A stretch of 64,000 nt of DNA from Ruania alba (lineage in GTDB: Bacteria > Actinomycetota > Actinomycetes > Actinomycetales > Beutenbergiaceae): NCBI RefSeq assembly GCF_900105765.1, contig NZ_FNTX01000001.1, positions 496,001 through 560,000 of the forward strand, written 5' to 3'. This document shows, in pieces, positions 1 to 64,000 of the stretch (position 1 is the stretch's first letter; each line of letters begins with the position of its first letter). The notes under the pieces were generated by a model. The model had not been told where the DNA came from and searched no databases. It saw nothing but the letters and a program-made list of their open reading frames with translations. The translations under genes and the position numbers were made by a program.

Positions 1-208
1 TCGAGACCGGGGTGATGCCGAACTCCTCTGCGCGGCCACGCGCGGCCTGCATCTGCTCGGGTTCGGTGAGGAAGTCCTCGGTGTAGGCCCAGCTCTGGGC
101 CTTGTCGGCAGCGATGGTGGGCCTCCCGGAAGGTGCCGGCGGAGCCGGAACGAAACTGTCGGTGATAGTCGGTGACCTCGATGGTAGCGCCGATGCCCCG
201 TCTCGCAC
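1..208 (-). CDS. O-methyltransferase, N-terminal fragment (runs off the window start)
   Basis: Only the first ~69 codons are present. The visible protein has the N-terminal helix of the actinobacterial class I SAM-dependent O-methyltransferase that lies divergently from sigE in mycobacteria and relatives (residues such as SWAYTEDF and EEFGITPVS). The SAM-binding core would lie outside the window. The start is uncertain. Homologues I recall begin near the AADKAQSW stretch, but the codon there is ATC (113-115). The nearest in-frame start upstream is GTG at 206-208, which adds about 31 residues and is used here. Divergent orientation to sigE fits the family context. Function beyond 'O-methyltransferase' is not known. 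Confidence 0.6.
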
Positions 209-298
209 GCGGCGTGCCCGGCCAGGCGGCGGGTCGCTTCTCGCGGTGAGTGGCGCCGTCGGTCCTCTCCCAGGAAGTTCTCAGGTACTGCCTCTACG

Positions 299-988
299 AT
301 GGACGGTGACATGGACACGCTTACTTCTGTCACGACCGACGGCGACCCGGACCAGACCGCGGACGCCACAACGGGCTGGCAACCGCCCACCTGGGAGCAG
401 GTGGTGCGCGAGAACTCCGATCGGGTCTATCGGCTTGCCTACCGCCTCACCGGTAACCGGGCAGATGCGGAAGACCTGACCCAGGAAGTGTTCGTGCGGG
501 TGTTCCGCTCATTGAGCTCATACGCTCCGGGCACCTTCGAGGGGTGGCTGCACCGGATCACCACCAACCTGTTCCTGGACGGCCAGCGCCGCAAGAAGCG
601 CATCCGGTTCGACGCCCTGGGCCCCGCTGCCGAGCGGGTCCCGGCCACCGGCGAGGCGGGGTCTCCCGAGCGCCGGTACGAGCACGAGAACCTCGACACC
701 GACATCCAAGCGGCCCTGGACGGGCTCAAGCCGCAATACCGTGCGGCCGTGGTGCTGTGCGACATCGAAGGTCTCTCTTACGAGGAGATCGGGGCAACCC
801 TCGGCATCTCCATGGGGACCGTGCGCTCGCGGATCCACCGGGGCCGGGCTCAGTTGCGCAAGGTATTGGCGCACCGTGCACCCGGCGCCCCGGACGGTGG
901 TCTGCTCGTCGGGCCCGGACCCGAACACGACGCTCCGGCCGCCACAACTCCCGTCCTCTCACCGGTGTCTCCCGGAGGCGCCGGATGA
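299..988 (+). CDS. sigE: ECF RNA polymerase sigma factor, SigE type
   Basis: 229-residue extracytoplasmic-function sigma factor. Region 2 lies near residues 39-75 ([21 protein letters not shown]) and region 4 near 137-190, with the helix-turn-helix [21 protein letters not shown] low-complexity tail follows region 4. It would redirect RNA polymerase to envelope-stress promoters. The next gene is a zinc-finger anti-sigma factor joined by an ATGA overlap at 985-988, then htrA and tatB. This is the gene order of the mycobacterial sigE-rseA-htrA-tatB operon, which is why SigE is preferred over other ECF groups. An in-frame ATG at 311 is a second possible start; neither has a strong ribosome site. 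Confidence 0.9.
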
Positions 989-1878
989 GCCATCTGGGAC
1001 CGCTCGTCTCCCCGTTCGTCGACGGACAGCTCTCCGCTGCGCGGGTGGCCAAGGCAGAACAGCACCTCGCGCAGTGCCAAGCGTGCCGTGCCCAGGTCGA
1101 GGCCGAGCGGTCCTGCCGAGACGCCGCACGCGCCGCTCGAGCGGTCCCGGTCAACCCAGACCTCACCGAGAAGCTGCTGGCCCTGAGCATCCCGGACGCC
1201 TCGCCCGGTCGGCTGAACACCGGAACGGGAGAGGTCGAGCGTGCCGTGCGCGGTACCCGGGTACGGGTGATCTCCGGTGCGCTCGCCTCGGCGGGCGTGT
1301 TCGCCGTGGCCCTGTTCGTGCTCGGCGGGCAGCAGCGCCAGGTGGACGACCTCACCGCCATGGTGCCGACCATCAAGGATCCGGTCGGCCTGACGGCGAT
1401 GCCAGGCCTGGCGAATGCCCCCTCCACCGCGAGCACCGCCTCGGACGGCAGCGGCGACGAGATCTCCGGCACGGTCCTGGACTGGATGAGTACCTCCGGG
1501 TGGTCTACCCCCAGCGACCTCCCGGCCGGGATGCGGGTGGAGAACGTCAGCGTCGCCGAGAGCGCTGACGCCGGCGGTCAGGTGCTGCAGCTGGACCTCG
1601 TCTCCGGTCAGGCGGTCGTGCACGTGATGGAGCAGCGCGGGGTGCTCGACACATCGATGATCGCAGCCCTCGAACCGGTCCAGGTGGGCGAGCACGAGGC
1701 CTACTTGGTGGCCGAGGACTGGTGGATCCTCCAGTGCGGCGGGTCCGTCGTGGCCGTGTCCTCCGGCCCGGACCCGACGGCGGCGCACGAGGTGATCGTG
1801 CGGATGGCCGAGAACGACGACCCCGGTGTCGTGGACCGGATGGCGAACGGTCTGCACGTCCTGCTCGCCGGCTCGTGA
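985..1878 (+). CDS. Anti-sigma factor with zinc-finger (ZAS) domain, RseA-like
   Basis: 297-residue protein with an N-terminal zinc-binding anti-sigma motif H27-x3-C31-x2-C34 in the usual zf-HC2 position. A single membrane segment lies near residues 93-115, followed by an extracytoplasmic domain of about 180 residues. It should hold SigE inactive at the membrane and release it on redox or proteolytic signals. The start codon overlaps the sigE stop (ATGA, 985-988), indicating translational coupling of regulator and anti-regulator. The external domain is longer than in mycobacterial RseA, so the sensed signal may differ. Family assignment is firm; partner assignment rests on adjacency. Confidence 0.85.
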
Positions 1879-3143
1879 CCGCCCCGCAGGAGCCGCACGG
1901 GCCGGCACAGGGGCACGGCTCCGCGGCCTGGCACCCGCCCGCAGCATCGTCGGCACCAGCCCAGCGCCCCCAGCCCTCGCCGACGGTGCCCGCGGACGGG
2001 AGCACAGCACGGGACGCGGGAGAGCGCCCCGACCGTGGCCGACGAGGCCGGCGCGGTGTCGCGGGGGGAATGGTGGTGCTGCTGATGGTGCTGAGCCTGC
2101 TGGTCGGCCTGATCGCCGGAGCCATCGGTGGTGTGCAGCTCTTCGACGAACCACAGTCGCGGCCGCTGCCGACCGCTGCACCCACGAGCGATCGTCCCAG
2201 TCCTGCCGACCTGGACGAGAGCTCAGTGGCGGGGATCGCTGCCGACGTGCTGCCCAGCACCGTCTACATCCGCACCAGTGGCGCCGGGCAAGGCGGGTCA
2301 GGAAGTGGCTTCGTGCTCCGCGAGGATGGGTACGTCGTCACGAATCATCACGTGATCGCCGCCGCTGACGAGGTCACGGTCGTGCTGGCCGACGGCAGTC
2401 AGGAGCCGGCAGACGTGGTCGGCTCCACGGTGGACTACGACCTGGCCGTCCTGCAGGTGGAACGCACCGACCTGACCCCGCTGCTGCTCGGTGACTCGGA
2501 CGGGTTGCGTGTCGGCGATCCGGTGGTAGCGATCGGTGCGCCACTGGGCCTGGAGGGCACGGTCACCGCTGGGATCGTCAGTGCGCTGAACAGGCCGGTG
2601 AGTATCCCGGGGGAGGAAGGGAGCTCGTTCCTGAACGCCATCCAGACCGACGCGGCGATCAACCCCGGTAACTCCGGAGGCCCCTTGGTGAATGCCGCGG
2701 GTGAGGTGATCGGCGTGAACTCAGCCATCGCCTCCACGGCTCAGGTGGGATCCTCGGCCGGCAGCGTCGGCCTCGGTTTCGCGATCCCGAGCACGCAGGT
2801 GCGGCGGACCGCACAACAGCTGATCGATACCGGCCAGGCCAGCTACCCGATCATCGGGGCCACCCTGAACGGGCGGTACAGCGGCGAGGGTGTGCAGGTC
2901 CTGACCGATGACGCGGACGACCTGGAGGCGATCGTCCCCGACGGCCCGGCTGACGACGCAGGTCTGGAACCGGGCGATGTGATCGTGGCGATCAATGGTG
3001 AACCGGTGACCTCACCGGACGAGCTGATCGTGAAGATCCGCGCGCGTGCGCCGGGGGAGACGATCACCCTCACCGTGCGGGAAGGCGAGCAGGAGCGCGA
3101 CGTGGATGTGGTGCTCGGAGAGCGCGTCAGCGAGCAACGATGA
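1875..3143 (+). CDS. htrA: Membrane-anchored HtrA/DegP-type serine protease with PDZ domain
   Basis: 422 residues from GTG 1875, which overlaps the anti-sigma stop as GTGA. A proline-rich cytoplasmic tail (1-60) precedes one membrane helix (about 65-90). The trypsin-like domain carries a full triad: H159 in TNHHV, D189 in VDYDLAVL and S267 in NPGNSGGP. A PDZ domain follows from about residue 330 (VPDGPADDAGLEPGDVIVAI). It should degrade or refold damaged exported proteins as an effector of the SigE response. Position in the operon and coupling to the anti-sigma gene support co-regulation. Nothing essential is missing. Confidence 0.92.
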   Translation: MTAPQEPHGPAQGHGSAAWHPPAASSAPAQRPQPSPTVPADGSTARDAGERPDRGRRGRRGVAGGMVVLLMVLSLLVGLIAGAIGGVQLFDEPQSRPLPTAAPTSDRPSPADLDESSVAGIAADVLPSTVYIRTSGAGQGGSGSGFVLREDGYVVTNHHVIAAADEVTVVLADGSQEPADVVGSTVDYDLAVLQVERTDLTPLLLGDSDGLRVGDPVVAIGAPLGLEGTVTAGIVSALNRPVSIPGEEGSSFLNAIQTDAAINPGNSGGPLVNAAGEVIGVNSAIASTAQVGSSAGSVGLGFAIPSTQVRRTAQQLIDTGQASYPIIGATLNGRYSGEGVQVLTDDADDLEAIVPDGPADDAGLEPGDVIVAINGEPVTSPDELIVKIRARAPGETITLTVREGEQERDVDVVLGERVSEQR

Positions 3144-3187
3144 GCCCATGGGTGAGGAGCACTCGGTACGTGCCATAGGCTTCGGGT

Positions 3188-3670
3188 GTGCAACTTGGGT
3201 TTGAAGAGATCGCCATCGTGGCCGTTCTCGCCGTGCTGCTCATCGGTCCGGAGCGGTTGCCCACCTATGCCGAGCAGTTGGCCCGGCTGGTCCGGACGTT
3301 GCGGGACATGGCGCGTGGGGCGACCGCGACGATCAAGGAAGAGCTCGGCCCGGAGGCTGCCGACCTCGACTTCAGCAAGCTCGACCCCCGGCAGTACGAC
3401 CCGCGCCGTATCGTGCGCGACGCACTGCTGGACGACGAGAAGCCCACCAAGCCGAGCGGCACGGCGACGAAGACCGGTTCCTCCATTCGCTCCTCGAGCA
3501 CCACGTCGAAGCCGGCGACCGGATCGAGTGCGGGCGAGGATGACACCACCGACGAGGCAGCTGCAAGCGGGGGTGCCACGACCACCGCGACCGACAGCGA
3601 CGCGACCGACACAGTCGAACCGGTCGACCCGCTCGCGAACGGCGCCCCCTACGACGACGAAGCGACCTGA
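3188..3670 (+). CDS. tatB: Sec-independent (Tat) translocase subunit TatB
   Basis: 160 residues from GTG 3188. The single N-terminal membrane helix (about 4-20) ends in the TatA/B hinge IGPERLP, followed by an amphipathic helix and a long acidic, Ser/Thr-rich tail. TatB with TatC binds twin-arginine signal peptides of folded exported proteins. TatB is preferred over TatA because of the hinge sequence and the genomic place directly after htrA, as in mycobacteria. The gene lies 44 bases after htrA on the same strand and probably shares the operon. It is convergent with mrp and separated from it by a hairpin. Confidence 0.87.
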   Translation: MQLGFEEIAIVAVLAVLLIGPERLPTYAEQLARLVRTLRDMARGATATIKEELGPEAADLDFSKLDPRQYDPRRIVRDALLDDEKPTKPSGTATKTGSSIRSSSTTSKPATGSSAGEDDTTDEAAASGGATTTATDSDATDTVEPVDPLANGAPYDDEAT

Positions 3671-3673
3671 GTT

Positions 3674-3695
3674 CCCGCCACCGCGGTGAGGCGGG
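3674..3695. terminator. Hairpin between convergent tatB and mrp
   Basis: Inverted repeat CCCGCC/GGCGGG around an ACCGCGGTGA centre. It lies in the 26-base gap between the two convergent stop codons, so it could serve both strands. There is no U-tract, so this is a positional inference. Confidence 0.45.
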
Positions 3696-3696
3696 T

Positions 3697-4833
3697 TCAG
3701 CCGACCGGCGAGATGGAGAGCTTGCGTCCGGCGAGCCCACGCTGACGGGTGCCGAGGGTGTGGGCGACCTCCCGCAGCACGTCGGCCGCCTCGGAGTGAT
3801 CGGTGGAGGTGACCAGCGGGGAACCGCTGTCGCCGCCCTCACGCAGTTCCACCTCGATCGGGACCTGACCCAGCAACGGCACGTCACTACCGAGCGTGGC
3901 GGTGAGCTGGTCGGCGACCCGCTGACCGCCACCGGACCCGAACAGCTCCAGGCGGCTCCCGTCCTGCTGCACCAGCCAGGACATGTTCTCGATCACCCCG
4001 GCCACCTTCTGCTGCGTGGCCTGCGCCATCGCACCGGCACGCTCGGCCACCTCGGCGGCGGCGAGCTGCGGGGTGGTCACCACCAGCAGCTCGGCGTTCG
4101 GCAGCAGCTGCGCCACGGAGATGGCGATGTCCCCGGTGCCGGGCGGCAGATCGAGGAGCAGCACGTCCAGGTCACCCCAGAACACGTCCGCGAGGAACTG
4201 CTGCAGGGCGCGATGTAGCATCGGTCCCCGCCACACCACGGCCCGGCCCGGCTCGGTGAACATCCCGATGGAGATCACCTTCACGTCCCCGGCCACCGGC
4301 GGAAGGATCATGTCGTCCACCTTGGTGGGCGGCAGCTCCACGCCCAGCATGCGGGGCAGGGAGAAGCCGTACACGTCGGCGTCCACCACGCCCACCTTGA
4401 GACCGTCGGCGGCCATCGCGGCGGCGAGGTTCGCCGTCACCGTGGACTTGCCGACCCCGCCCTTGCCCGAGGCGACGGCGTAGACCTTGGTGAGGTTGTC
4501 CGGTTGTGAGAACGGGATCACCGGTTCGGCCATCCCACCGCGCAGCTTGGTGCGCAGGGCGGTGCGCTCCTCGTCGGTCATCACCGTCATCGACACCTCG
4601 GTCCGCGCGACCCCTTCGACGGCGTTCGCGGCGTTGGTGACGTCGCGGGTGATCGTCTCGCGCAGCGGGCACCCGGAGGTGGTCAGGGCGATCGTGACGG
4701 TGACGGCTGCGCCGTCCGGGCCCTCGGACGCCTCGACGTCCCTGACCATGTCGAGCTCGGTGATCGGCCGCCGGATCTCCGGGTCGAGCACCGAGGTCAT
4801 GGCCTCGCGGACGCGTGCGATCAACTCAGACAT
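3697..4833 (-). CDS. mrp: Mrp/ApbC-type P-loop ATPase, iron-sulfur cluster carrier
   Basis: 378 residues. An N-terminal MIP18/DUF59 domain (about 1-90, with the TSGCPL loop) is followed by a ParA/MinD-like NTPase. The deviant Walker A is GKGGVGKST at 123-131, and the Mrp signature residues VDADVYGFSLPRML follow. Members transfer Fe-S clusters to apo-proteins. The CxxC pair often seen near the C-terminus of Mrp proteins is absent: the segment after ENMSWL has no cysteine. The cluster-binding mode may therefore differ, and only the DUF59 Cys is obvious. Convergent with tatB, as in mycobacteria. Confidence 0.88.
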   Translation of the reverse strand: MSELIARVREAMTSVLDPEIRRPITELDMVRDVEASEGPDGAAVTVTIALTTSGCPLRETITRDVTNAANAVEGVARTEVSMTVMTDEERTALRTKLRGGMAEPVIPFSQPDNLTKVYAVASGKGGVGKSTVTANLAAAMAADGLKVGVVDADVYGFSLPRMLGVELPPTKVDDMILPPVAGDVKVISIGMFTEPGRAVVWRGPMLHRALQQFLADVFWGDLDVLLLDLPPGTGDIAISVAQLLPNAELLVVTTPQLAAAEVAERAGAMAQATQQKVAGVIENMSWLVQQDGSRLELFGSGGGQRVADQLTATLGSDVPLLGQVPIEVELREGGDSGSPLVTSTDHSEAADVLREVAHTLGTRQRGLAGRKLSISPVG

Positions 4834-4842
4834 ACCCCGAGT

Positions 4843-5382
4843 CTACGGTCGTCGATCCACCCCGGAGTTCGTGGGTGTGTCCCGGCCCACGTCCTGGTCG
4901 GAGGAGTCCTCCCGCTCGGCCTGGATCTCCTCCAGCAGAGTGCGCAGCTCGCTGCGCAGGAAGTCCCGGGTGGCCACATCGTTCATCGCCATCCGCAGTG
5001 CGGCGATCTCGCGAGCGAGGAACTCGGTGTCGGCGAGGTTGCGCTCGGCCCGCTGCCGGTCCTGCTCGGCGGCCACCCGGTCCCGGTCGGTCTGCCGGTC
5101 CTGCGCGAGCAGGATCAAGGGAGCCGAGTAGGAGGCCTGCAGGGAGAGCATCAAGGTGAGCAGCGTGAAGTTCTGGGCGCGCTGGTCGAACTGCAGCTCC
5201 ACCGGGGCGAGGGAGTTCCAGCCGAGCCAGACGCCGCAGAACACCGTCATGTAGAGCAGGAACCGCGGGGTGCCGATGAACCTCGCGATGGCTTCGGCGA
5301 ACTTGCCGAAGGAGTCCTTGTTCCGACGGCGGGGGATGAGCCGGCGCCGGATCTTCAGCGGGGTGTCCAGGCGGTCAGACAT
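4843..5382 (-). CDS. DUF1003 membrane protein
   Basis: 179-residue protein matching DUF1003. It has a basic N-terminus, two membrane helices (around residues 36-60 and 70-95, including the FTLLTLMLSLQASYSAPLIL segment) and a charged coiled-coil tail rich in Arg, Asp and Glu. No biochemical role is established for the family. The start overlaps the end of the upstream MgtE-N/CBS gene by eight bases, so the two are co-transcribed and probably translationally coupled. This pairing is common in actinobacteria as I recall, which suggests a joint role, perhaps in divalent-cation handling. Confidence 0.85.
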   Translation of the reverse strand: MSDRLDTPLKIRRRLIPRRRNKDSFGKFAEAIARFIGTPRFLLYMTVFCGVWLGWNSLAPVELQFDQRAQNFTLLTLMLSLQASYSAPLILLAQDRQTDRDRVAAEQDRQRAERNLADTEFLAREIAALRMAMNDVATRDFLRSELRTLLEEIQAEREDSSDQDVGRDTPTNSGVDRRP

Positions 5383-6658
5383 TCTGGCCTCCCAATGCGG
5401 CGTCGGTCACCTCGTCGTCCGCCTCCCGCCAGTGGTCGGGCAGCAGTTGGTCGAGAACGTCGTCCACGCTCACCGCACCGAGGAGCCGGCGATCTTCGTC
5501 CACCACGGGAAGTGCGGTCAGGTTGTACGTGGCCAGCAGCCGGGTGATCCGTCCGATCGGCGCGTGCGGGTCGACGGCTTCGACATCCTTGTCCAGCAGA
5601 CCACCGATCGCTTCGTGCGGGGCTTCGCGGAGCATCCGCTGCAGGTGGATCACCCCGAGCAGGCGGCCCGTGGGCGTCTCCTGCGGAGGGCGCACCACGA
5701 AGATCATCGCGGCCAGGGCGGGGGTGACGTCCTGCCGGCGGGCGTGCGCGAGCGCGGTGGCCACCGACGTCTCGGGGGAGAGGATGATCGGCTCGGTGGT
5801 CATCAGACCACCGGCGGTGTCCTCGTCGTAGATGAGGAGGCGGCGCACGTCCTTGGCCTCGTCGGGCTCCATCAGCTCGAGCAGCTCGCTCGCCTTCTGC
5901 GTGGGCAGCTCGGCGATCAGGTCGGCGGCGTCATCGGGCTGCATCTCGTCGAGCACCTTCGCCGCGCGTTGAGCGGTCAGGGCGGAGAGGATCGCGACCC
6001 GGTCCTCGTCACCGAGCTCCTCGAGCACGTCCGCCAGGCGGACGTCGGGCAGTGCCGCGGCGACTTCCTTGCGTCGGCGCTCGGGCAGGTCGTGCAGCAC
6101 GTCGGCGAGGTCGGCGGGCTTGAGGTCGTCCATCGTGGCCAGCAGCGCCGCGGCGCCCTGCTGCTCCGCCGACGGCGCCAGGCCGGTCACCTCGGCGGTG
6201 TCCACCACCTGGCCCTGCCCTCGCATGAAGAGCCGGCGCCCGCTGCTGTGCCGTTCCTGCCGCACGAACAGCTTGGTCACCAGCCAGTCCCGGTTCCGCT
6301 GCTGCTCCAGCCCGACATCCTGGATGGTGACCTTCTCGCCACCGTCGCGCAGGGTGACCACGCGGTCCAGCAGCTGGCCCATCACCAGCGTCTCCGCGGC
6401 CCGGCGCTGGAACCGTCGCAGATTCAGCAACCCGTTCGTGATGACAGCGCCGGGATCGATGGCGGTGACGCGGGAGAGCGGGAGGAAGACGCGCCGCTTC
6501 CCGGGCACCTCCACGACCAGGCCGACGGCGCGGGGTGCTTGACGTACCCGGAGCAGCACCACGACGTCATGCACCCGGCCGACACGGTCCCCGAGCGGGT
6601 CGAAGACGCCGATGCCGGCGAGGCGCGCGACGAAGATGCGGCTCGTGGTGGTGCTCAC
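5375..6658 (-). CDS. Soluble MgtE N-domain / CBS-pair protein
   Basis: 427 residues. The first ~170 residues hold PRC-barrel-like beta segments. A helical MgtE intracellular N domain follows (about 195-290, repeated DLADVLHDLPERR-type motifs), then a CBS pair (about 300-410, LTALPVVDEDRRLLGAV). The membrane pore of the MgtE magnesium channel is missing, so this is not itself a transporter. It may be a Mg2+- or nucleotide-responsive sensor. Its eight-base overlap with the DUF1003 membrane gene downstream suggests that protein as the membrane partner, which is inference. Confidence 0.8.
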   Translation of the reverse strand: MSTTTSRIFVARLAGIGVFDPLGDRVGRVHDVVVLLRVRQAPRAVGLVVEVPGKRRVFLPLSRVTAIDPGAVITNGLLNLRRFQRRAAETLVMGQLLDRVVTLRDGGEKVTIQDVGLEQQRNRDWLVTKLFVRQERHSSGRRLFMRGQGQVVDTAEVTGLAPSAEQQGAAALLATMDDLKPADLADVLHDLPERRRKEVAAALPDVRLADVLEELGDEDRVAILSALTAQRAAKVLDEMQPDDAADLIAELPTQKASELLELMEPDEAKDVRRLLIYDEDTAGGLMTTEPIILSPETSVATALAHARRQDVTPALAAMIFVVRPPQETPTGRLLGVIHLQRMLREAPHEAIGGLLDKDVEAVDPHAPIGRITRLLATYNLTALPVVDEDRRLLGAVSVDDVLDQLLPDHWREADDEVTDAALGGQNV

Positions 6659-6729
6659 GGGTGCAGCCTATGTCAGCAGGGCGTTCGCGTCGGGTGACAT
6701 GGCGGCTGAATCTGGGCGAGAATGAACAC

Positions 6730-7392
6730 ATGCCAGCAATGAGCCCGACCGACCCGCGCGCCGGGAACCAGCCCCGCGGAGAAGAGATCGCCACCTACTC
6801 CAGCTACCTGGAGGCCCAGCGTGCCGTGGACTACCTGGCCGACGAGGAGTTTGCGGTGAGCGCCGTGACGATCGTGGGCAAGGACCTCACGATGGTGGAG
6901 CGGATCACCGGCCGGCGCACCTACCCGAAGGTGGCGCTGCGCGGCGCCGGCTCCGGTGCCTACTTCGGCTTCTTCATCGGCATCCTGCTGCTGCTGTTCG
7001 GTGGCACGCTGGCACAGACCCTGCTCCCGGCTCTGCTGATCGGTGCGGGTGCCGGCATGCTTTTCGCGGTGATCGCCTACGCGATGACGGGTGGGAAGCG
7101 CGACTTCACCTCGACCTCCCAGGTGGTCGCGGGATCGTTCGCGATCCTCTGCCTGGAGGAGAAGGCCGGTGAAGCCCGTCGCGTGCTCAACGGCCTCGGC
7201 TCCGACGGCCAGTCGGGCGGGCCGGGCGCCCCGGTGACCCAGGTGGCCCGCCCTTCGGAGGAGCCGCAGCCGCCTGCCCAGCATCCGCCTGTTGAGCAGC
7301 AGCCTGCCCAGCAGCCGCCGGCTCAGCAGCCCTCGCCCCAGCAGCCGCCGGCGCACCAGCCGCCACACGAGGACCGGCCCCCGCAGCAGTAA
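6730..7392 (+). CDS. General-stress-protein (GSP17M-like) membrane protein with Pro/Gln-rich tail
   Basis: 220 residues from ATG 6730. Residues ~16-60 (EEIATYSSYLEAQRAVDYLAD) match the GSP17M-like domain found in actinobacterial stress proteins. Two membrane helices follow, the first containing a GAGSGAYFGFFIGI glycine-rich stretch. The last ~50 residues are an irregular repeat of Pro and Gln (PPAQQ, QQPAQ and variants). The tail repeats at DNA level too (cagcagccgcc units) and so is likely to vary in length between strains. Function is unknown. It converges with the DUF2079 gene with only three bases between stops. Confidence 0.78.
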   Translation: MPAMSPTDPRAGNQPRGEEIATYSSYLEAQRAVDYLADEEFAVSAVTIVGKDLTMVERITGRRTYPKVALRGAGSGAYFGFFIGILLLLFGGTLAQTLLPALLIGAGAGMLFAVIAYAMTGGKRDFTSTSQVVAGSFAILCLEEKAGEARRVLNGLGSDGQSGGPGAPVTQVARPSEEPQPPAQHPPVEQQPAQQPPAQQPSPQQPPAHQPPHEDRPPQQ

Positions 7393-7395
7393 CGC

Positions 7396-8817
7396 TCAGC
7401 CGCTCGCTCGTTCGGCGACTCCGAACCCCTCCTGATCGAGCACCTCAGTGAACTCGACCCCCGGGAACTTCGCCTCGGCGTAGGTCACCACGTCCTCCGG
7501 GGGCGCATCCCCGTACACCCCCGAGCTGGTGTTCACCACCACCAGGTCGGGCACCGGGTTGTCCTCGTTGCCCACCCAATACACCTCCGCCCGGGGCGCG
7601 AGATAGGCCATCAGGGTGATGTCGGTGGCCACCACGGCGCCGTCGGGCACCGCCTCCAGTGCGGCCTCGGCACCGTCGGCGTTCCACGCGGGCTGGTAGA
7701 GCTCCGGATCGGTGAGCTGCCAGAGCGGGAACCGGAACGTGACCGCCAGGGCGAGCACCAGCAGTCCCGCCCCGATCCATGAGGTGTACGGGCGCAGCCG
7801 CAGCACCAGCACCGCATCCACCGCGGCGAGGAAGACCACCGGCATCAGCACCGCCGAGTAGTGCCAGTCGGTGCTCCAGTGGAACGGCACGTCCGAGGTG
7901 AGGCGCCACGCGAAGGTGGGCAGCGTGAGCAGCACGATCGGGCTACGCAGCGCGAGGAAGGCCGTCACCCCCACCACCATCAGCACCAGGCCGAGCTTCG
8001 CTCCGGCCCCGGTGAACAGGGCCCCGACGGCGGCCCCTGGGTCTTCCAGGAGTGTCGCCAGGATGGAGTCGTCGGCGTAGTCCCAGACGCCGTCGGGGTT
8101 CAGGGAAGGCAGCACCACCTTGGTCACCAGCACGAACGCGGCCACGCCCCCGGCCGCCGTCAGCAGGCCCAGGCGACGTGAGCCGCGCAGGGCCACCACC
8201 ACCCCCACCATGGTGAGGGTCAGGCCGAGGTCCTCCTTGATGCCCAGCAACGGCAGCGCCCACAGCACCGCCGCCCGATGGTCACGGCGCACCAGGGCCG
8301 CACCGGACGCCGTCAGGAAGGGCAGGGCGAGGGCCACCTCGTGGAACTGCGACGCCACGGCGGACTGCAACCCCCAGCTCAGCCCGTAGGCCATCCCCAG
8401 GGTGGTCCCGCCCACTCGACCCAGGTGGCGCACCGCACAGCCCGTGAGCACCGCCGCGGAGACGCCGATCAGGGCGTTCTGCAGCACCAGCAGGGTGAGG
8501 CCGGACGGTGCGAGGGCGTAGGCCGGGGTGAGTAGCACGAGCAACGGGTGGAAGTGGTCGCCGAGGAGCATGAAGCCCTCGCCCTTGATCGGCACCACCG
8601 GGGAGCGCAGCTCGGCGTACGCACGCAGCAGCTGGGTGAAGATGCCCAGGTCCCACGACGGCGAGGTGAACCGGGACCACTGGCGAACCGAGAACACGGT
8701 GTACAGCGCGGTGGTGAGCAGCCCTACGGCCAGTGCCGGCAGCACGCGTCGCCGGCCGCGCACCCCACCGGCGGCCCGCTCGGGCGCCGGGGCGGGCGTC
8801 TGGCTGCTGTCAGTCAC
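7396..8817 (-). CDS. DUF2079 multi-pass membrane protein
   Basis: 473 residues with about ten hydrophobic segments and the N-terminal pattern of DUF2079 (SWDLGIFTQLLRAYAELRSP and GDHFHPLLVLL). Members resemble GT-C-fold glycosyltransferases, and the loop acids D and H in these motifs would sit on the outer face. Substrate is unknown. The start overlaps the end of the upstream M24 peptidase gene by eight bases, so the pair form an operon, although no functional link is evident. Confidence 0.8.
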   Translation of the reverse strand: MTDSSQTPAPAPERAAGGVRGRRRVLPALAVGLLTTALYTVFSVRQWSRFTSPSWDLGIFTQLLRAYAELRSPVVPIKGEGFMLLGDHFHPLLVLLTPAYALAPSGLTLLVLQNALIGVSAAVLTGCAVRHLGRVGGTTLGMAYGLSWGLQSAVASQFHEVALALPFLTASGAALVRRDHRAAVLWALPLLGIKEDLGLTLTMVGVVVALRGSRRLGLLTAAGGVAAFVLVTKVVLPSLNPDGVWDYADDSILATLLEDPGAAVGALFTGAGAKLGLVLMVVGVTAFLALRSPIVLLTLPTFAWRLTSDVPFHWSTDWHYSAVLMPVVFLAAVDAVLVLRLRPYTSWIGAGLLVLALAVTFRFPLWQLTDPELYQPAWNADGAEAALEAVPDGAVVATDITLMAYLAPRAEVYWVGNEDNPVPDLVVVNTSSGVYGDAPPEDVVTYAEAKFPGVEFTEVLDQEGFGVAERASG

Positions 8818-10327
8818 GCAGCGAGGCCATCCACGCCTCCACGTCCTCCGGGCGGCGGGGCAGCGCGGCGGAGAGGTTCTCCACCCCGTCGGCGGTCACC
8901 AGCACGTCGTCCTCGATCCGCACCCCGATGCCGCGGTACTCCTCCGGCACGGCCAGGTCGTCGGACTTGAAGTACAGGCCCGGTTCGATGGTGAACACCA
9001 TCCCCGGCTCCAGCTCGGCGTCGAGGTACATCTCCCGGCGTGCCTGGGCGCAGTCGTGCACGTCCAGGCCGAGATGGTGGCTGGTGCCGTGCGGCATCCA
9101 CCGGCGATGCTGCTGCCCGGCGGGACTGAGCGCGACGTCCGCACCCACCGGCAACAACCCCCAGGCGGCGAGCCGCTCGGCCAGCACGGTCACCGCAGCC
9201 GTGTGCACGTCCCGGAACTTCAGACCGGGCTTCGCGGCAGCGAAGGCGGCGTCGGCGGCGTCCAGCACCGCGGTGTAGATCCGGCGCTGGACCTCGGTGA
9301 ACGTGCCGTCCACCGGCAGGGTGCGGGTGACGTCCGCTGTGTAGAGGGAGTCCACCTCCACCCCCGCGTCCACCAGCACCAGCTCCCCGGCGCGGACCTG
9401 GCCGTCGTTGCGGATCCAGTGCAGCGTGGTGGCGTGGTCGCCGGCCGCGGCGATGGTGTCGTACCCGGTGCCGTTGCCGTCCTCCCGGGCGCGGGCGCCG
9501 AACGCTCCTTCGATCACTCGCTCCCCGCGGGGGTGCTCGGTGGCGCGGGGGAGGGACCGCACGATCTCGGCGAAACCGTCGATCGTGGCGTCCACGGCGC
9601 GGCGCATCTCGGTCACCTCCCAGTCGTCCTTGACCAGGCGCAGCTCGGAGAGGGCCTCGGCGAGCTCGCCGTCCTCGGCCTGGGTGGAGGTGGCGTCGAT
9701 CTCCTGGCCGGAGGAGGTGCGTGCGGCGTGCACCTGGGCTGTCACGGCGTCGTCCGCTTCCGGCACCACACGGATGCGCACCTGCCCGGCGTCCTTGGCG
9801 AGAGCGTCGGCGAGTTCGTCGATGTGCGCGCACCGGATGCCGGTCCGGGCCTCCAACTCGGTCAGGGTGGGCCGGGCGCCCACCCAGAACTCCCCATACC
9901 GGGCGTCGGCATAGAACTCTTCGGTGTCCCGCCCGGCGAGCGGACGGAAGTACAGCACGGCCTCATGACCGCCATCGGCCTCAGGATGCAGCACCAGCAC
10001 CGCGTCCGGTTCCTCGTCCGTGCCGAGCCCGGTGAGGTGCGCGAAGGCGGTGTGTGGCCGGAACCGGTAGTCGGTGTCGTTCGAGCGGACCTTGAGCGGG
10101 CCGGCCGGGATCACCAGGCGGTCCCCGGCGAAGTGCTCGGCGATCCGGTCCCGGCGGGCCGCGGCGTGGTCGGCCACCGGTGCCCGGGCCACGTCCGGCT
10201 CAGGACGCGCCGCCCACTCGGCGGCGATGAACGCGCGGAACGCGTCGGAGGTGGGGCGCTGGGAGCGGTTCGAGCCCCGGTCGGAGAGCTGCTGGGCGGC
10301 GTCGCGTTCATCGGCTGAAGAGACCAT
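8810..10327 (-). CDS. Aminopeptidase P family (M24B) metallopeptidase
   Basis: 505 residues from ATG 10327. An N-terminal AMP_N domain (about 40-190) precedes the pita-bread M24 domain. All five metal ligands are visible: D in LVDAGVE, D in TADVTRT, H in HHLGLDVHD, E in FTIEPGLYF and E in VRIEDDVLV. It should remove N-terminal residues from peptides with proline in second position using two Mn2+ or Co2+ ions. An in-frame ATG eleven codons upstream is not needed to complete the domain. Co-transcribed with the DUF2079 gene. Confidence 0.9.
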   Translation of the reverse strand: MVSSADERDAAQQLSDRGSNRSQRPTSDAFRAFIAAEWAARPEPDVARAPVADHAAARRDRIAEHFAGDRLVIPAGPLKVRSNDTDYRFRPHTAFAHLTGLGTDEEPDAVLVLHPEADGGHEAVLYFRPLAGRDTEEFYADARYGEFWVGARPTLTELEARTGIRCAHIDELADALAKDAGQVRIRVVPEADDAVTAQVHAARTSSGQEIDATSTQAEDGELAEALSELRLVKDDWEVTEMRRAVDATIDGFAEIVRSLPRATEHPRGERVIEGAFGARAREDGNGTGYDTIAAAGDHATTLHWIRNDGQVRAGELVLVDAGVEVDSLYTADVTRTLPVDGTFTEVQRRIYTAVLDAADAAFAAAKPGLKFRDVHTAAVTVLAERLAAWGLLPVGADVALSPAGQQHRRWMPHGTSHHLGLDVHDCAQARREMYLDAELEPGMVFTIEPGLYFKSDDLAVPEEYRGIGVRIEDDVLVTADGVENLSAALPRRPEDVEAWMASLRD

Positions 10328-10391
10328 GCGCCCATGATCGCAAACTCCCGAGCGTCTCACTCACCGGACACCGGCGGTTAGTGTGGGGCCC

Positions 10392-11234
10392 GTGCGCATC
10401 GACCTCCACACGCACTCGCGCGTGTCCGACGGAACCTCCACGCCCACCGAGCTCGTGCATGAGGCGGCCGCGGCCGGGGTGGACGTGCTGGCGCTCACCG
10501 ACCACGACAGCACGGCCGGGTGGGCGGAAGCGGCCGCCGCCGTGCCGGACGCGGGCGTCGGCCTGGTCCGAGGGACCGAGATCTCCTGCACCGCCGGGGG
10601 AATCAGTGTGCACCTGCTCAGTTTCCTGCACGACCCTGACGACGCCGCGCTGAACGCCGTGCTGGAGGCTTCGCGAACATCTCGGGACGGGCGCGCCCAG
10701 GCGATGGTGGCCCGCCTCGCCGAGGACGTCGACCTCACCTGGGCGGACGTGCAGGCGCAGGCCTCCGACGGCGCCACGATCGGCCGCCCGCACCTCGCCG
10801 ACGCGCTGGTGGCCAAGGGGTACGTGGCTGATCGGGCCGAGGCGTTCGCCTCGTGGCTCTCCCCGGCAGGTCCGTACTACGTGCGCTACCAGGCTCCGGA
10901 CGCGGTGGACGCGGTCCAGCTGGTGCGGGCGGCCGGAGGTGTGCCGGTGTTCGCACACCCGCGTGCCAGCGCCCGTGGTCGGGTCGTGGACGAGTCGATG
11001 ATCCGGGAGATGGCCGGGGCCGGGCTCGCCGCACTGGAAGTGCACCATCGCGATCACACCGCGGCCGACCGGGAGTACCTCACCGCGCTCGCCGCAGAGC
11101 TCGGTCTCCTGGTGACGGGATCCAGCGACTATCACGGCACCGGGAAGCTGAACCGGCTCGGCGAGCACACCACGTCCGAGGCTGTGTTCGAGGTGATCGC
11201 GGCTCAGGGGGCGGTGGAGGTGCTGACCCCGTGA
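10392..11234 (+). CDS. PHP-domain phosphoesterase (YciV/RNase AM-like)
   Basis: 280 residues from GTG 10392. Metal-binding PHP motifs are present: the N-terminal HTHSRVSDG, ALTDHDS, and the later FAHPRA and SSDYHG. The layout matches the TrpH/YciV group, which acts on 3',5'-nucleoside bisphosphates or RNA 5' ends. A GTG at 10383 would add three residues; 10392 gives the standard MRIDLHTHS start. The stop overlaps the marC start (GTGA, 11231-11234), so the two genes are coupled. Confidence 0.85.
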   Translation: MRIDLHTHSRVSDGTSTPTELVHEAAAAGVDVLALTDHDSTAGWAEAAAAVPDAGVGLVRGTEISCTAGGISVHLLSFLHDPDDAALNAVLEASRTSRDGRAQAMVARLAEDVDLTWADVQAQASDGATIGRPHLADALVAKGYVADRAEAFASWLSPAGPYYVRYQAPDAVDAVQLVRAAGGVPVFAHPRASARGRVVDESMIREMAGAGLAALEVHHRDHTAADREYLTALAAELGLLVTGSSDYHGTGKLNRLGEHTTSEAVFEVIAAQGAVEVLTP

Positions 11235-11848
11235 GCGCAATCATCGACGGCACCCTGTTCGCCACCACCTTCCTCACCCTGTTCGTGATCATGGACCCGC
11301 CCGGCACGGTGCCCGTGTTCCTGGCGTTGACCTCCACGATGACGGCGAAGCAGCGCGCCAAGGCCGCTCTGCAGGCAGTGAGCGTGGCCTTTGGTGTGAT
11401 CGTGGCGTTCATGCTGTTCGGGCAGCATCTGATGAGCTTCCTGAACATCTCTGTGCCGGCGTTGCAGGCCTCGGGCGGGTTGCTGCTCCTGCTGGTGGCC
11501 TTGGACCTGCTCACCGGTAAGGCCGAAGAACCCTCGCCGTCGGGCAAGGTGAACGTGGCCCTGGTGCCGCTCGGCACTCCGCTGCTGGCGGGCCCGGGTG
11601 CGATCGTTGCCGCCATGCTCGCTGTGCAGCGCTCTGAGGGAAGCCTGCCCGAGTGGGTGGCGATCGTCGCGGCGATCGTGGGGGTGCACCTGTGCCTGTT
11701 CCTGGCGATGCGGTTCGCCGGGATCATCCACCGGGTACTCGGCGAGGGCGGCACCATCCTGGTCACCCGGATCGCCGGGCTGCTCCTCGCGGCGATCGCG
11801 GTGCAGCTCATCGCTGACGCCGTCCGGGCGTTCATCCTCGCCGGCTGA
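11231..11848 (+). CDS. MarC family integral membrane protein
   Basis: 205 residues with six membrane helices and MarC-family signatures (FVIMDPPGTVPVFLALT near the N-terminus and PLGTPLLAGPGAI in the middle). MarC proteins were once linked to multiple antibiotic resistance, but that role has not held up and no transport substrate is known. GTG start overlaps the PHP gene stop. Two short hairpins follow the stop. Confidence 0.86.
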   Translation: MSAIIDGTLFATTFLTLFVIMDPPGTVPVFLALTSTMTAKQRAKAALQAVSVAFGVIVAFMLFGQHLMSFLNISVPALQASGGLLLLLVALDLLTGKAEEPSPSGKVNVALVPLGTPLLAGPGAIVAAMLAVQRSEGSLPEWVAIVAAIVGVHLCLFLAMRFAGIIHRVLGEGGTILVTRIAGLLLAAIAVQLIADAVRAFILAG

Positions 11849-11858
11849 CAGCGTCGTT

Positions 11859-11893
11859 GGGGAGATCTCCCCATCGTGCAGGCCGGGGCCTGC
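11859..11893 (+). terminator. Twin hairpins after marC
   Basis: GGGGAGATCTCCCC (11859-11872) is a perfect 14-base palindrome. Five bases on, GCAGGCC-gg-GGCCTGC (11878-11893) forms a seven-pair stem. They lie between marC and the next cassette and probably end the PHP-marC transcript. There is no U-tract. Confidence 0.5.
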
Positions 11894-11933
11894 CTCTAGC
11901 GTCGATCACGAAGGCGCAACGGGAGAGGACCTG

Positions 11934-12218
11934 GTGGGCGACGTCGACATCTTCAAAGCCGAGCTGGAGGGATCCGCCGCGGCGATGAGCCGGGCCGTGA
12001 GCGAGCTCGACCAGGCGCGGGCCGACCTCACCGGCGAGGGGTTCGGCATCGAGAACCCGGCTGGTCGAGCCGGTCTACGACTGGCCGTGCGGGGGCAGAT
12101 CGAGACGCTCCGCGATACTGCCTTGAACCGGTCCGTGGCCGCATCCACCCTGAGCGCGAACGTGCAGGCCATTGCTGACGACTTCGGCATGCTCGACGAC
12201 GAACTGTTCGGGAAGTAG
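11934..12218 (+). CDS. Small helical protein, WXG100-like in size and position
   Basis: 94 residues from GTG 11934, with a GGGAGAGGA ribosome site upstream. It is predicted wholly alpha-helical with a central GFGIENPAGR turn. Length, helix-turn-helix layout and place immediately before a DUF1023 hydrolase resemble ESAT-6/WXG100 partners. However, the W-x-G motif itself is absent (GRAG stands in the turn), so family membership is inference. It lies six bases before the hydrolase gene, so the two are certainly co-transcribed. Confidence 0.65.
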   Translation: MGDVDIFKAELEGSAAAMSRAVSELDQARADLTGEGFGIENPAGRAGLRLAVRGQIETLRDTALNRSVAASTLSANVQAIADDFGMLDDELFGK

Positions 12219-12224
12219 CAGCAC

Positions 12225-13988
12225 GTGTCACTCACCTCGCCGAACCGAGGCTTTCCGCTGGAGAAGATCGACGGCAGTGCCGGGGACATGCGGTGGTGGA
12301 GCAGCGCCATCGGGCGGCTGGCTGATCGGCAGGACGACGTCCGATCCGCCGCGGAGCAGACCATGGAGCTCCCCGGCACCGGCAAGTCGGTGACCAGGGC
12401 CCGCGACGACGCCGCCGACCTGCTCCTGGCGCTTGCTACGGACATCGCGGCGGCCGAGCTGCTGGTGCGGGTGCTCGCCGACTACGCCGAGGCCTACGAC
12501 ACCTCCGCGAGCAGCGCCAACGATGTGATCGGTGACGTCGAGGACGCCCATGCTGCCTGGCAGGCGGCCGATGTGGAGTACCAGGAGGCGGCGCTGGCCG
12601 CTCTGTGGTCCGCGCGCGGCGACGATGAGGAGGCGTCGGCGACCGCGCACTCGAGGCTGCAGGAGGCCGATGAGGCGCGCGAGGGCTGCAGGAGCGCGCT
12701 CGACGAGTTGTGGGAGACCTACGAGCAGCACTACGCCGCGTGGGACGAGGCCTACGACGAGGCACTCACGGCGCTCGCCGAGGGCACCGGCACCGCGCTC
12801 ACCTCCGAGGCGCGGGACGCACTGGCGGGCCTCCTCGCCTGTGACACCCCTGCCGAGGTGGCCGCCTACTGGGAGCAGCTCGGACCGGGCGCGCGAGCGG
12901 AACTGAGCGGCCGCCGTCCGGAGATCATCGGCAACCTGGACGGAATCCCGTATGACGTGCGGCACGCGGCCAACGTGGCTGAGCTCGAGCGGGCCATCGC
13001 TGCCGCAGGCGAGCCCGTACCGCCGGACCTCGCTGCACTGGAGGCCGAGGTGGAAGGAAACGACGCGTGGCTCGTCTCCTTCGATCCGGACGGGTCCGAG
13101 CAGGTGACGGCGGCCCTCGCCTACGGCGACCTTGCCGGCGCCACGGACCTCAACGTGCTGGTGCCGGGGATGGATGCCAGCGTGACCGGGATGCCCAGCT
13201 GGGGCGCATCGGCGCGGGCATTGAACGAGGGCGTCGAGGCGGCCGACGCCGCGGCTGAATCGGCCACCGTGGTGTGGTTCGGATATGACACACCCTCGAA
13301 GCTGGAGGAGCCGTTCCTGGATCGGGCTGAGGACGGGGCCGCCTCGTTGAGCACCTTCCTGGACGGTCTCCAGACCGTCCATCCCGATGCCGAGAACGCG
13401 GTGATCGCCCATTCCTACGGAAGCACCACCGCGGCGCTCGCGATCGGCTCCGAACCGGGTGGGCACGGCGTGGACCAGTTCATCGCCGTCGGATCGGCCG
13501 GCTTCCCGAACGACGAGGCCCTGCTCGCCAACCTGAACGACGGCCCGGACCTGTACGCCTCGTTGTCCCCGGACGACCCGTGGGCGCGGATCGGCCGGCA
13601 CGTCACGCTCTGGGGCGGGGACCGAGTGGGCCCCGAGGGCCTTCCGGGTGCGACGGAGTTCGACAGCGACGGTGGCTATGCCCGCGACCCCGACGGGACG
13701 CTCGCGACCGACAAGGACGGCGAGTACCTGCATCCCACCGAGGGACACTCGGCCCAGGGTGCGGACGGCTATCTGAGCGACGGGAGCGAGTCCCTCTACA
13801 ACATCGAGCAGATCGTCGCCCACGGTGAGCCGGGCACCGTGACCGACGGCGTCGGCAGCGAGGGCGGGTTCTGGGAGTCCGTGGACGACGTCGTCGAGAC
13901 CGGCAAGAACGTCATCGAGGACGGCGTGGAACTCGTGAAGGACTCCTTCCGGTGGCCGCCGGTGAGCACCCCGGCGGTCCCATGGTGA
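12225..13988 (+). CDS. DUF1023 alpha/beta hydrolase with helical N-terminal domain
   Basis: 587 residues. Residues 1-260 are long helices rich in Ala and Glu, like the N-termini of type VII substrates. Residues ~280-540 form the DUF1023 alpha/beta hydrolase fold, with the nucleophile in AHSYGSTT (Ser near 396) and a likely catalytic His in GHSAQGADGYL. No signal peptide is seen. The last ~50 residues are an acidic helical tail. Substrate is unknown. Sandwiched between a small WXG100-like gene and an unknown protein gene, it looks like the enzyme of an exported or surface cassette. Alternative: a cytosolic esterase. Confidence 0.75.
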   Translation: MSLTSPNRGFPLEKIDGSAGDMRWWSSAIGRLADRQDDVRSAAEQTMELPGTGKSVTRARDDAADLLLALATDIAAAELLVRVLADYAEAYDTSASSANDVIGDVEDAHAAWQAADVEYQEAALAALWSARGDDEEASATAHSRLQEADEAREGCRSALDELWETYEQHYAAWDEAYDEALTALAEGTGTALTSEARDALAGLLACDTPAEVAAYWEQLGPGARAELSGRRPEIIGNLDGIPYDVRHAANVAELERAIAAAGEPVPPDLAALEAEVEGNDAWLVSFDPDGSEQVTAALAYGDLAGATDLNVLVPGMDASVTGMPSWGASARALNEGVEAADAAAESATVVWFGYDTPSKLEEPFLDRAEDGAASLSTFLDGLQTVHPDAENAVIAHSYGSTTAALAIGSEPGGHGVDQFIAVGSAGFPNDEALLANLNDGPDLYASLSPDDPWARIGRHVTLWGGDRVGPEGLPGATEFDSDGGYARDPDGTLATDKDGEYLHPTEGHSAQGADGYLSDGSESLYNIEQIVAHGEPGTVTDGVGSEGGFWESVDDVVETGKNVIEDGVELVKDSFRWPPVSTPAVPW

Positions 13989-14028
13989 GGCAGCATGCAG
14001 CAGTCGTGCTGCGGATTGGTGATGAGTG

Positions 14029-14586
14029 ATGTCCCAGACGATTGACGGTCCTACCGCAGGCGTGCTCTACGAGGGCGCCGCCGACCTGTTCCACGCCTAT
14101 CAGGGGCAGTTGCACGCACTCCTGATGAGCGTCCACGAGGGCGAGTGGGCCGTGGGTCAGGCGCAGTACGGCGCCTTCGCGCAACGATGCCCGGACCATC
14201 CTGAGGGACCGGCGCGATACCACTTCCAGTACCTGCGGCACGTGCGGACTGGCCGGCCGGCGGAGGAGGTCATGGCCCAGGCGCTCACCATGCTCCGCGG
14301 CGCAGGGCTGGCACCGAACGCTGAGTCGTACGGCTCTGGGGAACGTGCCCAGCACGCGCTGATCGTGCGCGGTGACGACCGCTACGCCGAACTCGTCGTC
14401 TCCTGCTACCCGGCCACCGGGAGCGTGCGCGTTGCCGCGAGGACCGCCTGTGCCCCCGGGGATCCGAGCGAGCTCAATGCCCTGATCTTCCCGGAGCCGC
14501 GGGACGGGCGGATCGGCGCCCTGCAACCTCGCAGCGAGGGGCCGGAGTCGGCGCCCCAGTTCTACTTCCCGCCGGGGGAGACCTGA
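14029..14586 (+). CDS. Hypothetical protein, third gene of the DUF1023 cassette
   Basis: 185 residues from ATG 14029; GTG 14026 is in frame one codon earlier. Not recognised. It is soluble, mixed alpha/beta, with a C-terminal run ending in PQFYFPPGET and no signal peptide or membrane segment. It follows the DUF1023 hydrolase by 40 bases on the same strand and is ended by a strong hairpin. It may be a chaperone or immunity-like partner, by position only. Confidence 0.6.
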   Translation: MSQTIDGPTAGVLYEGAADLFHAYQGQLHALLMSVHEGEWAVGQAQYGAFAQRCPDHPEGPARYHFQYLRHVRTGRPAEEVMAQALTMLRGAGLAPNAESYGSGERAQHALIVRGDDRYAELVVSCYPATGSVRVAARTACAPGDPSELNALIFPEPRDGRIGALQPRSEGPESAPQFYFPPGET

Positions 14587-14601
14587 TCGCACACCACGGT
14601 A

Positions 14602-14635
14602 GGGCGGGCATCGATTGTGAGATCGACGCCCGCCC
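14602..14635. terminator. Hairpin between the DUF1023 cassette and the helicase gene
   Basis: A 14-pair stem with one mismatch: GGGCGGGCATCGAT (14602-14615), loop TGTGAG, ATCGACGCCCGCCC (14622-14635). It sits in the gap between convergent stops and can serve both directions. Confidence 0.6.
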
Positions 14636-14652
14636 CACCGGTGCTGCGTGAC

Positions 14653-16251
14653 TTACTCGGCGGGGCGGCCGCCGCGGGTACGGCGCCGACGCCGGCGGCG
14701 CTGACCACCGGGGCGCTCACCGTCGGCGTGTCCGCCGCCGGCCTGGCCCTCCCCGGAACGTCCTCCGGAGCGTCCACCCCGACGGCGTCCCTCACCTCGG
14801 CCACCGCCGTCGCCATGGCCGCGACCGCCTGCTGGGCCAGCACGGTCCGGGCTCTTGCTCTTACCGGCCGAGTTGCCGGTCTCGCCCAGGTCCTCGACCT
14901 GCTCGGCCCCGAGTCCGGCACGGGTCCGCGCCGCACGGGGCAGCCGGCCCTTGGTGCCCTCGGGGATCTTCAGGTCGGAGTACAGGTGCGCCGACGAGGA
15001 GTAGGTCTCCGGCGGCTCGCCGATGTTCAGGTCCAAGGTCCGGTTGATCAGGCCCCACTTCGGCAGGTCGTCCCAGTCCACGAAGGTGATCGCGGTCCCG
15101 GTGTTGCCGGCGCGTCCGGTGCGCCCGATCCGGTGCACGTACGCCTTGTCGTCCTCGGGGCACTGGTAGTTGATCACGTGGGTGACGTCGTCGATGTCGA
15201 TACCGCGAGCGGCCACGTCGGTGGCCACCAGCACGTCCACCTTGCCGTTGCGGAACGCTCGCAGCGCCTGCTCACGGGCGCCCTGACCGAGGTCACCATG
15301 GATCGCCGCGGCAGCGAAACCGCGGTCGTTCAGCTCGTCGGAGACCTTGGCGCAGGTGCGCTTGGTCCGGGCGAACACGATCGTCAGCCCGCGGCCCTCG
15401 GCCTGCAGGATGCGCGAGAGCATCTCCACCTTGTCCATCGCGTGCGCCCGGTAGGCGACCTGCCGGGTGGTCTTCAGCGTGGCACCCTCGTCACCCGGGT
15501 CGTGCGCCCGGATGTGGGTGGGGCGCGTCATGTACCGGCGAGCCATCGCGACCACGGGCCCCGGCATGGTGGCCGAGAAGAGCATCGTGTGGCGCGTGGC
15601 GGGGGTGGCGGCGAGCAGCGTCTCCACGTCCGGCAGGAAGCCGAGGTCGAGCATCTCGTCGGCCTCGTCCAGCACCACGGTGCGGACCTTGCCCAGGTCC
15701 AGGTGGCGCTGCTTGAGCAGGTCGATCATCCGGCCGGGGGTGCCGACCACAACCTCGATACCGGTCTGCAGGGCTTCGATCTGCGGCTCGTACGCACGGC
15801 CACCGTAGACCTGCAGCACGCGCACCTTGCGGCGACGGGACGCCGTCGCCAGATCGCCGGCCACCTGCACGGCGAGCTCGCGGGTGGGCACCACCACCAG
15901 CGCCTGCGGCTTCCCGGCGTCGGGCAGGGTCTCCCAGGCGTCCTCACCGGGGGCGACCACGCCCTCCAGGAGGGGCACGCCGAAACCGAGTGTCTTTCCG
16001 GTGCCGGTCTTGGCCTGCCCGATGATGTCCCGGCCCTTCAGCGCCACCGGGAGGGTGAGTGCCTGGATCGGGAAGGGGTGGGTGATGCCGACGTCGCTGA
16101 GCGCGCCGGCGATGTCGTCACGGACACCGAAGTCCGCGAATGTCTTGGCGACCTCGGCGTGCGGGTCGGCGATCTCGCCGGCCTCGACCCTGTCGCCGAC
16201 GACGGCGTCGAGATCCTCGGTCGCCTCGTCAGTGTTGATGGTGTCTGTCAC
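14653..16251 (-). CDS. DEAD-box RNA helicase (RhlE/DeaD type)
   Basis: 532 residues from GTG 16251. Ordered motifs are visible: Q motif near residue 65 (ALSDVGITHPFPIQ), AKTGTGKT, PTRELAVQV, TPGRMID, VLDEADEML, SAT, and HRIGRTGRAG. A C-terminal tail of about 80 residues is rich in Gly and Arg and ends in a basic RRRRR run, which would bind RNA nonspecifically. It likely unwinds short RNA duplexes in ribosome assembly or mRNA decay. A 25-codon longer frame from ATG 16326 exists, but that segment is not helicase-like. Confidence 0.9.
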   Translation of the reverse strand: MTDTINTDEATEDLDAVVGDRVEAGEIADPHAEVAKTFADFGVRDDIAGALSDVGITHPFPIQALTLPVALKGRDIIGQAKTGTGKTLGFGVPLLEGVVAPGEDAWETLPDAGKPQALVVVPTRELAVQVAGDLATASRRRKVRVLQVYGGRAYEPQIEALQTGIEVVVGTPGRMIDLLKQRHLDLGKVRTVVLDEADEMLDLGFLPDVETLLAATPATRHTMLFSATMPGPVVAMARRYMTRPTHIRAHDPGDEGATLKTTRQVAYRAHAMDKVEMLSRILQAEGRGLTIVFARTKRTCAKVSDELNDRGFAAAAIHGDLGQGAREQALRAFRNGKVDVLVATDVAARGIDIDDVTHVINYQCPEDDKAYVHRIGRTGRAGNTGTAITFVDWDDLPKWGLINRTLDLNIGEPPETYSSSAHLYSDLKIPEGTKGRLPRAARTRAGLGAEQVEDLGETGNSAGKSKSPDRAGPAGGRGHGDGGGRGEGRRRGGRSGGRSGEGQAGGGHADGERPGGQRRRRRRRTRGGRPAE

Positions 16252-16466
16252 GGGTGTGAACCTGTTCGCTTCACGGTGGATCGCGCCGCTCGTCCCACCC
16301 ACGCGGTGCGGGGCGACGAGTCTCACCTGGTCGTGGTAGCCGATCGCAGAATGTCAGTGTCGGCTCGTGCCGACTTATGCCGCGTGATCTACCTGTTCGG
16401 GCGACCGGGCAACCGTGTACGGCTCCTATGCTACCGCCTGCGTCGACAGTTCCGGATGTGGCCGCG

Positions 16467-17201
16467 CTATCGCGCCGCCGGGGCCCGTCGAACCCCGACG
16501 GCGATCAGGTACCCCAGGGTCCACAGTTCACCGACCGTGGCGGGCGCGGTGAGCAGGCCGGCGACGGTCTCCGCCTCGGGGACGAGGGTGGCGACGAAGG
16601 CGCTGAGGAGGTAGCCCGCCCCGCCCACCAGGAGGAGCCAGCCGAGCGGTGCCGGGAGCCAGCCGGAGGTGAGGATCAGGTGGCCCATCGGGAGCAGCCA
16701 GAGTCCGAAGAACGGGGTGCCGGCGCTCCAGAAGTGCTCGGCGATGGTGGAGAAGAGCTGGACCGAGCCGGCCGCGTCCCCGGCGATCGCGGTGGCCGGG
16801 TCGGCGGCCACGCCGGCCGCCGCGGCGAGAAAGGCTGCGCTGCCGGTCTGGGCCACCGCATTCATCAGCCCGAAGACGGCGAGGGCGCCTGCGGCGAACG
16901 GGCTCACGCCGCGGAAGAGGCGGTAGAACCACAGGGCAGTGAGGGTTTGGGTGATCACCACCCCCATCTCCAGCGCGACGCCCGCCCGGGTGAGGACGGG
17001 GTGCGCCTGCAGATTCGCCAGGGTGGCGGCCGCATCGCCGGCGACGAACAGCTGGCTGCGGATCACCAGGAACCCCAGGACTCCGGTCACGCCGAGGCCG
17101 AGGTAGAGCAGGCCGGTGATCCGGGCAGTCCGGACGCGTGCCTGCTGGTCCGGGTCGAGAGCGTTCGGGACGGGGGACGTGGCGGTGGTCGTGGTCATCA
17201 T
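16467..17201 (-). CDS. DUF4386 family membrane protein
   Basis: 244 residues with six to seven membrane helices and DUF4386 features (ARITGLLYLGLGVTG at the start, FFGLWLLPMGHLIL late). Function of the family is unknown. It is divergent from a TetR regulator, and the shared 98-base spacer holds two near-identical operator-like repeats overlapping its probable promoter. It is therefore the likely main target of that regulator. Confidence 0.8.
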   Translation of the reverse strand: MMTTTTATSPVPNALDPDQQARVRTARITGLLYLGLGVTGVLGFLVIRSQLFVAGDAAATLANLQAHPVLTRAGVALEMGVVITQTLTALWFYRLFRGVSPFAAGALAVFGLMNAVAQTGSAAFLAAAAGVAADPATAIAGDAAGSVQLFSTIAEHFWSAGTPFFGLWLLPMGHLILTSGWLPAPLGWLLLVGGAGYLLSAFVATLVPEAETVAGLLTAPATVGELWTLGYLIAVGVRRAPAAR

Positions 17202-17221
17202 CTGCTCCCGGATCGACGAAA

Positions 17222-17252
17222 CTTACGGCGTAAGGTAACCATACGGCGTAAG
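17222..17252. promoter_or_regulatory. Two TetR operator-like repeats overlapping the DUF4386 promoter
   Basis: CTTACGGCGTAAG (17222-17234) and CATACGGCGTAAG (17240-17252) are near-palindromic half-site pairs spaced exactly 18 bases start to start. On the minus strand a TTGACC -35 box (from 17259), a 17-base spacer and a TTACCT -10 box enclose both copies, so bound repressor would block the promoter. The box positions are read by eye. Confidence 0.65.
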
Positions 17253-17299
17253 GTCGGTCAACAATGGGGGCGAACCCACGACCGAACCGAGGAGGCTGG

Positions 17300-18025
17300 A
17301 TGGCTGCCGGGAGGGTGCGCCCGCCGCTGAGCCGGGATCGGGTGCTGGCCGCGGCATCGACGCTCGCCGACGCCGACGGGCTGTCGGCGGTGACGATGCG
17401 CCGAGTGGCGGCCGAGCTGGATGTCGAGGCGATGTCGCTCTATCACCACGTGCGCGGCAAGGAGGAGCTGCTGGACGGGCTCGTGGAGTCCGTGGTCGGC
17501 GAGATCGAGGCCGCGGTGGGGCGCACGAACCCGCCGGGGTCACCGAGCGCCGACCCCGTGGCCCAGGACTGGCGTGCTGCGCTCAGGCGACGGTGCCTGA
17601 CAGCGCGCACGGTGATGGTGCGTCATCCTTGGGCGCCGGGGCTGATCGGGTCGCGGTCGACGATCCCGGCCCCCCTCTATCCCTACTTCGAGGCGATCCT
17701 CGCCACCCTGATCGGGGGCGGCTTCAGCTATCACCTGGCGCACCAGGCGTTGCACAGCCTGGGCAGCATGGCGCTCGGCTTCGCGCAGGAGCTGTTCAGC
17801 CCCACCGACGCCGGCGGGACGCTCGACGAGGACGCTGCGGAGGCCGAGTTCGCGGCGATGGCCGAACGGCTCCCGCACCTGACCGCGATGGTGGCCGCCG
17901 AGTTGCACGACCACGACGAGGACCCGCTCGGTTGGTGCGACTCGCAGAACGAGTTCGAGTTCACCCTCGACCTGCTCCTGGACGGTCTGGCGCGGAGGCT
18001 CGAGGCGGTCGACCCGTCGCGGTGA
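17300..18025 (+). CDS. TetR family transcriptional regulator
   Basis: 241 residues from ATG 17300, chosen over ATG 17264 because GGAGG sits five bases upstream. The N-terminal helix-turn-helix (AVTMRRVAAELDVEAMSLYHHVRGKEELL, about residues 35-65) is typical, and the C-terminal half matches the TetR_C_1 ligand-binding type of TetR/ActII-like proteins. It probably represses the divergent DUF4386 gene and itself through the twin repeats between them. The ligand is unknown. Confidence 0.87.
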   Translation: MAAGRVRPPLSRDRVLAAASTLADADGLSAVTMRRVAAELDVEAMSLYHHVRGKEELLDGLVESVVGEIEAAVGRTNPPGSPSADPVAQDWRAALRRRCLTARTVMVRHPWAPGLIGSRSTIPAPLYPYFEAILATLIGGGFSYHLAHQALHSLGSMALGFAQELFSPTDAGGTLDEDAAEAEFAAMAERLPHLTAMVAAELHDHDEDPLGWCDSQNEFEFTLDLLLDGLARRLEAVDPSR

Positions 18026-18038
18026 GGTCGAGCTGGGC

Positions 18039-18281
18039 TCAGAGAGCCCCGAAGCCCACCGGGCGCGGGGTCTGGGCGCCGATCTCGACGAACCCGAGGG
18101 TTGCGACCGGCACCACGACCCGGCGGCCCTTCTCGTCGGTGAGGTCCAGGACCGCGCCGGCATCGCCGTCGGCGGACTTCGCGAGCGCCTCGGTCACGGC
18201 GGCGACCACGGCGTCGGCGTCCTCACCCACCTCCAGGGTCAGCTCGCGGTTGATGTGCTTGACGCCGATCGTGATCTCCAC
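18039..18281 (-). CDS. DUF3107 family protein
   Basis: 80-residue acidic protein with the actinobacterial DUF3107 pattern: an N-terminal MEITIGVKHINREL strand, a short helix, then VPVATLGFVEIG. Full length for the family. Function unknown. It stands alone, convergent with the TetR gene thirteen bases away. Confidence 0.85.
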   Translation of the reverse strand: MEITIGVKHINRELTLEVGEDADAVVAAVTEALAKSADGDAGAVLDLTDEKGRRVVVPVATLGFVEIGAQTPRPVGFGAL

Positions 18282-18365
18282 GTGTCTCTCCGCATCTCAT
18301 GCGTGGCCTAGGCCACCTGTGGTTAGGGGTACTGCGCGCCATCGTACGTTGCTACGAGTGGCACC

Positions 18366-19280
18366 ATGGACTCCATGACCAGTCACGAGTCCAGGCGCAA
18401 GCGGGTGCGGTTCGTCGCGCCCGTGGGCCTGCTCGTGCTGCTCCTCGGGATGGTCAGCGCCGAGGGTCCGAGCGCTATTCCCGATCCGGACGACGCCGCG
18501 CAGACAGAGGTGCTCCGCGCCCCGGTCACGAGCCGTGGAAGCGACCGCGATCCGGCGCCGTCGGACGGTCGTGAGGCTGATCCGACCCCCACGGCCTGGC
18601 CGTCGATGCGCATTCCCGACTGGCCGGGCGAGGTCGAAGCAGGGAACGAGTCCGCTGAGGACACCTCAGCGGAGTCGGAGCAGCCGGAAGAACCGGAGTT
18701 GACCGCGGCCGAGCGTGCCGACCAGCGCGCCGGTGTGCTGGACCGCGAGGTGCCGCGGTCCGCCTCCGGGCAGCTGCTCGTGGTCGACGGCGAGACCGCG
18801 GCCCCCGAAGGAGCCGACCGGGTGATCCACGTGCGGGTCGAGGTGGAGGACGGGCTCGCCGTGGAGCCGGAGACCTTCGCCGCGTACGTGATGACCGTCC
18901 TGAACGATCCGCGCGGCTGGGGTCACGACGGGTCGGTGGCCTTCGCCCGCACCGACGGCGACCCCGACATGCGCGTGGTGCTCGCCTCTCCTGACCTCAC
19001 CGACGAACTCTGTGCGCCCCTGGACACCGGCGGTGAGTACTCCTGCGGGAGAGAGGGGCACGCCGTTCTCAACGCGGTGCGCTGGGCGCAGAGCACCGAT
19101 TCCTTCCTCGCCGAGGCGGGGATCGGGACCTACCGCCAGTACCTCGTCACCCATGAGGTCGGACATCTGCTCGGCTACCCGCACGAGGACTGCCCCGGCG
19201 CCGGCGAGCGGGCACCGGTGATGCAGCAGCAGACCATCACCTTGGACGGGTGCACGCCGAACGGGTGGGTCGCTCCGTAG
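18366..19280 (+). CDS. Exported DUF3152 protein (zincin-like)
   Basis: 304 residues. A basic N-terminus and one hydrophobic segment (about 16-33) form an uncleaved signal or anchor. A Ser/Pro/acidic linker runs to residue ~110, then the DUF3152 domain. That domain carries THEVGHLLGYPHEDC, an HExxH-x-x-x-x-x-H-like zinc site, and the conserved ending with VMQQQT and DGCTPNGW. It is probably an extracytoplasmic metallopeptidase or a relic of one. ATG 18375 is an equally good start. The stop lies four bases before adnA. Confidence 0.8.
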   Translation: MDSMTSHESRRKRVRFVAPVGLLVLLLGMVSAEGPSAIPDPDDAAQTEVLRAPVTSRGSDRDPAPSDGREADPTPTAWPSMRIPDWPGEVEAGNESAEDTSAESEQPEEPELTAAERADQRAGVLDREVPRSASGQLLVVDGETAAPEGADRVIHVRVEVEDGLAVEPETFAAYVMTVLNDPRGWGHDGSVAFARTDGDPDMRVVLASPDLTDELCAPLDTGGEYSCGREGHAVLNAVRWAQSTDSFLAEAGIGTYRQYLVTHEVGHLLGYPHEDCPGAGERAPVMQQQTITLDGCTPNGWVAP

Positions 19281-19284
19281 GCCG

Positions 19285-22200
19285 ATGTCGGCGGGTGATG
19301 ATGGACTCATGCCCGTGGCTACCGCAGACTCTCTCGTGCACCGCCTGAGCGGTGCTGCCGACGAGGCACGCGCGGCCATCCTGGCCGGCGGCCACCACGT
19401 GGTGCATGGCGCGCCTGGGACAGGTAAGACCACGACGGCGTTGCTCACCTTCACCGAGTGGGTGCGCCAGGACCCTGGTGCGGCTGTGCTGCTGGTGCCC
19501 ACCCGCCGTCGGGCGGCCGCGGTCCGGGACCAGGTGAGTGCCCGGCTGCAGCGCACCACCGGTGCGGTGCTGGTGCGCACGCCCGCCTCGCTCGCCTTCA
19601 CGATCCTTCGACTGCGGGCCAGCCATCTCGGCGAACCCGCTCCCACCCTGGTCACCGGACCGGAGCAGGACCAGGCGCTCGCCGAGCTGCTCGCCGGGCA
19701 CGCCGAGAGGGAGGGGGCGCCGATCGGCTGGCCGGAGTCGGTGAGTCGGGAGACGCTGGGGTTGCGTGCCTTCCGGAACGAGCTGCGGGACCTGTTGATG
19801 CGGGCCGCCGAGGCCGGGCTGGACGGAGAGGGGCTCACCGCCTGGGGTGAACGGCACCATCGCCCGGAGTGGTGCGCCGCGGGCCGGGTGCTGACCGAGT
19901 ACACCCAGGTGATGTCACTGGGGCAGACCACACCGGACCGTGGCGCACGGTACGACGCCGCCACGATCGTCGACGAGGCGGTGCTTGCGTTACGCACCTG
20001 GGAAGACACGGTGCCGGACGTGCCCCGCCCGCGCTGGTCCCTGGTGTTGCACGACGACTATCAGGACGCCACCCTGGCGACCGCCCGACTGCTCGACACG
20101 TTGGTTGACGACGGCGCGCGGGTGGCGGTCTTCGGCGACGCGGATCTGGCCGTGCAGCAGTTCCGTGGCGGTGTTCCTGCGCTGTTGCACACGGCGTCGC
20201 TGCCGCCCGGACGGGACGGTGCCTGGGGCGCGACGGAGCACGTGCTGGATGACGTGCACCGGCATCCGGCGGCAGTTCGCGAGGCGGTGACTTCGCTCAC
20301 GGCGTCGCTGCCCAGCATGGCCGAGACCCGGCGGCGGCGGGCGCGGGCCGAGCCGGGAGACGGGCGGGTCCGTGCGGTGCTGCTGTCTACCGACGCTCAG
20401 CAGGTGGCTTACATCGCGCGTCACCTACGGGAGCAGCACGTGCACGCCGACGTGCCCTGGTCGCAGATGGCGGTGGTGGTGCGGTCCGGGTCCCTGGTCG
20501 GTGCCGTGCGGCGCGGGTTGCGGACCGCGGGCGTCCCCCTCGCGATGGCCACCCCGGACCGACCGCTGCGGGACGAGCCGGCCGTGCGGCCGCTGCTGGT
20601 GTCCTTGCGGTGCGCGATCACCGGGGACGTCACCCCGGAGGACGCGGCAGCACTGCTCGTCTCACCGATCGGCGGGATGGATGCGGTCGGCGTGCGGGCG
20701 CTCCGCCGGGCGCTCCGCCAAGCCGAGCGCCGTCGGGCGGGGAGCGGCACTCCGAGGACCTGCTCGGGGAGCTGTTCGAACCCGCCGTTCGTCGCGTCGG
20801 CGTGCGTCTGGCGGCGCACGAACTGCCGACGGCGGGGATCGTTGATGGCTCAGCTGGCTCAGATGGCCCGGATGGTTCGGTCAGTGCGGCGCCCGAGGAC
20901 GCGGGGGACCCGAGGAAGCAGCAACGCCTGGCCGTTCCGGCGCCGCACTGGAAGATGTCCCGGACCGCGTGGTGCGCAGTGTCCGGACCGTCCTGCGGGT
21001 GCTGACCGCGGCCCGCGACGAACTCGCTGGCCCGGAGGCCACCGTGGAGACAGTGCTCTGGGAGATCTGGGAGACCGCCGGGCTCAGCCGCACATGGCAA
21101 CGGCGGGCGCTCGCCGGCGGGGCTGGTGGGGACCGCGCTGACACCGATCTGGACGCCGTGATGGCCCTGTTCCGGGCGGCCGAGCAGTTCGTCGATCGCA
21201 GCACGTTCGCCTCCCCGGCGAAGTTCCTCGAGCACCTCGCCGCGCAGGACTTCCCGGCCGACACCCTCGCCGCCCACGGCGACACCGGCGATGCTGTCGC
21301 GGTGCACACCCCGGCCGGCGCTGCCGGGGGAGAGTGGGACGTGGTGGTCGTGGCCGGGGTGCAGGATGACACCTGGCCCGACCTGCGGATCCGTGACTCG
21401 TTGCTGCGCTCGGCCGAGCTGGCCGATATCGCCACGGCGCGGCATGTGGCGACCGCGACCGACAGTGCAGGCACTGCTGAGCGGGATGCGTTCCGGCGGG
21501 CCAGGCGCGAGGTGTACGAGGGTGAACTGCGCACCTTCGTCTCCGCGTGCTCCAGGGCACGGCGGGACCTGCTGGTCACCGCTGTGCTCGACACCGACGC
21601 ACGGCCGTCGATCTTCGTGGAGACGCTGCTGCCGGACTCCGACGAGCTGCCCCCCGTCACCCCGGTGGCCCCGCCGCTCGACCTGCGAGGCCTGGTCGGG
21701 CGGCTGCGGGCCGAGGTGCGACCACTGCTGACCCGGTCGGAACCGGAGGGTGGCACCGAGGCGGGGGCGCGCGCGCAGTCGGCCGCGGCGCTGCTGGCTC
21801 ACCTGGCTGCCCGCGACGTGCACGGGGCGGATCCAGCGCAGTGGCCGATCTTCCGCACCCCGAGCACCACGGCACCACTGTGGGCCGACGGGGAGACCGT
21901 GACGGTGTCGCCCTCGACCCTGGAGGACGTGACCACCTGCCCGCTGCGCTGGGCGCTCACCCGGCACGGCGGCAAGCCGGGCGACTCCACTGCCCAGAAC
22001 CTGGGAAACCTGGTGCACGAGATTGCCGCCGAGCATCCGTCCGGCGGCGAGTCCGAGCTGTTGCAGGCGCTCGCCGAGCGCTGGCACGAACTGGAGCTCT
22101 CCGACGGGTGGGTCGGTCGCCGCGAACGAGCCCGCGGCGAGGAGATCATGCGCAAGCTCGCCCAGTACAACGCTGAGCGCGCTGGACAGCGGGTGGAGAC

Positions 22201-22636
22201 CGAGACGGCATTCGAGGTGGACGCCGACGGGATCCGGCTACGCGGTCGGGTGGACCGGGTGGAGCACACCAGTACCGGGGTGCGGATCGTCGATCTGAAG
22301 ACCGGCAAGTCCGCGGTGTCGAAGGCAGATGCCGAGCGGCACGCCCAGCTGGGCAGCTATCAGGTGGCCGTCGAGCGAGGGGCGTTCGGGGCGTCAGCCT
22401 CCGGTGGCGCTGCCCTGGTCTACCTGGGTGCGGCCACCAAGGCGGTGACGCAGCGGGAGCAGCGTCCGCTGGCCGAGGACGCCGACCCCGCATGGGCCGA
22501 GACCATGCTGCGCGACGGAGCCGCCTCGATGGCCGCCGCCGAGTTCGAGGCCCGGCCCAACCCACGCTGTCGGATCTGCCCGGTGCAGAACTCGTGCCCG
22601 GCCCAGCCGGCCGGAGGAAGGGTGACGCCTTCATGA
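19285..22636 (+). pseudogene. adnA: AdnA-like helicase-nuclease subunit, broken by two apparent -1 frameshifts
   Basis: Read through both breaks this is a protein of about 1,117 residues. The N-terminal UvrD-like motor has Walker A GAPGTGKTT at 42-50 but a degenerate motif II (DDYQD). The C-terminal AddB-type nuclease has an Fe-S cysteine set (TCPLRW then RCRICPVQNSC) and catalytic VDLKTGK. It should pair with AdnB for end resection of DNA double-strand breaks. The frame changes at a G run (20739-20742) and again near 20937-20946, each needing one extra base. Codon use stays gene-like across all three frames, so a sequencing error is more likely than decay. The stop overlaps the adnB ATG. Confidence 0.8.
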
Positions 22637-25600
22637 GTGACGGATGCGACGCCCCGAGCGCGGCTGCGGACGTGGAATGGACCGCGGCGCGAATCGCCGA
22701 GACGCTGGGGCAGCCACCGCCCACGGCCGAGCAACGACTCGTGATCGAGTCCGGGCTGGAACCGATGCTGGTGGTGGCCGGCGCCGGCTCCGGCAAGACC
22801 GAGACGATGGCCGCTCGCGTGGTGTATCTGGTGGCGAACGGCATCGTGGCACCGGGGGAGATCCTCGGGCTCACCTTCACCAGGAAGGCTGCCGCCGAGC
22901 TGTCCGGGCGGATCAGGGCCCGGTTGCGTCGGCTGCAGCGCGCCGGGGTCTCCATCGGTGACACAGTGGCCGACCGGCCCCGTATCGCCACCTACAACTC
23001 CTATGCGGCGGCGATCGTGGCCGACCATGCGCTGCGGATCGGGATCGACCCCGATGCCACCCTGATCGGCGACGCCGGGCGCTACCAGCTCGCCGAGAGC
23101 GTGGTGAACACGTGGGCAGAGACGATCGAGACGCCGTCAGCCGTCACGACCGTGATCGACGCCGTCGCTGCCCTGGCAGCGGAGCTGTCCGAGCACGGCC
23201 GGACACCGGACGAGGCCGCCGCCGTGCTCACCGACCTGATGCGGGAGATCGAGGAGAAGGAGGTCGAGCCGGGAGCACGGGCCAAGGGGCCACTCAAGGC
23301 GGCTCGGGACCTGCTGGTCTCGCTGCGTACGCGCACCCAGGTGATGGACGTGGTGGCCGAGTTCGCGCGGCGCAAGCGCGCCGACGGTGTGGTCGACTTC
23401 GGCGACCAGGTGCGGATCGCCGCCACCGTGGCCGAGCAGGTGTCGGACGTCGGGGTCGCGGAACGGTCCCGGTACCAGGTGGTGCTCCTGGACGAGTATC
23501 AGGACACCTCGATCGCCCAGGTGCAGTTGCTGCGCGCGCTCTTCGACGGCGGCCACCCGGTGACCGCCGTCGGGGACCCGAACCAGGCGATCTACGGCTG
23601 GCGTGGCGCCGCGGCCGGAACGCTGCTGGCCTTCCCCGAGGTGTTCCGCGCGGCGGACGGCAGCCGCGCGGGGACCGCGAACCTCTCCACCGCCTGGCGC
23701 AACGACCTGGCCATCCTGCGTGCCGCGAACACCGTGGCCGCGCCGTTGCTGACCGAAGGCGTCGCCGAGCTGCAGCCCCGCCCCGGTGCGGCTGAAGGGG
23801 CCGTGCACGCGCGGTATCCGGAGACGGCGGCCGAGGAGGCCGAGATCGTGGCCTCGTTCCTCCGCCGGCACTGGCACCCGGAGCACGGCTCGGCAGCCGT
23901 CCTGTGCCGGCGCCGCGCACAGTTCCCGGTGATCGAACGCGCGATCCGGGAGGCCGGGCTGCCGTGCCAGGTGGTCGGGCTCGCCGGTCTGCTCGCCACC
24001 CCGGAGGTCGCCGATGTGCGGGCCACCCTGCAGGTGGCCCACGACCCGTCCCGTGGTGACGCATTGATGCGTCTGCTCACCGGCCCGAGCGTGAACCTCG
24101 GAGCGAGCGATCTGCGAGTGCTCTCGGAGTGGGCGCGCACCCAGGCGCGGTCGTGGCGCACCACCGGTGAACCTGCGCTCGCCACGCAAGGGACGCCGTC
24201 GGGTGTGCTCTTCGACCTCGGCAGTGGCGAAGGTGACGCGCCATCGGGAACGAGTGCCGAAGCGACGGCGAAGGTCTCGGCCGACCGGGACGAGCGCGCC
24301 GAGGTGCTCGAACCGGTGGAGCAGGCGAGCCTCGTCGAGGCCATCGACCGGTTGCCTCCGCCGGCATGGCGTACCGCCGAGGGGCGCACGCTCAGTCCAC
24401 CGGCACGCGACCGGCTGAACCGGCTGGCTGACCAGGTCCGCCTGGTGCGCTCGCTGACCCACCTGGGAATCCCCGAGCTGGTCACCGCCACCGAACAGGC
24501 CCTGGACCTGGACATCGAGGTGCTGGCAGCGGTACCGGGCTCGGCCGGGCACGCTCGCCGCCACCTGGACGCCTTCACCGCCGCCGCGGCCGACTTCTCG
24601 CGCGACGCCGAAGCCCCGACCCTGGGGGCTTTCCTCAGCTACCTGGACGTCGCTGAGGACGAGGAGCGCGGTCTGGAGGTCGTGGAGGCAGAACCGGATC
24701 CGCACGCGATCCAGATCATGACCGTGCATGCGGCGAAGGGGTTGGAGTGGGACGCCGTTGTGGTGGTGGGCATGAATGTGGGTGACTTCCCCTCCGTGAA
24801 CCCGATACCCAAGCCGGAGAAGCCGTTCACCGGCAGTGGCTGGCTCAGTGGCATCGCCACCCTGCCCTACCCCCTGCGCGGTGACCGGGACTCACTGCCT
24901 GAGCTCGACCTCGCGGCCCCGAGCACGCACCAGGAGGTCGATGAGGCGCTGGCACAGTTTCGGCTCGCCGAGGGCCAACGGCTGCTGCTGGAGGAGCGCC
25001 GCCTGGCCTACGTGGCGCTCACCCGCGCACGGCACCACCTGCTGCTGACGGGGTCGTTCTGGGGTGAGCGCCAGAGCGTGAACCGTCCGTCGCCATTCCT
25101 GACCGAGGTGGTGCTCGGAGAGCTCGCTCAGACCGGCGGCGCGTGGCCGCAGCAGAGCGCGACCGAGAAGAACCCGGCCACGGAGGAGGTGCGCACCGCC
25201 ACCTGGCCGACCCTCCCACCCCAGGTCAGTCCCTCGTGGTGGCGGCTGTGGGACGACGCCGCGGAGCCCTCGCCGGCCGAGGGTCGACCGGAGGGAGCAC
25301 CCGACCAGCCACCGGCCGCCCCTGATCTTCCGGAGGACGTACGGTTCTGGTGGCGCGATGCGGCGTTGCTCCTCGCCGAGCGGGACGGTGCCCGTGCCGC
25401 CGGCACCAGCCCGCCGGCGCACCTGTCGGCCTCCGCAGTGGTTGCTCTTGCCCAGGACCCGGAGAGCTTCCGGCGCAGCAGGCGGCGTCCGGTCCCGTCT
25501 CGACCGAGCGTGCACGCCCGGCGGGGGACCCGCTTCCACGCCTGGGTGGAGCAGCACTTCGGCTCGCGTGCCCTGATCGACTGGGATTCCCTGCCCGGGG

Positions 25601-26016
25601 CTGACGACGACCTCAGCGGCACCGATCCCGAGCTCGAGGAACTGCGCCGGGCGTTCCTGGCGAGCGAGTGGGCTCATCGCTCGCCGGTGGATGTGGAGGC
25701 AGACATCGAGACCCCGGTGCGCGGGGTGATGATCCGGTGCCGTATCGACGCCGTGTTCGCCGACGAGCACGGGATCCACATCGTCGACTGGAAGACCGGT
25801 TCGCCCCCGCGAGACCCTGCGGCCACCCGTGCCCGTCAGATGCAGCTCGCTCTCTACCGCGTGGCATGGTCGCGGTTGCACGGCACGCCGCTGGAGACGG
25901 TGCGTGCCTCGTTCTACTACGTGGCCGAGGGCGTCACGGTCAGCGGGGACGAGATCACCGAGGGCGAGATCGAGGAGGTGCTCGCGGCTGCGGCCGAGGT
26001 GAATGCGCCGTCCTGA
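22633..26016 (+). CDS. adnB: AdnB-like UvrD-family helicase-nuclease
   Basis: 1,127 residues from ATG 22633, overlapping the adnA stop (ATGA). All superfamily 1A motifs are intact: Walker A GAGSGKTE at 50-57, TFTRKAA, LLDEYQDTS, GDPNQAIYGWRG, TVHAAKGLEWD and VALTRARHHLLL. A C-terminal RecB-like nuclease has RIDAVF and IVDWKTGSP. In mycobacteria AdnB is the lead translocating motor of the heterodimer, which fits its intact motor beside the degenerate one of AdnA. The role is processing of double-strand breaks for recombination. Confidence 0.9.
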   Translation: MSDGCDAPSAAADVEWTAARIAETLGQPPPTAEQRLVIESGLEPMLVVAGAGSGKTETMAARVVYLVANGIVAPGEILGLTFTRKAAAELSGRIRARLRRLQRAGVSIGDTVADRPRIATYNSYAAAIVADHALRIGIDPDATLIGDAGRYQLAESVVNTWAETIETPSAVTTVIDAVAALAAELSEHGRTPDEAAAVLTDLMREIEEKEVEPGARAKGPLKAARDLLVSLRTRTQVMDVVAEFARRKRADGVVDFGDQVRIAATVAEQVSDVGVAERSRYQVVLLDEYQDTSIAQVQLLRALFDGGHPVTAVGDPNQAIYGWRGAAAGTLLAFPEVFRAADGSRAGTANLSTAWRNDLAILRAANTVAAPLLTEGVAELQPRPGAAEGAVHARYPETAAEEAEIVASFLRRHWHPEHGSAAVLCRRRAQFPVIERAIREAGLPCQVVGLAGLLATPEVADVRATLQVAHDPSRGDALMRLLTGPSVNLGASDLRVLSEWARTQARSWRTTGEPALATQGTPSGVLFDLGSGEGDAPSGTSAEATAKVSADRDERAEVLEPVEQASLVEAIDRLPPPAWRTAEGRTLSPPARDRLNRLADQVRLVRSLTHLGIPELVTATEQALDLDIEVLAAVPGSAGHARRHLDAFTAAAADFSRDAEAPTLGAFLSYLDVAEDEERGLEVVEAEPDPHAIQIMTVHAAKGLEWDAVVVVGMNVGDFPSVNPIPKPEKPFTGSGWLSGIATLPYPLRGDRDSLPELDLAAPSTHQEVDEALAQFRLAEGQRLLLEERRLAYVALTRARHHLLLTGSFWGERQSVNRPSPFLTEVVLGELAQTGGAWPQQSATEKNPATEEVRTATWPTLPPQVSPSWWRLWDDAAEPSPAEGRPEGAPDQPPAAPDLPEDVRFWWRDAALLLAERDGARAAGTSPPAHLSASAVVALAQDPESFRRSRRRPVPSRPSVHARRGTRFHAWVEQHFGSRALIDWDSLPGADDDLSGTDPELEELRRAFLASEWAHRSPVDVEADIETPVRGVMIRCRIDAVFADEHGIHIVDWKTGSPPRDPAATRARQMQLALYRVAWSRLHGTPLETVRASFYYVAEGVTVSGDEITEGEIEEVLAAAAEVNAPS

Positions 26017-26109
26017 GGCTGAGGGTGGTGGCTGCCTGGGCGGGTCGATTGTGGCCGGTGTCACCGTGCACATCGGAATCTCGTTGAATAGTGAACCGTT
26101 GCCGCGGGT

Positions 26110-26733
26110 ATGAGTATCGATACTGCCGCCGATCGTCCTGCGCTCCACCTTGCCCGCGACTCCGCCGATCTGCTCTTCCGTGAGGCACGCTCGGTGCGTG
26201 AGTTCTCCGACGCCGAGGTTCCGGACGAGACGATCGCCGCAGTGTATGACCTCATCAAGTGGGGTCCGACGGCGATGAACTGCAGCCCGATGCGGCTGCT
26301 GCTGGTCCGCTCGGCCGAGGCGCGTGAGCGACTCTGCCCGCACATGGCCGAGGGCAACCGGGAACGTGTGGCCGAGGCGCCGCTGAGCATCGTGGTGGCG
26401 TTCGACCCGGTCTTCTACGAGCGGCTGGATCACCTGGTGCCGCACGTGCCCGGCATTGGGGAGAAGGTCGGCGGCGATGCCGCTGCCGCGGAGGCGATGG
26501 CGCGGACGAACGCGCTGCTGCAGGCTGGTTACCTCATCGTCGGCCTGCGCGCGGCAGGTCTGGCCACAGGACCGATGAACGGGATGGACGCTGAGGGGAT
26601 CGATGCCGAGTTCTTCGCCGAGAGCGGGTGGCGTTCGTTCATGGTGATCAACGTGTCCCAACGGGACGGCGCCAGCACGACGCGCCCGCGCGCTCCACGC
26701 CTCGAGTTCGCCGATGCTGCCATGACGGTGTGA
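26110..26733 (+). CDS. Nitroreductase-family malonic semialdehyde reductase (RutE/HadB-like)
   Basis: 207 residues covering the whole nitroreductase fold, with FMN-binding RSVREFSD near residue 28 and the subgroup pattern WGPTAMNCSPMRLLLV. The ending NVSQRDGAS fits the RutE/HadB group, which reduces malonic semialdehyde to 3-hydroxypropionate with NADPH. No rut genes lie nearby, so substrate is inferred from sequence alone. It is monocistronic and followed by a hairpin. Confidence 0.8.
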   Translation: MSIDTAADRPALHLARDSADLLFREARSVREFSDAEVPDETIAAVYDLIKWGPTAMNCSPMRLLLVRSAEARERLCPHMAEGNRERVAEAPLSIVVAFDPVFYERLDHLVPHVPGIGEKVGGDAAAAEAMARTNALLQAGYLIVGLRAAGLATGPMNGMDAEGIDAEFFAESGWRSFMVINVSQRDGASTTRPRAPRLEFADAAMTV

Positions 26734-26759
26734 AGAATCGACTGATCTGCGCGCGCGGT

Positions 26760-26782
26760 CGCCGCATAGGGCAGATGCGGCG
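26760..26782. terminator. Hairpin after the reductase gene
   Basis: CGCCGCAT (26760-26767), loop AGGGCAG, ATGCGGCG (26775-26782). Perfect eight-pair stem between convergent genes. Confidence 0.5.
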
Positions 26783-26815
26783 CTGAGCCCCGTCATACGT
26801 GCTCAGGACAGTGGC

Positions 26816-28165
26816 TTAGGTCAGTGGCGGGAGTTGCGCCGTCGGGGTCTCATCGTCCCCGCGGCGGAACGGGCGGTCCTGCCCGACGCGGATCTCCTCG
26901 CCGGTGAGCGCATGGGCGTCGGCGGCCGGGGTCTCACCGGCATGGTCCTCGGGGTGCTCTGCAGGCGAGGCAGCCGACTCGCGCAGACGGCGGAGCTCGG
27001 GGTGATCGGCCGTCTCGTTGTCGTCGCCGGTCAGGACCCCGGGGCGGTGGGACCGCTCCGGACCCGATGCGTGCTCGTCGGTGACGGGCTCGTGGCCAGC
27101 CCGGTACTCGTCGGTGCCGGGCTCGTCGTCAGCGTCGTACTCGTGGTTGGCCGGGTACTCGTCGGCACCGTCCTCGTCTTCTGACTCGCTCGACTCATTG
27201 GACCAGTCAGCCATCACCGGCTCGGTGCGGCCGATCGGTCCGGCATCGGCCACGTCGTCGGCGAGCTGGCTGAGCATCGTGATCGCTTCGTCGACCACCT
27301 GGCCATCCCGCACCCGGACCCCGTGCATCAGCCAGCGCACCACCGCGAGCTCACCGGCGAGGACGGCACGGTCGGCCAGGTGCTCGTCGGCGGTCTCGGT
27401 GCGGGCCAGGGCGTAGGCCTCCAGGATCGAATCGAGCGATTCCTCCGGTGCGCTGGAGAGCAACCAGGCGAGGTCGTCGGCAGGGTCGGCCACCCGGGCG
27501 TCGGACCAGTCCAGCACACCGGTGACCGCGTCATCAGCCACCAGCACATGCTCGGCGGCGAGATCGCCGTGCACCGGGGTGGCACGGAACCGCCAGAGCG
27601 CCACGTCCTCCAGCGCGTGCTCCCACCGCCGCAGCAGCGCGGCCGGTACGTAGCCGGTGGCCGCGGCCTCGTCCACCTCGGCGAGTCGCCGGCGGCGGTA
27701 GGAGTCGGCGTCGTAGGCCGGTAGCCCCACCTCGGCGAGGGTAGCGCCGTCGATCTCGTGCAGCGAGGCGATCGCCCGCCCCACCTGGGCGGCCAGGCCC
27801 GGGCCATGCGCGAGCCGGTCCACGGCCAGCGGCTGGCCCAGCAGCTCCGGGTAGACCATCGCCCGGCCACCCTCGGGCAGCGGGGCGAACCCGGCGGGTC
27901 GAGGGACGTCGAACCGCAGCGCACCGGAGTCCACGGCAGCCCCGAGGACCCCGAGCAGCGCCACCTCGGCCTCGAGGGCGGCACCGGCAGATGCCCGGCG
28001 CGGGGCGCGGACGATCCAGCGCCGCCTCGCGGAGTCCAGCACACCGACCACGTCGAAGTCGGCACCGGGATTGCGCGGTGGGCGTGTGGCGATCACGTCC
28101 ATGCCGGGGATCGCCACGGTGGCGAGCGCAGCGAGGGCGAGCGGAGAGCGGGAGGTCTCGGGCAC
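26816..28165 (-). CDS. APH-fold phosphotransferase, macrolide-phosphotransferase-like, with repetitive acidic tail
   Basis: 449 residues from GTG 28165. The kinase-like fold has the catalytic loop VHGDLAAEHVLV and metal loop LDWSDAR. The His in place of the usual Asn (HGDxxxxH) is the pattern of macrolide 2'-phosphotransferases (Mph), so small-molecule phosphorylation is likely. Chromosomal relatives are common in actinobacteria and resistance is not shown. The last ~130 residues are acidic and low-complexity with imperfect repeats (DEYPANHEY, DEYRAGHEP, DEHASGPE), probably disordered. An ATG 19 codons upstream (28222) is possible. Divergent from nudC. Confidence 0.75.
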   Translation of the reverse strand: MPETSRSPLALAALATVAIPGMDVIATRPPRNPGADFDVVGVLDSARRRWIVRAPRRASAGAALEAEVALLGVLGAAVDSGALRFDVPRPAGFAPLPEGGRAMVYPELLGQPLAVDRLAHGPGLAAQVGRAIASLHEIDGATLAEVGLPAYDADSYRRRRLAEVDEAAATGYVPAALLRRWEHALEDVALWRFRATPVHGDLAAEHVLVADDAVTGVLDWSDARVADPADDLAWLLSSAPEESLDSILEAYALARTETADEHLADRAVLAGELAVVRWLMHGVRVRDGQVVDEAITMLSQLADDVADAGPIGRTEPVMADWSNESSESEDEDGADEYPANHEYDADDEPGTDEYRAGHEPVTDEHASGPERSHRPGVLTGDDNETADHPELRRLRESAASPAEHPEDHAGETPAADAHALTGEEIRVGQDRPFRRGDDETPTAQLPPLT

Positions 28166-28268
28166 ATGCTCACGGTATGCCCCGCCTGCCCCACGAGCCG
28201 GGCGCTCGCCCGGCGCGTCCACCGATCGCCCGGCTCGGCCGGTTCGCGGAATGTGTCAGGCTGACGAG

Positions 28269-29213
28269 GTGGACTCCGACCTGCTGCCCTTGTCCCGGCC
28301 CGGCGTGGATCGTGACGCTCACCGCCGGAACCATCCCGACCTGATCGAGGAGCTGCGCGCATCCTCGTCCACTCGGGTGGTGCACGTCAGCGACGGACGC
28401 GTGGCCGCTGACCAGGCCACGACCAGCGGGGCCGACCAGCCCCGATTGCGCTGGCACGACCCGGTTCCCGCGGACGCGCTCTGGATCTACCTGGGCCGCG
28501 ACGAGGATGCTGACTACCTCGCGGCGATCACCAGCGAGCAGGCCACGACCGGGCTCGCGCGCGGGATGGACGATCCGCAGGGGGCCGTCACCTCGGCCGA
28601 GCTCCGCATGCTCACCTTGCGCGACATCGGCTGGATGCTCTCCGGAGCGGAGGCCGGTCTGGCGGCAACCGCGCTCGCGCTGGCCAACTGGCACGCCACG
28701 CACGGCTTCTGCCCGCGCTGCGGTGCGGCTACTGACGTGGTGGAATCGGGGTGGGTCCGACGGTGCCCGGACGACGGCTCGCAGCACTTCCCGCGCACCG
28801 ACCCTGCGGTGATCATGGCCATCACCGACCCGGAGGATCGACTGTTGCTGGGCCACGCGGCGCACTGGCCGGAGGGTCAGTTCTCGGTGCCGGCGGGCTT
28901 CGTCGAACCGGGGGAGTCGCTCGAGAGTGCCGTGCGACGCGAGGTGCTCGAGGAGACCGCCGTCCGAGTGCACGAGGTGACCTACGCCGCGAGCCAGCCG
29001 TGGCCGTTCCCCGCCTCGTTGATGTTGGGCTTTCGTGGACGCACCGATGATCGTGAGGCAACCCCCGACGGCGTAGAGGTCACCGCCGCACGGTTCGTCA
29101 CCCGGGAGCAGATCGCCGAGGAGTGGCGCACCGGTCAGACTCGGTTGCCACGGCCCACCTCGATCGCCTGCAGTTTGATCGAGGAGTGGTACGGGCAGCC
29201 GCTGCCGCGTTGA
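28269..29213 (+). CDS. nudC: NAD(+) diphosphatase / RNA-decapping Nudix hydrolase NudC
   Basis: 314 residues from GTG 28269 (AGG ribosome site eight bases upstream; ATG 28251 also in frame). Layout is N-terminal NudC domain, zinc ribbon CPRC near residue 155, then a Nudix box (GFVEPGESLESAVRREVLEE) and the NudC signature SQPWPFPASLM. It hydrolyses NADH to NMNH and AMP and removes NAD caps from RNA. Two departures from the textbook pattern: the second zinc knuckle has one Cys (RRCPDDGSQH), and the Nudix box has Ala instead of the last Gly (EETAV). Confidence 0.87.
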   Translation: MDSDLLPLSRPGVDRDAHRRNHPDLIEELRASSSTRVVHVSDGRVAADQATTSGADQPRLRWHDPVPADALWIYLGRDEDADYLAAITSEQATTGLARGMDDPQGAVTSAELRMLTLRDIGWMLSGAEAGLAATALALANWHATHGFCPRCGAATDVVESGWVRRCPDDGSQHFPRTDPAVIMAITDPEDRLLLGHAAHWPEGQFSVPAGFVEPGESLESAVRREVLEETAVRVHEVTYAASQPWPFPASLMLGFRGRTDDREATPDGVEVTAARFVTREQIAEEWRTGQTRLPRPTSIACSLIEEWYGQPLPR

Positions 29214-29219
29214 GCAGGT

Positions 29220-29480
29220 TCAGCTGAGCCGGGCTTTGACGTCCGCCAGGGACGGGTTCGTCGCCGCGGACCCGTCTGGGAACACGACGGTCGGAACTGT
29301 CTGGTTGCCGCCGTTGACCTGCTCCACGTATGCGGCAGCCTCGGGCGCTTCCTCGATGTTGACCTCGGTGAACGGAATTCCGGCGCTGTCCAGCTGTCCC
29401 TTCAGCCGCCGGCAGTAGCCGCACCAGGTGGTGCTGTAGATGGTGATGCTGCCGGCCTCGGGGAGTGCGGTCGTGCTCAC
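29220..29480 (-). CDS. Mycoredoxin (glutaredoxin-like, CGYC active site)
   Basis: 86 residues with a thioredoxin fold, active site WCGYCRR at about residues 19-25, cis-proline TVPTVVF and the ending NPSLADVKARL. The CGYC motif and size match mycoredoxin-1, which reduces mycothiol mixed disulfides in actinobacteria. It lies convergent with nudC, seven bases away. The same gene family lies next to uvrD2 in mycobacteria. Confidence 0.88.
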   Translation of the reverse strand: MSTTALPEAGSITIYSTTWCGYCRRLKGQLDSAGIPFTEVNIEEAPEAAAYVEQVNGGNQTVPTVVFPDGSAATNPSLADVKARLS

Positions 29481-30027
29481 GGGGTCCTCCAGATGATCGA
29501 GATCGATGACGGCGGCCGGTCGCCTCGGGCGTTCGGCCTCGCCGCGTGCAACGCCTGCGATCAGCTCACTGTTCCCGGGGCCACGGACGCATGGTTGCCG
29601 TCACGTCGATACGTCGAGCGCACCCCGTTGGCAGGTCGGCACTGCTGATCGCGTCCTACTGGTACCTCGGCACTGCTGATTGTGCCCCGCTGGTACTCCG
29701 GCGCGGCTGAGGCAAGTGCAGCGCCGAGACTCGGCGCGACTGGGAGCAGGGCGCAGCGGCCAGTGCATGGACGTGTTCTACACCCCCGAGGCTCAGCAGG
29801 GCTGGGACTGGGGCATCCGTGGGCGTGGTGAATGGCGCTGGTTTGCACTCCGGCACACCCTCGATCTCCTGTCGTCCAACCACGCATCGAGTGCGCTGCG
29901 ATGCGGGTTTGTCCACAGATGTGGGTCCGATGCCCCTTCCCGGGGCGCCTTGTCCACAGGCGCATACCCGATGCACCTTCATCCACAGGTAGAGGCGGAC
30001 TTTTCGTTGCAATACCAACGATTACTC
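29481..30027. other. Gene-free spacer with degenerate direct repeats
   Basis: About 550 bases before the DUF222 gene promoter. Open frames here are short, with no ribosome sites and no recognisable protein. It holds CGGCACTGCTGAT twice, 31 bases apart, with a worn third copy near 29698. The end becomes AT-richer towards 30000. I see no RNA gene. Confidence 0.5.
29637..29680. repeat. Pair of 13-base direct repeats, 31-base period
   Basis: CGGCACTGCTGAT at 29637-29649 and 29668-29680. The flanking bases also partly match (CCTACTGGTAC versus CCGCTGGTAC after each copy), and a diverged third unit follows near 29698-29710. Confidence 0.6.
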
Positions 30028-30056
30028 TTGACTGAGGCGAACAACAGTTCTAGACT
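30028..30056 (+). promoter_or_regulatory. Strong housekeeping-type promoter of the DUF222/HNH gene
   Basis: TTGACT (30028-30033), a 17-base spacer and TAGACT (30051-30056), in a locally AT-rich stretch of a GC-rich genome. It is 47 bases before the ATG, which has a GAGGAGG ribosome site at 30091-30097. Confidence 0.65.
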
Positions 30057-30102
30057 GTGAGGTAGGAAACAGGGCAGGATTCGGGACCGTGAGGAGGCGG
30101 GG

Positions 30103-31656
30103 ATGAGCACCACGACCCACCTGGGCACCACCCCCGCCGAGGCTGTCCGGGACCTGCTGAGCGAACACCTGACCGAGACCGATGCGCCCGGGAAGTTGGC
30201 CGTGGTCACCGCCCTGTTGGATGACGTCCTCGAGACGGACCTGCCCGGGCTGCCTTCCGCGGTGCTGCCTGAGCTGGTGGGTGGGGTGGAGCAGGCGCGA
30301 CGCCGGTTGGACGCCCTCACCACCGCCACCGTCAGTGCGGTCGAAGCCGATGGGACGTGGGCTGTGTCAGGGGCACGCACGATGGCGTCCTGGTGGGCCA
30401 ACGCCACCGGGACTCACGGGGGTAAAGCCCGTGGCCAGGTGCACCTGTCCCGCACCCTGCGCGACCACCTCCCCGCCACCACCATGGCCCTTCGTGCCGG
30501 GGTGATCAGCGGCGACCATGCCGCCGCGTTGGCCAGGCACGCCACCACCACCGACACCTTGCGGGAACGGTTGAGTCACCCCGACGTGGGTGAGGACTTC
30601 CTCGTGGCTCAGGCGCGGGTGTTGGATGCGGACTCCTTCACCCGATTGGTGAAAACCTGGGCGGTGCGGGCTGACCCGGAGGCGGCGGAGCGGAACTGGC
30701 GTGAGGACTCCGCCAAAGAGCACCTCTTCGTCTCGGCCACCACCGCCGGGCGCCGCGTGGATGGGTGGCTCGATGACACCAACGGTCACATCGTGGAGCA
30801 AGCCTTCGCCGCCGTCACCGGTGTGCCCGCCGCTGATGATGAACGCACCCCGTCCCAGCGCAACGCCCACGCCCTGATCACCCTCGCCCAGCACGTCCTC
30901 GACAGTGGCCAGTTCCAACCCACAGCCCGGGTCCGCCCCCACCTCCTCGTCCACGTCCCCGCCGACACCCTGCACCGCCTGACCACCACACCCACCCCCA
31001 TCCCAGACCACCGGCGCCCCCGCTGCACCTGCGCAAGCGAGGCGGGCCCACTCGAGACCGCACTGCCGGGTCTGGACCACACGGCTGGTCACGCGCCGGG
31101 GTGCCCGGCCGACCCGGCCGCCCCGGTGATCAGCTCAACCATCGACCACGAACACCTGGTCGGCGCAGAACCCGCGACCCTGGCTGATGGCACCCCGATC
31201 AGCCACGCCGAACTCGCCCACCTGACCTGTGATGCCGAGTTCACCCGCATCATCCTCAACCCGGCGGGTCAGGTACTGGATGTGGGCCGGGCGCAACGCC
31301 TGCACACTGCCGCCCAGACCAAAGCGATCTGGGCCCGCGACCACCACTGCCAATACCCAGGGTGCACCGCACCACCAGGATTGGGCGAGATCCACCACAG
31401 CACCTGGTGGTCCCGCGGCGGCCACACCAACACCCACCACGGCATCCTGCTCTGCTGGTACCACCACCGCCTGGTCCACCAGCGCGATATCACCATCACC
31501 CGACACCACGACCACTGGCACTTCACCACACCCAGCGGCCACCCCATCAACTACCACCACCCACCACCCTGCGAACAACCAGCCATCCCACCCGAGGAAC
31601 CAGAACCACCGGCACCACCGGGACCACCGGGACCACCCGTCATCCCACGGGAATAA
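30103..31656 (+). CDS. DUF222 / HNH endonuclease domain protein (13E12 repeat family)
   Basis: 517 residues. The N-terminal two thirds are the DUF222 helical domain. The C-terminus carries an HNH site (CQYPGCTAP, EIHHSTWWSRGG, LCWYHHRLVH) with zinc cysteines. A Pro-rich tail ends the protein. Multi-copy relatives are scattered through actinobacterial genomes and are thought to be mobile or selfish nucleases, but this is unproven. Insertion between the mycoredoxin and uvrD2, its own strong promoter, and a coding stretch very rich in CCACCAC-type codons near the end suggest acquisition separately from its neighbours. Confidence 0.82.
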   Translation: MSTTTHLGTTPAEAVRDLLSEHLTETDAPGKLAVVTALLDDVLETDLPGLPSAVLPELVGGVEQARRRLDALTTATVSAVEADGTWAVSGARTMASWWANATGTHGGKARGQVHLSRTLRDHLPATTMALRAGVISGDHAAALARHATTTDTLRERLSHPDVGEDFLVAQARVLDADSFTRLVKTWAVRADPEAAERNWREDSAKEHLFVSATTAGRRVDGWLDDTNGHIVEQAFAAVTGVPAADDERTPSQRNAHALITLAQHVLDSGQFQPTARVRPHLLVHVPADTLHRLTTTPTPIPDHRRPRCTCASEAGPLETALPGLDHTAGHAPGCPADPAAPVISSTIDHEHLVGAEPATLADGTPISHAELAHLTCDAEFTRIILNPAGQVLDVGRAQRLHTAAQTKAIWARDHHCQYPGCTAPPGLGEIHHSTWWSRGGHTNTHHGILLCWYHHRLVHQRDITITRHHDHWHFTTPSGHPINYHHPPPCEQPAIPPEEPEPPAPPGPPGPPVIPRE

Positions 31657-31742
31657 AGCCACCCCACGGGATGGCCCGGACGCGCACGCGCACGCTCGAG
31701 GACTACGCCCGCCACGAGGAAGGGCGGCACCAGGAGCGGCAC

Positions 31743-31764
31743 GAGCGCGCGCCGAAGCGCGCTC
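31743..31764 (+). terminator. Hairpin downstream of the DUF222 gene
   Basis: GAGCGCGC (31743-31750), loop GCCGAA, GCGCGCTC (31757-31764). Lies 87 bases after the stop. The rest of the 276-base gap to uvrD2 shows nothing else. Confidence 0.4.
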
Positions 31765-31932
31765 ATCTCTCAGCACCCGCGAGTGCCCAGGAGCGCAGCC
31801 ATGCCCAGTCAAGGCCACCGGTCACCACCGGCGTGAGACTCACGCTCCGCACGATCCGCAAATCTCCACGCCGTCATCAGGAACCGAAACTCGACACAGT
31901 CCAGGAGAGCAGGGTGTGGACACGCCAGAGCG

Positions 31933-33999
31933 ATGTCGGCCCCGGCTGCGACAATCGAGTCGATGTCTGCCGATCAGCTTCTCGATGCGCTCGACCCCGA
32001 TCAACGCGCTGTCGCCGAACAGCTCACCGGTCCGGTGTGTGTGCTCGCTGGTGCCGGTACCGGGAAGACCCGCGCGGTGACCTACCGGATCGCCCACGGG
32101 GTGCACGTCGGCGCGTACAACCCGCAGACCGTTCTCGCCGTCACGTTCACTGCGCGGGCGGCGGGGGAGATGCGCACCCGGTTGCGAGACCTGGGTGTCG
32201 GTGGGGTGCAGGCCCGCACCTTCCACGCCGCCGCGCTGCGCCAGCTCTCCTACTTCTGGCCCAGCGCGATCGGCGGCGGTGTGCCACGCATCGCCGAGCA
32301 CAAGGCGCCGTTGATCGGTGAAGCTGCCGGCCGTCTCGGGCTGTCGGTGGACCGGCTCGCCATCCGTGACCTCGCGGCAGAGGTGGAGTGGGCGAAGGTC
32401 TCCATGATCACTCCGGATGACTACCCGCGAGCCTCGGCCGCCTCGGACCGCAGCGGTGTGGCCGGCTTCGATCCGACCACCATCGCCCGGCTGCTCTCGG
32501 TGTACGAGGACGCCAAGACCGACCGCAATGTCATCGATTTCGAGGACGTCCTCCTGCTCACGGTCGGCATTCTCTCCGAACGTCCGGACGTGGCTGACAC
32601 CGTGCGGCGCCAGTACCGCCATTTCGTGGTGGACGAGTTCCAGGACGTCTCGCCGTTGCAGCACCGGTTGCTCGAGCTGTGGCTCGGCGGCAGGGACGAC
32701 CTGTGCGTGGTGGGTGACGCCGCCCAGACCATCTACTCCTTCACTGGCGCCACCGCTCGCTATCTGACGGAGTTTCCCCGCACGTACCCGGAGGCGACTG
32801 TGGTTCGCCTGGTGCGCGACTACCGCTCCACCCCACAGGTGGTCTCTCTGGCCAACGCCCTGCTCGCGCGGGCCGGTCGCTACCGGTCGGCTGCGTCAGT
32901 TGAACTGCAGGCGCAGCGTCCCTCCGGTCCGGCGGTCAGGTTCGAGGCGCACGACGATGCTGAGTCCGAGGCGACCGCCGTTGCGGCACGAGCGGCCGAA
33001 CTGATCCGTAGTGGCGTGTCGGCCAGTGAGATCGCCGTCCTCTACCGCACGAACGCCCAGTCCGAAGCCTACGAGCAGGCGCTCAGCCAGGCTGGGATCG
33101 GCTATCTGGTTCGTGGCGGAGAACGCTTCTTCTCCCGCAAAGAGGTCCGGGACGCGATCGTGTTGCTGCGCGGGGCGGTCCGTAGCCAAGGGGAGTCCAC
33201 CCTTCCGGAGGTCGTACGCGACGTGCTCACCAGCGCCGGATGGGCGCCCGAGCCGCCGGCCGCACGTGGCGCCGTGCGCGAGCGGTGGGAGTCGCTGAAC
33301 GCGCTGGTGCAGCTCGCCGACGACCTTCACCACACCCGGGGGGCCGATCTGGCGCAACTGGTGGCCGAGCTGGGGGAGCGGTCCGCCGCCCAGCACGCTC
33401 CCACGGTCGACGGCGTCACGCTTGCCTCGCTGCACGCCGCGAAAGGGCTGGAGTGGGACGCGGTGTTCCTGGTGGGAGCCAGCGACGGGCTCCTACCGAT
33501 CTCGATGGCCGAAACCGATGAGGCGGTCGCGGAGGAACGGCGCCTGTTGTACGTGGGCATCACCCGTGCCCGCGAGCACCTGCAGATCTCCTACGCCCGG
33601 TCGCGCAACGCCGGAGGCCGCGGCACCCGCCGTCCTTCCCGATTCCTCGACGGAATCTGGCCCTCGGACGAGCGACCGCCCCGCCGGCGGCGCAGCAAGG
33701 GGGCGCGGGCGGAGGCGTTGGCATCCTCCATCGCGGAGGAGGACGCCGACCCGGAGGTGTTCGAACGCTTGCGCGCCTGGCGTGCGCAGACTGCGCAGGA
33801 ACTCGATCGCCCGGCGTTCACCGTGCTGCACGACAGCACCCTCGTCGCGATCGCTGCGGCGCAGCCCACTCACTTGCGTCAACTGGCCATCCTGCGCGGG
33901 ATCGGCCCCACCAAGATCGAGGCATATGGCGCCCAGATCCTGGCCGTCGTCCGCGGTGAAGAGCTCACCGAAGGTGCCCGCTCAGACACTCCTGTATGA
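31933..33999 (+). CDS. uvrD2: UvrD2-type SF1 DNA helicase with HRDC domain
   Basis: 688 residues. Motifs in order: Walker A GAGTGKTRA near 40-48, TFTARAAGEM, VVDEFQDVS, GDAAQTIYSFTGA, TLASLHAAKGLEWDAVF and YVGITRAREHL. A C-terminal HRDC domain follows (about 610-675). Mycobacterial UvrD2 has a four-cysteine zinc module between motor and HRDC. Here that linker (after FLDGIWPSDE) is basic and has no cysteine, so the module is lost. It is otherwise the expected gene beside whiB7. ATG 31963 is an alternative start. Confidence 0.87.
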   Translation: MSAPAATIESMSADQLLDALDPDQRAVAEQLTGPVCVLAGAGTGKTRAVTYRIAHGVHVGAYNPQTVLAVTFTARAAGEMRTRLRDLGVGGVQARTFHAAALRQLSYFWPSAIGGGVPRIAEHKAPLIGEAAGRLGLSVDRLAIRDLAAEVEWAKVSMITPDDYPRASAASDRSGVAGFDPTTIARLLSVYEDAKTDRNVIDFEDVLLLTVGILSERPDVADTVRRQYRHFVVDEFQDVSPLQHRLLELWLGGRDDLCVVGDAAQTIYSFTGATARYLTEFPRTYPEATVVRLVRDYRSTPQVVSLANALLARAGRYRSAASVELQAQRPSGPAVRFEAHDDAESEATAVAARAAELIRSGVSASEIAVLYRTNAQSEAYEQALSQAGIGYLVRGGERFFSRKEVRDAIVLLRGAVRSQGESTLPEVVRDVLTSAGWAPEPPAARGAVRERWESLNALVQLADDLHHTRGADLAQLVAELGERSAAQHAPTVDGVTLASLHAAKGLEWDAVFLVGASDGLLPISMAETDEAVAEERRLLYVGITRAREHLQISYARSRNAGGRGTRRPSRFLDGIWPSDERPPRRRRSKGARAEALASSIAEEDADPEVFERLRAWRAQTAQELDRPAFTVLHDSTLVAIAAAQPTHLRQLAILRGIGPTKIEAYGAQILAVVRGEELTEGARSDTPV

Positions 34000-34007
34000 G
34001 CGATGAG

Positions 34008-34056
34008 AAAAAACTTCGAAAAAAAGTTTGGACCACGGCCGGAGTCGTCATAGGCT
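34008..34056 (+). promoter_or_regulatory. whiB7 promoter with A-tract element
   Basis: A6 (34008-34013) and A7 (34019-34025) tracts sit just before TTGGAC (34028-34033), a 17-base spacer and TAGGCT (34051-34056). An AT-rich element immediately upstream of the -35 box is the known mark of WhiB7-activated promoters, so autoactivation is expected. Such A-runs are very rare elsewhere in this GC-rich window. Confidence 0.75.
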
Positions 34057-34136
34057 GAATCCCGTTCCGAGACAGATGCGAGCCGTCGCCTAGCCAGCGA
34101 GACACGGTTCCTGAGCCGAAGGAGGTGGAAAGCGCA

Positions 34137-34313
34137 GTGGATATGAAGAACCAGATCAGCCCGTCGACGATCGGCGTGCGACTGAGCGACCTGCGCACGT
34201 TCACCTTCGTGCGCCCGCGCTCCGTCGCCGGCCTGATCGGCGTGGCGATCACCGGCTCCGGTGATCCCGCTACCGGCGGCAACACCCCCGGCTCCGCCCC
34301 GGAACTGCTCTGA
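34137..34313 (+). CDS. whiB7 leader upstream reading frame
   Basis: 58 codons from GTG 34137, ten bases after AAGGAGGT (34119-34126), the strongest ribosome site in the region. ATG 34143 is in frame but badly spaced. The peptide is not recognised; it is basic in the middle (RTFTFVRPRS) and Gly/Pro-rich at the end. It lies wholly in the whiB7 leader and stops 23 bases before an intrinsic terminator. Known whiB7 leaders use translation of such a frame to sense ribosome-inhibiting drugs. The regulatory role here is inferred from that arrangement. Confidence 0.75.
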   Translation: MDMKNQISPSTIGVRLSDLRTFTFVRPRSVAGLIGVAITGSGDPATGGNTPGSAPELL

Positions 34314-34336
34314 CAGCACCACTCCTGTAGCAGTTC

Positions 34337-34368
34337 AGGTCGCGGAGCCCCTCACGGGTCCGCGACCT
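34337..34368 (+). terminator. Intrinsic terminator in the whiB7 leader (attenuator)
   Basis: AGGTCGCGGA (34337-34346) pairs with TCCGCGACCT (34359-34368), and inner CCC/GGG extends the stem around loop CTCAC. A T-rich stretch (catttgtgtgtg) follows. It stands between the upstream frame and whiB7, so it would stop transcription unless relieved. Confidence 0.75.
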
Positions 34369-34448
34369 CATTTGTGTGTGAGCCACAGCTCCACCGAGTG
34401 ATGACGGACCTCTCCGGCTCATCACCCACCATGCCTCAGGAGCATCTC

Positions 34449-34817
34449 GTGCAGTACACCTCAGTTCTCGACCAACTCACCCGCGGGGGGTCGGCGACTG
34501 GCTGGAGCTTCCCGTCCTCGTCGATCGACCTCACCGCCGTCGACGATCAACCCCTGCCCTGCCAGGACACCACCACCCAAGACCTCTGGTTCGCTGAGCG
34601 GACCGACGAGATCGAGCGGGCCAAAGCACTCTGCACCGAGTGCCCGCTCAGGGCCGAGTGCCTGGCCGGAGCCCTCGAACGGCGCGAGCCGTGGGGTGTC
34701 TGGGGTGGTGAGGTCTTCGTCGACGGTCAGGTCGTCGCCCGCAAGCGCGGACGCGGCCGCCCCCGCAAGAATGACCCGTACGCGCCGGCCGCCTCACGCA
34801 GCAGTTCCGCTGCGTGA
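34449..34817 (+). CDS. whiB7: WhiB7 iron-sulfur transcriptional regulator
   Basis: 122 residues from GTG 34449, chosen because AGGAG lies six bases upstream; longer frames from 34374, 34401 or 34431 lack this. Four cluster cysteines C38, C62, C65 and C71 bind [4Fe-4S]. The SigA-contact turn GVWGG is at 83-87 and the AT-hook RGRGRPRK at 100-107, which marks WhiB7 rather than other Wbl proteins. It activates intrinsic antibiotic-resistance genes at AT-rich promoters with the housekeeping sigma factor. It is preceded by an A-tract promoter, leader reading frame and terminator. Confidence 0.93.
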   Translation: MQYTSVLDQLTRGGSATGWSFPSSSIDLTAVDDQPLPCQDTTTQDLWFAERTDEIERAKALCTECPLRAECLAGALERREPWGVWGGEVFVDGQVVARKRGRGRPRKNDPYAPAASRSSSAA

Positions 34818-34820
34818 GGC
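34791..34820 (+). terminator. Perfect hairpin across the whiB7 stop codon
   Basis: GCCTCACGCAGC (34791-34802), loop AGTTCC, GCTGCGTGAGGC (34809-34820): a twelve-pair perfect stem spanning the last codons and stop, before the convergent ThiF-like gene. Confidence 0.6.
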
Positions 34821-34830
34821 GCGTCGCCGC

Positions 34831-35838
34831 CTACGCGCTGACCGGCTCGATCAGCGCCGTCACCGTGCACCCGCACTCCGGGTGCGGTCCCCACCTGCGT
34901 ACCTCCGGCACCGGTTGCCACGCCGTCACCTCGAGCGTGGCGCCCTCCGACGCCACTGCCCGACCATCCACGACGGCCAGCAGTTGCTGGGCGGCTAAGG
35001 CAGCGCCTGACCAGGCCAGACTCGTCTCCGTTCCGCGCGGCCTCGTGGCACGAGCGGCGGCCTGTGTCGCGACCGCGGGCCATCGCGGATCGAGCATGCA
35101 CCGGTACAGGTCCAGGCACCGGGTACATGCGCCTAGTCCAGGACGCACCATCGGCCCGACCGTGACCGACAGTTCACCGCTGAGGACGCTCAGGTGCGGG
35201 ACGTCCTCACGCATCAGGTCCCGCACCGCCACCGGGTCCACCACGCTCTGGTGCACGAGCACCACCAGGTCGGGACGTGTCGCCTCGGGTGTGCTCACCC
35301 GGACCCGAGGTGCCGCGGTCCGTAGTATCGGCAGGGCAGCCCGCAGCCGCGAGTGACCCACGTCTGCCGGACGGAACAGCCCGGGTGAGACATCGTGCTC
35401 GGTCACCGTGGCATCGTCCCGGAGCACGAGGGTCCCCACACCCGCCTCCGCGGCGATCAGAGCGGTCTGCAGCCCCAGCCGGTCGAGCCCGCGGATCTCC
35501 ACCACCGCCGTGGCACGGTCAGCGTGGCACTCGATCCCGACGCTGGCGGCACGGTCCCAGTAGCGCCTGTCCGGCCCGTCCTCACCGCCCACCCGCTCAG
35601 TCAACAGGTCCGCGTCCTTCAGCCGACCGATCAACTCCCGCACCTGTGCCGCGCTCATCCCCAAGCGGTTCCCGCGCTCGCGCAGCATCGATACGTCGTA
35701 GACGCGCGATGCGTGCTCGAGCAGCGCCTGAGCGTTCTCGCTCAGCCCGTCCAGCACCACCGCGCACCGTGGGTCCAGGCCGAGCTGGCTCGTCCCGGGC
35801 TCACGCCAATACACCTCATATCCAGGTCGGACTCGCAT
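34831..35838 (-). CDS. ThiF/cyclodehydratase-like protein (Rv3196-type)
   Basis: 335 residues from ATG 35838, with GGAGG just upstream. N-terminal ~110 residues are a winged-helix-like region. Then comes an E1/ThiF-like Rossmann segment (VEIRGLDRLGLQTALIAAEAG) and a zinc-type CTRC pair (GACTRCLDLYRC) with more Cys near the end (ECGCT). Relatives are annotated as bacteriocin cyclodehydratase-like, but no precursor peptide or dehydrogenase lies nearby, so RiPP synthesis is doubtful. A counterpart lies near whiB7 in mycobacteria, suggesting a housekeeping role. The glycine motif for ATP is poorly kept. Confidence 0.7.
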   Translation of the reverse strand: MRVRPGYEVYWREPGTSQLGLDPRCAVVLDGLSENAQALLEHASRVYDVSMLRERGNRLGMSAAQVRELIGRLKDADLLTERVGGEDGPDRRYWDRAASVGIECHADRATAVVEIRGLDRLGLQTALIAAEAGVGTLVLRDDATVTEHDVSPGLFRPADVGHSRLRAALPILRTAAPRVRVSTPEATRPDLVVLVHQSVVDPVAVRDLMREDVPHLSVLSGELSVTVGPMVRPGLGACTRCLDLYRCMLDPRWPAVATQAAARATRPRGTETSLAWSGAALAAQQLLAVVDGRAVASEGATLEVTAWQPVPEVRRWGPHPECGCTVTALIEPVSA

Positions 35839-35938
35839 CTCGCCTCCTCGCGGCGAGCGTGGCACATCGTGGGCTGCCGTCGCCGGGACTCTCCGAGGGC
35901 CTGTGGATAACCCGGCCGACCTGTGCCACGCTGTCGCT

Positions 35939-36466
35939 GTGAGCGCATTGGAGGCGGCCCGCGAGGTGGACGGGGAGACCGTTGTGGTGCGGCGCAGCGC
36001 CCGACGGCGCAAGACCGTCTCCGCGTTCCGTGAGGACGGCTGCACCGTGGTGTCCATCCCGAGCAGGTTCAGCCGCGCGGAGGAGGAGCACTGGGTGCGC
36101 CGGATGCTTGCCCGCTTGGCCGCCTCGGAAGGGCGGCGTTGTCCGGACGCCGATGCGTTGACTGCGCGCGCGCAGGAACTGGCTGCCCGGTACCTCGACG
36201 AACGGGCCGCTCCGACCACCGTGACCTGGGTCAGCAACCAGGGCTCACGGTGGGGGTCGTGCACTCCGGCCAGCGGCACCATCCGGATCTCCGACCGCGT
36301 GCAGGGAATGCCCGGCTGGGTTCTTGACTACGTCCTGTTGCACGAGCTCGCGCACCTCATCGAGCCTGGCCATGACGAGAACTTCTGGGCTCTCGTGAAG
36401 CGCTATCCGCAGACGGAGCGGGCCCGTGGTTTCCTCCTCGGGGTCATCCACGCCGACCAGGGCTGA
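35939..36466 (+). CDS. YgjP-like (DUF45/M48) zinc metallopeptidase
   Basis: 175 residues from GTG 35939. It has the RxSRRRKT-type start, the SNQGSRWGSCTP motif near residue 101 and the zinc site HELAHLIEPGHDENFW. This fits the SprT/YgjP (WLM-like) group of small soluble metallopeptidases. Substrate is unknown. It is divergent from the ThiF-like gene, with 100 bases between starts. Confidence 0.83.
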   Translation: MSALEAAREVDGETVVVRRSARRRKTVSAFREDGCTVVSIPSRFSRAEEEHWVRRMLARLAASEGRRCPDADALTARAQELAARYLDERAAPTTVTWVSNQGSRWGSCTPASGTIRISDRVQGMPGWVLDYVLLHELAHLIEPGHDENFWALVKRYPQTERARGFLLGVIHADQG

Positions 36467-36495
36467 CAGGCGCGAGATCGCTTCCCGCTCTGAAC

Positions 36496-37889
36496 TCAGG
36501 CCGTGCCCTCCGGGTGGTCGTCGTCGTCATCAGGCCCGGTCTCGCCGTCCAGCATCGCCGCCAGGGCAGCATCGATCTCCGAGTCGGCGATCGCCTCTGC
36601 GGCCCGTTTGGTGAGGAACTCACTGGGGGCGTCCAAGTCCGTGTCGGTGGGGAACACGTCCGGGTGCGACCACAGCCGATCCCTGGCTTCAGTGCCCTGT
36701 TCACGTGCGACCAGGCCCCACAAGGTGGCAGCGTCCCGGGCGCGCCGCGGTCGCAGTTCCAGGCCGACCAGGGATCGGAAGGTGTCTTCGGCAGGACCAC
36801 CAGCGGCGCGTCGACGGCGCAGCATCTCGCGCAACGGCACCCCGTGCGGAAGGTGTGGGGCCACCGCGGCGGCGGTCACCTCTTCCACCCAGCCCTCCAC
36901 GAGCGCGAGCGCGGTCTCCAGCCGCAGCAGCGCCTTCGCCTGCGCAGGCGTCGGCTTCGGCACGAAGATGCCGGCAGAGAGCGCCTGGCGCAGCTGATCC
37001 ATATCGGTGGGATCGATGCTGCGGACCGCTTCCTCCATCTGCTCCAGGTCGATCTCGATGTTCTGGGCGTATTGCTCCACGGCGCCGAACACGTGTCCGC
37101 GAAGCCAGGGCACATGCGTGAACAGCCGCGCGTGCGCCGCTTCCCGGACAGCGAGGAAGTGCCACACCTCGTCCTCGGGGGCGTCGAGCCCGTCGGCGAA
37201 CTCCCGGACGTTGGCGGGCACGAGCAGAAGTCCCGGTTCACGCAGCAACGGCAGCCCGACGTCGGTGCCGCCGAAGACCTCGCGCGACAGAGTGCCTGCT
37301 CCCTGGCCCACCTGCATCGCGAAGGACGCGGCGCCCAAGGTGCGCATCATCGCGGAGATGTCCACCCCCGCCATGGGAAGCTCCGGCATCCCTTCGGAAC
37401 CGAGACGCTCGGGATCGAGCAGGGTGGCCAGAGCATCCGCTACCGACGTGCCGACCGGTTCGGCCACGGTGCGCCAGGTCGGCAGTGTGCGCTCGACCCA
37501 CTCCGCCCGGGACGCTGCCGTGGCTGACCCGCCTGAGGGAGGGAGCTCCGTGGCAGCATCCAGCCAGAGGTCTGCCACCCGCAGTACGCTCCGAACCTGG
37601 TCGGCATCCGCCGCGGTCACGCTCGGATCGCCGCCGGTGTGCGCGACCTGCCGCGAGACATCGTGTGCCATCTTCCAGTGCGAGTCGCTGTCGTTGCCCC
37701 CGCTAGCATCTGCTGCATCTGAGCCATCGCAGCCTGCATCTGCTCCGGCGTCGCCGGGAATCCCGCCCCGGACATCTGGCTCGGATCGATCCCGCTCGCC
37801 TCGAGCGCCCGCATCGCCTCGTCCGCACCCTCGGATCCGAGCATCTGCTCGAGCATCTGGCGCCACTGTTCCCGCGAGTCCTCGGTCAT
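36496..37889 (-). pseudogene. DUF2342 zinc-dependent metalloprotease, one apparent -1 frameshift
   Basis: Read across one break it is about 464 residues, full length for the DUF2342 group (also called F420-biosynthesis-associated). The first ~64 residues (MTEDSREQWRQML, MAQMQQMLAG) lie in one frame from ATG 37889. The rest, starting GNDSDSHWKMAHDV, lies in another. The join is a C5 run on the plus strand (37697-37701) where a sixth base restores one frame. The family's REAAHARLF site is intact. Coding quality on both sides argues for a base-call error. Its place before the PDZ/Lon-like gene matches mycobacterial Rv3195/Rv3194c as I recall. Confidence 0.78.
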
Positions 37890-37979
37890 GCTTCACGGTA
37901 ACCACAGCCCCCGGCATACGGCAGGCCCGCAGCAGACCTTTCGCTCAGGGCGCACCCGTCCAGGGGAGATGATGGGGGG

Positions 37980-39074
37980 ATGGACGACGAATCGCGCGGG
38001 CAGGGCTCGCACACCGATCGGATCGGTACCCGGTCGATCACCATGCTGGTCAGCGGCACCCTGACGTTGGGCCTGCTGCTCTTGATGCTGCTCACTCCGG
38101 TGCCCTACGCCGTCCAAGGGGCGGGCCCCACCTTCGACGCACTCGGTGAGGTGTCCGACACCGAGCTGATCACCATCTCCGGCGCCGAGACCTATCCCAC
38201 CAGTGGTGAACTGCGCCTGACCACAGTCACCACCGCCGGCGGTCCCGGCTTTCCGGTGGACGCCGGAAGCGTGGTGCGCGGCTGGCTGGACCCGGGGCGG
38301 CGGGTCCTGCCCGTAGAAGGCGTGATCGACCCCGACGTCACCGAGGAGGAGCAGGACCGGATCGCCTCCCAGCAGATGATCTCCTCCCAGGAGAACGCCA
38401 CGGTGGCTGCCTTGAGCTCCCTCGGGTACGACGTCCCCGCTGAGCTGACCATGGTCGGGGCGGACCCGACCATGGGTGCCCACGGCGTGGTGGAAGGAGG
38501 GGACGTCATCAGCGGCATCAGTTCCGGCGGCACCTACTACGAGGTGCCGACCTATCAGGCGCTCGCGGACGTCCTGGACCAGACCCCGGCGAGTAGCACG
38601 GTCACCCTCGAAGTGGATCGGGACGGAGAGCGGACCGACCTGGAGATCGTCACCACCGACGACGGGACCGGGGCGAGCGTGCTCGGGATCTACCTCGACG
38701 CCGAGTTCGAGTACCCGGTGGACGTACAGATCCAGATCGACAATGTCGGTGGTCCCAGCGCCGGCACCATGTTCGCTCTCGGGATCGTGGACCGGCTCAC
38801 CGAGGGAGAGCTGACGGGCGGGCACGTGGTGGCCGGCACCGGAACGATCAGCCTCGACGGGACGGTCGGGCCGATTGGTGGGATCACGCTGAAGATGTAC
38901 GCCGCCGAGCGGGACGGCGCCGAGTTCTTCCTCGCCCCGGCCGGAAACTGCGCCGAGGCGGTCGATGCGGTGCCGGATGGACTCCAGGTGGTCAGGGTGA
39001 GCACCCTGGCCGAGGCGAGGGACGCCGTCGAGGCCATCGCCGACGGCGACACCGCCGACCTCCCCAGCTGCTAG
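37980..39074 (+). CDS. YlbL/Rv3194c-like PDZ and Lon-type (S16) protease
   Basis: 364 residues. A cytoplasmic stub is followed by one membrane helix (about 22-41) and an outward-facing PDZ domain (about 160-240, VVEGGDVISGISSGG). A Lon-like proteolytic domain completes it, with the Ser-Lys dyad in GGPSAGTMFAL and ITLKMYAA. It probably cleaves secreted or membrane proteins. Divergent from the DUF2342 protease gene. A very long hairpin follows the stop. Confidence 0.85.
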   Translation: MDDESRGQGSHTDRIGTRSITMLVSGTLTLGLLLLMLLTPVPYAVQGAGPTFDALGEVSDTELITISGAETYPTSGELRLTTVTTAGGPGFPVDAGSVVRGWLDPGRRVLPVEGVIDPDVTEEEQDRIASQQMISSQENATVAALSSLGYDVPAELTMVGADPTMGAHGVVEGGDVISGISSGGTYYEVPTYQALADVLDQTPASSTVTLEVDRDGERTDLEIVTTDDGTGASVLGIYLDAEFEYPVDVQIQIDNVGGPSAGTMFALGIVDRLTEGELTGGHVVAGTGTISLDGTVGPIGGITLKMYAAERDGAEFFLAPAGNCAEAVDAVPDGLQVVRVSTLAEARDAVEAIADGDTADLPSC

Positions 39075-39116
39075 TCACCCACCCGGCGCACCCCCGGCGC
39101 CCCCACCCACCAGCGC

Positions 39117-39170
39117 GAGTGCGGAGGATTTCGCTCATATCCCGGGATATGAGCGAAATCCTCCGCACTC
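39117..39170. repeat. Perfect 54-base palindrome
   Basis: 27-base arms with no loop: GAGTGCGGAGG... (39117-39143) and its exact complement (39144-39170), centred on CCCGGG. It stands between convergent genes and is far longer than a normal terminator stem. There is no U-tract. Confidence 0.75.
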
Positions 39171-39196
39171 GGCACCATGTGGGTGCGGCGGGTGTC

Positions 39197-39733
39197 TCAG
39201 CGCAGCGTGCTCGCCAGCGCCTCGGCCAGGCCGGGGACGGCGTCCGGACCGCCGGCGACCGCATCGTCGCTGTCGTTCGCGCGCGAGCGCAGGGCGCACC
39301 AGGTGTCCCCGGATCGCAGCACTCCGACCGCGATGCGCATGTCCTGGCGCTCCGGATGGGCCATCAGATAGGCGAGCCCTTCCTCCGGGTCGCTCGGCAT
39401 GTCGGCTTCTGCCTCAGGCGGTACGACCATCCGCTCCACCACGATCGCCGCACCGTCGACAGTCTCCGGCCAGGCGAGCTGCGCGAGCAGGTCTTCGAGT
39501 GTGTCCGCCTCGGGGAGGCCATCCTGCTCGATCGAGGTGAGGTGCTCGGGGTCCTCGGCGGCGCCCTCAGGAAGCTGATCGGCGAGCTCCGGGCTCGTCG
39601 CGACGATCCGGCTGGAACGGACGAGGGAGAACACGGCGATCGGCCCATCCCAGCCGCGTGTGCCGACGTGCCGTTCGATCTCCACGGTAGCCAGGGCGAG
39701 GGCGCGGGTGGCGGCGTTGAGCTCGGAGGTCAT
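39197..39733 (-). CDS. PPA1309 family protein
   Basis: 178 residues from ATG 39733. It starts ELNAATRALALATVEIERHV and contains GWDGPIAVFSLVR, the recognisable PPA1309 pattern found across actinobacteria. It is soluble and acidic, with no catalytic motif. Function is unknown. It lies beside the UPF0182 and PDZ/Lon-like genes, a neighbourhood conserved in relatives. Confidence 0.8.
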   Translation of the reverse strand: MTSELNAATRALALATVEIERHVGTRGWDGPIAVFSLVRSSRIVATSPELADQLPEGAAEDPEHLTSIEQDGLPEADTLEDLLAQLAWPETVDGAAIVVERMVVPPEAEADMPSDPEEGLAYLMAHPERQDMRIAVGVLRSGDTWCALRSRANDSDDAVAGGPDAVPGLAEALASTLR

Positions 39734-39906
39734 GACTCTATGGTCGCAGTCGGTGCGGGGTGTGCGAAACTTCATGGACGGCTCATGCGTTGGTGCAGAT
39801 GAGGCCGATCGTGCCGGGAGCGACTCCCTGTGTACGGTCCGGTCGTCGTCACCGCCCCAATGGGTCGACAACTTTCACTGAACCGAGACCACCCGAGGTG
39901 TAGTCC

Positions 39907-42906
39907 GTGTCCTCTGCCGCTTCCCGCCCAGCTTCCCCCTCATCCGGGGAGCGCCGCCGTGGGCCATTGCTCCCGACGCTGTTGGTGCTCGCCGGTGTCG
40001 TGGTCGCCTTCCTTGTCCTGGCCCGGTTCCTCACCGAATGGCTCTGGTTCGATCAGGTCGGCTTCAGCCAGGTGATCCGCACCGAGTGGATCGCCCGCGC
40101 CACGCTGTTCGTGCTGGGCTTCGCGGTGATGGGCGCGGCCCTGTGGGTGAACCTGCGCTTGGCGTACCGCAACCGGCCGATGTATGTGCCCACCACTCCG
40201 CAGCAGCAGGACCTGGACCGGTACCGGGAGGCCTTCGAGCCCCTGCGCCGGGTGGTGTTCGTGGGGGCGCCGATCGTGGCCGGGTTCTTTGCCGGGTCGG
40301 CGGCCTCGGCACAGTGGCAGACCGCCTTGCTGGCGCTGAACGGGACCGAGTGGGGCAGCGCTGACCCGCAGCACGGGATCGACCTCTCGTTCTACATGTT
40401 CACGCTGCCGTTCGTGCGGTTCATCGTCTCCTTCGTGATGACGACCACGATCATCTCGGGCATCGTCGCGATCTTCACGCATTACCTCTACGGCGCCCTG
40501 CAGCCGGCCGGCAACGGTGAGCGGATCACCCGGGCGGCCCGGATCCACACCGCGATCCTCGCAGCCATCATCACCCTGGCGATCGCCGCCAACTACTGGC
40601 TGGACAGGTACTCGATCCTGTCCAATGCCGGTGAGCGGTTCGACGGTGCCACCTACACCGACATCAACGCGGTACTGCCGGCCAAGGCGATCCTCGCTGT
40701 CGTGGGTGTGTTCGTGGCCCTGCTGTTCGTGTGGACGGGCGTCCGTGGAAACTGGCGCCTCCCGGCAGTGGGCGTGGCGCTCATGGTGGTCTCCGGCATC
40801 CTCGTCGGCGGGGCCTATCCGGCGATCATCCAGTCGGTCCGGGTGAACCCGAACGCGCAGAACCTCGAAGCCGAGTACATCCAACGCAACATCGCGGCCA
40901 CCTACGATGCCTACGGCCTGGACAGCGTGGAAGTGGAACGCTATGAGGCCGAAACCGTCGCCGAGGCTGGCGCGCTGCGGGCGGACGCCGAATCCACTGC
41001 CAGCATCCGCCTGCTCGACCCGAACGTCGTCTCCCCGACGTTCCGTCAGCTGCAGCAGAACCGGCAGTACTACGACTTCCGGGAAACCCTTTCGGTGGAC
41101 CGCTACGACGTGGACGGGGAGAGCGCTGACACGGTGATCGCGGTGCGCGAGCTCAACCTGGAAGGTTCTCAGGAGCGGAACTGGGTCAACGACCACACTG
41201 TCTTCACGCACGGCTTCGGCGTGGTGGCCGCACGCGGCAACGTCACCAGCGGTGACGGTCGCCCCCAGTTCATGGAGAGTGGCATCCCCAGCAGTGGCGT
41301 GCTCGGCGACTACGAGCCCCGGATCTACTTCAGCCCGAACTCGCCGGACTACTCGATCGTGGGCGCCCCCGAGGGGACGACCCCGTGGGAGCTGGACTAC
41401 CCCGATGACAGTGCGCCGAACGGGCAGGTGAACACCACCTTCACCGGTGACGGCGGACCGTCGATCGGTGGCTTCTTCAGCAAGCTGCTCTACGCCGCCC
41501 GGTTCGGCAGCGAGCAGATCCTGTTCTCGGACCGTGTCACCGACGAGTCGCAGGTGCTGTACTACCGCGACCCGATCGAGCGGGTCTCCCGCGTGGCACC
41601 GTTCCTGACCACGGAAGGCTCCACCTACCCAGCGGTCGTGGACACCGACGACGACGGCCAGAACGAGGTCGTCTGGATCGTGGATGCCTACACCACGTCC
41701 AACGAGTACCCGTACTCCGCACGGCAAGAGCTGGAGTCGGCGATCACCGACTCGCTGACCGAGCAGGACCAGCTCGCCGCGGCCGCGCTGCCGGAGTTCA
41801 TCAACTACATCCGCAACTCCGTCAAGGCCGTCGTGAACGCCTACGACGGGTCTGTCACGTTGTACGCCTGGGACCCGGAGGACCCGGTGCTGCAGACGTG
41901 GATGGAGATCTTCCCGAACACGATCCGGCCGATGTCGGAGATCAGTGGTTCCCTGATGAGCCACCTGCGCTATCCGGAGGACCTGTTCAAGGTGCAGCGT
42001 GAGTTGCTCACGCAGTACCACGTGACCGACGCGGCCACCTTCTACACCGGTGGTGACTTCTGGCGGATCCCGAACGACCCGACCGCCGGCGTGCAGACGC
42101 CGCAGCCGTCCTACTACCTGACCCTGGCACTGCCGGGGGAGGACCAGGCCAACTTCTCCCTCACGTCGAGCTACATCATCAACAGTGATGAAAGAAACGT
42201 GCTGACCGGGTTCATGGCGGTCAACGCCGAACCCGGCGATACAGCCGGGGAAGTGGCCGAGGACTACGGCACGATCACCTTGCTCGAGCTACCCCGGGAC
42301 GTGACCGTGCCGGGACCGGGGCAGGTGCAGAACAACTTCGACTCCGATACCGCGGCTGCGAACGAGCTGAACATCCTCTCGCGCGGTGGGTCCGAGGTGA
42401 TCCAGGGCAACCTGCTCACGCTGCCCGTGGGCGGCGGTGTGCTGTACGTGCAGCCGGTCTACGTGCAGTCCTCCGGTGGGACCCAGTTCCCGCTGCTGCG
42501 CCGCGTGCTGGTGGCCTTCGGTGACGAGATCGGGTTCGCCCAGACGCTCGACCAAGCCTTGGACCAGGTGTTCGAGGGAGACTCCGGAGCGAACGCCGGC
42601 GACGCCGGGGTGGAGCCTGAACCCGACGACGGCACGGGGGCCGGTGGCTCCGGTGATCCGGACGACGGCAGCGGTTCCCCGGAGAGCGGTGCCCAGCAGC
42701 GCCTCAACGAGGCACTGGCCGCGGCCGGTCAGGCGATCGAGGACTCCAACACGGCGCTGGCGAACAGCGACTGGACCGCCTACGGCGAGGCTCAGAACCG
42801 GCTGCAGGCAGCCCTGGAGGACGCGATCGCGGCCGAGGAGGAGCTCTACGGCACCGCCGGAGAGGACGCGTCTGCCGAACCCACCGAGGAACCGACGGAC
42901 GAGTAG
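39907..42906 (+). CDS. UPF0182 family large membrane protein
   Basis: 999 residues from GTG 39907. Seven membrane helices occupy residues 20-320. A large external domain follows with conserved repeats such as YYDFRETLSVDRYDVDG and PNSPDYSIVGAP. The end is an acidic, low-complexity tail (EPDDGTGAGG, EEPTDE). Full length for UPF0182. Function is unknown. It is followed by a strong hairpin and the tRNA-fMet locus. Confidence 0.9.
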   Translation: MSSAASRPASPSSGERRRGPLLPTLLVLAGVVVAFLVLARFLTEWLWFDQVGFSQVIRTEWIARATLFVLGFAVMGAALWVNLRLAYRNRPMYVPTTPQQQDLDRYREAFEPLRRVVFVGAPIVAGFFAGSAASAQWQTALLALNGTEWGSADPQHGIDLSFYMFTLPFVRFIVSFVMTTTIISGIVAIFTHYLYGALQPAGNGERITRAARIHTAILAAIITLAIAANYWLDRYSILSNAGERFDGATYTDINAVLPAKAILAVVGVFVALLFVWTGVRGNWRLPAVGVALMVVSGILVGGAYPAIIQSVRVNPNAQNLEAEYIQRNIAATYDAYGLDSVEVERYEAETVAEAGALRADAESTASIRLLDPNVVSPTFRQLQQNRQYYDFRETLSVDRYDVDGESADTVIAVRELNLEGSQERNWVNDHTVFTHGFGVVAARGNVTSGDGRPQFMESGIPSSGVLGDYEPRIYFSPNSPDYSIVGAPEGTTPWELDYPDDSAPNGQVNTTFTGDGGPSIGGFFSKLLYAARFGSEQILFSDRVTDESQVLYYRDPIERVSRVAPFLTTEGSTYPAVVDTDDDGQNEVVWIVDAYTTSNEYPYSARQELESAITDSLTEQDQLAAAALPEFINYIRNSVKAVVNAYDGSVTLYAWDPEDPVLQTWMEIFPNTIRPMSEISGSLMSHLRYPEDLFKVQRELLTQYHVTDAATFYTGGDFWRIPNDPTAGVQTPQPSYYLTLALPGEDQANFSLTSSYIINSDERNVLTGFMAVNAEPGDTAGEVAEDYGTITLLELPRDVTVPGPGQVQNNFDSDTAAANELNILSRGGSEVIQGNLLTLPVGGGVLYVQPVYVQSSGGTQFPLLRRVLVAFGDEIGFAQTLDQALDQVFEGDSGANAGDAGVEPEPDDGTGAGGSGDPDDGSGSPESGAQQRLNEALAAAGQAIEDSNTALANSDWTAYGEAQNRLQAALEDAIAAEEELYGTAGEDASAEPTEEPTDE

Positions 42907-42918
42907 CCCTCAGCATGG

Positions 42919-42975
42919 CCGAGCGCAACTCTGTGCGGCGTAGCACGCGTCAGCGCCGCACAGAGTTGCGCTCGG
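42919..42975 (+). terminator. Long 22-pair hairpin after the UPF0182 gene
   Basis: Arms 42919-42940 and 42954-42975 are exact complements (CCGAGCGCAACTC...), with a 13-base loop TAGCACGCGTCAG. It starts 13 bases after the stop. Stem length and style resemble the 54-base palindrome at 39117. Confidence 0.7.
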
Positions 42976-43054
42976 TAGGTCCGCAGGTGTGACGGGGCCG
43001 ACACCGTCTCGATTTGATCCGGCCACACTGCACCCGTAGAGTGGTCACTACCGA

Positions 43055-43131
43055 CGCGGGGTGGAGCAGTTCGGTAGCTCGCCGGGCTCATAACCCGGAG
43101 GTCGGAGGTTCAAATCCTCCCCCCGCCACCA
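43055..43131 (+). tRNA. Initiator tRNA-fMet (anticodon CAT)
   Basis: 77 bases including encoded CCA. Anticodon CAT at 43089-43091. The anticodon stem ends in three G:C pairs (CCGGG/CCCGG) and base 1 is an unpaired C against C72, both marks of initiator rather than elongator tRNA. The D-arm, GTTCAAATC T-loop and acceptor pairs 2-7 are standard. The Hen1/Pnkp RNA-repair genes follow. Confidence 0.93.
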
Positions 43132-43135
43132 GAAT

Positions 43136-43173
43136 GACGAAGGCCCTCGATCTACGGATCGGGGGCCTTCGTC
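43136..43173 (+). terminator. Terminator after tRNA-fMet
   Basis: GACGAAGGCCC (43136-43146) pairs with GGGCCTTCGTC (43163-43173), with inner CGAT/ATCG. It starts five bases after the CCA end. Confidence 0.7.
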
Positions 43174-43328
43174 GTGCATGCGCCGCTCGGGCGGTGCACG
43201 TTGTGCATCGTCCATGGTGGCCTGCAGATCCGCTCAGGATGCCGCTCTGGCACAGAGCGATCGGTGATCGCGCTGTCCGGGCAGGTATTCGTGAGACTTC
43301 TGGCGAGGCCGTCCGGCAGACTGGCGCC

Positions 43329-44711
43329 ATGCTGCTGACCGTGTCGACGACGCATCAGCCGGCGACCGATCTCGGTTATCTGCTGCACAAGCATCCCGAC
43401 CGTGTGCAGCCGTTCGAGCAGTCGTTCGGCACGGCCTGGGTCTTCTACCCCGAAGCCACGGATGAGCGCTGCACGGCTGCCCTGCTGCTCGATGTGGATC
43501 CCGTGCAGCTCACCCGATCGCGCAAGCAGACCGTTGACTTCAGTCTCGCCCAGTACGTCAACGACCGCTCCTACGCAGCGTCCTCGCTTCTGGGTGTCGC
43601 CCTCGCCCGGGTGTTCTCCACCGCCCGTAGCGGCCGGTGCCCCTCGCGACAGGAGCTGGCCGACTCTCCGATCCCGCTAGAGATCACCATCCCGGCACTG
43701 CCGTGCCGTGGCGGCGCGGACGTCGCTCACCGGGTGTTCGGGCCACTCGGTTGGACCGTGCAGGCCGATCCGATCCCGCTGGACGACCGGTTCAGTGAGT
43801 GGGGTGACTCCCGATACGTGCGCCTGCACCTGACCGGCACGGTGCGCCTCGCCGACGCGCTGAACCAGCTCCACGTGCTCCTGCCGGTGCTGGACGAGTC
43901 GAAGCACTACTGGCAGGGACCGGACGAGGTGGACAAGCTCATCCGATCAGGCTCCGGATGGCTGGCGAACCACCCGGACTCCGCACTCATCGTCGATCGG
44001 TACCTCGCGCGCCGCGAGTTCGCCCGCCTCGCCAGGGCGAGGCTTGCCGAGCTCAGCGACTCCGTGACCGAGGACGAGGACGAGGACGTTCACCTTCCAG
44101 CACCGCCCCTGAACCAGTTGCGCCACGACGCCGTGCTCGGCGTACTCACCGAGGCAGGGGTGCATTCGGTCATCGACCTCGGCTGTGGCTCCGGACAGCT
44201 CCTGCAGAAACTGATCCCCTCCGCGAAGTTCACCCGCATCGTGGGTAGTGACGTCTCGGCGCGTGCCCTGCAGCACGCAGCACGCCGACTCCGCCTCGAC
44301 CGGATGAGCGAGCGCCAGACCGAACGGATCCAGCTGTTCCAGGGCAGCCTCACCTACGAGGACGAGCGCTACGCCGGCTACGACGCCGCCGTGCTGATGG
44401 AGGTCATCGAACACCTCAACCCGGCCCGGCTCCCCGCGCTCGAACACGTGGTCTTCGAAGCAGCCCGGCCCGGCGTGGTGGTGGTGACCACACCGAACAG
44501 CGAGTACAACGACCGCTACGAGGGTCTGGTCGGGATGCGGCACCCGGACCACCGGTTCGAGTGGACCCGCAGGGAGTTCGCCGAGTGGACCCACCAAGTC
44601 GCTCACAGGTTCGGTTACCTCGTGCACCACCGGGGCATCGGTGACCAGGACGCTGCCCTCGGTTCGCCCACACAGATGGCCGTCTTCACCCGGGAAGCAG
44701 GCGTGTCATGA
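43329..44711 (+). CDS. hen1: Bacterial Hen1, 3'-terminal RNA ribose 2'-O-methyltransferase
   Basis: 460 residues from ATG 43329. The N-terminal half is the bacterial Hen1 N domain, which activates the Pnkp ligase. The C-terminal methyltransferase has the SAM motif IDLGCGSGQLL near residue 280 and the metal site MEVIEHL with later HRFEW, typical of Mg/Mn-dependent Hen1. It methylates the 2'-OH at the 3' end of cleaved RNA before sealing, blocking repeat cleavage. The stop overlaps the pnkp start (ATGA, 44708-44711), so the pair is translationally coupled. Confidence 0.92.
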   Translation: MLLTVSTTHQPATDLGYLLHKHPDRVQPFEQSFGTAWVFYPEATDERCTAALLLDVDPVQLTRSRKQTVDFSLAQYVNDRSYAASSLLGVALARVFSTARSGRCPSRQELADSPIPLEITIPALPCRGGADVAHRVFGPLGWTVQADPIPLDDRFSEWGDSRYVRLHLTGTVRLADALNQLHVLLPVLDESKHYWQGPDEVDKLIRSGSGWLANHPDSALIVDRYLARREFARLARARLAELSDSVTEDEDEDVHLPAPPLNQLRHDAVLGVLTEAGVHSVIDLGCGSGQLLQKLIPSAKFTRIVGSDVSARALQHAARRLRLDRMSERQTERIQLFQGSLTYEDERYAGYDAAVLMEVIEHLNPARLPALEHVVFEAARPGVVVVTTPNSEYNDRYEGLVGMRHPDHRFEWTRREFAEWTHQVAHRFGYLVHHRGIGDQDAALGSPTQMAVFTREAGVS

Positions 44712-47225
44712 CCAGCGAGCAGCCCCGTGACCCGATCGCCGTACCAGCGGCCGGCCTGATCCTGCTGGTCGGTGTCTCCGGGAGTGGGAAGTCCACGTTC
44801 GCACGCCAGCACTTCGGCGGGACCGAAGTCATCTCCAGCGACTTCTGCCGTGGACTGGTCGCGAACGACGAGAACGACCAGTCCGCGACGAAGGACGCGT
44901 TCGATGTGCTCGGCTACATCGTCGCCACCCGGCTGCGCCGCGGACTGCTCACCGTTGTCGACGCCACGAACGTGCAGCCGTACGCGCGGTCCTCCCTGGT
45001 CTCGCTCGCCAAGGAGCATGACGTCCTGGTCGACGCGATCGTCCTCGACGTCCCTGAGCACGTCGCGATCGAACGCAACGAACGTCGCCCGGACCGCACG
45101 TTCGGCAGCCGCGTCGTCAGCCGCCAGCGGCGTGATCTCAAACGATCCCTCGGCCGGACGAAGAAGGAAGGCTTCCGCCGCATCCACGTGCTCCGCGGGA
45201 CCGAGGAGATCGACGCCGCGCAAATCGTGCGCGAACGGCCGTGGAACGATCGCAGGGACCTCAGCGGTCCGTTCGACATCATCGGAGACGTGCACGGTTG
45301 CGTCAGTGAACTGCGCACCCTCCTGACCACCCTGGGCTGGCACATCCAGGTCAAGGACGGGGCCGCCGTCGGGGCTTCTCACCCGGACGGGCGACAGGCG
45401 GTGTTCGTCGGCGACCTGGTTGACCGCGGCCCCGACACACCCGGCGTCCTCCGTCTCGTCATGGGCATGGTCGCCTCGGGGCTGCGCTGTGCGTGAGTGG
45501 AAATCACGAGGCGAAACTGGTGCGCGCGCTCAACGGGGCCAAGGTGACCGTCGCGCACGGACTCGCCGAGTCGCTGGACCAGCTCGCCCGCGAGAGCGAG
45601 GAGTTCCGCCGCGAGGCCGTCAGTTTCATGGACGGGCTGATCAGCCACTACGTCCTCGACGACGGAAATCTCGTCGTCGCCCACGCCGGACTCAAGGAGG
45701 CCTACCACGGCAGGGCATCGCGCCGGGTCCGCCAGTTCGCGCTCTACGGTGACACCACGGGGGAGACGGACGAGTACGGACTACCTGTGCGGTATCCGTG
45801 GGCGCAGGAATACCGCGGACGTGCGGTGGTCGCCTACGGTCACACCCCGGTCCCGGAGGCCGAGTGGGTGAACAACACCATCTGCCTGGACACCGGCGTG
45901 GTCTTCGGTGGCACCTTGACCGCGCTGCGGTACCCCGAGCGGGACCTGGTCAGCGTGCCCGCCGAACAGCAGTGGTTCGAACCGGCGCGTCCGCTGCAGC
46001 CGGCCACCGACGCCCGTGAGTCTGCCGTGCTCAGGATCTCCGACGTCGCCGGGGACCGATGGTTGAACACCACCCACGGCGGCAAGGTGAAGATCCCGGA
46101 GGAGAACGCCGCCGCAGCGCTGGAGGTGATGAGCCGGTACGCCGTCGACCCCCGCTGGTTGATCTACCTCCCGCCCACGATGTCTCCCGTCACCACCTCG
46201 ACCCGGGACGGCTATCTGGAGCACCCGGAGCAGGCGTTCGAGGAGTACGCCGGCTGGGGTGTGCCCCGCGTGGTGTGCGAGGAGAAGCACATGGGATCGC
46301 GCGCCATCGCCGTGATCGCCCAGGACGCTGACGTGGCCAGACGCCGGTTCGGGATCGACGACGGCAGCACGGGAACCGTCTATACCCGCACCGGTCGCCC
46401 GTTCTTCCCGGACACCAGCGCGCTCGTTGACCGGATCCGTACCGCCGCCTCCGGCCTGTTCGAGGCCCTCGAGACCGACTGGTTCGCGCTCGACTGCGAG
46501 CTGCTGCCCTGGTCGGCGAAGGCGTTGGACCTCATCAAGGTCCAGTACGCTTCCGTCGGCGCGGCCGCCCAGCATGCGCTGCCGGAGGCGCAGTCAGCCC
46601 TGGAGCGGGCGAGCGAACGCGGGCTCGATCTCGGCGACCTGCCCGTCCGCATCGCTCGGCGACTGGAGAACGCCCACGCGTTCCGGGATGCCTACGTTCC
46701 GTACGTGCGCCCCACTGATGGGCTGGACGGCGTCACGATCGCGCCGTTCCAGATCCTCGCCGTCGAGGGGCGTGCGGTGGCCCTCACCGAGTCCCACGAC
46801 TGGCACCTCGCCCAGCTGGCCCAAGTGCAGGGCGACATCATCACCCCGACCCGGCACCGGTTCGTGGACCTGTCTTCCCCGAGTCAACGGGATGAGGCTG
46901 CGCAGTGGTGGACCGACCTCACCGCGGCCGGGGTGAGGGGATGGTCGTCAAACCCGCCGATGTGCCGAGCGGGCGGCTCCAACCAGCGGTCAAGGTGCGC
47001 GGCCGGGAGTACCTGCGGATGATCTACGGCCCGGACTACCTGGACTCGCTCACCGACCTGCGGAGCCGGAACCTGGGTAGGAAACGTCAGCTGGCCCTGC
47101 GCGAGCACGGGCTCGGCGTGGAGGCATTGACGGCGTTCGTGGCCCAGCAGCCGCTCTGGCAGGTGCACCAGGCGGTCTTCGCGGTGCTCGCGCTGGAATC
47201 GGAGCCGGTCGACCCGCGGTTGTGA
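44708..47225 (+). pseudogene. pnkp: Pnkp RNA-repair kinase-phosphatase-ligase, two apparent -1 frameshifts
   Basis: Read across both breaks it is about 840 residues, full length. Domains: 5'-kinase with P-loop GVSGSGKST at 22-30; metallophosphatase from ~190 (IIGDVHGC, GDLVDRGPD, SGNHEAK, YGHTP); and a C-terminal adenylyltransferase with nucleotidyl lysine EEKHMGS and final motif MVVKP. It heals 2',3'-cyclic phosphate and 5'-OH ends and, with Hen1, seals RNA. Breaks are at G4 runs 45478-45481 (inside the phosphatase, between GMVASG and SGNHE) and 46930-46933 (before GEGMVVKP). One added G at each restores the frame, so base-call errors are likely. Confidence 0.85.
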
Positions 47226-47250
47226 GCCTGGCCCTCCTGTCGGCCGCGGT

Positions 47251-47736
47251 TCAGATCAGCTCGATCTCTGCCGTCCCGTCGATCACCCGCAGCGGCCCCT
47301 CGTCCGCCGTGGGCTCCTCGAATCCGTCCGCGTAGAAGGCGGCCAGCTCCTCGGTAAGCCGGAAGTCCTCGGCATGGGCGCCCTGCCGGGCCCGCACCCG
47401 GGCCAGCAGCATCTCTCGCGGAGCGCGCACGTAGTAGGTCTCCGGCTCCACCCCGAGCGGGCGGAGCAGGTCGCGGTAGTCGGCACGCATACGCCGGGAC
47501 CAGAACGAGAAGTCCAGCACCACGTCCCGGTCGGCGAGCACCAACTCACGCAGTTGTGCGCGCAGGTCGGCCTCGATCTGCGCGTGCACGTCCGGGGCCA
47601 GTGGCATCGCCCGGAACCCCCGCGCCCAGGCCTCGGTGTCGAAGGAGAGGCGGACCGCCCCGGCCGCCTCCAGCCGGGCCGCCACCGTGGACTTCCCGGA
47701 CCCCGCCGGTCCGCACATGAAGATCACCCGTGGCAC
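47251..47736 (-). CDS. Small P-loop ATPase/kinase-like protein
   Basis: 161 residues with Walker A GPAGSGKST near residues 9-17, a DFSFWSRRMRADY segment that resembles the acceptor-site region of zeta/shikimate-type kinases, and an Arg-rich lid (REMLLARVRAR). It is an AAA_33-type ATP-binding protein that probably phosphorylates a small molecule. There is no antitoxin-like partner, so a toxin role is unlikely. It is seven bases from the alditol-oxidase-like gene on the same strand, suggesting a shared transcript. Confidence 0.75.
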   Translation of the reverse strand: MPRVIFMCGPAGSGKSTVAARLEAAGAVRLSFDTEAWARGFRAMPLAPDVHAQIEADLRAQLRELVLADRDVVLDFSFWSRRMRADYRDLLRPLGVEPETYYVRAPREMLLARVRARQGAHAEDFRLTEELAAFYADGFEEPTADEGPLRVIDGTAEIELI

Positions 47737-47743
47737 GTCAGCC

Positions 47744-48973
47744 TCATCGCCTCAGGACCACCCGCTCCAGGAAGGCGTTGGAGAACTTGCCCTGCGGGTC
47801 GTAGCGCCCCACCAGGTCCCGGAAGTCCGCCATCCGCGGATACATCGCCGCGATCTCCTCGCCGGGCGTGCTGAACCATTTGCCCCAGTGCGGCCGTGCC
47901 TCCAGCCCGGCCAGGGCCTCCTCGATCTTGCCGAGCAGCGCCCGTACCTTCACCGGTTCGGGGTGCAGCGTGAAGTGGAACGCCACGGTGTCACGCCCAT
48001 AGGAGCCGGAGAGCCACAGCTCATCGGCGGCGACGGTACGGATCTCGCACGTCTGCAGCAATGGCGTGATGATCGAGCCGATCTCGCGCAGCGCAGCGAT
48101 CGCCGCCCGCGCGTGCTTCCGCGGGAGCAGGTACTCGGCCTGGATCTCCCGACCACTGCTGGGGGTGAACCCCATCCGGAAGTGCGGAAGCCGGTCCTGC
48201 CAGGGACCTGCCTCACCGAGCTGCTCGGTGCAGCCCTCCGGGTCGCGCCCGGCCGGGTGTTCCTTCTTCACGGCAGGCTTGCCCTCCGGCAGGCTCGCGT
48301 CGCCGTCCCGACTCTTCAGCCACACCTGCACGGTGGGCGTGTTCCACCGGGTCATGATGCTCACGCTGTACGCCGCAGACATCACGTCCTCGAACTGGGC
48401 CTCGACGAACTCCCAGGGCACCTCGTTCACCACGTACTGCTGCACGTCGTAGGTCGGCTCCACCCGCAGCGTCACCGAGGTCAACACGCCCAGCGCCCCC
48501 AGGTGCACCACCGCTCCGGGGAAGTCGGCGTCGTCGGTGGTGAGCGTGCGCAACTCGCCCGCGGCATCGATCAGCTCCAGTCCGAGAACCTGGGCTGCGA
48601 GGCTCGCCACCCGGTCACCGGAGCCGTGCGTCCCGGTCCCGATTGCCCCCGCCACCGCGATGTGCGGCAGCGACGCCATCGCCGACAGCGCCCACCCCGC
48701 CCGGTGCAGCTCGGTGGCCAGATCGCCGTACCGGGTCCCGGCGCTCACCGTCACCGTCTTCGCCTCCTCGTCGAGACGGATCGTGCGAGGCATCGAGTCC
48801 AGGGTGATCAGCACGCCGGGGGAGTCTGGCAGGTCATGGAAGGAGTGCCGCGAGCCGAGGGCACGGATCTTCGGTGCCTCGGCCACGAGGTGCCGGGCGG
48901 CATCGAGGGTATCCGGCTGGTGGATCTGCGCCGCCCGGTAGGTGTAGGACCCTGCCCAGTTCTCTTCCGTCAT
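47744..48973 (-). CDS. Alditol (xylitol/sorbitol) oxidase-like FAD enzyme
   Basis: 409 residues of the vanillyl-alcohol-oxidase/D-arabinono-lactone oxidase fold. The N-terminal NWAGSYTY and LGSRHSFHDL (the His that holds FAD covalently in Streptomyces alditol oxidase) are followed by GTGTHGSGDRV, and the C-terminus has GKWFSTP. The length matches AldO. It would oxidise polyols to aldoses with O2, giving H2O2. The C-terminal ALO domain is intact. Co-transcribed with a small kinase-like gene; sugar substrate is not deducible. Confidence 0.83.
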   Translation of the reverse strand: MTEENWAGSYTYRAAQIHQPDTLDAARHLVAEAPKIRALGSRHSFHDLPDSPGVLITLDSMPRTIRLDEEAKTVTVSAGTRYGDLATELHRAGWALSAMASLPHIAVAGAIGTGTHGSGDRVASLAAQVLGLELIDAAGELRTLTTDDADFPGAVVHLGALGVLTSVTLRVEPTYDVQQYVVNEVPWEFVEAQFEDVMSAAYSVSIMTRWNTPTVQVWLKSRDGDASLPEGKPAVKKEHPAGRDPEGCTEQLGEAGPWQDRLPHFRMGFTPSSGREIQAEYLLPRKHARAAIAALREIGSIITPLLQTCEIRTVAADELWLSGSYGRDTVAFHFTLHPEPVKVRALLGKIEEALAGLEARPHWGKWFSTPGEEIAAMYPRMADFRDLVGRYDPQGKFSNAFLERVVLRR

Positions 48974-49000
48974 CGCCGTCCCTCTCGCGTCCTCGTGCCG

Positions 49001-49672
49001 TCAGTCATCCAGACGTCCCCACCGGGGGATGCCGGCACTGTCGTGATCGTACTGTCGCGCCTGTGCCCGCTGCTCGGCCTGCGCCTGCTGCTCGGACCGA
49101 TGCAGTGTCCGGCCGGCCAGCACCAGCAGGGCCACCACCACCGCGAGCACCCCGACTGCCACCCACGGCAGCCGCACCTGCGGGGCAGCGATCGCGATCG
49201 CCAGCACCGCGCCGAGCTGGGCCACTCCCTGGGCAGCCAGCGCCGGCACCGCACCACGGCGCAGCGCCGCCCATTCCACTGCGGCACGAGGCGAGAGGTC
49301 CGCTACCCGGCGGCTCAGGAACACCATCAGGTGCAGGGTGTACAGCACGACGGCGGTCGTCACCGGTGCGGGCAGGTCCACCAAGGACGGTGCCCCAGCA
49401 GGCCGGCGCAGCAGCTCCAGCGCTACCAGGAGCACTGTCACGGCAGGGAATACGCCGTGCGGTGCCACTGCCACAGCCACTGCGAGCGCACCGGCCACCA
49501 CCAGGGCAGGGATCCCCGAGACCACCACCAGACTCGCCACCAGCAGGGCCACCGCCGCTGTCACCCGGAGCACCCATGCCGACACCGCCGCTCCGGTACC
49601 GATCTCGACCATGGGGTCGGGCCGTTGCCGCGGTGCACCCGCGCTCGCGAACCACTCGATCACCGCGCTCAT
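49001..49672 (-). CDS. Hypothetical membrane protein, last gene of the MoxR/DUF58 operon
   Basis: 223 residues with about six membrane helices and a short cytoplasmic tail. Family not recognised. Its ATG (49672) overlaps, as ATGA, the stop of the second 30-codon repeat frame, so translation depends on reading through the repeat units. It ends the DUF4129-MoxR-DUF58 operon. Confidence 0.7.
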   Translation of the reverse strand: MSAVIEWFASAGAPRQRPDPMVEIGTGAAVSAWVLRVTAAVALLVASLVVVSGIPALVVAGALAVAVAVAPHGVFPAVTVLLVALELLRRPAGAPSLVDLPAPVTTAVVLYTLHLMVFLSRRVADLSPRAAVEWAALRRGAVPALAAQGVAQLGAVLAIAIAAPQVRLPWVAVGVLAVVVALLVLAGRTLHRSEQQAQAEQRAQARQYDHDSAGIPRWGRLDD

Positions 49673-49761
49673 CGGTGCATGCCTTTCTCCGAGGTCTGCG
49701 GTGCCTCACTCCGGTGGACCTCGTTCCTCGGCCCCCCTGCGTGGGGGCTCCTCGCCCTCAT
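49669..49761 (-). CDS. 30-residue coupled mini reading frame, repeat copy 2
   Basis: ATG 49761 to TGA 49669. The peptide begins MRARSPHAGGPRNEVHRSEA and ends TSEKGMHR. Start and stop overlap the neighbouring frames by ATGA on both sides. It differs from copy 1 by one Lys-to-Met change near the end plus silent changes. No known domain. It may be a translated peptide or only a ribosome relay. Confidence 0.5.
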   Translation of the reverse strand: MRARSPHAGGPRNEVHRSEAPQTSEKGMHR

Positions 49762-49847
49762 CGGTGCTTGCCTTTCTCTGAGGTCTGCGGTGCCTCACTC
49801 CGGTGGACCTCGTTCCTCGGCCCTCCTGCGTGGGGGCTCCTCGCCCT
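49670..49847. repeat. Tandem 89-base direct repeat, two copies
   Basis: Copies at 49670-49758 and 49759-49847 differ at only about four bases. A third CATCGGTGC begins at 49848 inside the DUF58 gene end. The 89-base period equals a 93-base frame minus the four-base ATGA overlap. Confidence 0.85.
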
Positions 49848-49850
49848 CAT
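49758..49850 (-). CDS. 30-residue coupled mini reading frame, repeat copy 1
   Basis: ATG 49850 overlaps the DUF58 stop (ATGA); TGA at 49758-49760 overlaps the next mini frame. The peptide ends TSEKGKHR, close to the DUF58 C-terminus RPRKGGHR, suggesting that the repeat arose partly from the DUF58 gene end. No known domain. Confidence 0.5.
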   Translation of the reverse strand: MRARSPHAGGPRNEVHRSEAPQTSEKGKHR

Positions 49851-51172
49851 CGGTGCCCGCCCTTCCGGGGCCGGGCCAGCAGCTGCCACGCGGCATCCAG
49901 CCCGACGTCGGCGCCGTGCTCGCCGGTCCCGGTGGGATCACCGCACCAGTGCACGACCTCCACGTCCGCCCGACGCAGCCGCTCCAGACGCAACCCGCGT
50001 TCCAGCCGTACCAGCTCGTAGGCCGCCTGCGCGGCCTCGTCCAGCTCATCGGTGCGAAGCACCGGCAGTGTGTCCACGGCGATCACCCGGTGCGCCTGGG
50101 CGCGCCACTCCTGTGCCATCCGGGCCGCCTCGTCGTCCAGGAACGTGGAGAACAGCACCACCATCGCTGCCGCTGGGATCTGCGGTGCGCGTTCCCGCGG
50201 GCTGGGGAAGCTGTCCGGGGCCAGCAGCGCCAACCGGGTACTGATCCGGTCCAGCTGGCGTCGCCCACCTGCCGGAGGCACCGGTCGGCGCCGCAGCCCC
50301 AAGTCATCCAGGCCCACCCGGTCCCCGGCCGTCACCGTGGCACGTGCCACCGCCGTGGCTGCCTCCCGTGCGACGTCCAGCGAGATCGGTTCGTCGATCG
50401 CCGCCACCCGGCCGCCACCCCAGGTGGCCACATCAGGCCCGACGGCGTCTCGGGAGTCCACCACGAGCATCACCGTGGCATCGGCTGTGGCGAAGGTGCG
50501 CCGGGTGTAGATGGTGCCCAGGCGCCGGGTGCGCGGGTCATAGGAGCGCCGGGCCGTGATCCGCCAGTCGATCCTGCGCAGCCGGTCACCAGGGGTGAAC
50601 GGATGCACGTCGTGCAGGTCGGTGCCATCGCCCACCCGCCGGGAGGTGTGCGGCCCGGTCAGACCTTGCAGACGAGGCGGCAGCGGCATCCGGCGCAGGT
50701 CCCGGGCAGGCGGGTAGATCACCACCGGCACCGGACCGGCCACACCCGGGTGTGCCAGCGTCACGCCGTCGAAGCCCGCATCCACATGATCGGTCCGGAA
50801 CAGTTGAGACACCCCGGTGCGGGCCGTCGTCACCTGCAACGGCACTGTCCGGGTGCCGTCGGCGGCCAGCAGCGCCTGCGCCTCCTGGTGGCCGGGAGAG
50901 GAGACCCGGACGCGGACGGTCTCCGCTCCTGGTGGCGCAGCCACCTCGAGCACACCGGCCACCATGCCTGCCCGAGCCGGACCCGTGGCGCGGCGCACTG
51001 CCAGGCGAGCCTGCGCCGTCGGGCGGGTCAGCCACCCCCAGGTGAAGCAGAGCAGGAAGGGGACCCCGAGCACGGCCACATCTGAGCGTCCCGCCACCAG
51101 GCCGCCCACCAGCACCGCCGCACCCACAGCGGCCGTGCTGAGGGCGTCGGAGCCGATGCTGTGGCCGGTCAT
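49847..51172 (-). CDS. DUF58 domain protein
   Basis: 441 residues from ATG 51172, overlapping the moxR stop. Two N-terminal membrane helices (about 10-50), a beta-rich segment, then the DUF58 signature HPFTPGDRLRRIDWRITAR near residue 205, followed by a von Willebrand-like fold with VMLVVDSRD. DUF58 proteins work with MoxR AAA ATPases, probably in assembly of membrane or cell-wall enzymes. Here they share an operon with DUF4129, the usual trio. The C-terminus runs into the 89-base repeat. Confidence 0.85.
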   Translation of the reverse strand: MTGHSIGSDALSTAAVGAAVLVGGLVAGRSDVAVLGVPFLLCFTWGWLTRPTAQARLAVRRATGPARAGMVAGVLEVAAPPGAETVRVRVSSPGHQEAQALLAADGTRTVPLQVTTARTGVSQLFRTDHVDAGFDGVTLAHPGVAGPVPVVIYPPARDLRRMPLPPRLQGLTGPHTSRRVGDGTDLHDVHPFTPGDRLRRIDWRITARRSYDPRTRRLGTIYTRRTFATADATVMLVVDSRDAVGPDVATWGGGRVAAIDEPISLDVAREAATAVARATVTAGDRVGLDDLGLRRRPVPPAGGRRQLDRISTRLALLAPDSFPSPRERAPQIPAAAMVVLFSTFLDDEAARMAQEWRAQAHRVIAVDTLPVLRTDELDEAAQAAYELVRLERGLRLERLRRADVEVVHWCGDPTGTGEHGADVGLDAAWQLLARPRKGGHR

Positions 51173-52227
51173 GAGCGTGCTGTGCTCGACGCGCCCGCCG
51201 TGGCCGGCCCGGGCACCTCCTCCAGCAGAGCGGAAACCACCTCGATCGGGGTGGTTCCCGACGCCCAGGCCCCCGGGGTGAGGGTGAGCCGGTGCGCAAG
51301 TGCCGCCACGGCCACCTCCTTGACGTCCTCCGGGGTGACGAAGTCGCGCCCATCCAGCACGGCGAGGCCGCGCGCCACCAGCACCAGCGCCTGCGACCCA
51401 CGCGGCGAGGCCCCCACCTCCACGGCGGGGTGCGCGCGGGTCGAGGCCGCCAGGTCCACGCAGTAGCGCAGCACGTCCGGGTCCACCTCGATCGCCTCCA
51501 CCCCGGCCTGCATCCCCAGCACGGTCTCGCTGGTGACCACCTGCGCCACCGAGGCATGCTCGGTGCGGCGGGCGATCCTGCGGGTGAGCACATCCACCTC
51601 GGCCTGGGCGTCCGGATGTCCGACGGCGAGACGCACCATGAATCGGTCGAGCTGGGCCTCGGGGAGGGGGTAGGTGCCCTCGTACTCCACCGGGTTGGAG
51701 GTGGCGAGCACGTGGAACGGCGCCGGCAGGGTGAAGCTGGTGCCCTCCACGGTCACCTGCCGCTCGGCCATCGCCTCCAGCAGTGCCGACTGGGTCTTCG
51801 GGGCGGTGCGGTTGATCTCGTCCGCGAGGAACAGCCCGGTGAATACGGGGCCCGGCCGGAACGTGAATTCCGCCGCGTTCGGGTCGTACGCGTAGGAGCC
51901 GGTGATGTCGGCGGGCAGCAGGTCGGGGGTGCACTGCAGCCGGGAGAAGTCCAGTCCGAGGGCTTGGGCGAGGCACCGGGCCGCGAGGGTCTTGCCCAGG
52001 CCGGGCACGTCCTCGAACAGCACGTGCCCACCTGCCAGGATCGTCGCCAGCGCCACCCGCAACGGCCGGTGCATGCCCACGACGGCGGTACTCACCTCCG
52101 CAAGGACCGCACCGCCGAGGTGGGCCACCTCGGCCACCGGGAGCGGGGCGTGCTGGCCTGACTCGTGGTCGGTCCGATCGGGGCCCCGGGTCTGGGCGGG
52201 GCCTGGGGGTTCACCTGGGGTGGACAT
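51169..52227 (-). CDS. MoxR family AAA ATPase
   Basis: 352 residues. Walker A DVPGLGKT near 73-80, Walker B LFLADEINRT, sensor 1 TSNPVEYEGT and arginine finger EAQLDRFM are all intact. It acts as a chaperone-like ATPase with the adjacent DUF58 protein. The stop overlaps the DUF58 start as ATGA, and its own start overlaps the upstream gene by 17 bases, so the operon is tightly packed. Confidence 0.88.
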   Translation of the reverse strand: MSTPGEPPGPAQTRGPDRTDHESGQHAPLPVAEVAHLGGAVLAEVSTAVVGMHRPLRVALATILAGGHVLFEDVPGLGKTLAARCLAQALGLDFSRLQCTPDLLPADITGSYAYDPNAAEFTFRPGPVFTGLFLADEINRTAPKTQSALLEAMAERQVTVEGTSFTLPAPFHVLATSNPVEYEGTYPLPEAQLDRFMVRLAVGHPDAQAEVDVLTRRIARRTEHASVAQVVTSETVLGMQAGVEAIEVDPDVLRYCVDLAASTRAHPAVEVGASPRGSQALVLVARGLAVLDGRDFVTPEDVKEVAVAALAHRLTLTPGAWASGTTPIEVVSALLEEVPGPATAGASSTARS

Positions 52228-52720
52228 GGGCTCCCTCTCTCGTGGGTGGGGTGCGCAGCAGAGTCTCTGCGGTGGCCATCGCGCGGCGGGCGGTGGCGCG
52301 GTCCGGCGGTGGGTTCTCCGTGCCGGGTGGTTCAGTGAGCCAGCGAGCCACCCGGGGTCCGAACAGCTCGGTCGCTCGACGTGAGGTCGCGTCGGTCCTG
52401 GTGAGCCGCAGAGTCTCGGTGAGGGCGCGGTGCAGTCGTGCCGCGCCGACGCCGGAGAGGCCGCCCGTGCCGTCGAGCATCGACCAGGTCAGGGTGGAGA
52501 CGTCCCGCCGGGCGCCGTCCCTGCGCCCGAAGCCGAGACCGGGCCAGGTCGTCTGGCTGCCGACGTCGAGCACGCTGACAACGAGGGTGAGTGCCGCGAC
52601 CAGGCCGGTGAGCAGGAGCGCATGGGGGAGGTGCACGCCGATCACCCATGCCAGGGCGCCGATGCCCAGCGCGCCCAGGAAGGGATACCAGGGGCGCAGC
52701 CGGGAGGCCCGTGAGGTCAT
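52211..52720 (-). CDS. Hypothetical membrane protein of the MoxR operon
   Basis: 169 residues with two membrane helices (about 12-30 and 34-52) and a soluble C-terminal helical half. Not recognised as a named family. It overlaps DUF4129 by four bases and moxR by 17, so it is an integral operon member and probably a small membrane partner. Confidence 0.7.
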   Translation of the reverse strand: MTSRASRLRPWYPFLGALGIGALAWVIGVHLPHALLLTGLVAALTLVVSVLDVGSQTTWPGLGFGRRDGARRDVSTLTWSMLDGTGGLSGVGAARLHRALTETLRLTRTDATSRRATELFGPRVARWLTEPPGTENPPPDRATARRAMATAETLLRTPPTREGAHVHPR

Positions 52721-53526
52721 CGGGCGCCTCCGTTGGGATCTGGCTGGGAGGGCTCGGTGAGCGCGGGCCAGGATGCGGTGAGGGCAGCGAACGCCTCGGT
52801 GGCGGCGGCCACATCCTCGCGCTTCGGGTCTGAGGTGGAGAACCGGGCCCGGTGGTAGAGACGCAGCAGCCGGGTGATCGCCTCCTGGTCGGCACCGGTG
52901 CGGGTGAGGACTGCGGCAGTGAACTCGGTGGGAGTCTGAGCCGGACGCCGTCGGACGCCGGAGCGTGCAGCCGCCTCCTCCAGCGCCAGCCAGGCTGCCA
53001 CGATGGCATCGCGTGGCTCGTGGATCTGTTCCAGGTGCGCCACCGCGGCTTGGACCCCGCGATGCAGCACCGGGAGCTCCGGTTCCTCATCGATCTCACC
53101 GTGGCCGGCCAGCCCCCGCGGCTCCGGTGGAGCAGGTGGTGTGGGGCGGCGCAGCCAGAGCAGCAGGCGCACCAACAGTGCGAGCACCACCAGGGCGGCC
53201 AGCACGGCACCGACCACCAGCAGCCAGCGCAGGTCCGGAGCGTGCAGATCGCTCTCGGGCAGGGTGGGCGTGGGCGTGGGCGCGGGCGAGCGGGGCTCGG
53301 CCGTCGGGAGCTCGGCGGTCGGGGCGGTGGCCTGGACGGGATCGCGAGGCTCGAACCGTGGCTCGAACTCCCACGACCCGACGAGGGGTGCCGCGAGCAC
53401 CACCACCAGCAGCACCAGTGCCACCAGCGAGGTGGCCGTGAGTGCACGGGTGGACCGACCCGGGAGTGCACGGGTGGACCGACCCGGCCCGGCACCTCCG
53501 GCGGGCTCGGTGGACGAGTCAGGCAC
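52717..53526 (-). CDS. DUF4129 domain membrane protein
   Basis: 269 residues. Two membrane helices (about 30-50 and 100-125) flank a Pro/Thr-rich loop. The C-terminal DUF4129 domain has the RRPAQTPTEF and LLRLYHRARF motifs. DUF4129 often accompanies MoxR, DUF58 and transglutaminase-like genes; no transglutaminase gene is present here. A perfect 24-base tandem duplication near the start (53437-53484) gives GRSTRAL twice. The start overlaps folA by eight bases. Confidence 0.83.
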   Translation of the reverse strand: MPDSSTEPAGGAGPGRSTRALPGRSTRALTATSLVALVLLVVVLAAPLVGSWEFEPRFEPRDPVQATAPTAELPTAEPRSPAPTPTPTLPESDLHAPDLRWLLVVGAVLAALVVLALLVRLLLWLRRPTPPAPPEPRGLAGHGEIDEEPELPVLHRGVQAAVAHLEQIHEPRDAIVAAWLALEEAAARSGVRRRPAQTPTEFTAAVLTRTGADQEAITRLLRLYHRARFSTSDPKREDVAAATEAFAALTASWPALTEPSQPDPNGGAR

Positions 53527-54001
53527 GGCGCCGGTAGTCGAGGATCCGGAACTGGGTGCCGGTGCGCGCGGTCTGCCAGGGTCGCGGCGCCGCGTGCCAC
53601 TCGGGGCCGATCACGGGGGCGTAGGTGTCTCCCTCGACGTCGAGGTCGATCTCGGTGACCAGTAGTCGGTCGGCGTGGGCCATTGCGGCCGTGTAGATCT
53701 CACCGCCGCCGCAGATCCAGGCTTCTTCTCCCTCGACGAGCGCGAGGGCCTGCTCCATCGAGGTGACCACCTCGGCACCTGGGGCGGGGTAGGAGGGGTC
53801 GCGGGTGAGCACGATGTTGCGCCGCCCCGGGAGGGGACGGAACCGTTCCGGCAGCGACTCCCACTGCTTGCGCCCCATCAGCACCGGATGCCCCGCAGTG
53901 GACTCGCGGAAATGGCGCATGTCTTCGGGCAGGTGCCAGGGCAGGTCGCCGGCGCGCCCGATCACTCGGTGGTGGGCCTGTGCCCAGATCATCCCGAGCA
54001 C
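53519..54001 (-). CDS. folA: Dihydrofolate reductase
   Basis: 160 residues from GTG 54001, with GGAGG eleven bases upstream; ATG 53992 gives a version three residues shorter. It has the MIWAQAHHRVIG start, catalytic LPWHLPEDM, the NADPH site GRKQWESLP and the WICGGGEIY loop. It reduces dihydrofolate to tetrahydrofolate, consuming the product of the neighbouring thymidylate synthase. A longer upstream frame is not DHFR-like. Confidence 0.92.
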   Translation of the reverse strand: MLGMIWAQAHHRVIGRAGDLPWHLPEDMRHFRESTAGHPVLMGRKQWESLPERFRPLPGRRNIVLTRDPSYPAPGAEVVTSMEQALALVEGEEAWICGGGEIYTAAMAHADRLLVTEIDLDVEGDTYAPVIGPEWHAAPRPWQTARTGTQFRILDYRRRA

Positions 54002-54053
54002 GACCTCTCCCTCCTGATGTCCGCCCTGCGTACCGGCGCTACCGTGCGTCCCC

Positions 54054-54851
54054 TCAGACTGCCACAGGTGCCTTGATGCTCGGATGGTGCTGGTAGTCGA
54101 GCACCTCGACGTCGTCGAAGGCGTAGGAGAACAGGTCCGGCGCCTGCCGCAGCTCCAGCCGAGGGAAGTCGAACGCGGTGCGGCTGAGCTGCTCGCGCAC
54201 CTGTTCGGTGTGGTTGTCGTAGATGTGGCAGTCACCACCGGTCCAGATGAAGTCTCCCACCTCCAGGCCCGACTGCTGGGCCACCATGTGGGTGAGCAAC
54301 GCGTAGGAGGCGATGTTGAAGGGCACTCCGAGGAACAGGTCCGCGCTGCGCTGGTACAGCTGGCAGGAGAGGCGGCCCTGTGCCACGTAGAACTGGAACA
54401 GGGCGTGGCACGGAGCCAGGGCCATCTTGTCCAGCTCGGAGACGTTCCAGGCTGAGACGAGCATCCGCCGCGAGTCCGGCTGCTCCCGCAGCTGCTGGAG
54501 CACGGTCGCCAACTGGTCGATGTGCCCGCCGTCGGGGGTGGGCCAGGAGCGCCACTGGACGCCGTAGACCGGGCCGAGATCGCCGTCGGGGTCTGCCCAC
54601 TCGTCCCAGATGCGCACCCCGTGCTCGCGCAGGTAGGCGATGTTGGAATCGCCCCGGAGGAACCACAGCAACTCGTGCACCACCGACTTCAGGTGCACCC
54701 GCTTGGTGGTGACCAGCGGAAAACCCTGGGAGAGGTCGTAACGGAGTTGGTGGCCGAAGATCGACCGGGTGCCGGTGCCGGTGCGGTCCGACTTCGGCGA
54801 GCCCTGCTGCAGGACGTGGGCAAGAAGGTTCTCGTACTGGGTGTCCGGCAT
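54054..54851 (-). CDS. thyA: Thymidylate synthase ThyA
   Basis: 265 residues, full length. Folate/dUMP sites are clear: [11 protein letters not shown], catalytic Cys in [29 protein letters not shown] and DCHIYDNH. It methylates dUMP to dTMP with methylene-tetrahydrofolate. Followed by folA on the same strand, a classic metabolic pair. Confidence 0.95.
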
Positions 54852-54856
54852 GGCGA

Positions 54857-55639
54857 TCAGTCTAGGTCGGTGTCGCGGCGGGGCCGGTCAGGCTCGGCGG
54901 CCTCGTCGGCGATCCGGGCGGCATCGGCGAACAGGTCGCGGCTGTCTGGGTCGTCCCCGGAGGTGATCTCGGTGACCTCGATGAGGGACTCGAGCTCACG
55001 GGCAAACTCGGCGGGTGCGGCCCCGAAGGCCGCCTCCATCCCCTCGATGAGGTTCTTGCCCATCACCCGGCCGCCGGCGTACCCGATCACCGCACCGATC
55101 CCGAACGGCACCAGTCGGCCCAGCATCACCGAGCCGCCCTTGGCGACGACCGCCTTGGCGACTCGTCCGCGCAACGCCTTGTTCACCGTCTTCACGGTGG
55201 CCACCGGCATCCGGGTGAGCAACACCTGCGCCCAGGTGGCCGTGGACAGGCCCAGCTGCTGCTCGAGCAGCTCCGGGCCGTTCTCACCGAGCAGCGTGGT
55301 CAGCAGCAGGGCCCGACGGCGGGCGGCGTCTTCGGTGGCGATCCCGTGCACGTCCGCCACCGCGAGGGTGAGGGCGGCCGAGGCGGCCACGAACGCGCCC
55401 ACCTGCCCGGCCGTCAGAGCGATCGCGACACCGGTACCCACCACGGGGAAGGCGGCCGCTGCTCCCACGGCGCCACCGGAGGTGCTCACCGCCATCAGGT
55501 ACCGGCGCTCCATGAGGGCGATCAGTTCGGCCGGGGAGGCGTCCGGGTGGGCGCGCCGGAGCCCGTCCACGTACCGGCGCACCTGGGTGGACGGGATCGT
55601 GGTTGCTGCGTCGATGAGGTGATCCAGCCGCGGTGCCAT
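54857..55639 (-). CDS. Hypothetical protein with glycine-rich hydrophobic segments (EcsC-like?)
   Basis: 260 residues. Mid-protein hydrophobic, Gly/Ala-rich stretches ([36 protein letters not shown]) look like weak membrane or hairpin segments. The overall pattern recalls the EcsC family, but I cannot confirm this. Its acidic tail ends in RRDTDLD. Five bases separate its stop side from thyA on the same strand. Confidence 0.65.
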
Positions 55640-55643
55640 CGAC

Positions 55644-56072
55644 TCAGTCCTTCCCGGGAGGGGCCAGGCGCACCTCGTGCGGCAGGCCGGCGTGCAACGT
55701 ACGGCCCACGGTGCACGCCTGCTCCGCGGCGCGGGAGATCACCCGGACCAGGGCTTCGGTCTCCTTCTCGGTCAAGGAGTCCGTGTCCAGCAGCACGTCC
55801 ACCTCGGCCGAGGTGTACCGGTTCTGCTGCTCGTCCTTCTCGGTGCGGACCACGGCGCCGCCAGTGAAGTCCTCGCCGAGGCGCCGCCCGATCGGCAGAT
55901 CCGCGCTCATCATCGTGCAGGCCGCCAGCGCCAATGCCATCAGCTCACCGGGGTTGAAGACACCGTCGATCTCGCGCGGGCCGATCGCCACCTCGCCGCC
56001 GCGGTCGTTCCGGGCGACGTACTGGCGGGTGCCGGTGCGTTCGATGCGAAGTCCAGAGGTGGGAAGTTCCAT
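55644..56072 (-). CDS. OsmC/Ohr family protein
   Basis: 142 residues from ATG 56072. The second redox Cys of OsmC proteins is visible in EQACTVGRT, and the first in LALAACTMMSADL. It probably reduces organic hydroperoxides. An in-frame extension of 54 codons is AT-rich and not OsmC-like. Same strand as the downstream hypothetical gene, four bases away. Confidence 0.85.
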   Translation of the reverse strand: MELPTSGLRIERTGTRQYVARNDRGGEVAIGPREIDGVFNPGELMALALAACTMMSADLPIGRRLGEDFTGGAVVRTEKDEQQNRYTSAEVDVLLDTDSLTEKETEALVRVISRAAEQACTVGRTLHAGLPHEVRLAPPGKD

Positions 56073-56363
56073 CCCCTGATCATCGCACTGGATCACACCG
56101 GATGGGGCGCCGGGTGGGTCGACGTATGTATTCTGATTACTGGAACAAAAGTATATTATTTGGCAATGCTGGAGACGGATCGATCGAGGCCTGGGTCGCC
56201 ACCCGTGGTGACCTCTGGCGGCAGTACGCACCACGGTTGTGCGGAGAGTTGACGAACGTGTCCGGCTATGCCAGGTGGACCGTTGCCCCGGTCGACCGAT
56301 CGGTCTGGCTGAACGGTTCGATGCGAGACGGGTGCTGGCGATCAGTGCTGACCGACGGCTAGG

Positions 56364-57377
56364 TCAGCCTCGTGGATCCACGTGCAGCTTCGGGCCCGGG
56401 CCTGCGCCGGACGGGCGGACCCCGCGGAATGCCTCAGCCAGACCGTCGAGGCCGATCGTGGCTTGAACGAGTGGTTCGGGGTCCACCGAGCCGTCGGCAT
56501 AGGCGGCGATCGCACCGTCCAGACCGGCGGAGGCGCCCAGGATCCCGACGGCGGTCACATCCTTCAGGGCGAGTGTGCGGGTATCGATCGTGCTCGGACT
56601 CCCCGCCACACCGATATAGACGACCCGTTTGCCCGGTTCCACCTGATCGAGGGCGAACGCCGGAATCGTTGGCGCATTCGTCGCGTCGATCACCGCATCC
56701 CATGCGAGTTCGGGGAGGTCCTCGGCCTTCCAGACCCCATCGAAACCGAACGTGCGGGCGAACTCGAGGGACGCCGTCGTGGTCCCCAGCAGGTGCACCT
56801 GTGCGCCGGCGGCCCGGGCGAACAGCCCGGCGAGCAGGCCGATCGTGCCCGGACCGGCGATCAGCACACAGTCTCCCGGCGTGAGTTGGGCGGCGCGGAC
56901 CGCGCGCAACGCGTTGCCGCCCGGTTCCACCATTGCACCGGAGGTGTCGTCCACGGCATCCGGGAGCAAGTGCAGGGCCGATGCGGGTACGAGCAGCTGC
57001 TCGGCGAGCGCGCCAGGCCAGCCGTGGCGCACCCCGATCTCGTACCGGGAGGCGCACACGTGGTGCCGGCCCGATCGGCACCGGGCGCAGGTGCCGCACC
57101 CCAGCATGGTGTCCCCGGTGGTGCGCCGGCCGAGGAGGTCCGGGTCGACGCCGTCGCCCACCGCGCTGATGGTGCCGCACCATTCGTGGCCGAGGCGGAT
57201 CGGATAGCTGGCGAACCCGTCCGCGAGGTAAGCCATTTCCCCGGTGTAGAACTCCTGGTCGGTGCCACAGACTCCGACGCGTGCCATGTCGACCACGACC
57301 TGGTCCGGTCCGGCTCGCGGTGGTTCGACGTCGACGACGGTCGCGGTGTGGGGTGCGGTGAGGACGAAGGCTCGCAT
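56364..57377 (-). CDS. Zinc-dependent alcohol/polyol dehydrogenase (MDR family)
   Basis: 337 residues from ATG 57377, which overlaps the iclR stop by one base. Catalytic zinc ligands are in GVCGTDQEF and GHEWCGTI. Four structural-zinc cysteines lie in CGTCARCRSGRHHVC, and the nucleotide fold has AGPGTIGLLAGLF. It probably oxidises a sugar or sugar alcohol with NAD(P)+, resembling glucose/threonine dehydrogenases. Coupling to an IclR regulator and the divergent dehydratase place it in the sugar-acid pathway. Confidence 0.83.
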   Translation of the reverse strand: MRAFVLTAPHTATVVDVEPPRAGPDQVVVDMARVGVCGTDQEFYTGEMAYLADGFASYPIRLGHEWCGTISAVGDGVDPDLLGRRTTGDTMLGCGTCARCRSGRHHVCASRYEIGVRHGWPGALAEQLLVPASALHLLPDAVDDTSGAMVEPGGNALRAVRAAQLTPGDCVLIAGPGTIGLLAGLFARAAGAQVHLLGTTTASLEFARTFGFDGVWKAEDLPELAWDAVIDATNAPTIPAFALDQVEPGKRVVYIGVAGSPSTIDTRTLALKDVTAVGILGASAGLDGAIAAYADGSVDPEPLVQATIGLDGLAEAFRGVRPSGAGPGPKLHVDPRG

Positions 57378-58138
57378 CAATGGTCATCTTCCGGTCGATC
57401 GACGATGGTTCGGATTGCCTCGAAGTCGCCCACGAGGGCGTCCAGAGGGGTGCGGTGAGCGAGTGCGCTGATGCTGATCGCCCCGTGAGGCGCAGGCGGG
57501 GATGGTGCGGCGGGTACGGCAAGGCAGACGATGCCGATCTCGTTCTCCTCCTCGTCCACCGCGTAGCCCTGGTCACGAATCTTCTCGAATGCTGCGTGCA
57601 ACTCCTCCGGCTGGGTCAGTGTGTGGTCCGTAGGCCGGGCGAGCGGGCGGTTGCCGATCCAGCGACTGATCTCATCGGCACTGGTGAGCGTCTGGGCGAG
57701 GAGTAGCTTGCCGACGCCCGTGGCGTGGGCGGGATTGCGGCCGCCGACCACCGAGCTGATCCGCATCGCGCCGGTCGGGGGGTCGACCTTGGCTCGATAG
57801 ACCACATCGTGACCGTCCAGGATGGCGTAGTGGACCGTTTCCCCGTAGCGGTGACAGAGCCGGCTCAGGGCGGGGGCGACCCGCATGTGCTCGGGCCGCT
57901 GCTCGTGATTGGCGAAGGCGAGCCGCACGAACTCATCACCGAGCAGGTATCGCCCGTGACCGTCCTGGATGGCGAGCCGTTGCCGGCGCAACGCGGCGAG
58001 GGCGCGATGGACGGTGGGCTTCGGGCTCGCGACCTGCCGGGACAGCTCGTCGAGCGTGACGCCGTGCGGGTGAGCGCCGAGCTCGATGAGCACGGCCAGC
58101 ACGCGATCGGTACCGACCAGCCGCGCCTCCTGGGCCAT
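57377..58138 (-). CDS. IclR family regulator, first copy
   Basis: 253 residues from ATG 58138. The N-terminal winged helix (VTLDELSRQVASPKPTVHRAL) and C-terminal IclR effector domain (GRNPAHATGVGKLLLA, GYAVDEEENEIG) are complete. It is divergent from the dehydratase gene and very likely controls both directions from the 89-base spacer. Strikingly similar to the second IclR gene at the other end of the cluster. Confidence 0.87.
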   Translation of the reverse strand: MAQEARLVGTDRVLAVLIELGAHPHGVTLDELSRQVASPKPTVHRALAALRRQRLAIQDGHGRYLLGDEFVRLAFANHEQRPEHMRVAPALSRLCHRYGETVHYAILDGHDVVYRAKVDPPTGAMRISSVVGGRNPAHATGVGKLLLAQTLTSADEISRWIGNRPLARPTDHTLTQPEELHAAFEKIRDQGYAVDEEENEIGIVCLAVPAAPSPPAPHGAISISALAHRTPLDALVGDFEAIRTIVDRPEDDH

Positions 58139-58227
58139 TGCACCATCCTTGGGTTGCTCTGCGGGAACTCCCCGCCTAGTCTTCACAATACTAGATCGAG
58201 GGTCCAGTAAATGGAAAGTTGGCATCG

Positions 58228-59949
58228 ATGGGTCACGCACAGCCTCGCAGTTCGCAGTGGTACGGGGGCAGGGACCGCAACAGCTATATCCATCGCGCCT
58301 GGATGCGCCGCGGCGCGCCCATGGACGCCTTCGACGGGAAGCCGCAGATCGCGATCGCCAACACTGCCTCGGATCTCACGCCGTGCAACGCCCATCTGGA
58401 CGAGGTGGCCCAGCACGTGAAGATGGGGGTCTGGGAGGCCGGCGGTGTACCGCACAACCTCCCGGTGGTCTCGCTCGGGGAGACGCAGATGCGTCCGACG
58501 GCGATGCTGTGGCGCAACATGGCAGCGATGGCTGCGGAAGAACTGCTCCGGGCCAACCCCATCGACGGCGTCGTGCTGCTCGGCGGCTGCGACAAGACTA
58601 TCCCGGCCCTACTGATGGCCGCCGCCTCGGTGGACATCCCGGCCGTCGTGGTCCCGGGCGGCCCGATGGCCACAGGGACGTTCCGGGGGCGTGCGCTCGG
58701 CTGTGGTACTGACGTCTGGCGGCTCAGTGAAGAGACTCGCGGTGGCGAGATGTCCGCCGAGGACTTCCTGCGCTCGGAATCGTCGATGATCCGCAGTAAA
58801 GGTCACTGCAACACCATGGGCACCGCGTCGACGATGGCCCTGATGGCCGAGGCGCTCGGCGTCGTGCTCCCGGGCCTGGCGGGAACCCCCGCCGTGGACA
58901 GCAACCTGCTCGCCGGCGCGCACGAGACAGGACGGACCATCCTCGAGATGGTGCGCCAGGACCGGCGCCCGAGCACCACCATCACGCGCGCATCCTTCCT
59001 CAATGCCATCGTGGCGCTCGCGGCCATCGGTGGCTCGACCAACGCAGTGGTCCACCTGCTCGCGATCGCCGGCCGGCTCGGCGTCGAGCTGAGCCTGGAC
59101 GATTTCGACCGGGTCGGCTCCGGCGTCCCGTTGCTGGTGAACCTGCAGCCTTCCGGCGAGTTCCTGATGGACGACTTCCACCGGGCCGGGGGATTCCGCT
59201 CGGTGCTGCGCGACGTCCGTGACCTCCTCGATCCGGAGGCGATCACGATCACGGGACGACCACTCGTGGATGGCCTGGACGAGGCCCGGGTCTGGGACGG
59301 CGACGTGATCCGTGACCGTGCCGCACCACTTCAGCGCGATGCCGGGATCGCGGTCCTGCGCGGCAACCTGGCACCGGGCGGAGCCGTGATCAAACCAGCG
59401 GCCGCCTCACCGCACCTGATGACGCACAGCGGACCCGCGGTGGTCTTCGACAGTGTCGAGGACCTGCACGCGCGCATCGACGATCCGGACCTGGAAGTGG
59501 ACGAGAACTCGGTCCTCGTGCTCCGCGGCTGCGGCCCGAAGGGCTACCCGGGGATGCCGGAGGTCTCCAACATGCCCCTGCCACGCAAGCTGCTGGAACG
59601 TGGCGTGCGGGACGTCGTGCGAATCTGCGACGGACGGATGAGCGGGACGGCGTACGGCACCGTCGTGCTGCACGTGACACCGGAGGCCGCCGCCGGCGGA
59701 CCGCTGGCGCTGGTTCGGACCGGTGACGTCATCTCCCTCGATGTCCCCGCGCGGCGGATCGAGGTGCTGATCAGCGACGAGGACCTGGCGGCACGCTCAC
59801 CGAGTGAGCGAACCGTGCAGAGCTTCGCGAATCCCGCTCGCGGCTGGGAGCGGCTGTACGTCGACCACGTGCTGCAGGCCGATGCCGGTGTGGACCTGGA
59901 CTTCCTGGTGGGTTCGTCCGGCTCGGAGGTGCTGCGTGAGTCGCACTGA
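58228..59949 (+). CDS. IlvD/Edd family sugar-acid dehydratase
   Basis: 573 residues from ATG 58228. Fe-S cysteines lie in LTPCNAHL, LGGCDKT and GHCNTMG, as in the [2Fe-2S] arabinonate/xylonate dehydratases. Also present are the conserved GGSTNAVVHL and ICDGRMSGTAYG motifs. It should remove water from a sugar acid to give a 2-keto-3-deoxy acid. The adjacent lactonase and dehydrogenases favour sugar-acid use over branched-chain amino-acid synthesis (IlvD). The exact sugar is unknown. Confidence 0.85.
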   Translation: MGHAQPRSSQWYGGRDRNSYIHRAWMRRGAPMDAFDGKPQIAIANTASDLTPCNAHLDEVAQHVKMGVWEAGGVPHNLPVVSLGETQMRPTAMLWRNMAAMAAEELLRANPIDGVVLLGGCDKTIPALLMAAASVDIPAVVVPGGPMATGTFRGRALGCGTDVWRLSEETRGGEMSAEDFLRSESSMIRSKGHCNTMGTASTMALMAEALGVVLPGLAGTPAVDSNLLAGAHETGRTILEMVRQDRRPSTTITRASFLNAIVALAAIGGSTNAVVHLLAIAGRLGVELSLDDFDRVGSGVPLLVNLQPSGEFLMDDFHRAGGFRSVLRDVRDLLDPEAITITGRPLVDGLDEARVWDGDVIRDRAAPLQRDAGIAVLRGNLAPGGAVIKPAAASPHLMTHSGPAVVFDSVEDLHARIDDPDLEVDENSVLVLRGCGPKGYPGMPEVSNMPLPRKLLERGVRDVVRICDGRMSGTAYGTVVLHVTPEAAAGGPLALVRTGDVISLDVPARRIEVLISDEDLAARSPSERTVQSFANPARGWERLYVDHVLQADAGVDLDFLVGSSGSEVLRESH

Positions 59950-59967
59950 CTCAGGGAGGAAACACTG

Positions 59968-60911
59968 GTGGTGACTGTGAGTGATACCGCCCACCTCGCG
60001 AACGGCACGAGGTGCGAGCTGGGTGAGGGCCCGTTCTGGGACGCGCCCCGCGGCCGACTGCTCTGGGTCGACATTGTCAGCGGCACCGTGCACATGGGTG
60101 TGCTCCAGGACGACGGCGCGGTCGAGACCGTCCAGAGCGTGCCCTTCGACGAGACGATCGGCGCTGTCGCACCGGCAGCGAGCGGCCAGTGGATCCTCGC
60201 CGGCTCGGACCGGATCCTGATGCGCACACCCGACGGGCACCTCACCCCGGGACCCACGATCTTGCCCGGAGATGGCCGGCGGCGCTGCAACGACGCCAAA
60301 CCCGACCCGGCCGGCAGGTTCGTGGTCGGCACCCTGCATGCCGGCGGTGCGCAGCAGGTTCCCGCTGAGGTACTCCTGCGCATCGAGCCCGACGGCGATC
60401 TCACCACGATCGATGACGACCTCACCTTGGCCAACGGGCTCGCGTGGAGCCGGGACGGGACGCGGATGTACAGCGTCGACACCCTGCGGCAGGTCGTCTA
60501 CGTCCGCTCCTACGACCCGGTCTCCGGAGCCACGGGCGCCCGCTCGGAACTGGTGCGCCTGGACGACGGATATCCGGACGGGATGTGCTTGGACACCGAG
60601 GAACACCTCTGGGTAGCCGTCTGGGGAAGGGGCAGGTCCACCGGTACTCGCCCGAGGGTGAGCTGGTCGGAGTCGTCGACGTGCCCGCGCCGCACACCTC
60701 GAGCGTGGCGTTCGCGGGCGATGAGCTGCGCACCTTGGTCATCACCACGGCCACTCAGGGCCTCACCGATGTTCAACTCCAGCAATTCCCGCAATCGGGA
60801 TTCCTGTTCACCGTGGAGCCGGGTGTTGCTGGACTGCCGCAGCCCTTGTGGGCCGGCCCCGAGCGGGCGGATCAGCCCGACCGAACAGGTGAGGCCGGTG
60901 GCCTGACGTGA
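59968..60911 (+). pseudogene. SMP-30/gluconolactonase-type lactonase, one apparent -1 frameshift
   Basis: GTG start with GGAGG upstream. Reading across one break gives about 315 residues of a six-blade propeller. The metal and active-site segments CELGEGPFWD, RRCNDAKPDPAGRF and TLANGLAWS lie in the first frame; YSPEGELVGVVDVPAPHTSS and GDELRTLVIT lie in the second. The join is a G4 run (60623-60626) where WGKGQVHRYS continues if one G is added. It would hydrolyse a sugar lactone for the upstream dehydratase. Likely a base-call error, since both sides are conserved. Confidence 0.8.
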
Positions 60912-60935
60912 TCGCTTCGCGATGGTGCGATCACG
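60907..60935 (+). terminator. Hairpin at the lactonase stop
   Basis: CGTGATCGC (60907-60915) pairs with GCGATCACG (60927-60935), overlapping the stop. It may reduce read-through into the next gene. Confidence 0.4.
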
Positions 60936-60969
60936 GACGAATGACGACCCAACGATGGAGTGCACAGCC

Positions 60970-61647
60970 ATGACTCGACGAGCAGTAGTGACCGGTGGGG
61001 TGAGTGGGCTCGGCGCTGCCACCGCCGAGCGGCTGGCCGCGGACGGAGTGGAGATCATCACGGTCGACATCGCCGACAGCGCCGATGTGGTCCTCGACAT
61101 CTCCGACGCCGCCGCCGTGCGCGAGGCTGCCGAACGGATCGGCGCCGTGGACATCCTGATCAACAGCGCAGGCATCGTCGGGCCGAACATCCCGTTCTGG
61201 GAGGTGGACGATGCCGCATGGAAGCGCACGTTCGCCGTCAACGTCGATGGGACGTTCAACGTGTGCCGCGCCTTCGCTCCGGCGATGATCGAGTCCGGAT
61301 GGGGGCGGATCGTGAACTTTGCCAGCATGGCCGGCAAGGACGGAAACCCGAATATGATCGCCTACTCGGCCACGAAGGCCGCCGTCATCGGCATGACGAA
61401 GACGATGGGCAAGGACCTGGCGCAGTTCGGAGTGCTCGTCAATGCCATCGCCCCCGCCGTCGTCTCCACGCCGATGAACGCTGAGACTGCCCCTGATGTG
61501 CTCGCGCACATCACCAGCCTTATCCCGATGAAACGCGTCGGCCGGGCCGACGAGGTGGCCGAGCTGGTGGCCTGGCTCGCTTCGGACAGATGCTCCTTCT
61601 CCACCGGCGCCGTGTACGACATCTCTGGTGGGCGCGCCACGTACTGA
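60970..61647 (+). CDS. Short-chain dehydrogenase/reductase (SDR)
   Basis: 225 residues from ATG 60970; ATG 60955 is five codons upstream. Classical SDR: cofactor motif TGGVSGLG near 9-16, NSAGIV, the catalytic ASMAG region and Y-x-x-x-K (YSATK), then a PAVVSTPM loop. It probably oxidises an aldose or reduces a keto intermediate. It is the last plus-strand gene of the sugar-acid cluster, convergent with the second IclR gene. Confidence 0.85.
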   Translation: MTRRAVVTGGVSGLGAATAERLAADGVEIITVDIADSADVVLDISDAAAVREAAERIGAVDILINSAGIVGPNIPFWEVDDAAWKRTFAVNVDGTFNVCRAFAPAMIESGWGRIVNFASMAGKDGNPNMIAYSATKAAVIGMTKTMGKDLAQFGVLVNAIAPAVVSTPMNAETAPDVLAHITSLIPMKRVGRADEVAELVAWLASDRCSFSTGAVYDISGGRATY

Positions 61648-61684
61648 GCCCGAGGCGACCCCCTCCCGACGGCGGCGGGCCCGC

Positions 61685-62485
61685 TCAGTGCGAGCGTGCG
61701 CCGTCGGGTGTGGTGCTGATCCCGAAGGCGGCAAGCTCGTCACGGATCTCGTCGATGGCCGCGACCAGCCGCTGCAACGGCGTGCGGCGCGCCAACGCGC
61801 TCACGCTGACCGCTCCCGACGGCGTGCTGGGCGAGGCGAGGAACGTCGGCAGGGCCACGCACGCGACGCCGAGCTCGCTCTCCTCATCGTCGACGGCGTA
61901 CCCGCGTGCGCGGATCTGTTCCAACTCAGCGTGCAGTGCTGTTGCGGACGTGAGCGAGTTCGGTGTCCGTGGCTCCACCGGGGCAGCGTCGGTCCAGGCT
62001 TGGACCGACTCCAGATCGGGCAGGCGGTAGGCGAGCAGCAGTTTGCCCACGGCGGTGACATGGGCGGGGTTGCGTCCCCCGACGGTCGACGTGAGCCGCA
62101 CCGCGCCTGCCGGCGGATCGACCTTTGCCTGGTAGACTACCGAGCGATCGTCGAGCACAGCGAAGTGGACGGTCTCGGCGAAGCGCTCGCACAGCGCCTG
62201 CAACGCCGGTGTGACCCGTTCATGGTCAGGCCGGGCCTCGCGGTGGCTGAATGCGATCCGGAAGAACTCGTCGCCGAGCCGGTACGTCCCACGACCGTCC
62301 TTGGTGGCCAAGCCGGCCCGCACCAGGGCGCCGAGTGCGCGGTGGACGGTCGATTTCGCGCTCCCGATGGTGGTGGTCAACTCGTCCAGGCCGATCCCGG
62401 CCGGGTGTTGAGCAAGTTCGACGAGAACAGCGAGGACGCGGTCGGAACCGACCAGTCGGCCGTCGGTGGCAGGGGGAATCGCCAT
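61685..62485 (-). CDS. IclR family regulator, second copy
   Basis: 266 residues from ATG 62485; GTG 62488 adds one residue. The helix-turn-helix (IGLDELTTTIGSAKSTVHRAL) and effector domain (GRNPAHVTAVGKLLLAY, GYAVDDEESELGVACVALP) align over the whole length with the IclR protein at 57377-58138. The two are recent paralogues bracketing the same cluster and may answer to related ligands. Confidence 0.86.
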   Translation of the reverse strand: MAIPPATDGRLVGSDRVLAVLVELAQHPAGIGLDELTTTIGSAKSTVHRALGALVRAGLATKDGRGTYRLGDEFFRIAFSHREARPDHERVTPALQALCERFAETVHFAVLDDRSVVYQAKVDPPAGAVRLTSTVGGRNPAHVTAVGKLLLAYRLPDLESVQAWTDAAPVEPRTPNSLTSATALHAELEQIRARGYAVDDEESELGVACVALPTFLASPSTPSGAVSVSALARRTPLQRLVAAIDEIRDELAAFGISTTPDGARSH

Positions 62486-62494
62486 CACCTCACC

Positions 62495-63643
62495 CTAGTC
62501 CTGGCCGTTCCCGCGATCAGTGGCGAGCGGCGCGTCGAGGCGGTCGTCCTCGCGGCTGGCAAGCAGTTGCAGGTACCGCACCCGGTGTGCGAACACCTCG
62601 GCCATCTGCTCGGCCATGTCGTCGACGAAGTCGGCCCGGTAGAGCGCATCGGTGAGCACGGAGATCGCGTAGTACAGGCCGGTGAAGGTGGCCAGCGCCA
62701 CCGAGACCCGCAGCAGGGTCTGGGTAATGAGCAGGTCTGCGCCGGCGAGCGAGAAGCGCTGTTGCCACGAGCCACCGTCGATGCTCCAGGCCTCCAGCAC
62801 CCCGTCGGTGATGGTGAGGGTGCCGAGTGCGAAGAAGAACAGCCCCACCCCGGCGCTGATCACGATCACCTGGAGCAGTTGGTTGGTGCCCACCATCGCG
62901 GCGATGTTCATCTGTTGCGGCCGCGTCAGCGGCGGAAGCTCGGCCACCTCCGGGTGCTCGGCCGCGGCCCGGTCCAGTACTTCCTGGGACTCGCTGCGCA
63001 ACCGGATCCGCAGGATCACCGCGATCAGCAGGGCGAAGAACCCGGCGAGGATGAAATCCGAGACACCGGGGGTGTGATCGAACACCTGCCACACCTCGGC
63101 GTTGTAGAAGAGCGCGATCGAGAAGATCAGCAGCAGCGGCAGGAAGCGGATCAACCGCACCAGGGATGACCCCAGGTCTCGCCAGATGCGCCCCATGCCC
63201 CACCACAGGGTGGCCGCCAGCCCGTAGCCGACCACGCCACGGACGATTGCAAGGAGCACCAGGTTCCCGGCCGCGGTACTCAGAGCCGTGCCCCACTGGG
63301 CGCCGATGATGGCCGGCACGGCCGCCGGGGCCAGCACGAAGAACGCCAGCTCGGGCAGGCCCACGTCCTGTGGAAGGGTGCTCCATCGTCTGCCGCGCAG
63401 CACGTTCAGCCCGACGTAGGCCGCGAAGATGATCGCCACCGCCCCCACCACGGCGAGCACGTTCGCCCATGCCGACCAGTCCAGACGCACCGCACCGGTC
63501 AGCTGCAGCAACAACACCACGAGCAGGAACGGCGCTGCGCGGCCGAAGACATCCCGCCGCGCCGAGTGGTTCTCCACCAGCAGCGGCAGCCCGAACCGGC
63601 GGAAGGTTCGCTCACACGCGCGGATCTCGGCGTCGGCGGTCAT
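62495..63643 (-). CDS. Integral membrane protein of unknown function
   Basis: 382 residues from ATG 63643. About eight membrane helices, with a charged loop in the middle (LRSESQEVLDRAAAEHPEV) and a C-terminal cytoplasmic helix. Family not recognised; actinobacterial relatives appear to be annotated only as hypothetical. A longer frame upstream is not coding-like. It ends nine bases before the second iclR start on the same strand. Confidence 0.7.
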   Translation of the reverse strand: MTADAEIRACERTFRRFGLPLLVENHSARRDVFGRAAPFLLVVLLLQLTGAVRLDWSAWANVLAVVGAVAIIFAAYVGLNVLRGRRWSTLPQDVGLPELAFFVLAPAAVPAIIGAQWGTALSTAAGNLVLLAIVRGVVGYGLAATLWWGMGRIWRDLGSSLVRLIRFLPLLLIFSIALFYNAEVWQVFDHTPGVSDFILAGFFALLIAVILRIRLRSESQEVLDRAAAEHPEVAELPPLTRPQQMNIAAMVGTNQLLQVIVISAGVGLFFFALGTLTITDGVLEAWSIDGGSWQQRFSLAGADLLITQTLLRVSVALATFTGLYYAISVLTDALYRADFVDDMAEQMAEVFAHRVRYLQLLASREDDRLDAPLATDRGNGQD

Positions 63644-63806
63644 GGCCGTGACTGTACCGAGTCCCACCTCGCAGGATGGAAACCTGCCCTGGCGCCGCCT
63701 CGCCGCCTCACCCGCGTCGATCGTGCCAAGTGAAGGGCCGGGACCACTGACGAACCCGCACCCGTCTGACGAGACGCGGGGCACTCGGACAGCGCAAGAT
63801 AGGGGG

Positions 63807-64000
63807 ATGACCGAGACCACCCTGAGTACTGCTGTCGAGCCCGCCGTCCAGCTCGCCCGGCGGTGGGCCGAGGCGACGTCGCACGGCACGACCGCGAGCG
63901 AGAGCCGTACCTCGGGCCGGTTGGCCGCGCTGGTCTCGGACCCCGAGGGGCTCGACCTCGCGGTGCGTTTCGTGGATCGGGTAGCCCGGCCGGAGGATCT
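63807..64000 (+). CDS. Proline dehydrogenase / glutamate-semialdehyde dehydrogenase (PutA), N-terminal fragment
   Basis: First 64 codons only; runs off the window end. The AGGGGG ribosome site is next to the ATG. The segment RLAALVSDPEGLDLAVRFVD and VARPED matches the N-terminal arm of actinobacterial bifunctional PutA enzymes, which oxidise proline to glutamate. The FAD-binding barrel and aldehyde-dehydrogenase domains lie outside, so bifunctionality is not directly seen. Confidence 0.7.
   Translation, partial: MTETTLSTAVEPAVQLARRWAEATSHGTTASESRTSGRLAALVSDPEGLDLAVRFVDRVARPED

Follow-up and report, generated by a model that had tools for sequence, protein, structure and literature searches.

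Two questions arise at the locus of whiB7, an antibiotic-resistance regulator, in the soil actinobacterium Ruania alba: whether the reading frame ahead of the gene belongs to an attenuator and, if so, what signal that attenuator reads. The window, the whole stretch of 64,000 nucleotides that was analysed, comes from a genome of 4.83 Mb in which five WhiB-domain genes were found, whiB7 among them. All of the evidence presented here is drawn from sequence and computation.

The whiB7 gene, its promoter and the leader frame

The gene and the elements that precede it are as follows.

31933–33999, + strand: UvrD-type helicase gene with an HRDC domain, adjoining whiB7
34008–34025, + strand: A6 (34008–34013) and A7 (34019–34025) tracts upstream of the −35 box, a putative WhiB7-type AT-rich box
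34028–34056, + strand: predicted promoter, −35 box TTGGAC (34028–34033), 17-nt spacer, −10 box TAGGCT (34051–34056)
34119–34127, + strand: Shine-Dalgarno (SD) sequence AAGGAGGTG of the leader ORF
34137–34313, + strand: leader ORF (uORF), GTG start, 58 sense codons, TGA at 34311–34313
34438–34442, + strand: ribosome-binding site AGGAG of whiB7
34449–34817, + strand: whiB7, GTG start, 122 aa, with WhiB domain, GVWGGE and AT-hook RGRGRPRK

The whiB7 product matches PF02467 at E 8.5e-15 and bears its AT-hook at the C-terminus of the translation; NCBIfam lists no family for it. The first-pass annotation had started the gene at GTG with an AGGAG of its own, and both were found at those places. The GTG at 34449 and the CAGGAGCA that precedes it are conserved in all 14 leaders listed, and the in-frame ATG at 34431, upstream of this start, is missing from four leaders (L011–L013 and L019).

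The helicase gene ends 8 nt upstream of the first A-tract of the whiB7 promoter. In mycobacteria, uvrD2 and whiB7 are also found as neighbours. On the other side, a ThiF-domain gene (PF00899, E 1.7e-7; 34834–36282, − strand) is convergent with whiB7 and has sub-threshold similarity to leader-binding proteins of TOMM precursors. Around the whiB7 stop, and overlapping its last codons, lies a perfect inverted repeat of 13 pairs (CGCCTCACGCAGC/GCTGCGTGAGGCG, 34790–34821), which looks like a terminator of whiB7 without a T tail. Three relatives (G007, G003 and G009) carry an extra gene (L036, L037 and L038) with 61–64% identity to WhiB7 over 78–88 residues.

The succession of A6 and A7 tracts, −35 box and −10 box described at first pass was recovered both by direct reading and by pattern, and transcription is predicted to start near 34063. 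A simple promoter scan reported no site, the boxes being weak matches to its consensus, which is that of E. coli. For WblC, a box of sequence GAAAWY lying 3 nt ahead of the −35 is described (PMC7157823). The A-tracts at 34008–34025 fit this box only loosely; an A-rich stretch 5' of a TTGG −35 is also seen, by eye, in relatives of the same genus.

The leader frame with its AAGGAGGTG, likewise noted earlier, is present and was read both directly and by pattern. The ORF listing begins the frame at an upstream GTG (34125, giving 62 aa); we favour 34137 because of its spacing from the SD, and ATG 34143 is a possible alternative start. Twelve close leaders, eight of the same genus and four of another genus of the same family, all have an open frame of 55–59 codons at the same place, in which changes come in whole codons and keep the frame open.

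Terminator, antiterminator and the proposed switch

Four elements around the end of the uORF bear on termination.

34290–34297, + strand: 5' arm of the antiterminator, GGCUCCGC, in the uORF codons for Pro-Gly-Ser-Ala
34302–34336, + strand: inner antiterminator helix, GAACUGCU (34302–34309) with AGCAGUUC (34329–34336), enclosing the uORF stop
34337–34368, + strand: terminator hairpin of the intrinsic type, with 10 pairs and, above a bulge, 3 more
34342–34349, + strand: 3' arm of the antiterminator, GCGGAGCC, its first part (34342–34346) common to the 5' arm of the terminator

The ten-pair stem announced by the first-pass annotation was found at exactly 34337–34368, with arms AGGTCGCGGA (34337–34346) and TCCGCGACCT (34359–34368); a simple scan listed only part of this hairpin. 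Its T tail is poor (CATTTGTG, 34369–34376). Folded alone, the terminator hairpin has −24.4 kcal/mol and the antiterminator hairpin −34.5 kcal/mol. The region as a whole is more stable than its shuffles, with z −5.38 for 34063–34385 (100 shuffles) and z −3.87 for 34270–34385 (200 shuffles), and in neither case was a shuffle equally stable.

The earlier list of elements held up for the parts that it named and had missed the antiterminator, which is nevertheless present as a pairing of GGCTCCGC (34290–34297) with GCGGAGCC (34342–34349). Antiterminator and terminator are mutually exclusive, because 34342–34346 belong to both. The geometry is steady: in all 12 close leaders the distance from the beginning of the antiterminator 5' arm to the end of the uORF stop is 24–25 nt, and 24–29 nt separate the end of the stop from the 3' arm.

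Covariation was examined in 32 leaders (29 distinct) from the same family and other genera of the order. In the antiterminator helix 98.7% of cells are paired, a percentage inflated because the leaders were selected by patterns that fix part of both arms. One pair is AU in 18 leaders and GC in 11, and the next is CG in 25, UA in three and UG in one. The covariation score of 0.218 compares with 0.132 (sd 0.013) for shuffles, none of 500 being as high, and with at most 0.072 for slid controls; two pairs carry this signal, which reflects few evolutionary events. Of the five measures, two fail to exceed shuffles, namely pairs with a double change (2 against 1.8; 314 of 500) and further pair types (5 against 5.8). 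For the terminator, in the same 32 leaders, 92.8% of cells are paired, four pairs show a double change (a number reached by 2 of 500 shuffles) and covariation scores 0.159 against 0.086 (sd 0.010) in shuffles; its tenth pair is unpaired in 16 of the 29 leaders.

An automatic search for pairing between the terminator arm and upstream sequence was abandoned in favour of this alignment covariation, being weak on single GC-rich sequences. Arm complementarity in single sequences barely exceeded that of GC-rich shuffles (z averaged 0.48 across 93 loci; of the 105, the other 12 were skipped as too short), and the automatic picker often chose the wrong hairpin, in the Ruania alba leader too. The whiB7 terminator pattern matched at 66 of the 105 loci; it missed the variant of Ruania alba itself, which was seen by eye.

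Two other readings of the hairpin can be weighed at this point. Were it merely the terminator of the upstream helicase gene, with the leader frame untranslated, the end of that gene at 33999 and the abundance in this GC-rich DNA of chance frames of such length would both be accommodated. The promoter-like stretch and SD, the whole-codon changes in the open frames of all 12 close leaders, the steady distance from stop to arm and the covarying antiterminator speak against this reading, which we consider extremely improbable. Alternatively, termination may proceed mainly through Rho or NusG-assisted pausing, the antiterminator acting indirectly. Such a route would suit the weak T tail; it is at odds with the strength and covariation of the hairpin and with reviews that call the whiB7 terminator Rho-independent (PMC11550727, PMC9618640), and we hold it to be improbable.

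The leader is, with high confidence, a transcription attenuator of whiB7 that works through the ribosome. The order of folding was modelled on a transcript ending at 34352, with a ribosome footprint of −13 to +16 and every third codon tested. The minimum-free-energy fold contains the whole antiterminator (16 of 16 pairs) when no ribosome is present, and likewise for every P-site position tested between codons 1 and 46. With the P site at codon 49, eight of the 16 pairs are left, and at codons 52, 55 and 58 none. Eight return when the P site is placed on the stop codon itself; we take the terminating ribosome to have its P site at codon 58. Since in this model the antiterminator stays available for all ribosome positions tested as far as codon 46 of 58, the switch does not call for a special control codon. 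At equilibrium the terminator prevails (P 0.83–0.98) whether a ribosome is present or not, and forced folds over 34137–34385 give −123.9 kcal/mol for the terminator and −120.6 kcal/mol for the antiterminator; the switch must therefore be kinetic.

We infer the following course of events. Transcription would begin near 34063, and RNA polymerase would make a 5' hairpin and then the uORF. A leading ribosome translating at normal speed would reach the stop at 34311–34313 and cover the 5' side of the antiterminator (34290–34309), so that the terminator at 34337–34368 could form and the RNA would end upstream of whiB7. A ribosome stalled or slowed before about codon 47 by any cause, such as a drug or uncharged tRNA, or one that never loaded, would leave the 5' side free as 34342–34349 emerges. 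The antiterminator would then form first and block the terminator, and whiB7 would be made; WhiB7 may in turn strengthen its own promoter.

The 5' hairpin and the ribosome-binding site of the leader frame

Two further elements lie outside the core of this switch.

34080–34110, + strand: 5' hairpin, stem GAGCCGU/ACGGUUC, inner stem CGC/GCG, heptaloop CUAGCCA (34090–34096) and a 4-nt bulge on the 3' side
34200–34208, + strand: anti-SD segment UUCACCUUC in uORF codons 22–24, able to pair with 34121–34129

The 5' hairpin, which stands between promoter and uORF and reads GAGCCGU-CGC-CUAGCCA-GCG-AGAC-ACGGUUC, very probably exists as a conserved structure in the RNA, as judged from sequence comparison. 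It is found in 23 of the 24 genomes of the Ruania family, the remaining one having no readable upstream sequence. Locus L018, whose contig extends only 203 nt beyond whiB7 on the upstream side, was left out of the tests on 5' hairpin and uORF. When stems were anchored on the loop in 24 leaders (the 23 family loci with upstream sequence, and Georgenia thermotolerans), each had a lower stem of 5–8 pairs, with a mean of 6.54; 200 sets with base-shuffled flanks gave a mean of 3.14 (sd 0.40) and a maximum of 4.58. The loop is CUAGCCA in 21 of these leaders, CUCACCA in two and CCAGCCA in one, a conservation that is partly by construction, because the leaders were located with a loop pattern allowing those variants. 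No family locus with upstream sequence was without the loop, which lies 21–27 nt upstream of the uORF SD in all 23 leaders measured.

RNAalifold returned no pairs for the hairpin on MAFFT alignment A1, a result that we put down to the 3' bulge, as its length varies and it was left ungapped. This analysis was replaced by the loop-anchored test and by a model-fitted alignment of 21 leaders (16 distinct). In the latter, whose counts lean towards structure, 96.1% of cells pair and five pairs change on both sides (31 of 500 shuffles have as many). The covariation score of 0.535 compares with 0.275 (sd 0.033) in shuffles, none of 500 reaching it, and with at most 0.155 when slid. Alignment A4 is without L010 and L032, L019 (which also has a false match) was left out of the sources, and L039, L040, L041, L051 and L080 were omitted as duplicates of other loci.

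The 11-mer GCCTAGCCAGC occurs once in the Ruania alba genome, at the hairpin, against 21 sites for the reversed control; the 24 family genomes contain 31 copies, spread over 20 genomes, and 19 of these copies lie in whiB7 leaders. A first covariance model (R1) was set aside, being biased to its eight seed sequences, with some true sites at chance level; its list included, from E 0.002 upwards, sites remote from whiB7. Its replacement, R2, was run with strict filters and 24 candidates scored per genome. At E ≤0.001 it found the hairpin in 21 of 297 genomes of the order, all 21 in the same family and in the whiB7 leader, and it missed three of the 24 family genomes. No Rfam family reached its gathering score in the leader: in the whole window only a tRNA was reported, and 34000–34500 gave three sub-threshold matches to unrelated families. 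No description of the hairpin was found in the literature searched, a scope outside which Lee 2022 and Poulton 2024 fall. It is this conserved hairpin that looks new here, the core attenuator being ordinary.

A partner for the loop, of at least 6 pairs, was sought in the leader and early whiB7. Seven of the 24 leaders had any match, in L006, L008 and L009 at one shared place in whiB7 and in the others elsewhere, and none was conserved across the family. A kissing loop within the leader was accordingly dropped, and a factor acting in trans or a tertiary fold becomes the likelier reason for the conservation of the loop. That the hairpin keeps the 5' region off the ribosome-binding site of the uORF while its loop is bound in trans is a guess, which we offer tentatively.

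Hairpins at about the same place occur elsewhere in the order. In 14 of 20 leaders from other genera, among them Oerskovia, Cellulosimicrobium, Sanguibacter, Promicromonospora and Isoptericola, a GNRA-capped hairpin of at least 4 pairs lies 36–44 nt before the uORF start (L030, L031, L044, L046, L047, L048, L049, L056, L062, L063, L073, L091, L095 and L098), with the cap CCGAGAGG in 10 of the 14. For each of these hairpins, 0–13 of 100 shuffles were as good, and the mean of the best hairpins over the 20 leaders was 4.4 pairs against 1.5. None was seen in this form in the other six (three Cellulomonas leaders, L055, L082 and L089); for two more leaders in the search no uORF start was found. A hairpin near this place may be general and its loop lineage-specific.

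The leader could also sense ribosome loading. The anti-SD segment, in uORF codons 20–25 across the leaders, would mask the SD once transcribed, so that only a ribosome loading within about 75–80 nt translates the uORF; poor loading would leave it untranslated and whiB7 on. In each of the 12 close leaders, the segment that best complements SD and spacer begins at one of uORF codons 19–22 and forms 9–12 contiguous pairs, equalled by 0–6 of 100 dinucleotide shuffles. The covariation score is 0.372 against 0.211 (sd 0.030), with none of 500 shuffles as high and at most 0.165 when slid, and compensating changes join GGUGAGC with GCUCACC, GGUGAAC with GUUCACC and AGUGA with UCACU. In nascent folding at +75 nt the SD is masked with a probability of 0.99 in Ruania alba and of 0.50–0.99 in the nine of the 12 leaders that were folded.

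Against this stand several observations. The pairing is weak in Ruania alba and stronger in its relatives: here the helix has two G-U pairs and z 1.6 (1.2 in L007), and the mask reopens at +90 nt (0.02). Synonymous recodings equal it in 125 of 200 cases here and 156 of 200 in L007, and in 1 to 66 of 200 in the other ten leaders. Shuffles were not beaten in double-change pairs (3 against 2.3; 229 of 500) or in pair types (6 against 8.4), the SD of L023, from the same family, is unmasked in nascent folding, and the 12 leaders are closely related. We regard SD masking as a lead weaker than the 5' hairpin, and a loading sensor built on it as rather doubtful.

Complements of the SD and spacer are also seen near uORF codons 10–11 in five of the seven Mycobacterium leaders in which a uORF was found (L070, L075, L076, L085 and L087; TGGCCACG/CGTGGCCG type), and in L064, L101 and L110 from some Pseudonocardiaceae or relatives (GAGGTGCC/GGCACCTC type), as possible SD masks with z 0.8–3.3. 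Among the 50 leaders outside the 12, z exceeds 2 in nine, with a mean of 0.85.

The signal and comparison with known systems

The unfamiliar peptide had been taken as a hint of another drug or starvation signal; this suggestion found no support, as the peptide evolves fast and almost any stall site would serve. The leader peptide differs in sequence in every relative. In ten chosen pairs the uORF has a dN/dS of 0.47–1.64, against 0.03–0.21 for whiB7 in eight of those pairs, and in all eight shared pairs the pS of the uORF is below that of whiB7, which points to selection on RNA structure rather than peptide. Comparing peptides and RNA folds across relatives, a check named at first pass, came out in favour of attenuation, as both helices covary, and against a signal of its own, as the peptides drift.

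A sensor whose peptide halts the ribosome at a single site in response to one drug or amino acid, giving this leader a signal of its own, could explain the few positions that recur: an Arg at one column in all 15 aligned leaders and, in 12 of 15, a second Arg and a Thr, with varying synonymous codons, as well as Ala-Gly in 12–13 of 15. Besides the rates given above, it faces a Pro-Gly-Ser near the uORF end that is conserved because it encodes the antiterminator 5' arm, Phe/Leu-Thr codons that sit in the anti-SD segment in all 12 close leaders, and a stall window of about 46 codons in the folding model. We judge it quite improbable. The most likely signal is a slowing of the ribosome at any point in the initial four fifths of the uORF. 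The 15 peptides are rich in Gly (14.6%), Ala (13.1%), Thr (9.1%) and Arg (8.5%), and no run of one residue that would form a control-codon cluster of the trp or ilv type was seen by eye in the uORF translations.

A trp-like helix within the uORF is not claimed, as folds differ among clades. Four leaders from two other genera of the family (L024, L025, L026 and L029) keep the 5' hairpin, have a short uORF of 32–41 codons and leave the usual whiB7 terminator pattern unmatched; their attenuator may differ.

Ruania-type actinobacteria have an intact whiB7 uORF attenuator whose leader peptide can drift; this speaks for a switch that senses ribosome trouble in general and not one drug. If the 5' hairpin is functional, the control of whiB7 has an unexamined input common to the whole family, and the conserved loop is a direct handle for finding its partner. 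It is conceivable, although on balance we doubt it, that the leader in this family is a four-part sensor, in which a protein, ribosome or small RNA would recognise the loop in trans, at its near-fixed distance from the SD, and the anti-SD would close the SD behind the first ribosome. Were this so, the leader would read ribosome loading as well as stalling, and 5' hairpins (GNRA-capped elsewhere in the order), together with SD masks inside the uORF, including those near codons 10–11 in Mycobacterium and some Pseudonocardiaceae, would be general and overlooked layers of whiB7 control.

Among known systems, the leader of the E. coli trp operon offers a parallel, in that a distal segment of the leader can mask the ribosome-binding site of its leader peptide. 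It shares attenuation, and SD masking resembling the lead described here; it differs in its tryptophan codons and its structures, and the two are not related by descent.

Much closer is the whiB7/wblC attenuator of Mycobacterium and Streptomyces. Published accounts between them describe uORF attenuation with a terminator, an antiterminator and responses to several drugs and amino-acid starvation (PMC11550727, PMC9618640, PMC10727445, PMC13393426, PMC12121999), and the uORF, terminator and early termination of mycobacterial whiB7 (Dinan 2014, PMC4128351); Burian and Thompson 2018 and Lee, Lee and Roe 2022 are cited for the same attenuator. By the account in PMC12121999, stalling within the whiB7 uORF was untested at its time. 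Since this mechanism is already in print, and the antiterminator of Ruania alba is present and covaries, the proposal that the leader frame attenuates whiB7 is supported and the core switch is of the known kind. Shared are the gene, a sigma-70-type promoter preceded by an AT-rich box (here putative), a uORF with a strong SD, a terminator of the Rho-independent type after the uORF (here predicted) and an antiterminator that uses the uORF end and the terminator 5' arm. The peptide sequence differs, as does the CUAGCCA-loop hairpin before the uORF. The antiterminator arm here lies in Pro-Gly-Ser codons (GGCUCCGC/GCGGAGCC), whereas other aligned leaders have Pro-Asp-Ser (GACUCCG).

Other uORF switches share single features. 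In the ilvB1 attenuator of Mycobacterium tuberculosis, too, the position of the leading ribosome on a uORF sets the choice between antiterminator and terminator, but it is described as reading named control codons, LVVI (PMC13236596), a cluster without counterpart here. The tiaA and are5sc leaders of Streptomyces are likewise uORF attenuators of resistance genes, with very short uORFs and other genes (PMC12421871). Their uORF ribosome-binding sites overlap antiterminator hairpins, a precedent for an SD held in structure, whereas the SD here would pair with codons inside the uORF. Instead of an intrinsic terminator, the toiL uORF of topAI in E. coli controls translation and termination by Rho (PMC12121999); as would be expected of the leader described here, this one uORF responds to several classes of ribosome inhibitor.
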